The notes below the pieces were generated by a model, which did not search any database, was not told the origin of the DNA, and worked only from the letters and a program-made list of their open reading frames with translations. From a virus, in the IMG/VR virus record IMGVR_UViG_3300034104_002502, positions 1 through 24,928 of that record: a stretch of DNA of 24,928 nucleotides. One strand, given 5' to 3'. The position numbers were made by a program, and so were the translations under genes. Shown here one piece after another: positions 1-24,928 of the stretch; positions within the stretch are counted from its first letter, which is position 1, and each line of letters opens with the position of its first letter.

Positions 1-461
1 TCGACGTACTCGAAATGGAACCACTCGATGTCCATCTTGGACTGGTTGTAGTGGGTCTTGAGGTCCATGCCCCGGATGCGGGCGATGTTGATCTCGTTCA
101 GGATCGGGTTGTCTGCCTTCACTGCAAACTCTTCGTCGCCGCTCTCGACAGCCAGCTCAATGCCGGCCTCCTGAGCAAACTCGCGATAGTGCTCCGGCGA
201 CATCATGTCTTTGGTGCTGATGCCAAGACACCGGTAGGCCAGACTGTGCAGCGTGCGAAAGAACGGGAAGTCGGTCTCGTGGTTGAGGTTTGGGAACTTC
301 TGGATGGCCCTGTCGCGTGCTTCGGTAGCCGCCTTCTTGGTGAAAGCAAAGTAGCCGATCTTCATCGGGTGCACGTTGTTGGCCAGCTCGGTCTCAACAA
401 TGTTCAAAAGAAACGTCGTCTTGCCAGAGCCCGGTGGGCCGAACACTTTGGTGATGTTCAT
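1..461 (-). CDS. UvrD-like SF1 helicase, N-terminal part (cut by the left edge)
   Basis: About 153 residues are visible, read from an ATG at 461, and the frame stays open to base 1, so the C-terminal part is missing. The protein begins MNITKVFGPPGSGKTT, a Walker A loop at residues 8-16. It is followed by FAFTKKAATEAR, the UvrD/Rep motif Ia pattern, and then FRTLHSLAYRCLG, the motif Ib pattern. Together these identify the N-terminal RecA-like domain of a superfamily 1A helicase (UvrD/Rep/Dda group), which would unwind DNA 3'-5' during replication or recombination. The DExx box and the second RecA domain would lie to the left. The ATG overlaps the stop of the upstream 78-aa gene as ATGA, so translation is probably coupled. 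Its place after a primase supports a replisome role. A Dda-like recombination helicase is the main alternative. Confidence 0.85.
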   Translation of the reverse strand, partial: MNITKVFGPPGSGKTTFLLNIVETELANNVHPMKIGYFAFTKKAATEARDRAIQKFPNLNHETDFPFFRTLHSLAYRCLGISTKDMMSPEHYREFAQEAGIELAVESGDEEFAVKADNPILNEINIARIRGMDLKTHYNQSKMDIEWFHFEYV

Positions 462-694
462 TCTTCGTCCCACTGGTCATGCGGCCAAACCAGGACGGGG
501 GTGTGCTCACCAACGTATGCCCCTTCAATGTTGAACTCGATGTATTCGCGAGCGTCTTCCGGGTCCATGCCTTCTTTTACAAGGTTGTCCCGAATGATCT
601 CGGCGTCATAGACCAGCACGTCAACCGTGGTGTTGTCGCGCCAAATCATGGCGGGCCCAAGAATCGCATTATCGTGTCCGTCGATTTTTAGCAT
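458..694 (-). CDS. conserved small phage protein, 78 aa
   Basis: This is a 78-residue acidic protein starting MLKIDGHDNAILG and ending PHDQWDEE. The ATG at 694 shares one base with the TGA of the primase gene (TGATG), and its own stop overlaps the next ATG (ATGA), so it sits as a coupled link between primase and helicase. Longer in-frame extensions upstream run antisense-like through Pro/Arg-rich sequence inside the primase gene and are not credible. The pattern VYDAEIIRDNL followed by MDPEDAREYIEFNIEGAYVG recalls a widespread family of short phage proteins in replication clusters, which I recognise only by pattern and for which I know no biochemical function. No membrane segment or metal-binding cluster is visible. 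Its position suggests a helper of the primase or helicase, but that is inference. Confidence 0.8.
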   Translation of the reverse strand: MLKIDGHDNAILGPAMIWRDNTTVDVLVYDAEIIRDNLVKEGMDPEDAREYIEFNIEGAYVGEHTPVLVWPHDQWDEE

Positions 695-2226
695 CAGAAT
701 GGGCTCCTGCTGGTCCGTTGTTCGGGGGTTTCGAATGGTGCGTCTTGGCGGTTGTAGCGCGGGATGCGCCAGCACCGTGCAGCGCGGTTCTTGAGGAACA
801 GGCTGATGGGCTCGCCGCCCAGGTCGCGAATGCGCTGGGCCATCTTCGGATGCGTCATGCCCTTGAAGTTGTTGCGCACCAGGTGCGCCTCCAGGTCCTT
901 CATGCGGAAGTAGGTCTTGGCCTCTTCCTCGTCCGTCCATGGGCGGCCCATGAGGATTTCGTCGCGGTCCATTGCTTGCTGCAGGTGCGTGCAGAATTCC
1001 TCAAGCAGGTCGTTGAAGCGGCCGGTGATGCTGGTGTCTTCGCTGGCCTCGGTAATTTGTTCTGTCTCCACCATCTCTTTGAGCAGTGCGTTCAGCATCA
1101 GCTCCCAGTCCTGCTTACGCAGCGTAGGCGGCAGAACGTTGAGCTTTTCAACGCAGGCCTTTTGGAATGCGACCTGAGCAAACAAGCTCTCTGTGTCCAG
1201 CTCGATGCGCTTGCCGTTGATGTCGAGGAACCACAGCGGTGGCTCGGAGTTGTACTTGGACAGCGAGGACATCTGCGGGGAATCTGGCCCGTGAGCCCCG
1301 ATCCCATGTTTGCGTGTCCTGCAAAGGCCGCTGTTGCAAAAGCTGTTGAGCGGTGCGTCCTTGCACTTGTAGCGATACTCTTTCTTGTGCAGCTGCTTGA
1401 CCAGAATCTGGACTTCGTTGTTGGGCAGCGGCGGAGAGACGTACTTGAGGTTGTGCTCTACCAAGGCGTCATCCCAGTGTATGGGGATGACCTTCTTGAG
1501 GTAGATGCCGATGTTGAAGAGGGCGTTGTTGCGTGTGCCTTCTGGCACGCCTTGGGCGCACAGCGCCTGCAGGCAAGGAGGGCCGTCCTTAATCGGATGA
1601 TCGGGAGCCTTGGGCTCTTCGGGAAATCTGAGGTCAGGGTCCTGGACCCATTGGTCGTACAGGGCGTAGAACTCTTCCAGTGTGGCAGCCGTGCCGTCAT
1701 CCTTGATGGCATAGCGGGTGCTCATGTCCCCGCCGAAGTACGGCAGGTTCAGGAAGTTGCCCGTGTCCCCACGGTCAACCAGGATTTCAGCTTGCTTGGG
1801 GAAAATCTCGCGGCCCGCTTCGCCTAACAGGGCGGCGCAGGCCTTGAGAAACCGCTGCATCTCAGCAGCGGGTATGGGTTCTTTGGTGAAGAGGAAGACA
1901 TGCGCGCCACCAGACTTGCTGCGGCACACCACCATCGGGAGCTCAAGGCTCCGCACCTTTTTGATCAGGCCGACGTGGTCCAGTGGATACTGGTCAATGT
2001 CAATACAGCCCCAGATACAGGAGTTATCTGCCCGGATCGGGATAATTCCCAGACTCGGTTCAACGCCCTCAAGGTGTTTGGTCCACAGGTCGTCAGTCGG
2101 TGGCTTGCGCACCACGACGGCCTTACCTGCCTGCTTCCCGTCTCCTCGGGATGATTCGATTTTGTATGTTCCATAGGCGATGTCCAGGCCGGAAAAAATC
2201 GCTTTGAACCTGGTGATGTCGGTCAT
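694..2226 (-). CDS. archaeo-eukaryotic primase (AEP), TOTE-associated type, with PriCT and zinc-binding C-terminal part
   Basis: This 510-aa protein has the hallmarks of an AEP-superfamily primase. WGCIDIDQY (around residues 72-80) gives the metal-binding D76-x-D78 pair, RSKSGGAHVFLF (102-113) gives the catalytic His, and EIFPKQAEILVDRG (140-153) matches the third conserved segment, as in AEP domains of TOTE conflict systems and phage primases. After it comes a PriCT-like helical region (about 228-282, starting EGTRNNALFNIGIYLKK). Next is a probable zinc site, C288-x8-C297-x4-C302-x4-H307. The protein should make primers and perhaps act as a primase-polymerase for phage DNA replication. The ATG at 2226 follows AGAAAGAAGAA, a weak Shine-Dalgarno. 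No helicase domain is fused, so unwinding is presumably supplied by the neighbouring UvrD-like or SNF2 proteins. The AEP assignment is strong; the TOTE subgroup is a motif-based judgement. Confidence 0.9.
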   Translation of the reverse strand: MTDITRFKAIFSGLDIAYGTYKIESSRGDGKQAGKAVVVRKPPTDDLWTKHLEGVEPSLGIIPIRADNSCIWGCIDIDQYPLDHVGLIKKVRSLELPMVVCRSKSGGAHVFLFTKEPIPAAEMQRFLKACAALLGEAGREIFPKQAEILVDRGDTGNFLNLPYFGGDMSTRYAIKDDGTAATLEEFYALYDQWVQDPDLRFPEEPKAPDHPIKDGPPCLQALCAQGVPEGTRNNALFNIGIYLKKVIPIHWDDALVEHNLKYVSPPLPNNEVQILVKQLHKKEYRYKCKDAPLNSFCNSGLCRTRKHGIGAHGPDSPQMSSLSKYNSEPPLWFLDINGKRIELDTESLFAQVAFQKACVEKLNVLPPTLRKQDWELMLNALLKEMVETEQITEASEDTSITGRFNDLLEEFCTHLQQAMDRDEILMGRPWTDEEEAKTYFRMKDLEAHLVRNNFKGMTHPKMAQRIRDLGGEPISLFLKNRAARCWRIPRYNRQDAPFETPEQRTSRSPF

Positions 2227-2330
2227 TTCTTCTTTCTAGTGAGGTGGGGCCTACTCAAGCCGAAAGGGGTACCCGTAGACTGCCAACCAAGAGCTACTTG
2301 GCGTGCAACAACTATCAGTCTCCCGGACAT
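2223..2330 (-). CDS. possible 35-aa mini-ORF upstream of the primase
   Basis: In the 119-base gap between the 257-aa gene and the primase, an ATG at 2330 opens a 35-codon frame. It starts MSGRLIVVARQ and ends HLTRKKK, and its TGA overlaps the primase start as ATGA. The exact overlap, typical of this operon, is the main reason to list it. The product would be basic and lacks a recognisable domain. Against it, the ribosome-binding site is only a GGGG run 8 bases upstream inside a hairpin, and the codon choice is less GC-rich at third positions than in the neighbours. It may be a leader peptide that couples translation into the primase, or it may be chance. Confidence 0.28.
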   Translation of the reverse strand: MSGRLIVVARQVALGWQSTGTPFGLSRPHLTRKKK

Positions 2331-2346
2331 TTTCGGCCCCGAAAAT
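2329..2346 (-). promoter_or_regulatory. hairpin just after the 257-aa gene
   Basis: An inverted repeat with 8-base arms (ATTTTCGG and CCGAAAAT) and a 2-base centre lies directly at the TGA of the 257-aa gene. In RNA it would form a 7-bp stem with a 4-base loop. No U-tract follows on the minus strand, so it is not a standard intrinsic terminator. It could be a transcript-processing or attenuation element, or it could mask the start of the mini-ORF that begins inside its right arm. Confidence 0.35.
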
Positions 2347-3119
2347 CAGAATGGCGCTGGACCGTTACCGGCTGCCCCAGTTTCGCTTTCGTGTTTCACT
2401 TTCACGTCACCCGCGCCGACCGACTGCGCGAATGCTTTGGAAGCATTGTAAATGTCAGCGGACTCGACAGGGCCGGTGCGCTCGACTTCCCAGCCATACC
2501 ACTTGCCTTTGTCGTTGGACTCAGCAACTGATGTCAGCTGATACATCTGACTGTACATAGGAGGCGTGAACAGTCCGTTCTTGCCCTGCAACTTGACCGA
2601 CTGCATCATGGAGTTCCACTTGCGGCTTTTCTTCAGCTGCGTCGACTTCATGGTAATCATGGCGGGCTCAGGCACGCCTGTCTCGCTCACAATCATCACG
2701 TAGTAGTTGGCGGTGTTCTCGATGTAGTTGCCGTTGTCCAGATAGTCCTTGTTGTCGCCAGGCTCCTTGTGGGTCTGGGACAGGATGTCACTGGTTGCAG
2801 GGTAGATGTGCACGGGTGCACCACTGCCTTGGCCACGTGGGGCCCACTCGATGTATTGGCGCACGTATGCGCAAGGTACAACAGCGATGCCTTTCTTGCC
2901 GTCATACAGCTCGCCCGTTACCGAGTTGAGCATCATGCCGGGCAAAGCGCCGTCCATCTCACCCACTTCAGGGCTGGTGCTGGTCAGCAGGCGCAAGAAC
3001 GGCAGTGCATAGTCGTCTTGCGTCATGCCGTCAAAGCCGGCTCCAGCGTCCATCTCCAGGTCGCTCATGATTGCCAGTGCGGTGCTGGCAGTCTGTTCCG
3101 CGATTTCGTTCTTAGCCAT
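2346..3119 (-). CDS. phage replication-cluster protein, 257 aa, function unknown (possible ssDNA-binding protein)
   Basis: This 257-residue soluble protein starts MAKNEIAEQTAST. It has a short flexible N-terminus, a globular core rich in aromatic residues (for example YVRQYIEWAPRG near 87-98 and KWYGWEVER near 207-215), and a flexible acidic-to-polar tail ending GNGPAPF. A core plus loose tail ending in Pro-x-Phe recalls the layout of single-stranded DNA-binding proteins, whose tails usually end in IPF, but the strongly acidic tail is missing and I cannot recognise an OB-fold from sequence. The start at 3119 has AAGGA 9 bases upstream. It lies between a coiled-coil protein and the primase, where phages often place an SSB or recombination mediator. 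I recognise the general type from aquatic phages only as an uncharacterised family. Confidence 0.8.
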   Translation of the reverse strand: MAKNEIAEQTASTALAIMSDLEMDAGAGFDGMTQDDYALPFLRLLTSTSPEVGEMDGALPGMMLNSVTGELYDGKKGIAVVPCAYVRQYIEWAPRGQGSGAPVHIYPATSDILSQTHKEPGDNKDYLDNGNYIENTANYYVMIVSETGVPEPAMITMKSTQLKKSRKWNSMMQSVKLQGKNGLFTPPMYSQMYQLTSVAESNDKGKWYGWEVERTGPVESADIYNASKAFAQSVGAGDVKVKHESETGAAGNGPAPF

Positions 3120-3136
3120 GATTCGTGTTCCTTGTT

Positions 3137-3691
3137 TCAGTTTGATTTGATGACAGCTTTTTGGCCAATGAATACGCCAAAGAGCTCAGTGTCGACGGGC
3201 TCACCCTTCTCGACACGTTCTTTAACCCAGGCCTTGAGAGTCTGGGGTTCTATCTTCTGTGCCTGCTCGGCCGGGTAGCCTTGCGTGCCCAGGAGATTCA
3301 GCAGACGAACGCACAGCTCGTCTTCGTTGCGGCCAAAGCGGACGCTAACGGTGTTCTTGATAATGTCGTCAAAGCCGTGGTCACGCAGCCATTGGTAGGC
3401 TTCGGCCTGTCGTGCTTTTGGAATGCTCGCTCCGTAGAACGGCTTGATGTCAATGCTACTGCCATCTTCCATGACGAACTTCTTCATCCCTGATTCGGCC
3501 ATGGCCTCGGGGATAGTCTGCTCGGTGAGCTTGCGGTACTGCTCGGATCGCTCAGACAGAACTTCTTCCATCTCAGCAATCTCCTTTTCAAGCATCTTGG
3601 CACGCTTGGCTAGGCCAGCAATACCAGTCACTTGCTCGTCAGATACCTTCAACGCACCTGCGTCATCTTCAAATAAATTCGTAAGACTCAT
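3137..3691 (-). CDS. coiled-coil phage protein, 184 aa, function unknown (Gam-like layout)
   Basis: This 184-aa protein has a predicted N-terminal coiled coil (about residues 25-60, rich in Glu/Lys/Leu heptads such as KRAKMLEKEIAEMEEVL). A small mixed region follows, with SSIDIKPFYGASIP (78-91) and AYQWLRDHGFDDIIKNTV, and then a helical C-terminus (LKAWVKERVEKGEPV). A long helix followed by a small alpha/beta part resembles the layout of Mu Gam-type DNA-end-protecting proteins, but I see no decisive motif, so this is a weak comparison. The ATG at 3691 is chosen because AAAGGAG sits 6 bases upstream, inside the end of the 114-aa gene, giving a 23-base gene overlap. Membership in the early operon suggests a DNA metabolism or host takeover role. 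Confidence 0.82.
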   Translation of the reverse strand: MSLTNLFEDDAGALKVSDEQVTGIAGLAKRAKMLEKEIAEMEEVLSERSEQYRKLTEQTIPEAMAESGMKKFVMEDGSSIDIKPFYGASIPKARQAEAYQWLRDHGFDDIIKNTVSVRFGRNEDELCVRLLNLLGTQGYPAEQAQKIEPQTLKAWVKERVEKGEPVDTELFGVFIGQKAVIKSN

Positions 3692-4013
3692 CTATTTCTC
3701 CTTTCTTGAATAAATCAACCTCCAGTGGAATGTAGCGACGCTCGCGCTTATCCCACTTGAGGCACTTAAAGCGGCCATTGTTTTTACTGGCAGCTACTGC
3801 ACAGGCAATGCCTATGGCAGACGGGTCACCAATGAGGAGCAAGAAGTCCTCATCGGTAAATTTCTCCAGCTTGCGCTGGATGCGGCGGACTGTCGGCACA
3901 ACAGAGAAAGCTATCTGCGCGTTGGGCGGCAGAATAGTTTCGATCTGGCCATAGTCCAGAGCGCTTGCGATGTTGTGTTGCGTAGTCTCCGAGACGACGT
4001 AAACCTTTGGCAC
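3669..4013 (-). CDS. conserved phage protein, 114 aa, first gene of the minus-strand early operon
   Basis: The first gene of the leftward operon encodes 114 residues beginning MPKVYVVSETTQHN. A beta-rich start is followed by FTDEDFLLLIGDPSAIGIACAVAA (split here as LLLIGDPSAIG and IACAVAA) and the segment NNGRFKCLKWDKRERRYIPLEVDL. This combination is common in small proteins of phage early regions, where it is annotated only as hypothetical. The start codon is GTG at 4011-4013, supported by AAAGGAG 8 bases upstream; no ATG in the frame has such a site. Its 3' end overlaps the next gene by 23 bases and contains that gene's ribosome-binding site. Leading the operon next to the divergent promoter, it should be expressed early. 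No enzymatic motif is visible. Confidence 0.82.
   Translation of the reverse strand: MPKVYVVSETTQHNIASALDYGQIETILPPNAQIAFSVVPTVRRIQRKLEKFTDEDFLLLIGDPSAIGIACAVAASKNNGRFKCLKWDKRERRYIPLEVDLFKKGEIDESYEFI
3694..3706 (-). promoter_or_regulatory. ribosome-binding module, copy 1
   Basis: AGAAAGGAGAAAT on the minus strand lies just before the ATG at 3691 and inside the preceding gene. The same 13 bases recur before the GTG at 4013, and a 12/13 variant precedes the primase. It contains the Shine-Dalgarno AAGGAG and decides the start of the 184-aa gene. Confidence 0.75.
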
Positions 4014-4017
4014 GTGA

Positions 4018-4030
4018 ATTTCTCCTTTCT
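4018..4030 (-). promoter_or_regulatory. ribosome-binding module, copy 2
   Basis: This is an exact second copy of AGAAAGGAGAAAT on the minus strand, 5 bases before the GTG start at 4013. It supports that unusual start codon. Confidence 0.75.
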
Positions 4031-4044
4031 GAATTCGAGGGGCC

Positions 4045-4054
4045 AGTGTACACT
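4045..4054. promoter_or_regulatory. perfect 10-bp palindrome AGTGTACACT, operator candidate
   Basis: AGTGTACACT is its own reverse complement and sits in the 85-base gap between the divergent early operons. Because it is symmetric, it offers a TACACT -10-like box on both strands (4045-4050 on minus, 4049-4054 on plus). It could therefore be a shared core of overlapping divergent promoters or a dimeric repressor site. The plus-strand -35 position is poor (TTTCTG), so the rightward promoter is less certain. Confidence 0.45.
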
Positions 4055-4074
4055 ATCTTTTCAGGGCATTGCAA
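4045..4074 (-). promoter_or_regulatory. early promoter of the leftward operon
   Basis: On the minus strand, TTGCAA at 4069-4074 (-35-like, 4/6) and TACACT at 4045-4050 (-10-like, 4/6) are separated by 18 bases. Transcription would start near 4038, about 25 bases before the GTG of the 114-aa gene and just upstream of its ribosome-binding site. The region lies between divergent genes, where a promoter is required. The boxes are imperfect, so this is a moderate call. Confidence 0.5.
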
Positions 4075-4098
4075 CCCCCTGCCAGAAAGATATACATC

Positions 4099-5550
4099 AT
4101 GGACCAATTTTTATCGACCTACCCCTTCAAGAACAAGCCGTTCGTTCATCAACAGGCTTACCTTCAGCGCTTCTGGGAATACCCAGTAGCAGCCCTCTTT
4201 GCCGACATGGGCACAGGCAAGAGCTTCATGCTGATCAACAACGTAGCCATGCTCTACGACAGGGGCAAGATCAACGGGTTTTTGATCGTAGCGCCAAAAG
4301 GCGTCTACCGCAACTGGTTTGACACCGAAATCCCCAAACACTTGCCGGAGCACGTGGTCTATCGCATGGCCATCTGGAATCCGTCGCCCCGCAAGGCCGA
4401 GCAAAAGGCGATGGACGACCTGTTCACCGTCACAGAGGACCTCAAAATCCTGGTGATGAACGTCGAGGCTTTCAGCACGGCCAAGGGCACGGCCTACGCC
4501 AAGCGCTTTTTGCTTGTGCACAACGCCATGATGGCGATCGACGAGAGCACCACCATCAAGACGCACACCTCTGCGCGCAGCAAGAACACTGAAAAGGTGG
4601 GCCGTGGCGCGCGATTCAGGCGCATCCTCACGGGCTCCCCGGTCACCAAGAGCCCGATGGACCTGTACCAGCAGTGTGCGTTCCTGTCGGACGGGTGCCT
4701 GAACGTCAGCAGCTTCTACGTCTTCCAGGCCCGCTACTGTGTCACCGTGGAGCGCCAGCTCAACACCCACAGCTTCAAGCAGGTGGTGGGCTACAGGCGT
4801 CTGGACGAGCTCAAGGAAAAGCTCGACCGCTTCGCGTTCCGCGTGAAAAAGGAAGAGTGCCTGGACCTGCCCGACAAGCTCTACATCAAGCGCGAGGTGG
4901 ACCTGACGCCCGAGCAGCTCAAAGCCTACAACGAGATGAAAGCCTACGCGATGGCGCAGATTGAGGGCGGCTTGGTGAGCACGGTGAACGCGCTCACGCA
5001 GATCATGCGCCTGCACCAGATCGTCTGTGGCCACGTGAAGCTGGACGACGGCACGGTGCTGGAGCTGCCCAACAAGCGCATGGACGAGCTGCTGGCGGTT
5101 GTCGAGGAGACGGACGGCAAGATCATCATTTGGGCCAACTACCGCCACGACATCGAGGCCATCAAGATCGCCCTGTCCAAAGAGTACGGCATGAACAGCG
5201 TGGGCATGTACTTCGGCGACACGGACATGGACGAGCGCAAGCGCGTGGTGGAGGAGTTCCAAAATCCTGACAGCGAGATGCGCTTTTTCGTCGGCAACCC
5301 CAGCACTGGCGGCTACGGCCTGACGCTGACAGCGGCCCACACCATGGTCTACTACAGCAACAGCTTTGACCTGGAAAAGCGCCTGCAGTCCGAGGACCGT
5401 GCACACCGCATTGGCCAGACCAAGAACGTCACCTACATTGACCTGATCGCCGTGGGCACCGTGGACGAGAAGATCGTCAAGGCCCTGCGCTCAAAGATTG
5501 ACATCGCAACCCAGGTGCTGGGAGAGGAGTTCAAACAATGGCTTATCTGA
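4099..5550 (+). CDS. SNF2-type SF2 helicase/ATPase
   Basis: This 483-aa protein, starting MDQFLSTYPF, has a full set of SF2/SNF2 motifs. These are DMGTGKS (Walker A, 36-42), LIVAPKGVYRNW (motif Ia, 62-73), DEST (motif II, 148-151), LTGSP (motif III, 177-181), GGYGLTLTAA (motif V, 403-412) and QSEDRAHRIGQ (motif VI, 430-440). SNF2-like phage proteins are ATP-driven DNA translocases or helicases acting in replication, recombination or fork remodelling. I chose the ATG at 4099, with AGAAAG 9 bases upstream, over an in-frame TTG at 4069. Motif II is DEST rather than the DEAH/DEGH common in cellular SNF2 proteins. The two RecA lobes are complete and no accessory nuclease or chromatin domain is fused. 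It is the first gene of the rightward early operon and overlaps the exonuclease gene by 13 bases. Confidence 0.92.
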   Translation: MDQFLSTYPFKNKPFVHQQAYLQRFWEYPVAALFADMGTGKSFMLINNVAMLYDRGKINGFLIVAPKGVYRNWFDTEIPKHLPEHVVYRMAIWNPSPRKAEQKAMDDLFTVTEDLKILVMNVEAFSTAKGTAYAKRFLLVHNAMMAIDESTTIKTHTSARSKNTEKVGRGARFRRILTGSPVTKSPMDLYQQCAFLSDGCLNVSSFYVFQARYCVTVERQLNTHSFKQVVGYRRLDELKEKLDRFAFRVKKEECLDLPDKLYIKREVDLTPEQLKAYNEMKAYAMAQIEGGLVSTVNALTQIMRLHQIVCGHVKLDDGTVLELPNKRMDELLAVVEETDGKIIIWANYRHDIEAIKIALSKEYGMNSVGMYFGDTDMDERKRVVEEFQNPDSEMRFFVGNPSTGGYGLTLTAAHTMVYYSNSFDLEKRLQSEDRAHRIGQTKNVTYIDLIAVGTVDEKIVKALRSKIDIATQVLGEEFKQWLI

Positions 5551-6242
5551 TCCCATGGTCCAGCCGCTTTGAGTACAAAAAACTTGAGCGCATTGACGCG
5601 CCCACGGGCCGCATGTATGTCCTGGCAGATGGCAGTCGTGTCCCGTCGGTGACAACCGTCTTGGATCGCACCAAAGACAAGGCCGCCTTGCAGGAGTGGG
5701 CAGACAGGGTTGGCCAAGCCGAGGCCGATCGCCAGAAAGCAGAGGCCTCTTGGGTGGGCACGCACATGCACCTGGCGCTTGAGCACATCTTGAGCGGCGA
5801 GCCGTGGGCCGTGAGTCCTGACTGGCTGGCCATGAGGGGCTACGAGATGGCGTTCCGCTTGGCCAACCGGTACTTCGGTGCAATCTCCGAGATTCACGGG
5901 TCGGAGGTGTCACTGCACTACGGCCAGCAGTACGCCGGCTCCACTGACCTGGTGGCCACGTACCGTGGAAAGCTGGCCATTGTGGACTTCAAGCAGTCGG
6001 TCAAGCCCAAGCGCCACGAGCACATCACCGACTACTTCCACCAGCTCGCAGCATATGCAGTGGCGCATGATTGGATGTACGGCACCGACATTGACTTCGG
6101 TGCGGTGCTGATTTCTGTGCAGGACGGCACAACGCAGGAGTTCACCACCACGGGTCGAGAGTGGCGAAACTTCAAGACCCAGTGGATGGCGAGACTTACC
6201 TTGGCGCAGCAGGCTGTTGTTGCTGAGAAGCAAGGCCGCTGA
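5538..6242 (+). CDS. PD-(D/E)XK exonuclease, RecB/MGME1-like
   Basis: This 234-aa protein has the motif order of the RecB/Cas4/MGME1-like nucleases. RVPSVTTVLDRT (34-45) is followed by GTHMHLALEH (74-83, with the conserved His 78). Then come E123, GSTDLVA (134-140, catalytic D137), AIVDFKQS (147-154, the D150-x-K152 catalytic pair) and the QLAAYA helix (169-174) with the motif-IV Gln. Such phage enzymes degrade single- or double-stranded ends during recombination, replication repair or host DNA breakdown. The ATG at 5538 has GAGGAG 8 bases upstream and overlaps the helicase stop by 13 bases, so helicase and nuclease are co-translated and may work together. There is no iron-sulphur cysteine cluster like that of Cas4. 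The 3' end overlaps the oppositely directed virion gene by 47 bases. Confidence 0.9.
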   Translation: MAYLIPWSSRFEYKKLERIDAPTGRMYVLADGSRVPSVTTVLDRTKDKAALQEWADRVGQAEADRQKAEASWVGTHMHLALEHILSGEPWAVSPDWLAMRGYEMAFRLANRYFGAISEIHGSEVSLHYGQQYAGSTDLVATYRGKLAIVDFKQSVKPKRHEHITDYFHQLAAYAVAHDWMYGTDIDFGAVLISVQDGTTQEFTTTGREWRNFKTQWMARLTLAQQAVVAEKQGR

Positions 6243-9200
6243 CGCTGTCAAACGGGAAGAGTGACTGCATCATGGACCGCGCGTTGGGGCTGGCAGGCGC
6301 GTTTGACGCGCCGCCAGACGGGGCGGAAGAACTGGGCGTGACGCTCAGCCCTGGGACACCACGGGTGCTGGGGGCGGGAGGGGCCTGACGCTGCTGTTGC
6401 GTCACTTGGTTCAACGAGCTGTTGAATTGACGCAAGTCCTGCGCTGCCTGACCCTGTGGATTGAGAGGCGATCGGTTGGCCGCAGCGGGTTCAGGCTCAT
6501 CATAGGTGGCGTAATTCAGGCCAGCGGACAGCATGTAACTGTGCAGTTGTCGACCGAGTTTAATCTTCTCCTGCTCTGTGTTAGTCCGTTTGAGCAGCAG
6601 TGCCATAAAAGCAGGGTCCTGCGCCGCCCTCTCCATAACGGCCACAGTGCTCACATTGGGCATCTTGTCAAAGATGGAGCGCACAGCTTTTGAGCCTGCG
6701 GCAGCGGCAATCAGTGAGCCCGGGCCACCAGGGGCCGCTGCAGTACCAATGCGGGCACCAATGACGCGCTGCATAAGTTCTTCAACCGCGTTACTTCCTG
6801 GCACTATCTCGTCCAACAAGCGACCACTGGCCATAGCCTTTTCAATCCGGATCATCGGATCAACCAAGCGCTTGATGTTTTTCATCTCGCTAAGCGTCAT
6901 GACTCCGTTAGCGCGCATGACATTTACGACAGAAGGCTGATTCGGGCCCAACGGCTTGAAGAAAGCATCTTCAAAGGCCTGTGGACTGAAGCTGCCGTTA
7001 GGTCCGGTAGCCTTGGTGTAGGCATAGTCGTACAGCGATGACTTCAACCCTCGAAGGGCTGCTTCCGCATTGTCAGAGTCCGTGGCCATTTTGACCAGGT
7101 TCTTCATGTCACGCACCGGAGTAGTCCCATTGAGCATACTGCCGATTGCAAGACTAGGACGCTCTCCCCCAAGTTTTAGGACCTGCCCGAACGCATACTC
7201 GTCCGAGGCGCGCTTCATCAGCGCGCTGTTTTCGTTCTGCACCATTCGGAAAGCGTTTTCTGCCTTGACCGCGTCATTCATGTCACGAGTGAGACCCAGC
7301 TTGTCCAGCATAGGCTTGTTCTCGGCCACAAACTTTTTTAGCTTTGTGGTGTTGAGCCGCGTGACCTCACGTCCGGTGGCCGGATCAAACGTGGTGTCAA
7401 CGGCTGCCGATGCCCCCATACGAAGGACGCGCTGCTGCGCGTCGGCTATAGAGGTCGCTCCTGCGCGTGAAACGTCTGCAGCGGGCTTGAGCGCCAGAGC
7501 CTCCGGGCTCTTTACGCCAAAACGGTTTACCACGTCGTCGTAACGAGTGGACATAAACTTGACTGCTTCCTCAATCTCGTTCATCCGCATGGCCGTCATG
7601 TCGGCATTGGAGCCAAACGCACGCTTTACCAAAATCTCAGCAGGCAAGCGCTCTGCGCCTGTCCCGGTCGCGCCGCCAACGGTGTTGGCAAAAGAGCGGG
7701 TAAAGACGTCGTTCAGGGACTTGGAGAACTGGCGTGCCTCCTCAAACTGAGGGTTCTTCAACGAGTTCAAGTCCTGCAACATGCCCTCGGCCAAATTGCC
7801 GTAAAGGTTTGCATTGTTGGCTTCGCCCTTGCCTGAAGCCTCACGAGCCATCTTGAGCAGTGTTGAGCGGTAGTTCACCAGCTCGTCAACACCTATAGGC
7901 CTGGTCTTTGGCATAAAGCTCTCAGGAATTTGGCCCGTTTCCATGAACGATGTTGTCCGTCGCCCGTCGCGAAATTTCTTCACGGAATCCTGATTGACCC
8001 CCATAGCCTCCATGATGTCGCGGACAGGTTTTGGAATGGCACTGTCGTATAAGGCTTGGCCCACACTAGACGCCCGCTCAACAAAACTGTTGGCGGTGTT
8101 AGAAGGGACTATTGAAGGCGTCTCTATGATCTCGTCGGTGATCGTGACCTTTGGCCGGATACCAGTGCGCTCAAAAATGCTTTGAGCTTGAGCCCCTTGC
8201 ATAGGCACCCTGGTCTGCTTTGTCTTTTTGACAGGCTTAGTCAACGAATCCAAGGCACTTGTCCACAGGCTAGACTCGTAGTCTCGAGCATCCTTCAGTG
8301 CAAGCTCCGTCTGCTCCTTGATAGTCGCACCAATTGCTTGGCGGGCCTGAGGGCTGTCTTTGGTGATCTTGGAAATCTTCAAAGCTGCAATCTTGTCGGC
8401 ATCAGCCAAACGGCCGTCAAGCATTGAGGTAAAGCGGGCCTCTTGCAGCTGCGCCGCCATAGCCAGAGATTCCGGAGTACCGATGCTCTTGAGTTGATCC
8501 GTCAGCAGCTGGTAAGCCTTGGCAGATTGTTTTCCCTGCTCTCGGACATCTGCCAAAAACTTCTTGTTGGTTTGACCCAGTGCAGATTCCAAGGCCGTAA
8601 GGCCCAGGCTGTCGGTTTTCTGCGCAGCGGAAGGCGTGAGGCGTTTTCCGCCAGGCACGGACAGCTGGTCAGTTGGCATGTCCGCTTCCAAACGGCGGAT
8701 CAAAGTGGGAATGTCTTCGCCAAAGTCCTCTAAGATTTGAGAGAGCCGGGAAGCAGCGCGGGACTCCGTGGCACTGGCGCTAACACTGCCAGCCAGCCTC
8801 TTTAGGCTATCGGCCATAGGACCTGCTTGGCTAATTAAAGCACGGGTCAATCCGAGACTCAATCCCCCAGAAATCTCTCCTGCTAATCGGGAAACTGGAG
8901 CCCCTGGGTCAACGCTTTCGGCTATTCCGCCTCCTACGCCCGCACCAAACGCTCCCAAGGCTTCACTGGTCTTAAAGGACTTTGGGTTGCGTACAGCAGC
9001 ATCACGGATGCTTGTGAGGTATTGGCTGACGCGATTGCCGGTCATTGTCGGCAAGTAGGGGGCAACTGCTGTGAACCCCAAACTGCTGCCAAAAGTCTTT
9101 CCGCCTTCGCGGAAAGACTTTTCGGTCGGATCAGTGGGCTCTGGGAAGAAGGATTTATAGGCATCCTCTGCGCTTTGGCCTGCAAAATAGCCGGTGACAC

Positions 9201-9471
9201 CTCCACCTACCATGCCCGCCACTGCTGGAATTGGGCCGAATGGAAGGCCCAGTTTCAACCCGGCCACCGCCCCACCTACTGCTGGAGTAGCGCTTATAAA
9301 ACCCTGGCCTGCGCCTAGAGCCGCCTCGCCTAAACGATCCGTCGTCACTGAGGGAGTTGCGACGGGCTCGTAGCCCTCAGGAATCGGTCTAGTTACTTTT
9401 TCGGGGGCGTTAAACATCCCAGGACGTGCGACGGGCTCGTAGCCCTCAGGAATCGGTCTAGTTGTAGCCAT
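6196..9471 (-). CDS. very large virion protein, 1091 aa, candidate DNA-ejection/internal virion protein
   Basis: The largest gene of the window, and the last of the leftward virion operon, encodes 1091 residues. The N-terminus carries a tandem TRPIPEGYEPVA motif (residues 4-15 and 27-38). It is followed by a Gly/Ala-rich hydrophobic stretch (about 48-105, including PIPAVAGMVGGGVTGYF) that could cross or enter a membrane. The rest is mostly alpha-helical with many charged residues, and the end (about 1010-1091) is Pro/Gln/Ser-rich and disordered. This layout fits podovirus internal or ejected proteins that move into the cell envelope with the DNA. I see no lysozyme, transglycosylase or protease motif. 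The ATG at 9471 has AAAGGG upstream. The function is inferred from size, composition and context; I do not recognise a named family. Confidence 0.75.
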   Translation of the reverse strand: MATTRPIPEGYEPVARPGMFNAPEKVTRPIPEGYEPVATPSVTTDRLGEAALGAGQGFISATPAVGGAVAGLKLGLPFGPIPAVAGMVGGGVTGYFAGQSAEDAYKSFFPEPTDPTEKSFREGGKTFGSSLGFTAVAPYLPTMTGNRVSQYLTSIRDAAVRNPKSFKTSEALGAFGAGVGGGIAESVDPGAPVSRLAGEISGGLSLGLTRALISQAGPMADSLKRLAGSVSASATESRAASRLSQILEDFGEDIPTLIRRLEADMPTDQLSVPGGKRLTPSAAQKTDSLGLTALESALGQTNKKFLADVREQGKQSAKAYQLLTDQLKSIGTPESLAMAAQLQEARFTSMLDGRLADADKIAALKISKITKDSPQARQAIGATIKEQTELALKDARDYESSLWTSALDSLTKPVKKTKQTRVPMQGAQAQSIFERTGIRPKVTITDEIIETPSIVPSNTANSFVERASSVGQALYDSAIPKPVRDIMEAMGVNQDSVKKFRDGRRTTSFMETGQIPESFMPKTRPIGVDELVNYRSTLLKMAREASGKGEANNANLYGNLAEGMLQDLNSLKNPQFEEARQFSKSLNDVFTRSFANTVGGATGTGAERLPAEILVKRAFGSNADMTAMRMNEIEEAVKFMSTRYDDVVNRFGVKSPEALALKPAADVSRAGATSIADAQQRVLRMGASAAVDTTFDPATGREVTRLNTTKLKKFVAENKPMLDKLGLTRDMNDAVKAENAFRMVQNENSALMKRASDEYAFGQVLKLGGERPSLAIGSMLNGTTPVRDMKNLVKMATDSDNAEAALRGLKSSLYDYAYTKATGPNGSFSPQAFEDAFFKPLGPNQPSVVNVMRANGVMTLSEMKNIKRLVDPMIRIEKAMASGRLLDEIVPGSNAVEELMQRVIGARIGTAAAPGGPGSLIAAAAGSKAVRSIFDKMPNVSTVAVMERAAQDPAFMALLLKRTNTEQEKIKLGRQLHSYMLSAGLNYATYDEPEPAAANRSPLNPQGQAAQDLRQFNSSLNQVTQQQRQAPPAPSTRGVPGLSVTPSSSAPSGGASNAPASPNARSMMQSLFPFDSVSGLASQQQQPAAPR
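6291..6316. promoter_or_regulatory. strong GC hairpin beyond the exonuclease stop
   Basis: GGCGCG (6296-6301) and CGCGCC (6307-6312) pair around a TTTGA loop. The stem continues as TGGC/GCCA with one bulged A, giving about 10 bp. It lies roughly 50-75 bases after the rightward operon's stop, within the opposing virion gene. No U-tract follows on either strand, so it may stabilise or define the 3' end of the helicase-exonuclease mRNA rather than act as a standard terminator, or it may simply reflect a Gly/Ala-coding stretch. Confidence 0.3.
9358..9463 (-). repeat. 37-bp direct repeat at the 5' end of the 1091-aa gene
   Basis: Two identical 37-base copies lie at 9358-9394 and 9427-9463, with a period of 69 bases (23 codons). 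They keep frame and encode the repeated peptide RPIPEGYEPVA. Identity at silent positions implies a recent duplication or continuing exchange between the copies. Confidence 0.9.
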
Positions 9472-9484
9472 ATGCGCCCTTTAT

Positions 9485-11491
9485 TTATCTGCCGCCTGTT
9501 ACTCTGTTCTGCCGCACTATCGGAATCTTTCCGTCCCACAGGAGTTCAGTGCCTGGAGGATACCTGTCCGCTTCTTCCATGCTTGTTACGATAGGAGGAA
9601 GCCCTATGTTCTCAAGTGACTGTCGGAAAGTTGCTGCTTTCTGTCGCGCCTTGCCCTTGTCAGCGGGACTTAATCCAGAACTATCGCTGCCCTGTTCCTC
9701 ATACGTTTTAAGCATGCTCTGAAGAGTAGTAGCCAGCGCAATGAGCTTGTTGCCGTAAGCGTCTCCGCCAACCAGCGCACTAGGAACGATGCCGATTACA
9801 GGTGCCAGCTGTTGCTGTTCTTTGAAACTGCCTTGAGTGCTCTTAAGCAACGCTTCAACCATGCGCTCGGCCTGTTGCTTAGCAATTTGGCGTGCTTGAG
9901 CAACATCAGAGTACGGGGCACCAAGCCCTGGAATGTCACTGACAAACGCCTTTGCAGCGCTTTCCGGTCCGGAAATAATGAACCTGTCCGTAAACAAGGA
10001 GACTGGTGGGAGCTCTCCTGGAACGCCTTCTGACGCAGGCGCTCCCGCCGGTTGCATTGCTGGACGGCTCGGGCCACCTGCGGGGGAAACCTGATCCATG
10101 GGCATCGTTCCAGGTCCGGTAGTGGCCATCGACGGGGCGCTCGGCGCAGTTGCACCTCCTCCGGGCATCCCGATTGTGGGCAGTTCTCTGCGCATCTCTC
10201 TGTACCCAGTGATCATGTTTGTCACAGGGTCCACAATTGGAACAAGTTTTGGAGTGGTGTAATGCTGTCGTGACGCCGACAGAATTGCCAACTCTTCTGG
10301 CGTGGCAGTGCCGTCTGCTTCCTTCGGACCCAACTTCACAAACGCGTCAAGCATCCGGCCATCCAAGCTGTTGCCAAACACGCTGGTGGCCTTGGCTCCA
10401 GTTTTCTTGGCCTCAATCCTCGCTTGAGCACGCAGCACTTCGTTGAGCAAAGTACCCTTGCGTTTTTCCAGCTCACTGTTCTGAGCGGCGACTTTGTCGA
10501 TGTCCTTCTCGCCCTGCTGCAGCGCCAGCGTCTTAATCTGACGATCGATCTGGTTGATCTGGTCAAGCTGCTTGCCCATGGAAGCAGGCAGTGTTCGGGT
10601 GGCCCCGGCCAAGCGGGACATGAAGCTGCCCGACAACTGACGGCCGGATTCATCAGTGTTCGCGGCAAAGCCAAAGGCCCGTTGTCCGAGATCAAACAGC
10701 ATCTGTGCCTGCATCGCGTTCCTGTCCGGGCCCAGCATCCTTTGGAGCATTGGCAACCGGGACGCGGTGGCTTCTTCTAGGGTCGGAGCTGTCGCCGGCT
10801 CTCGGCTGAAAAGGCCCATGGCCTGCTGCCGTGCAGCATCCACCATTTCTCGTGGGAACAGCATTGACTCTCCAGAAGGCGCTTGTTGAGCGGCAGGGGT
10901 CACGCCTTCTTCATCTGACCCTTCGTTAAAATTTTGGACAAGCCCGCCCTTGGCCATTGCGATTGGCTGCTGAGGCGGTGCGCCTGCCATCAGCTCGGCA
11001 ATCCCGCCTTGCTGCGGAGGTGGAGGCATACCGGCATCAGGCGGCATTGGGGGCATGCCAGGTGGGGGCATTCCCATGTCAGTGGGCACCGGAGGCATAC
11101 CGGGTGGAGGCATGCCAGGAGCACCGCCCATCATCGGGGCCTGTGGTCCTTGGGCCATGGGCTGTGATTGAGGCAGCGCGCCAATACCGCCACCGCCCTG
11201 CTGCGCCAAGACAGGCTGCAGCATCGCCAGCACGGTCTCAGGCGTCTCAGTGGCAGCTTGGTAGCCCACAAGATCGGCCAGTTCGTCACGGCGCGCGTCA
11301 ATCGAGCGCATGTCGCCGCGCAAGTTGTTCATCAAGATTTCAGGCGTGTTGGGACGACGCTCCAGCATTTTCTCGTCGTCATCCCCCTCGTCATCCCCCT
11401 CGTCATCGTCTTCGGACATGGAGTCCATAAGGCCCTGCATGATGCCGACGTTTTCGATGTCGTCGTCTTCTTTCATCATTCTTTTGTTCAT
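9485..11491 (-). CDS. virion-operon protein, 668 aa, acidic N-terminus and Pro/Met-rich linker
   Basis: This 668-residue protein starts MNKRMMKEDDDIENVG. It has a highly acidic stretch (28-40, runs of Asp/Glu), then a helical segment (44-98) and a low-complexity linker of MPPPGMPP-type repeats (about 119-160). The motif QPIAMAKGGLVQNFNEG (175-191) comes next, followed by a long helical, coiled-coil-prone central region (about 205-390, with KQLDQINQIDRQIKTLALQ). A second Pro/Ala-rich linker separates it from a C-terminal domain. There is no enzyme motif. It lies between two other large virion-type genes and is likely an internal virion or tail component; the QPxAMAxGGL motif also occurs in the 686-aa protein. 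The ATG at 11491 follows AAGGA at 6 bases spacing, which overlaps the stop of the 554-aa gene. Function is inferred. Confidence 0.75.
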   Translation of the reverse strand: MNKRMMKEDDDIENVGIMQGLMDSMSEDDDEGDDEGDDDEKMLERRPNTPEILMNNLRGDMRSIDARRDELADLVGYQAATETPETVLAMLQPVLAQQGGGGIGALPQSQPMAQGPQAPMMGGAPGMPPPGMPPVPTDMGMPPPGMPPMPPDAGMPPPPQQGGIAELMAGAPPQQPIAMAKGGLVQNFNEGSDEEGVTPAAQQAPSGESMLFPREMVDAARQQAMGLFSREPATAPTLEEATASRLPMLQRMLGPDRNAMQAQMLFDLGQRAFGFAANTDESGRQLSGSFMSRLAGATRTLPASMGKQLDQINQIDRQIKTLALQQGEKDIDKVAAQNSELEKRKGTLLNEVLRAQARIEAKKTGAKATSVFGNSLDGRMLDAFVKLGPKEADGTATPEELAILSASRQHYTTPKLVPIVDPVTNMITGYREMRRELPTIGMPGGGATAPSAPSMATTGPGTMPMDQVSPAGGPSRPAMQPAGAPASEGVPGELPPVSLFTDRFIISGPESAAKAFVSDIPGLGAPYSDVAQARQIAKQQAERMVEALLKSTQGSFKEQQQLAPVIGIVPSALVGGDAYGNKLIALATTLQSMLKTYEEQGSDSSGLSPADKGKARQKAATFRQSLENIGLPPIVTSMEEADRYPPGTELLWDGKIPIVRQNRVTGGR

Positions 11492-11500
11492 GTCGATTCC

Positions 11501-13165
11501 TTAAAAAAGACCGGCTTTCTTTGCGCCAGCAGCAGTGGAGAGTGCGCCTAGGCCGATACCAACGGCCTGTTGAAACGGGCTGGCAGTGGGGCTGCTTGCA
11601 ACACTGGTCTGCATCTGCGAAGACGGCGCGCCCCTGTAAATGTCCGACAGGAAGCCCGCCTGCTGATAAGGCGCATAGACCTGTTGCAGATCGGTGGCAC
11701 GCTTGGCGTCGATTGCCTGTTGGTTGAGCGCTTGTCGAGCCTGACCGGTGTTGAACAGGAAGTTGATGTCGCTCTGCTGCAAACCTTGTGCGGTCTGGCC
11801 AAGAGCGGCCTGCTGCACACCAAGCTGGCCAAGTTGTCCGGCCATCGCGCCAAGGCCCTGGGCCTGCTGCTGACCGATGCCAAACTGCTGGCCCGCCAAA
11901 CTGCCAATGCCTTGACCAAGCTGTTGGAACTGCTGACCTTGTTGACCGAACAGGCTGCCTGCTGTCTGAGCGGCTTGGTTACGTGCCTGTGCCTGCTGCA
12001 GCAACAGGTTGGAGATGTTTTGGTTGATGGCCGACTCTTGGCCCGCCAACGCGCCGCCTTGAGAGGCCAGGTTGCCGTACTGCTGCCCGGCCTGCAAGAA
12101 CTGCCCAGCAGCGCCTTGGCCCAACTGAGCCTGTTGCACGCCCAAGTTGCCCAACTGGCCACCGGCCTGCACGCCCAACTGAGCTTGCTGCGCGCCCAAC
12201 TGGCCAATGCCTTGGCCAGCTTGCATCTGACGCTGTTGTTGCTGCTCAAACGCGTTCATGGCTTGGCCCTGTGCCTGGCCATAGCCCTGCGACAAGAGGT
12301 TGGCAATTGTGGACGCGCGCTGGTCCATCAAGTTGCGTTCCATCTCAGCGCGCTGCACGCCTTCGCGCTCACCGCCAAACGCGCCCGATCGGACGGCCTG
12401 TGCTGACAAGCCTTGCCCAGCAATCGCACCTTGGCGATTGATCTGGCGCATGGTCTCGTCAATGACCTGCTGGCGATAGGGGTCCATGAAGGCTTGAGCG
12501 GAACGTGGGTCGTAGCCCTGCGCTGCACCGCTGAGTGCGCCAATGCCCATGCCCAGTGTCTGCTGGCCCTGCTGCAAGCCCATGCCGATGGTGGACGTGG
12601 CAGGGTTGAGGTTTGCCTGGCTGGAGCCCGCCGAAAGGTTCTGGGCCGTGGACAACGCGCCAAGGCCCGACTGCAGGTCTTGGCGAGCAGCGCCAAACTG
12701 CCCAGTGGTGTCGGACATTGCGGCGCGTCTCGCGGCGCTGTCCAAGTAGCTCAGGCCTTCGTTGACCTGGCCAATGCCCGCTGTGGTGTTGGCCGCAGCT
12801 TGCCCTGCCTGCCGCATGGCAGCTTGGGCGTCAAAGAACTGGTTGCGGGTATCTGCTCCGCGCAGTACATCCGCCGCTTCGCCCGTGGTAGTGAACGCAG
12901 CCCCCAACGCCTGGTTGGCGTTGGTCATATACGGGTTGAACGACCCGATGCCCTGCCTGGCTGCCGCATCCAACGCAGTCTGTTGGGGATCGGTAAAGCC
13001 TGCTACGTTAAAGGCAGGCAACTGAGAGCCGAGGGTGGGCGGGACGACCCCTGCCGCGTTGGGAAGACCAAACGCCAGTCTTTCCGCCTCCGACATCAGC
13101 CGGAGTTTCGCCTTCTCAATTTCCGGCCCTTCTTGGACTATTTGTGTTTGTGTTGTGGTTGACAT
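11501..13165 (-). CDS. Gln/Gly/Ala-rich virion protein, 554 aa, candidate ejection or tail-tube protein
   Basis: This 554-residue protein has no charged core over long stretches. A conserved-looking segment at 218-298 (YDPRSAQAFMDPYRQQVIDE, then AVRSGAFGGEREG and ERNLMDQRASTIANLL) matches a pattern I associate with virion proteins of aquatic podoviruses. It is followed by a Gln-rich repeat region (about 300-460) of degenerate QQAQLGxQAGGQLG units, predicted helical and extended. The C-terminus is small and Ala-rich. The ATG at 13165 has AAAGGGG upstream within the last codons of the 686-aa gene, whose TAA directly abuts this ATG. The repeat region suggests a fibrous or length-determining role, or an ejected protein that lines a conduit. 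No catalytic residues are seen. Confidence 0.75.
   Translation of the reverse strand: MSTTTQTQIVQEGPEIEKAKLRLMSEAERLAFGLPNAAGVVPPTLGSQLPAFNVAGFTDPQQTALDAAARQGIGSFNPYMTNANQALGAAFTTTGEAADVLRGADTRNQFFDAQAAMRQAGQAAANTTAGIGQVNEGLSYLDSAARRAAMSDTTGQFGAARQDLQSGLGALSTAQNLSAGSSQANLNPATSTIGMGLQQGQQTLGMGIGALSGAAQGYDPRSAQAFMDPYRQQVIDETMRQINRQGAIAGQGLSAQAVRSGAFGGEREGVQRAEMERNLMDQRASTIANLLSQGYGQAQGQAMNAFEQQQQRQMQAGQGIGQLGAQQAQLGVQAGGQLGNLGVQQAQLGQGAAGQFLQAGQQYGNLASQGGALAGQESAINQNISNLLLQQAQARNQAAQTAGSLFGQQGQQFQQLGQGIGSLAGQQFGIGQQQAQGLGAMAGQLGQLGVQQAALGQTAQGLQQSDINFLFNTGQARQALNQQAIDAKRATDLQQVYAPYQQAGFLSDIYRGAPSSQMQTSVASSPTASPFQQAVGIGLGALSTAAGAKKAGLF
12100..12240 (-). repeat. degenerate Gln-coding repeats within the 554-aa gene
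   Basis: Related units such as CCCAACTGAGC followed by TG-TGC recur here (for example near 12120 and 12175) and encode QAQLG-type peptides. Units diverge at silent and replacement sites and vary in spacing, so this is an expanded coding repeat, not a CRISPR array. Confidence 0.6.
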
Positions 13166-15226
13166 TTATTTCCCCTTTACAGGACCGCCTTCAAGCATTT
13201 TCATGAGTTTGTACATGCGCTTTGCCCCCTTGCGGCGGCTTCCTGCGCCCGCGTTGCGCACCGCCTTGGCAGTGAAGACGAATTCGCCATCCGACAGCAT
13301 AGCGGGGATGTCATCCGAGGTTCCGGTGCCGGGCCCGTTGATAGGACCTGTTTTGCGGGGGAAGTTCGTGGGCACCGGCTCGCCACCCTTGGCAAGGCCT
13401 TGTACGCCGTACATGCCTTGCGCGCCGCCAAGCATTGCCCCCTGGCCGTAGACCAGCGGCACGCCATACATCCCTGCCATGTTGTAGGGCTGCGCTACGC
13501 CCGATGGGGAGCGCGTGATGCCCGTAGGAACGACTGGCGCGGCCGCTGTCAAAGGCATTGCTGCGGAGTAGTCGGTGCTGACAATGGGGTTAAACGACCG
13601 ATTGATCGTGGGAGTTTCCAGGCCATAACCCCCCTCTCTCACGAGCTTGTCGCGCTCATCGGCTCGTTTAACGGAGTCGTTGTAGCGCGCCAGCTCGGCT
13701 TCGGAGTATGGGTTGGTAGTGTCCTTGGACTTGAATCCGCCCAAAGCGCCCGCTGCAAGGGTTCCTGCAGCAACTAATGGGCCGTATTGTGCCAATACTC
13801 CGGGCGCCGCCGCCTTAAACGCGGCCTGATACGCGGCTTCTTTTCCAGCAGCAGTGGCCAAAGAGCCATGTCGAAGCATGTAGGCTTGAGCCGCCTTATT
13901 ACCGGCGGCCTCTGCCGCAGGCGCTCCGGCCGCCTCAATCGTCGAAGGGTTAAAAAACCTGCTAAAGAAACCCGGCTCCGAGGCAGGAGGAGGCGGCGTC
14001 TGAGGTCCGTATGACATCAGCTGATTAGGCTGCGAGGCAAGCATGTCTCGGGCCGTTCCGCCATATTGAGACTGAGAGAGCATGTCTCTGGCTGTACCAT
14101 CTGTCGCCATGCCTGAAGCGGGCTGGGGTGCGGCCTGGGGGGCAGGTGTCCGCATGTTTTCAAGGCCCTGCAGCGCAGCGGCCGACGCACCCGACAGCAA
14201 GCCTGCCCTCAGGGCGTCTTGGGTGCTCATGCCGCCCAGCTTGCCAATGCCTGCCCCCATAAGTCCAGTGGTCAAGCCCGTGTTGAGCGCGCTGCCGGCC
14301 GCTCCTGGCAGCATGCCGCCAAGGGCGCTCATGGGGCTGAACCCGCCGATAGTGCCGCCGCCGCCAAGGTAGCCCGTGGCTCCGGCCATCAAGGCCTCTT
14401 TGAGGTTGCCGCCGCCAGCCAAGGTCACGCCGCCAGACACAAGCGCAGCAGTTCCTGCCTTGCCTAGCGTCAAGCCAATGGCTGTCGGTCCAAGGACAGC
14501 GGCCAGGCCCACGGTGGCCAAGACTCGGCCAACAGGGCTCTGGAGCACTTTCTTGACGGCACTGCCCACCTTCTTAAAGAGCTTCTTTAAAAAGAACTCA
14601 GGCAGCCCTGTGACAGGGTTAATTGTTCCCGAACCACCACGGCTCTTGAGCAGCCGGGCTTCATCTGGAGTGATGTGGGCAAGCATGGTGTCGCCGTTGC
14701 GACCTTGAGAGGCCATGTAAGCTGCCATATCAGCCAAGCCGCCTTGGGCCATGGCCATGGGCTGACCCCCGTCAATGCCCTGCATGGCATCTGCCCCTTG
14801 CACAGGGGGCATGTCCATCATGGGAGCCTGCGCACCTTCAAACTGCATCAGCTGCATCTCATGCAGCAGGGAGATCATCGCGCCCAAGAACTCTGGGTCG
14901 TACTCTTCTGGCAAATCTTCCGGGTCAAGGACATCGGCGTTGATCAGGTTTTGGCGCAGCTGGTTGTACTCAGCGGGATTCTGAGACATGTAGACCAGGG
15001 TCTCAAGCACCGAGCTAATCTCGCTTGGCGAGAGCTCTACGTCACTCAGGCTTTCGCGCATGGCGGCCTTAAGGGCGGCGAACTCTTCAGGGTTTTGCCC
15101 CTGAAGAACCGTTTGCGCCGCGTCATACGAGTCAGCGCTTGAAACAATGGGACGGTCGTCCACAGGCGCTTCGCTCTGCATGGGCATGCCGTCTTGAGGC
15201 AGCGCCATGATTCCTTCATTTACCAT
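13166..15226 (-). CDS. virion protein, 686 aa, with conserved C-terminal SDDIPAMLSDGEFVF domain
   Basis: This 686-residue protein heads the large-virion-protein operon. The acidic helical N-terminal part (about 35-130) leads into GAQAPMM (131-137) and QPMAMAQGGL (155-164). MLAHITPDEARLLKSRGGSG (181-200) and INPVTGLPEFFLKKLF follow, and then a Gly/Ala-rich hydrophobic region (about 230-360) that may interact with membranes. The last 77 residues include GPGTGTSDDIPAMLSDGEF and TAKAVRNAG, a C-terminal pattern recurrent in structural proteins of podoviruses from aquatic samples. I infer an internal or tail-associated virion protein, perhaps ejected. The start ATG at 15226 is chosen over an internal ATG seven codons later because AAAGGA lies 6 bases upstream. 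A clear promoter lies about 75 bases upstream. Confidence 0.78.
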   Translation of the reverse strand: MVNEGIMALPQDGMPMQSEAPVDDRPIVSSADSYDAAQTVLQGQNPEEFAALKAAMRESLSDVELSPSEISSVLETLVYMSQNPAEYNQLRQNLINADVLDPEDLPEEYDPEFLGAMISLLHEMQLMQFEGAQAPMMDMPPVQGADAMQGIDGGQPMAMAQGGLADMAAYMASQGRNGDTMLAHITPDEARLLKSRGGSGTINPVTGLPEFFLKKLFKKVGSAVKKVLQSPVGRVLATVGLAAVLGPTAIGLTLGKAGTAALVSGGVTLAGGGNLKEALMAGATGYLGGGGTIGGFSPMSALGGMLPGAAGSALNTGLTTGLMGAGIGKLGGMSTQDALRAGLLSGASAAALQGLENMRTPAPQAAPQPASGMATDGTARDMLSQSQYGGTARDMLASQPNQLMSYGPQTPPPPASEPGFFSRFFNPSTIEAAGAPAAEAAGNKAAQAYMLRHGSLATAAGKEAAYQAAFKAAAPGVLAQYGPLVAAGTLAAGALGGFKSKDTTNPYSEAELARYNDSVKRADERDKLVREGGYGLETPTINRSFNPIVSTDYSAAMPLTAAAPVVPTGITRSPSGVAQPYNMAGMYGVPLVYGQGAMLGGAQGMYGVQGLAKGGEPVPTNFPRKTGPINGPGTGTSDDIPAMLSDGEFVFTAKAVRNAGAGSRRKGAKRMYKLMKMLEGGPVKGK

Positions 15227-15300
15227 GATAGTCCTTTCCAGTTTTTGCCAGTAGCCTCACATGGGGCTGCGCGCCGGGAAAGGACGCGTGAATGGCTGAA

Positions 15301-15330
15301 ATTATCCAACAAAATGTCAAGTTTTGTCCA
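15301..15330 (-). promoter_or_regulatory. sigma70-like promoter for the virion operon
   Basis: On the minus strand, TGGACA (15325-15330, 5/6 to TTGACA) and GATAAT (15301-15306, 5/6 to TATAAT) are separated by 18 bases. They lie in the 108-base gap upstream of the 686-aa gene. Transcription would begin near 15294, giving a leader of about 68 bases. This is the best-formed host-type promoter I found and would drive the 686-, 554-, 668- and 1091-aa genes. Confidence 0.65.
15309..15327. promoter_or_regulatory. inverted repeat inside the virion promoter spacer
   Basis: ACAAAA (15309-15314) and TTTTGT (15322-15327) form 6-base arms around a 7-base centre, lying between and partly over the promoter boxes. 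The position fits an operator for a dimeric regulator, but A/T-rich arms of this length can arise by chance. Confidence 0.35.
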
Positions 15331-15334
15331 CTCA

Positions 15335-15667
15335 TTACGACCTGTCCATCTCTAAAAAGGACAGTTGGAAGTCGACCGTGGCCACGCTTGAGGTGACTTT
15401 TAAGATGTCCCCGGTTTCCATGATGCACGGAACGCCGCTAAACGCGTCCATGGTCTGGTTTGAGGGCAGCGCGTAGCCCTTCAACAAAGCAAACGCCGTG
15501 GCCCCGCCACTTGGGAAGACGTTTATAGACAATGTGGCCACGCCCGCATTGCGGTTAGTCACGCGCAGGGAGGACAAAACGGCCGTATTGGCGCTGGGCA
15601 CGGTGTAGATTGTGGTCTCCGTGGCCGCTGCCGGGGTGAGGTGCTTACGCAGGTACTTGTTTGCCAT
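15335..15667 (-). CDS. small beta-rich virion-type protein, 110 aa
   Basis: This 110-residue protein starts MANKYLRKHLTPAAATETT. It continues with alternating hydrophobic strands (TIYTVPSANTAVLSSLRVTN, then ATLSINVFPSGG) and ends FLEMDRS. It looks like one small beta-sandwich with no signal peptide or cysteine. This kind of protein accompanies tail or decoration genes in podoviruses and may be a decoration or tail accessory subunit; I do not recognise a named family. The ATG at 15667 lies one base after the TGA of the jelly-roll gene, and no good Shine-Dalgarno is present, so translation probably depends on coupling. The TAA at 15335 is followed closely by the -35 box of the next operon's promoter. 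Confidence 0.75.
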   Translation of the reverse strand: MANKYLRKHLTPAAATETTIYTVPSANTAVLSSLRVTNRNAGVATLSINVFPSGGATAFALLKGYALPSNQTMDAFSGVPCIMETGDILKVTSSVATVDFQLSFLEMDRS

Positions 15668-15668
15668 G

Positions 15669-16382
15669 TCACATCGCCGATAAAAAGTTAATGGTCAAGA
15701 TCACCGATGGGATTTCAGGACGTGTCGGAGTGCTTTGAGCCCCGTAGTGCTCTAAGAACACCTCGGTACTGCTGGCCCACCAAGCGATTTCCAGGTAGTT
15801 GGTGGAAGGATCGTTGACCGTGAAGATGCCTGTGATGGCCGGCACAATGTGTGCCCAGGTACTGGAATCCTTGCGAGCCGCGACATCAAAGCGGGTACGG
15901 CTGGAAGGATAGTTGACACCCGTATCCTTAGCCCACACCTCAAATTCCTGCACGGCGTTGCTGCGGTTGGAGACCTGCAAGGTAAACGTCACCAAATATT
16001 GGCCACCGCAAGGCACGTATATCTTGCTGTTGTCCACCACGCGAATGCCGTTGGCCGCCGCTACAACGTCGTAAGTCAGCAGCTTTTCGGCGGTGGTGCT
16101 GACGAGGGACTGGTCCAAGTTGGAGATCAGCATCGCATGCGGCAAGATGATGCCGTTGGAAAACTGAAAGCCGCGCAGCCCGCCCGCAAAACCGCCGCCT
16201 GCCCCGGCGTTCATGCCCATCCATGCCGCTGCAGCAGAGACATCCTGGCTGGTGGTAGACGCATAGGAGGTATTGAGCTGCAAAACAATCTGCTCAAGCG
16301 AACGCACCAGCTGGTTGAACTGGGCCGGATCGTAGCCGGACTGGGTCGCGTTGGGCAGACGGACGTTGTTGATTTTGCTCAT
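15669..16382 (-). CDS. virion protein with C-terminal jelly-roll (TNF/C1q-like) domain, 237 aa
   Basis: This 237-residue protein starts MSKINNVRLPN. A short helical segment (18-38) could trimerise or dock, followed by a Gly/Ala-rich linker (about 50-70). From about residue 90 to the end there is a run of beta strands with GGQYLVTFTLQVSNRS (126-141), NYLEIAWWASS (195-205) and SVILTINFLSAM (226-237). This strand order is like TNF/C1q jelly-roll domains found in phage fibres and tail-tip proteins. It is therefore likely a tail appendage or head-fibre protein that binds a surface ligand. Its ATG overlaps the stabilization gene's TGA as ATGA. The fold is inferred from pattern only. Confidence 0.75.
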   Translation of the reverse strand: MSKINNVRLPNATQSGYDPAQFNQLVRSLEQIVLQLNTSYASTTSQDVSAAAAWMGMNAGAGGGFAGGLRGFQFSNGIILPHAMLISNLDQSLVSTTAEKLLTYDVVAAANGIRVVDNSKIYVPCGGQYLVTFTLQVSNRSNAVQEFEVWAKDTGVNYPSSRTRFDVAARKDSSTWAHIVPAITGIFTVNDPSTNYLEIAWWASSTEVFLEHYGAQSTPTRPEIPSVILTINFLSAM

Positions 16383-18232
16383 CGAATGCCGTCCGGTTGA
16401 ATGTCAACGCGCATCGTGCCAAAGCGCCAGTTATCGCCCAACTCGCTGCTCTCAATGCGCAATTGAATCTGCCGGCCTCGCGCGCGCGTGTCTACCTTGT
16501 CAGTGGTCGGCGTGATGATGTACGGGTCCAATGAGCTTGGCGTGGCACTGGTCTGTGGGTACAAGCGCAGGAGCAGCCGCACAGTCAGATTGCCGACTTG
16601 GTTCTTGAAGTCAGGGATAAAGCGTTTCATGAACAACACCTGATCCCCGTCGCCAATGTCAAAATACCCAGAGTAAATGTAGGCCGCGATTGGCAAGCCG
16701 TCGTCATTGACCCCGGTCTCCTGGTTGTACAGGATTGACCTGCCGGCGGTCAGGCCAAAGATCGGGGTAAGACTTGACTGCACTGCGTCCGGATCGTACT
16801 TCGTAGCCATGGGGCGTGCAAATATTCCAGTGTCGCGCCACGCAGTACGCGATAGCGTCCCAATGGACCAGACGTTTTCAAGGTAGTTGTACGTTACAGA
16901 CCGGTTGACATACGAGCTGTCAGCGGTGGGATAGAACCACGTCACCTCATTGAATTGGGTGTTGATGCCCACGTTGACCGCAAACCCCTGTCCAAGGTTG
17001 ATGTTGTCGTACACGTAGTCTTGCACAGAGGACGGGATTTTCTTCACCGTACCGTCGAACACAAAGAACGCGTCCTTGCTCATCCAGTACGCCACACCGT
17101 TAACATCAGCACAGGCATGTGGCCCAATAATGCCGCAGTTGGCTCCCAGCTGTTGAAAGCCGAAGGTAAAGGGTGGTCCAATGAACTGCTGGCCATGCAA
17201 GGCGGTGTCCGTCCAAATCAGAATCTGACCACGCGATCGCAGTGCAGAAATGATCTCGTTGCCGTCCGTGAGCCGTTGTCCGCCGGCCGTGTTGGTAGCA
17301 GTCGTGACAAAGTCCCCGATGTTTTCTTGGCTTGAAAAGCGCACAAACATTGGGTCTTGGCTGGTTGGATCACCGAGCACGGACTCCGTGCCGAGGCACA
17401 CCAGGTGGCGGTCAGGCGTGGAGATGATTGCAAACGTACTTCTCGTCGGCGCGCCAACAATGCGCGTGGCCCGTGTTCCGAGGCCCGAGGCTGGTGACCA
17501 CTGGAATATCTCCCCGTTCACCAGCTGCATGATCAGGTCTTCACCATAGTTGTCAAACTGCCATACACGGGAGCCTAGGGCAAGTCCGAGAACAGTGGGT
17601 GGACGAGGTGTGTTCCAAGTAAAGGAGTTCCACGCGCCAGTGTTCCAGCCGTAATCAAAGAAGCTCACGTCGCTGCCCACATTGATCTGGTAGACGGCGT
17701 TGGCCGTGCCTGCCGTGGTGGCGGTAGAAGTAGCCGCTGTGGGAGATAGGATCGTGTACTGACTGGCAGTCAAGATTTGCTGGATTTCAAACTCGTTTGT
17801 CAGGCTGGCATTGGAGATGCCGCCAGGGTCTCCGGTGACGGTGTTGAAGGTCACAAAGTCCCCGACCACTGCACCGTGGCTTGCGTCGTTGACCGTGACC
17901 GTGGTCGAGCCGTTGGTCGTATTAAACGTGGCTGTGTCAGTGGCCCGGATGGGGGTAATGTCGGCCCACTCCCCGCCATAAAAAACATAGACTTTTCGGT
18001 TGGTGCCAAGAACCATGTACGGCGTCCCGTCCAATGCGTTCCAGGTAAAAACCTCAGAAACAGACCCTACGAAATAGATTTGCGGGCTGTTAAACGATTC
18101 CCAGCCGCCGATTTTCTCTGGCAGGCCGTAGCGGAAACGGACGAAGTCAGCATCCACCCAGCCGCCTTCAGCGCCGTATTCGGTGTTCTGCTTGTCAACG
18201 CCCGGTTTGAGGAACAGTCTGAGGAGCGGCAT
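16379..18232 (-). CDS. P22 gp10-like packaged-DNA stabilization / tail protein
   Basis: This 617-aa protein begins MPLLRLFLKPGVDKQ and continues GGWVDADFVRFRYGLPEKIG. That opening (N-terminal strand, EGGW-x-D and FRxGxPEKIGGW) is characteristic of podovirus stabilization proteins related to P22 gp10, which close the portal and join it to the tail. The rest is beta-rich with repeated WxxG/G-x-W elements (for example ENVWSIGTLSRTAW), compatible with a propeller-like hub. I chose the ATG at 18232 rather than 18265 because AAAGGGG lies directly upstream and the earlier start would overlap the 52-aa gene. The gene begins one base after that gene's TGA. The family assignment rests on the N-terminal pattern and length and is fairly secure. 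Confidence 0.82.
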   Translation of the reverse strand: MPLLRLFLKPGVDKQNTEYGAEGGWVDADFVRFRYGLPEKIGGWESFNSPQIYFVGSVSEVFTWNALDGTPYMVLGTNRKVYVFYGGEWADITPIRATDTATFNTTNGSTTVTVNDASHGAVVGDFVTFNTVTGDPGGISNASLTNEFEIQQILTASQYTILSPTAATSTATTAGTANAVYQINVGSDVSFFDYGWNTGAWNSFTWNTPRPPTVLGLALGSRVWQFDNYGEDLIMQLVNGEIFQWSPASGLGTRATRIVGAPTRSTFAIISTPDRHLVCLGTESVLGDPTSQDPMFVRFSSQENIGDFVTTATNTAGGQRLTDGNEIISALRSRGQILIWTDTALHGQQFIGPPFTFGFQQLGANCGIIGPHACADVNGVAYWMSKDAFFVFDGTVKKIPSSVQDYVYDNINLGQGFAVNVGINTQFNEVTWFYPTADSSYVNRSVTYNYLENVWSIGTLSRTAWRDTGIFARPMATKYDPDAVQSSLTPIFGLTAGRSILYNQETGVNDDGLPIAAYIYSGYFDIGDGDQVLFMKRFIPDFKNQVGNLTVRLLLRLYPQTSATPSSLDPYIITPTTDKVDTRARGRQIQLRIESSELGDNWRFGTMRVDIQPDGIR

Positions 18233-18233
18233 A

Positions 18234-18392
18234 TCACCCCTTTGCAGCGCGCATGTTGTCGACAAGGTTGGGGTACGGACGGCCTGCTTTTTTGGCAGCG
18301 GCCTTTGCGGACGCTTTCTTTGCAGGGGTCAAGGCCTTGGGCTTGCCCAGAGCTTTTGGACGCTTTTTGTCCCAAACAGGTGTGTTTTTCAT
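18234..18392 (-). CDS. small basic Lys/Ala-rich protein, 52 aa
   Basis: A 52-codon gene starts at an ATG at 18392 with AAGGGG 7 bases upstream and ends TGA one base before the stabilization gene. The product starts MKNTPVWDKKRPKALGKPK. It contains an AKKASAKAAAKKAGRPYP stretch (24-41) and ends NLVDNMRAAKG. With about 14 Lys/Arg and many Ala, it resembles a histone-tail-like or structure-poor DNA-binding peptide, and the GRPYPNLVDN segment looks like a folded, conserved end. I recall similar tiny proteins beside tail genes in aquatic podoviruses but know no function. It could neutralise DNA near the portal, be a virion-packaged peptide, or act as an assembly factor. Confidence 0.8.
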   Translation of the reverse strand: MKNTPVWDKKRPKALGKPKALTPAKKASAKAAAKKAGRPYPNLVDNMRAAKG

Positions 18393-18433
18393 GTGAGACC
18401 CCTTGGTAAATTAGATGTTCGACATTTTCGCAC

Positions 18434-18940
18434 TTAACTCAGGAACAGCGCAATCTCTGCCTCACGGCGCTTGACCAATCCTGGCAGGACTTTGCCTCCG
18501 CCCTTGGTCCAGACTCGAAACGATTCGGCTGCGCCATCCCAGTCCCCACGGTTGGCCCGCATGCGGATCGTGGACCGCTGAAGGTTGCCTAGCCCGAAGT
18601 TAAAGGAAATAGAGACAAGAGCGTCGAAAGAGCCTTGACGCCCAACCACGCCGGGAACAAGACGAAGAACACCCCGTTCAAAAGTTCCGACATCAACGCG
18701 GAATAGTTCGTCGATTTCCGTTTTCGTCCAGACACGGTTGTCCTCCGGTTCCAATGGCATCTCTTTGCGGATCATGGGGGTCTCTTTGCCCTCCACGCGC
18801 ACCACAGGGAGCCTGATCTGTTCTTGGTACAGGACGTGGCCGTAGCCGATCGTCCAGATGTGCGCAGGACACAAGTAGGGCCGGGAGCGAAAGCCCTCGT
18901 ACCTGTGCATCAGGTCTTCACCTGCCTTGCTCAACTTCAC
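18434..18940 (-). CDS. GH24 endolysin (T4/P22-type lysozyme)
   Basis: This 168-aa muramidase begins MKLSKAGEDLMHRYEGFRS and continues PYLCPAHIWTIGYGH. The catalytic set of GH24 enzymes is E15, C24 and T30 with the family spacing (E-x8-D/C-x5-T). Asp is replaced by Cys, a variant known to be active in this family. It hydrolyses the MurNAc-GlcNAc bond of peptidoglycan to release progeny. The later FDALVSISFNFGLGNLQRST segment is the conserved helical core. There is an extra loop of about 40 residues (roughly 37-75) after the catalytic region. I chose GTG at 18938-18940: GGAG lies 6 bases upstream and it overlaps the holin stop as GTGA, whereas the GTG at 18952 has no good site. No signal or SAR anchor is visible, so export depends on the holin. 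Confidence 0.93.
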   Translation of the reverse strand: MKLSKAGEDLMHRYEGFRSRPYLCPAHIWTIGYGHVLYQEQIRLPVVRVEGKETPMIRKEMPLEPEDNRVWTKTEIDELFRVDVGTFERGVLRLVPGVVGRQGSFDALVSISFNFGLGNLQRSTIRMRANRGDWDGAAESFRVWTKGGGKVLPGLVKRREAEIALFLS

Positions 18941-19440
18941 TTCTTGCTCCACTGACGGCTACCGAACCAAAACCCAATGATGCCGCCCAGCATGGCCATC
19001 TCGTCGCTGGAGAAGATCAGGTCGGAGTAGCGGATCACGTCGTCAATGCTGGTGATCAAGCCCGGCTGCTGGTACAGATACCAGGCCATGAAAGCGTTGA
19101 TTGCCACCAGCTCCAACACGAAGATGTAGGTCACAGTGGGGCGCACAGTGCCCACGTAGCTGGATACCCAGGTGCTGGCCTTCTCGAGCACCTTGGCGTC
19201 ATGCGCCAGTGCAGCTTCAGTCATCCTGGCGTCAGTTTCCATCGCCACCTGCTCGGTGCGGATTTCCTCAATCTTGGCTTGGGCTGCAAAGCCCGCAGCA
19301 GCAAGTTGAAGTTCTTTTTCGGTTTGCACGCGGGCCAGCGCCAGCTCGTGCTTTTGGTCAGCTTTGTTTTGGAAGTATTCCAGTAGCTTTGGCAGACCGG
19401 AGATCAGCAGACCTCCAAGAGTTGAAATCAGTGAAAGCAT
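18937..19440 (-). CDS. 3TM-type phage holin, 167 aa
   Basis: This 167-residue protein has a hydrophobic or amphipathic N-terminus (MLSLISTLGGLLISGLPKLL). A long charged helix follows (about 22-90, rich in Ala/Glu/Gln), then a membrane segment near 101-123 (PTVTYIFVLELVAINAFMAW) and a final hydrophobic part ending LGGIIGFWFGSRQW. The final GFWFGSR signature is typical of GTA-type 3TM holins, which form the lesion through which a soluble endolysin passes. The gene directly precedes the lysozyme, and its TGA overlaps that gene's GTG. The ATG at 19440 has AAGGGAG at 6 bases. The family assignment is fairly confident; the exact topology is not. Confidence 0.82.
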   Translation of the reverse strand: MLSLISTLGGLLISGLPKLLEYFQNKADQKHELALARVQTEKELQLAAAGFAAQAKIEEIRTEQVAMETDARMTEAALAHDAKVLEKASTWVSSYVGTVRPTVTYIFVLELVAINAFMAWYLYQQPGLITSIDDVIRYSDLIFSSDEMAMLGGIIGFWFGSRQWSKK

Positions 19441-19443
19441 GGT

Positions 19444-19872
19444 TTACTCCCTTGCGGCGCTGACCTTGTCGGCACCTTTGGTTACGGTTACTTTGTCGCC
19501 CACCACGTCCACGCGCATAGGCTGCTCTTCTCGGTCGAGCTTGTCGAGCTTGTCGATCAACTGCTTCATGACCTCAAACTCGGGCTTCTCTTGCTTGGGG
19601 TTAGCCCCCGCAATGCCGTTAAGCATGGAGATCAGAGCCGTCAGTGCAGCGCCAAGCAGGCCCATCACCGCAGCAATCTTTTCGCCATCCAGCACGATGG
19701 ACGCGCCCACGCCGATTGCAATGATCAGCGTGATGTAGAACAGGCCACCCTCACCAATGGCCTTGCCAGCAACCTCCTTGGCCGTGTTCTGTGCGTTTAG
19801 CTTATCCAGCTCCACTCTGGCTTGTGCTTTGATAATCGCCAATTCATGCGACATGTTTACTGGATCAGTCAT
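19444..19872 (-). CDS. two-membrane-segment protein of the lysis cassette, 142 aa
   Basis: This 142-residue protein starts MTDPVNMSHELAI. A helical charged N-terminal region (8-38) is followed by two hydrophobic segments (about 43-61, GLFYITLIIAIGVGASIVL, and 66-88) and a charged C-terminal tail (95-142, KQLIDKLDKLDREE). The hairpin topology with short loops resembles class II holins. Since a 3TM-type holin lies next to it, this may be a second holin, an antiholin or a lysis-timing protein. The first ATG at 19872 is kept because GGGAG lies 7 bases upstream; the second Met at residue 7 has none. No enzymatic motif is seen. It ends 3 bases before the holin start. Confidence 0.75.
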   Translation of the reverse strand: MTDPVNMSHELAIIKAQARVELDKLNAQNTAKEVAGKAIGEGGLFYITLIIAIGVGASIVLDGEKIAAVMGLLGAALTALISMLNGIAGANPKQEKPEFEVMKQLIDKLDKLDREEQPMRVDVVGDKVTVTKGADKVSAARE

Positions 19873-19899
19873 GGTGTTCTCCCGAGAGTATTGGTAGCA

Positions 19900-20517
19900 T
19901 CAATTACCCCTTTTGGTTAGCATGGCGCTGGCAATCTCCAGCATGAATCTTACTTGCTCAATGTCCTTGGGCGGCTCTGCCCAGCCTACCGTGACTTGGC
20001 CCACGAACCTGTGACTGTCAGGAGGGACGCTTACCCGGCAGGTGTACACGACGCCCTTCTCCAAGTACCACAAGCCGACCTCGGACTGTGCATAGCGGTA
20101 CTCGCCACACGGTATCTCGTTGGTCATCAGCCGCACCACGTCCGAGTTGTTGGCGGAGTTCTGGCTGAACAGCCCCACGTCGATGTCCTCAATCGTTTTG
20201 TCCCTGCCGTCCTTCGTGTAGGCCCGGTACAGCACTCGACTGTTGAACAGCGGGTTGACCTTGAACACGGCAACAACAGTAGCCCCTGTCTTCTTCAGCA
20301 ACATGGAGCTTGCGTCATCTGCCCTGGCCGTGTTGATCTCTGGCAGCTTCTTGGACTCCTTGTAGGCGTCCATCATGAAGGTTTGGTTTTGCCACAGGAA
20401 GTAACCAGCGAAGGCCACTACGCCCATGATGAGGATGGCGAAAAGTTTAAAAGGCGAGTCCACATACCCGAGCACCTTGTCCAGGGTTGTGTTGGCGTTT
20501 AGTTTTTCGTCGCTCAT
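19900..20517 (-). CDS. single-pass membrane protein, 205 aa, with external domain
   Basis: This 205-residue protein has a short cytoplasmic N-terminus (1-22), one clear membrane segment (about 24-42, KLFAILIMGVVAFAGYFLW) and a C-terminal domain of about 160 residues. That domain has two Cys (C137 and C160) that could form a disulphide in the periplasm, consistent with N-in/C-out topology. I see no lipobox, so it is not a typical o-spanin; an i-spanin would have a longer coiled coil and fewer strands. The function is unknown; the neighbours suggest a role in lysis or envelope interaction. Its ATG overlaps the stop of the 148-aa gene as ATGA. Confidence 0.72.
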   Translation of the reverse strand: MSDEKLNANTTLDKVLGYVDSPFKLFAILIMGVVAFAGYFLWQNQTFMMDAYKESKKLPEINTARADDASSMLLKKTGATVVAVFKVNPLFNSRVLYRAYTKDGRDKTIEDIDVGLFSQNSANNSDVVRLMTNEIPCGEYRYAQSEVGLWYLEKGVVYTCRVSVPPDSHRFVGQVTVGWAEPPKDIEQVRFMLEIASAMLTKRGN

Positions 20518-20960
20518 CGCAGGTGCAGCATGTAAAGAATAATGCCGTAAATCAGGAGAGCCGCCAAGACCAAAGACGCGATGCCAAGAGCAATGTACTC
20601 AACAAGCTGGGCAAGCTGCTCCTTGCGCCTGAGTGCCTCGCGTTCTGCCTCTTCTTTGGCCTCGCGACGCTTGCGCGCAGCAGCCGCTTGGAACTTCTGC
20701 CAGTCATTCCACATGCCCGGACGGCCGGCGTAAACCATGCGCTCGCGCAGCTCTTCTTCCTGCTGCCGGAGCTGCTCCAGCGCCATAAACTCCGCGAGGT
20801 CCGAACCTCCGCCCTTTTGGGTAGAGGCCTCTTGAATTTTGGCCTTGTTGTCGAAGTAATCAAAGACCCTGGAGCCGAGCTGGTGCAGCTCCTTGCCGTT
20901 GGCCAGAGCGCCTTTTATTACTGCAAAGGCCGCGTTGGCGGCGGCAATTTCTGCCAACAT
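20514..20960 (-). CDS. coiled-coil protein with C-terminal membrane anchor, 148 aa
   Basis: This 148-residue protein starts MLAEIAAANAAFAVIKGAL. A central helix-rich part includes SDLAEFMALEQLRQQEEELR (53-72), followed by MVYAGRPGMWNDWQKF (75-90). A very basic helix (95-118, ARKRREAKEEAEREALRRK) then leads to one C-terminal membrane segment (about 121-145, ending ILYMLHLR). The tail-anchored layout leaves most of the protein on one side, probably the cytoplasm. I recall similar proteins in aquatic phage genomes without a known function. It may be a lysis regulator or membrane-bound assembly factor. The ATG at 20960 has GGGGA upstream, within the stop region of the 30-aa gene, so coupling is likely. 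Confidence 0.75.
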   Translation of the reverse strand: MLAEIAAANAAFAVIKGALANGKELHQLGSRVFDYFDNKAKIQEASTQKGGGSDLAEFMALEQLRQQEEELRERMVYAGRPGMWNDWQKFQAAAARKRREAKEEAEREALRRKEQLAQLVEYIALGIASLVLAALLIYGIILYMLHLR

Positions 20961-20963
20961 ACC

Positions 20964-21056
20964 TCATCCCCACATAAGAATAACAGACCGCGCTGTCCAA
21001 ATCGTCAATGCCACCAGACCGGCCGCTGCGATAAAAGCAACAGCCCAGTCTCTCAT
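20964..21056 (-). CDS. 30-aa single-pass membrane peptide
   Basis: A short gene with an ATG at 21056 and AAGGGG 6 bases upstream encodes MRDWAVAFIAAAGLVALTIW and ends TARSVILMWG. Nearly all of it is one membrane segment with a short charged N-terminus, and its stop lies just before the start region of the 148-aa gene. It is too small for ordinary gene callers, but the ribosome-binding site, tight spacing and hydrophobic content argue for a real peptide. Small membrane peptides in such cassettes can be holins, antiholins or pinholin-like regulators. The function is unknown. Confidence 0.7.
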   Translation of the reverse strand: MRDWAVAFIAAAGLVALTIWTARSVILMWG

Positions 21057-21090
21057 GGCTAGCCCCTTGAAACCTTGTTAGACACCCCCA

Positions 21091-22461
21091 TCACAACACC
21101 TCCTCGGTTATCACCAGTGTGCCGGTTGAGCTTGTGGCTGTGGGAGTTAGCACTGACTGCGTATTGGAATTGTTTGTAGGCGAGTAGGCAAAACCGGTCA
21201 AGTTCCCTGAGCCTGAACTGTGGGTCGTGGCGTTGTAGGTGTATGTTGTGGCACTTAAGACAACAGAGTTGCCTACCCCCGCTCCGCTGCCAGGCATTTT
21301 TAGAATAAAGCTGCTGGTTACGCCACCAAAAAGCTGCGTCACAGTTACATACATGTTATCCAATGAGTCCATTCTAATGCGGACCCCTGACAAGTATAAA
21401 TTGTTAGCTGGTGACGACAAACTTCTCTGCCATACGAGTTCTCCTGTAGAGGCAACGTATTTGGCAAGTTGGACATCGCTGCCAACTCTTGCCCCTGAAG
21501 TGCTCATATTGCCGCACGTGTAGACGTGTGTTTTGCTGGCATCCATGCACACATCGTTTACACGAATTTGTAGACTGGTATTAGCTTGCTGAAGCAGCTG
21601 CTGCCATGAAATGGCTCCATTCGCAGCATATTTTATGAGAACTGCTGACCCAATAGCGGAAGAGTTGTATATCTGTACAGCGTTGTAAAAGATTCCAGTT
21701 GATTCCCCCGCAACGACCGCAATCCCCTCCTGTCTTTTATTTCCCTCGGGGTCTCTTTGGGTCACGCCCACCACTGTTTGCCCTGTCGACTGAGAACAGG
21801 TAAGAGCATGCCCGTCAAAAAAAGCAAACCCCCCACTGCCATTTACCCCAGTTAGGACAAATTCACTTGTGGAACGGATTGCTACCGAGTAAGCCAGTTC
21901 ACTTGTAGTAGTACCAGTAGTTCCAATGCTTCTTCGATACTGAATAGCCCCAGAGGAATCAAACTTGGCAACGTACATGTCTGAAACGGGTGGGGTAATA
22001 AACCCCGCGCCAACGCAGTAGAGGTTGTCGGACGCGTCTATTGCAACCGAGTAAAACTGCGTGCTACTGCTGTCTATGCGACGTTGCCATTGAACGACAC
22101 CGCTGTTGTTAAACTTCACCACGTAGCCCGTGTTGATGGCGTTAACGCTGTCGTATTTTGCCCCGGCGATTACGACGTTACCCGCAGAATCAATATCAAT
22201 GCCGCCCCCGAATGGGTAATCTGCGGCATCAGCAAGATTAGTTTGCCATGTCACTGTTCCATCAAGAGCCAGTCTTAAAACCGTTAATTGCGTCGTTCCG
22301 GAAGCTGAAGTACCTACAGACAGGTTCAACTGATCGCTTCTTATGGCTAACTGGGGATCGGAAACCGCTGCTCCGTTGGGGTTAGTTATGGACGCGAAAA
22401 ATCCAACAGGCGCTGAGCCTCCCCCAAAGTTAGCAAGTATGATGTTTAGGGTGCCGCTCAT
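21091..22461 (-). CDS. beta-propeller-like tail protein (SBBP-type repeats), candidate receptor-binding protein
   Basis: This 456-residue protein starts [15 protein letters not shown]. It contains several degenerate blades of the pattern (hydrophobic)-x-W-Q-x-x-(I/L), then a variable stretch and a D-x-x-x-N-(V/L)-Y element. Examples are TVTWQTNL (69-76), VVQWQRRI (122-129), AISWQQLL (283-290) and ELVWQRSL (341-348), with [12 protein letters not shown] (142-153) and [12 protein letters not shown] (365-376). This spacing (about 50-60 residues) matches SBBP/NHL-like beta-propeller repeats. The C-terminus (about 395-456) is Ser/Thr/Asn-rich. Its position after the tail fibre gene suggests a fibre-tip adhesin or receptor-binding protein. 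The ATG overlaps the fibre's TGA as ATGA. Sampled stretches have distinctly lower GC than the virion operon, suggesting exchange. Confidence 0.75.
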
Positions 22462-23996
22462 GCCAGGTTTCCGGACACGACCGCGCGCGTGGCGGTGATG
22501 AAAAGTATGGTGGCCACGCCTCGCGTGGTTATGCTGAAGCTGCTGATGTCAGCGTCTGTTCCAGCCTTGTAAACATCGGTGATAGCAGAGCAAGTACAGG
22601 AAATGGTCGCAGAAGTGTTGTTGAAGATGCTGATGACATCCCCAGAGGCAAAAACAGCTGCGGGAACCACAACAGTGCCCCCTGTTCCCAACTCCACAAA
22701 TTTGCCCACATCTGCCAAAACCAGTGTGTAACTAGACGTCTTGGCCCCCGATGGAGGGACGTTGCGGTAGCCTACTTTGTTCGTGCCATCTGCCGTGCAG
22801 TTGTCCAGGTTGCCGCTGGTGGGCGTACCCAGAACAGGTGTGACGAGCGTCGGGGTGTTTGCAAAAACGTTTGCCCCACTTCCGGTCTCGTCCGTCAGGG
22901 CCGCAGCCAAGTTGGCGGATGTGAACGAGCCCAAAGAAGCAGCGTTGCCAACCGAAGTGACCATGCCGGTCAAGTTGGCGTTGGTCGTCACATTGCCGGC
23001 CGTCAAGCCAGAGGCCGTGCCGGTAATGTTTGTGCCAATAAGAGCGGAAGGTGTTCCTAAGTTGGGCGTAACAAGGGTTGGGCTATTTGCAAAAACTGCT
23101 GAGCCGCTGCCTGTTTCATCTGTTAGCGCACCGGACAAGTTGGCAGATGTGAATGAGCCCAAGGAGGTGGTAGTGCCTACTGAGGTTACCGCTCCCGTGA
23201 GGTTGCCAAGTGCAGGTGGCGCTTGGAACGTGGGCAGTGCGCCGGGGCCATTGCTGGTCAAAACGTGTGTCGCGGTCCCAGGTCCTGCTGACGCCTGGAA
23301 AGCCCCAGTGCTCGTGGTCCCTGCAAACACGACCCCGTACGCCGTTGCAGTAGTAAGGCCTGTGCCGCCATTCGCTACAGGCAGTGTCCCTGTCACGCCT
23401 GTGGACAGGGGCAGGCCCGTGGCATTGGTTAATGTGGCGCCGGCAGGGGTGCCCAAGGTGGGCGCAACAAGGGTGGGGCTGTCCGACAGCACGTTATTGC
23501 CCGTGCCCGTCGAAGTTGTAACCCCTGTGCCGCCACTTGTGACAGGCAGTGCAGTACTGAGGGTCAGCGTGCTGAAATGCGTGACAGCATCCACGACGTT
23601 TACGCCGTCAACAAACAGGTGCGCCTTTTTGCCATTGGGCACGGTGATGCCAGTGCCTGCAGCTGTTTTCACAGTAATGCTCTGGCCACCTGACGTGTTA
23701 TTCTGGACCAGGTACTGCTTTTCAATCGTTGGGACAACCATCTCACGAGTCACGGTCAGGGACCCTGTGGACGTGACGTTTAGGACCAAGGCTCGCGGCA
23801 CCTGCAAGGCGGGGCCGAGCAGGTCGGTGAGGGTCAGGGTAAGCGTGGCGTCCGTCGTGAACACCGGGTTGCTCAGGCCCGTGATAGCTTGCTCAATGGC
23901 CGTGCCAATGTTGGTGTTGGTCGTGTTGCCCCAAGTGTTGGACTGCTCGCCGCTGCCAATTAACTCGAACTTCAGGTCTGAAAAGGTGCTTGCCAT
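22458..23996 (-). CDS. tail fibre protein, repeat-built, 512 aa
   Basis: This 512-aa protein has an N-terminal region (1-40, [20 protein letters not shown] and then [10 protein letters not shown]) typical of fibres that attach to podovirus tails. It continues with beta strands and Thr/Gly/Val-rich repeats. Two long units (264-315 and 340-391) contain LTSVG-, [10 protein letters not shown]-, LTDETGSG- and PTLVTP-LGTP-type motifs, and a shorter unit lies at 170-184. The last 110 residues form a distinct beta-rich tip with two Cys (467 and 469). The fibre should trimerise and present the tip. The ATG at 23996 has AGGGG upstream. The gene directly follows the 124-aa gene with 2 bases between them and overlaps the propeller gene by 4. 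Confidence 0.85.
22824..23207 (-). repeat. tandem coding repeats of the tail fibre
   Basis: Two units of about 156 bases, 23052-23207 and 22824-22979, start 228 bases apart and encode closely related 52-residue blocks. A partial third block ([11 protein letters not shown]) lies at 23445-23489. They are potential sites for homologous expansion or contraction of the fibre shaft. Confidence 0.85.
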
Positions 23997-23998
23997 AA

Positions 23999-24373
23999 TT
24001 AAACCCCTATTTGAGTAGTTATTTCGATCCAGGCGGTTAAATCTTCATCCCACCGGTACAGCTTGTCATCTCCGGGCACCGGTACAGGTGCAATCCACAA
24101 GCAGGTTTGCTCATCCAGTACCCAGCTCTGGTAAGGTTTTGGGGGAATAAATGCGTCACGAGATGCATCGTATGTGTAGCCAGTACCCGGAAAATTTTTA
24201 CGAAACTGGCGGTTGTAACTGGCTTGAACCCATGTGCCTCCCAGCAGGTTACGACAAAATTCCTGGCCTATAGATTCTTGTTCAACCCCGTTTTTGTCCA
24301 ACAACTCGATGTTGTTCACAACAATAACCCGTTGCACGATGCTGTTTAGCCCTATTTCTGCAAAATGTGCCAT
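23999..24373 (-). CDS. conserved tail-module phage protein, 124 aa
   Basis: This 124-residue protein starts [20 protein letters not shown]. It contains [20 protein letters not shown] (33-52), the segment [18 protein letters not shown] and the signature [14 protein letters not shown], and has a Trp-rich C-terminal half. This family is common next to tail-fibre genes in cyanophages and other aquatic phages, where it is annotated hypothetical. I infer a fibre-assembly chaperone or tail accessory protein from context. There is no signal peptide or membrane segment. The ATG at 24373 has AAGGA upstream and the gene lies 2 bases before the fibre gene. GC content is close to 50% in the line I counted. 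Confidence 0.8.
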
Positions 24374-24381
24374 GGCTTTCC

Positions 24382-24928
24382 TTAAAGTGTTATTGAACCT
24401 GAGCCAGTAAAGGTATAAATCCTGTATCCACCTAATACGGTTATTGTTGGACTACCGGTCGTTGATGTGGCGGCCGGGAAAGTGTCTGCATACCTAAGAA
24501 TTACCACACCGGAGCCTCCCCCGGCACCCACATCAGTAGTATTGCCAGCGCCACCGCCCCCACCGCCGGTATTGACTGTGCCTGCTTCCTCCCCTATACC
24601 CGCCTTACCCCCTTGGCCGCCACCCCCGACACCACCTGCAGCACTACCACCTGAACCTGCAAAATGTCCGCCACCGCCGCCACCTGCACGGGTAACACTA
24701 GAACCTGTAATACTCGAGGCTAGTCCCGCGCCACCAGCCCCACCACCAACTGTAGTGCCCACTGCTCCCGCTGCCCCAGCGCCACCGCCACCGCCCGCAG
24801 TAAATTGTGTAGTACCGGGCCCACCAGCGCCACCAGCCGTACCTTGACTTGCTGTGCCAGCACCACCACCAGAACCGCCAAAGGAACCACCACCACCAGA
24901 ACCGCCGCTGGCTCCCACAAAGTCAACA
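24382..24928 (-). CDS. glycine-rich tail-tip protein, C-terminal part (cut by the right edge)
   Basis: The frame is open to the right edge, so the N-terminal part is missing. At least 180 residues are visible, dominated by Gly-Gly-x and Gly-Ser/Ala runs (for example GGGGGAGAAGAVG). They are followed by a short beta-rich end: GSGVVILRYADTFPA and GGYRIYTFTGSGSITL. Poly-glycine lattices capped by such VILRY / YTFTGSGS ends occur in phage fibre adhesins and are known in tail-tip adhesins of several phages. It is likely a receptor-binding or fibre-tip protein. The GTG codon at 24916-24918 is internal; I do not regard it as the start. The DNA is low-complexity (CCACC-rich on the plus strand). Confidence 0.8.
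   Translation of the reverse strand, partial: VDFVGASGGSGGGGSFGGSGGGAGTASQGTAGGAGGPGTTQFTAGGGGGAGAAGAVGTTVGGGAGGAGLASSITGSSVTRAGGGGGGHFAGSGGSAAGGVGGGGQGGKAGIGEEAGTVNTGGGGGGAGNTTDVGAGGGSGVVILRYADTFPAATSTTGSPTITVLGGYRIYTFTGSGSITL

Follow-up and report, generated by a model that had tools for sequence, protein, structure and literature searches.

Among the described systems closest to the cassette examined here is the holin T of phage T4, a class III holin that acts with the antiholin RI in lysis inhibition. T is built from an N-terminal helix, one membrane segment, a bridge helix and a GAF-like C-terminal domain; its two cysteines, Cys175 and Cys207, form an essential periplasmic disulfide, and the cytoplasmic amphipathic helix and the bridge helix are both required for hole formation. 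According to excerpts of PMC12162936, the globular domain is regulatory only and dispensable for lysis. Lysis inhibition in T4 answers superinfection and is served by this domain, which the protein p205 described below resembles (excerpts of PMC11413866 and PMC12162936). A literature search for a holin with a GAF domain together with lysis inhibition found no paper.

A second point of reference is TeaA of phage ICP1, which has holin activity and was placed in PF11351 by its authors (PMC7182436, in part). Cassettes with several membrane proteins per endolysin are known from Gordonia phages, P1 and N4, as outlined in portions of PMC9671378, PMC9025707 and PMC12642591. Their resemblance to the present locus is one of layout. 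Gordonia hosts are Gram-positive. Closer in gene order are Edwardsiella phage GF-2 (gp77) and Vibrio phage IKEMa6-1, in which a p205 homologue stands directly before the endolysin; they differ from the present locus in that Rz and Rz1 follow and in that the fetched region contained no pCC or p167 match.

Experimental Section

Loci were taken from the best 80 of 446 p205, of at least 571 pCC, of at least 592 p142 and of at least 595 p167 relatives, to which a further 7 and 20 divergent p205 relatives were added. Because the relatives were top-ranked, the frequencies given below describe near relatives. For the context of p205, 233 loci were reduced to 154 distinct ones by merging those with identical last 450 nt; 133 of these had at least 1500 bp downstream. 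Tallies for the lipoprotein, p30 and PF11351 are given per locus and were not merged by contig.

Results

The window, that is, the whole stretch of 24,928 nucleotides that was analysed (IMG/VR record IMGVR_UViG_3300034104_002502), carries five small membrane-protein ORFs and a lysozyme gene, all open and tightly packed, between positions 18434 and 21056 of the minus strand. The five membrane-protein genes that the preliminary description had placed ahead of the endolysin were thus recovered in full:

p30, 20964..21056, minus strand: 30-aa single-segment membrane peptide heading the cassette; candidate small lysis regulator
pCC, 20514..20960, minus strand: 148 aa, all-helical, C-terminal membrane segment (tail-anchored; helical part probably cytoplasmic)
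p205, 19900..20517, minus strand: candidate T4-T-like (class III) holin with N-terminal helix, membrane segment, bridge helix and GAF-like domain
p142, 19444..19872, minus strand: two-segment hairpin protein
p167, 18937..19440, minus strand: holin candidate immediately 5' of the endolysin; phrog_6637, under the PF11351 cut-off
endolysin, 18434..18952, minus strand: GH24 phage lysozyme; PF00959, E=1.2e-34; phrog_7

The overlap between pCC and p205 is 4 nt, and the listed lysozyme ORF also overlaps p167. Purine-rich tracts were found right upstream of the start codons of p30, pCC, p142 and p167. By hydropathy, the GH24 lysozyme has no N-terminal membrane segment and therefore needs a holin.

Hydropathy gave one membrane segment for p30, one C-terminal segment for pCC (residues 123-141), a single N-terminal segment for p205 (about 19-41; Cys137 and Cys160 both come after this segment) and two segments for p142 (43-61 and 66-84), in line with the membrane proteins first described. 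The exception was the holin candidate p167 (phrog_6637), which had been described as a 3TM holin: one segment is clear, at 102-120, and hydropathy rises less strongly around residues 1-20 and 141-160, so that three segments are not firmly supported. The pCC model is all helical (pLDDT 67.8), and pCC has no signal sequence as judged by eye, so that its helical part should remain cytoplasmic. Relatives of p30 were detected at E up to 1 in 144 loci (counted per locus), corresponding to 88 distinct proteins; most of the 60 of these that were inspected begin M[KR]DW, and p30 is thus conserved.

In relatives the block is largely kept together, more often than chance would give: its families adjoin endolysins in the 154 distinct p205 and 63 distinct p142 loci examined. 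Of the 139 distinct loci whose sequence extends 600 bp or more upstream of p205, 110 have pCC there. Conservation of the block order, which had been proposed as a check, extends to most of the block but not to p142, which is no fixed member: in relatives it usually takes the place of pCC and p205 ahead of holin and endolysin, and the window is unusual in having both the pair and p142.

The p205 model (pLDDT 82.6) comprises a helix at residues 11-18, a membrane helix at 22-43, a helix at 45-56 and a globular part at 62-205; the helices at 11-18 and 45-56, which would correspond to those required in T, were predicted at a pLDDT of about 60 only. Hydropathy and modelling both place one membrane segment near the N-terminus of p205 and a large domain after it, as in T-type holins, and the predicted helix order agrees with the architecture of T given in excerpts of PMC12162936. 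Realignment of the PDB matches to the model placed T4 holin T first (6psk_T, Z 13.3, 132 aligned, 3.0 Å, 10% identity), yet other GAF domains reached Z 12.6 and, lying within 1 Z, were counted as tied. Among the 50 Foldseek matches listed, T chains had the top target-length TM-scores (0.71 for 6psk_T); in the plain Foldseek order a phytochrome was first and T third. Proteins named T or class III holins were matched in BFVD at ranks 9, 12 and 21, and GAF-labelled phage proteins at ranks 8, 20 and 23. GAF is a common fold, which weakens the fold match between p205 and T.

At the sequence level, 11 of 30 p205 members matched phrog_860 ("holin") when E values up to 1 were admitted, the best being 0.0052. 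Profile-profile comparison with eight T-family proteins by using hhalign gave E 0.0019 in local and 0.00035 in global mode over 191 columns, at a low probability of 14-16%. A PDB sequence search with the p205 profile returned four matches at E up to 10, T not among them. When five records were searched for a separate T gene, four had no phrog_860 match, and the weak match in S13 (E 1.2e-4) contained an internal stop. Bacterial genomes scanned with the p205 profile yielded one relative in 50 pattern matches, on an Armatimonadetes-labelled MAG contig, and no host was therefore assigned. The spanin family phrog_1152 was matched by one of 30 p205 members at chance level (E 0.2); p205 was rejected as a spanin, as GF-2 relatives carry a p205 homologue together with Rz.

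The two cysteines of p205 are conserved: among 154 aligned rows, Cys137 is present in 149 and Cys160 in 148, with gaps in the remainder and zero substitutions. By eye, at most one of them corresponds in position to Cys175 or Cys207 of T, the second lying elsewhere. Unlike T, p205 is packed closely together with pCC, p142 and p167 in one cassette.

In every one of the 133 distinct p205 loci whose downstream sequence reaches 1500 bp, a same-strand endolysin follows p205 within 2 kb; this enzyme is swapped among four families (GH24, M15, GH19 and GH108). In GF-2, the p205 homologue lies directly 5' of the endolysin, which is followed by an Rz-like spanin, and this order of matches was repeated in 7/7 viral-contig loci, GF-2 itself included. 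No endolysin is annotated next to the p205-like gene of Straboviridae S13 and Ci1.

The second holin candidate, p167, scored 13.5 bits against PF11351 (GTA_holin_3TM), below the curated cut-off of 24.8. In two relatives (L175 and L186) a PF11351 holin, with 49.6 and 50.9 bits, lies between p205 and the endolysin, in the position held by p167 in the window; in four loci a PF11351 protein is placed after the endolysin. ICP1 ORF137, which we take to be TeaA, gave no PF11351 match in the profile search used here. Comparison of the p167 and hol163 profiles gave a suggestive E of 3.4e-4 over 18 columns, the sole such pair of 13 cassette-family pairs.

Discussion

Sequence, gene order, conservation and fold match are best read together as a modular phage lysis cassette in which p205 is a T4-T-type (class III) holin, p167 a second holin and p142 an alternative membrane module; a probability of roughly 0.75 is given to this reading. 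By analogy with T, p205 would assemble in the inner membrane through its single-segment anchor and open it, so that the cytoplasmic lysozyme could reach the cell wall, and its GAF-like domain, placed outside the membrane, would be regulatory as in T4. The topology of p205 is assigned by homology and would be that of T; its flanking charges, judged by eye, are non-decisive. The module p142 would be carried on top of the usual pCC-p205 pair, and cytoplasmic, tail-anchored pCC and p30 would most likely be accessory regulators of holin timing. The unusual disruption apparatus suggested in the preliminary description goes too far: a T4-T-type holin is the best explanation for p205, and L175 and L186 carry a PF11351 holin, so that the core is probably holin-endolysin lysis and no such apparatus is needed.

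Of the 133 distinct p205 loci, 105 also have a holin-type gene, and 8 of 66 p167-endolysin loci having at least 1300 bp upstream are without p205, pCC or p142. Both counts would also suit a cassette in which p167 (or p142) is the only holin and p205 a membrane-tethered regulator, derived from a T-like holin, that senses a periplasmic signal and restrains p167; the purely regulatory part ascribed to the globular domain of T (PMC12162936, excerpts) points the same way. We regard this as possible but distinctly the less probable course. GF-2 has no annotated gene other than the p205-like one between a Q-like gene and the endolysin, and the endolysin overlaps the end of that p205-like gene, as it also does in IKEMa6-1; moreover, the membrane segment and bridge of p205 are conserved like the globular part (mean identities 0.846, 0.895 and 0.869, respectively).

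That no clear spanin is present, as first reported, was upheld for the window, for Rz/Rz1 as well as unimolecular types: no ORF with a lipobox was found on either strand by a scan that recovered 3/3 positive controls, and the Rz profile PF03245 had no match in this 24.9-kb record, which is possibly a fragment, or in any of 37 long relatives, whose completeness is not given. The cassette of some relatives, 44 loci counted per locus, is preceded upstream by the gene of a lipoprotein that has an LTGC lipobox. The same scan of 14 long relatives found this lipoprotein in 5, and a further 17 ORFs, from 7 contigs, were dismissed by eye as spurious; four of the nine long relatives without the lipoprotein had no lipobox ORF at all.

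Kongari et al. 2018 (PMC6139136, in part) note that an i-spanin could be a type I protein anchored through a C-terminal segment. With a spanin-less window and the upstream lipoprotein of some relatives as its possible partner, pCC might accordingly be thought an unconventional inner-membrane component of outer-membrane disruption. This is improbable, in that the helical part of pCC, lacking a signal sequence by eye, should lie in the cytoplasm, and the lipoprotein is not strictly linked to pCC: both occur in 22 loci, whereas 14 have the lipoprotein with p205 but without pCC and 8 have it with p142. The lipo199 and pCC profiles compared at E 0.23.

It is less probable still that the block is a superinfection-exclusion apparatus merely adjoining the lysozyme; some of its members are without assigned function and the lipoprotein of relatives matches Cor exclusion proteins weakly (phrog_1119, E 0.0059), but that match is confined to the signal region (residues 2-25), and p205 has a T-type fold and is linked to endolysins of four families in 133/133 loci.

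Directly downstream of the lysozyme, at 18234-18392, lies a Lys-rich peptide of 52 aa (15 K+R vs 2 D+E), and its family accompanies the cassette in 6 of 80 p167-anchored loci. In phage phiKT, gp28, which we take to be a disruptin, a cationic amphipathic peptide acting with lysis genes, likewise adjoins the endolysin. A disruptin replacing spanins was rejected as the main reading of the 52-aa peptide and is a very remote prospect, since two of 14 long relatives (G033 and G005) have its family ~14 kb away from their lysis genes, it has no hydrophobic stretch and no likeness to gp28 by eye, and a search of the phage collection at E up to 0.1 gave no match to it.

Returning to p205 as a T-type holin, a possible partner is seen in a divergent lineage. 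In 20/20 loci of this lineage, and in L001, p205 is overlapped or abutted by the gene of a small protein that has two Cys and a hydrophobic N-terminus (L175 and L186 are examples of carriers); this secreted-looking protein is a candidate RI-like antiholin by its architecture alone. It had no sequence similarity to T4 RI (E 0.44), and of nine PDB matches at E up to 10 (best 0.042) none was RI. One record of the phage collection contains it (MW202825); neither the window nor any of 14 long relatives has it (best E 2.8), and the gene list of the window, inspected by eye, has no small secreted RI-like ORF.

The anti-superinfection role considered initially is thus retained in part: a T-type regulatory domain points to superinfection-linked control of lysis, not to an exclusion apparatus as such. 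More speculatively, and with the odds well against the proposal as a whole, a common group of uncultured phages may practise T4-style lysis inhibition with new partners. The p205 domain would sense a signal outside the inner membrane, such as a superinfecting phage; in one lineage the translationally coupled, secreted two-Cys protein would be the RI-like antiholin, and in the lineage of the window pCC on the cytoplasmic side and p30 in the membrane would act instead. Classical spanins would be absent and the outer membrane breached by another route.

A function is thereby proposed for PHROG 31287 and for hundreds of unnamed relatives (446 close ones of p205). The coupled secreted two-Cys protein, pCC and p30 are candidates for the timing of T-like holins outside T4, and the upstream lipoprotein and pCC are candidates for spanin-less breakage of the outer membrane. 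One cassette retains its p205 core while the endolysin changes among four enzyme families. T4-type regulated holins are suggested in small phages known chiefly from metagenomes, and such phages may be capable of postponing host lysis.

Layout of the lysis block

The five small membrane-protein genes and the endolysin lie on one strand, flanked on both sides by probable virion genes. The window spans an entire virus record (24,928 bases) that states no completeness, and so may be a fragment.

Features of the lysis block and its neighbours
Before the block: tail-fibre-like gene (phrog_12796, E 7.3e-05) and a match to a virion structural family (phrog_8510, E 3.6e-13)
21056-18434, minus: lysis block, gene order p30-pCC-p205-p142-p167-GH24 lysozyme
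p30, minus: 30 aa
pCC, minus: 148 aa, four-base overlap with p205
p205, minus: 205 aa
p142, minus: 142 aa
p167, minus: 167 aa
18434-18952, minus: GH24 lysozyme (PF00959, E 1.2e-34)
18234-18392, minus: 52-aa Lys/Ala/Pro-rich peptide (phrog_34011, E 7.4e-19), between the lysozyme and the virion protein
After the block: virion structural gene (phrog_3287, E 1.6e-87)

Cys28 of the lysozyme lies, by eye, near the position of the catalytic Asp in many GH24 enzymes. The family of the 52-aa peptide is found about 14 kb away from the lysis genes in the long relatives G033 and G005. Elsewhere in the window, an ORF that by eye is helicase-like, with a P-loop-like stretch (4099-5550, plus), runs against the orientation of most of the other likely genes.

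Conservation of the block

Pattern scans returned 446 relatives of p205 and at least 571, 592 and 595 of pCC, p142 and p167, respectively, the best 80 being retained from each; two extra scans with divergent p205 homologues yielded 7 and 20 loci. The run of five genes ahead of the endolysin pointed out in the preliminary description is real and largely conserved: among 154 distinct p205 loci, an endolysin follows within 2 kb on the same strand in all 133 with at least 1500 bp downstream, and pCC precedes p205 in 110 of the 139 with at least 600 bp upstream. A recognised holin-type gene is present in 105 of the same 133 loci, and p30 in 65 of the 120 with at least 1800 bp upstream. The endolysins beside p205 belong to GH24, Peptidase M15_3, GH19 and GH108, as checked on representatives. 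Among loci in which both were detected, counted per locus, 182 have the holin-type gene placed after p205 and before the endolysin (p167 in 121; two other holin-type genes, hol163 and hol145, in 48 and 13) and 4 have it downstream of the endolysin.

Anchoring on p167 (best 80 of at least 595 relatives; 66 with at least 1300 bp upstream) gave p205 with pCC in 32 of the 66 loci, p205 without pCC in 15, pCC without p205 in 7, p142 alone in 4 and none of these in 8; p142 and p205 were found together in none of the 80. The block is a lysis cassette with a predicted T4-T-like holin; cassettes with several holins are already known (PMC9671378).

Likeness of p205 to the T4 holin T

In the p205 model (mean pLDDT 82.6), a helix (11-18), a membrane helix (22-43) and a further helix (45-56) lead into a domain of mixed alpha/beta structure that starts at residue 62. 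When the 1000 best Foldseek chains were realigned, three entries of T, the class III holin of phage T4, came first (Z 13.3, 13.0 and 12.6); next came photoreceptor GAF domains (Z 12.6 and below), which the tool counted as tied with T. The plain Foldseek order placed a phytochrome first and T third; the highest target-length TM-scores in the list of 50 belonged to T chains. The 32 matches in the BFVD viral library (E up to 0.001) include Proteus and Serratia phage proteins that carry the name T or class III holin, as well as GAF-labelled phage proteins.

Cys137 and Cys160 are invariant in an alignment of 30 p205 members and never substituted in 154 aligned rows, where 5 and 6 rows, respectively, have a gap at the position. 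By eye, the surroundings of Cys160 (YTC...GQVTVGW) resemble those of T Cys175 (YSC...GTITMYW). On its predicted structure p205 is T-like; sequence support is weak. Edwardsiella phage GF-2 carries a p205 homologue immediately upstream of an endolysin and an Rz-like spanin, and this order of matches is kept in 7/7 viral-contig loci, GF-2 included. Within the open-licence library searched, no paper was found linking holin, GAF domain and lysis inhibition.

Other proteins of the cassette

p167 matches phrog_6637 (4.4e-16) and weakly PF11351, GTA_holin_3TM (13.5 bits; cut-off 24.8). In loci L175 and L186 the gene that separates p205 from the endolysin encodes a member of PF11351 (49.6 and 50.9 bits), that of L175 matching phrog_3427 'holin' at 1.1e-23. 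Expression of ICP1 TeaA, which its authors assign to PF11351, reduces the proton motive force (PMC7182436).

pCC is modelled as helical throughout, at low confidence, with no signal sequence found by eye. In Pelagibacter phage Mosig (L359, L360) a partial relative of pCC and a relative of p167 are encoded at two sites that are not linked; pCC is therefore not always part of a lysis cassette. The functions proposed for pCC, p142 and p30 are guesses. A 59-aa protein (L299:2947-3126; 100 loci) and an 80-aa protein (L254:3742-3984; 59 loci; weak hemolysin-family match, phrog_1193, E 0.0079), each with a C-terminal membrane segment, stand ahead of the cassette in the loci whose gene order was inspected.

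p142 is an alternative module. The analysis covered 63 distinct p142 loci. Of the 48 that extend at least 1500 bp downstream, 44 have an endolysin and 37 a holin-type gene; of the 55 that extend at least 1300 bp upstream, p205 and pCC are present in only one (L012). Both modules, p142 and pCC-p205, are present in the window and in L012. In L232, p142 and the holin are separated by a possible periplasmic regulator, a protein of 151 aa that has two Cys and whose N-terminus is mildly hydrophobic.

Spanins and outer membrane

The lack of a clear spanin, remarked on earlier, was borne out: the window contains no match to the Rz profile (PF03245) and no lipobox ORF, and the profile likewise matched nothing in 37 long relatives. 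Such absence is not unique, since a published survey of 677 phage genomes from Gram-negative hosts lists 91 that lack a spanin candidate (PMC6139136). Some relatives encode, upstream of the cassette, a lipoprotein (about 199 aa, LTGC lipobox) that is absent from the window. It was detected in 44 relative loci (e.g. L288:2700-3299), in 15 of the 120 p205 loci that extend at least 1800 bp upstream, and in 5 of 14 long relatives, the other 9 having no convincing one; it is a candidate outer-membrane or exclusion protein.

Possible regulation of lysis

In 21/21 loci (20 of the divergent lineage plus L001, MW202825), the p205 homologue is coupled, by overlap or direct contact, to a gene for a small secreted-looking protein; examples are L175:4645-4914 and L186:4648-4920. 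The protein has about 90 aa, and its hydrophobic N-terminus precedes two conserved Cys. It follows p205 in 20 of these loci (truncated by the contig end in L193) and precedes it in L187. RI, the T4 antiholin, has 97 aa, a signal peptide, Cys69 and Cys75 (PMC8385771). The two-Cys protein shows no sequence similarity to RI, so the likeness is limited to size, export and Cys; by architecture it is a possible RI-like antiholin. It was not found in the window or in 14 long relatives (best E 2.8).

Across 55 loci with pCC, p205, p167 and GH24, the p205 globular domain has a mean pairwise identity of 0.869, a level of conservation similar to that of the p205 membrane segment (0.846), of p167 (0.862) and of the lysozyme (0.863); pCC is less conserved (0.724). 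That the putative regulatory domain of p205 is so well kept suggests that lysis may be under regulation in these phages.
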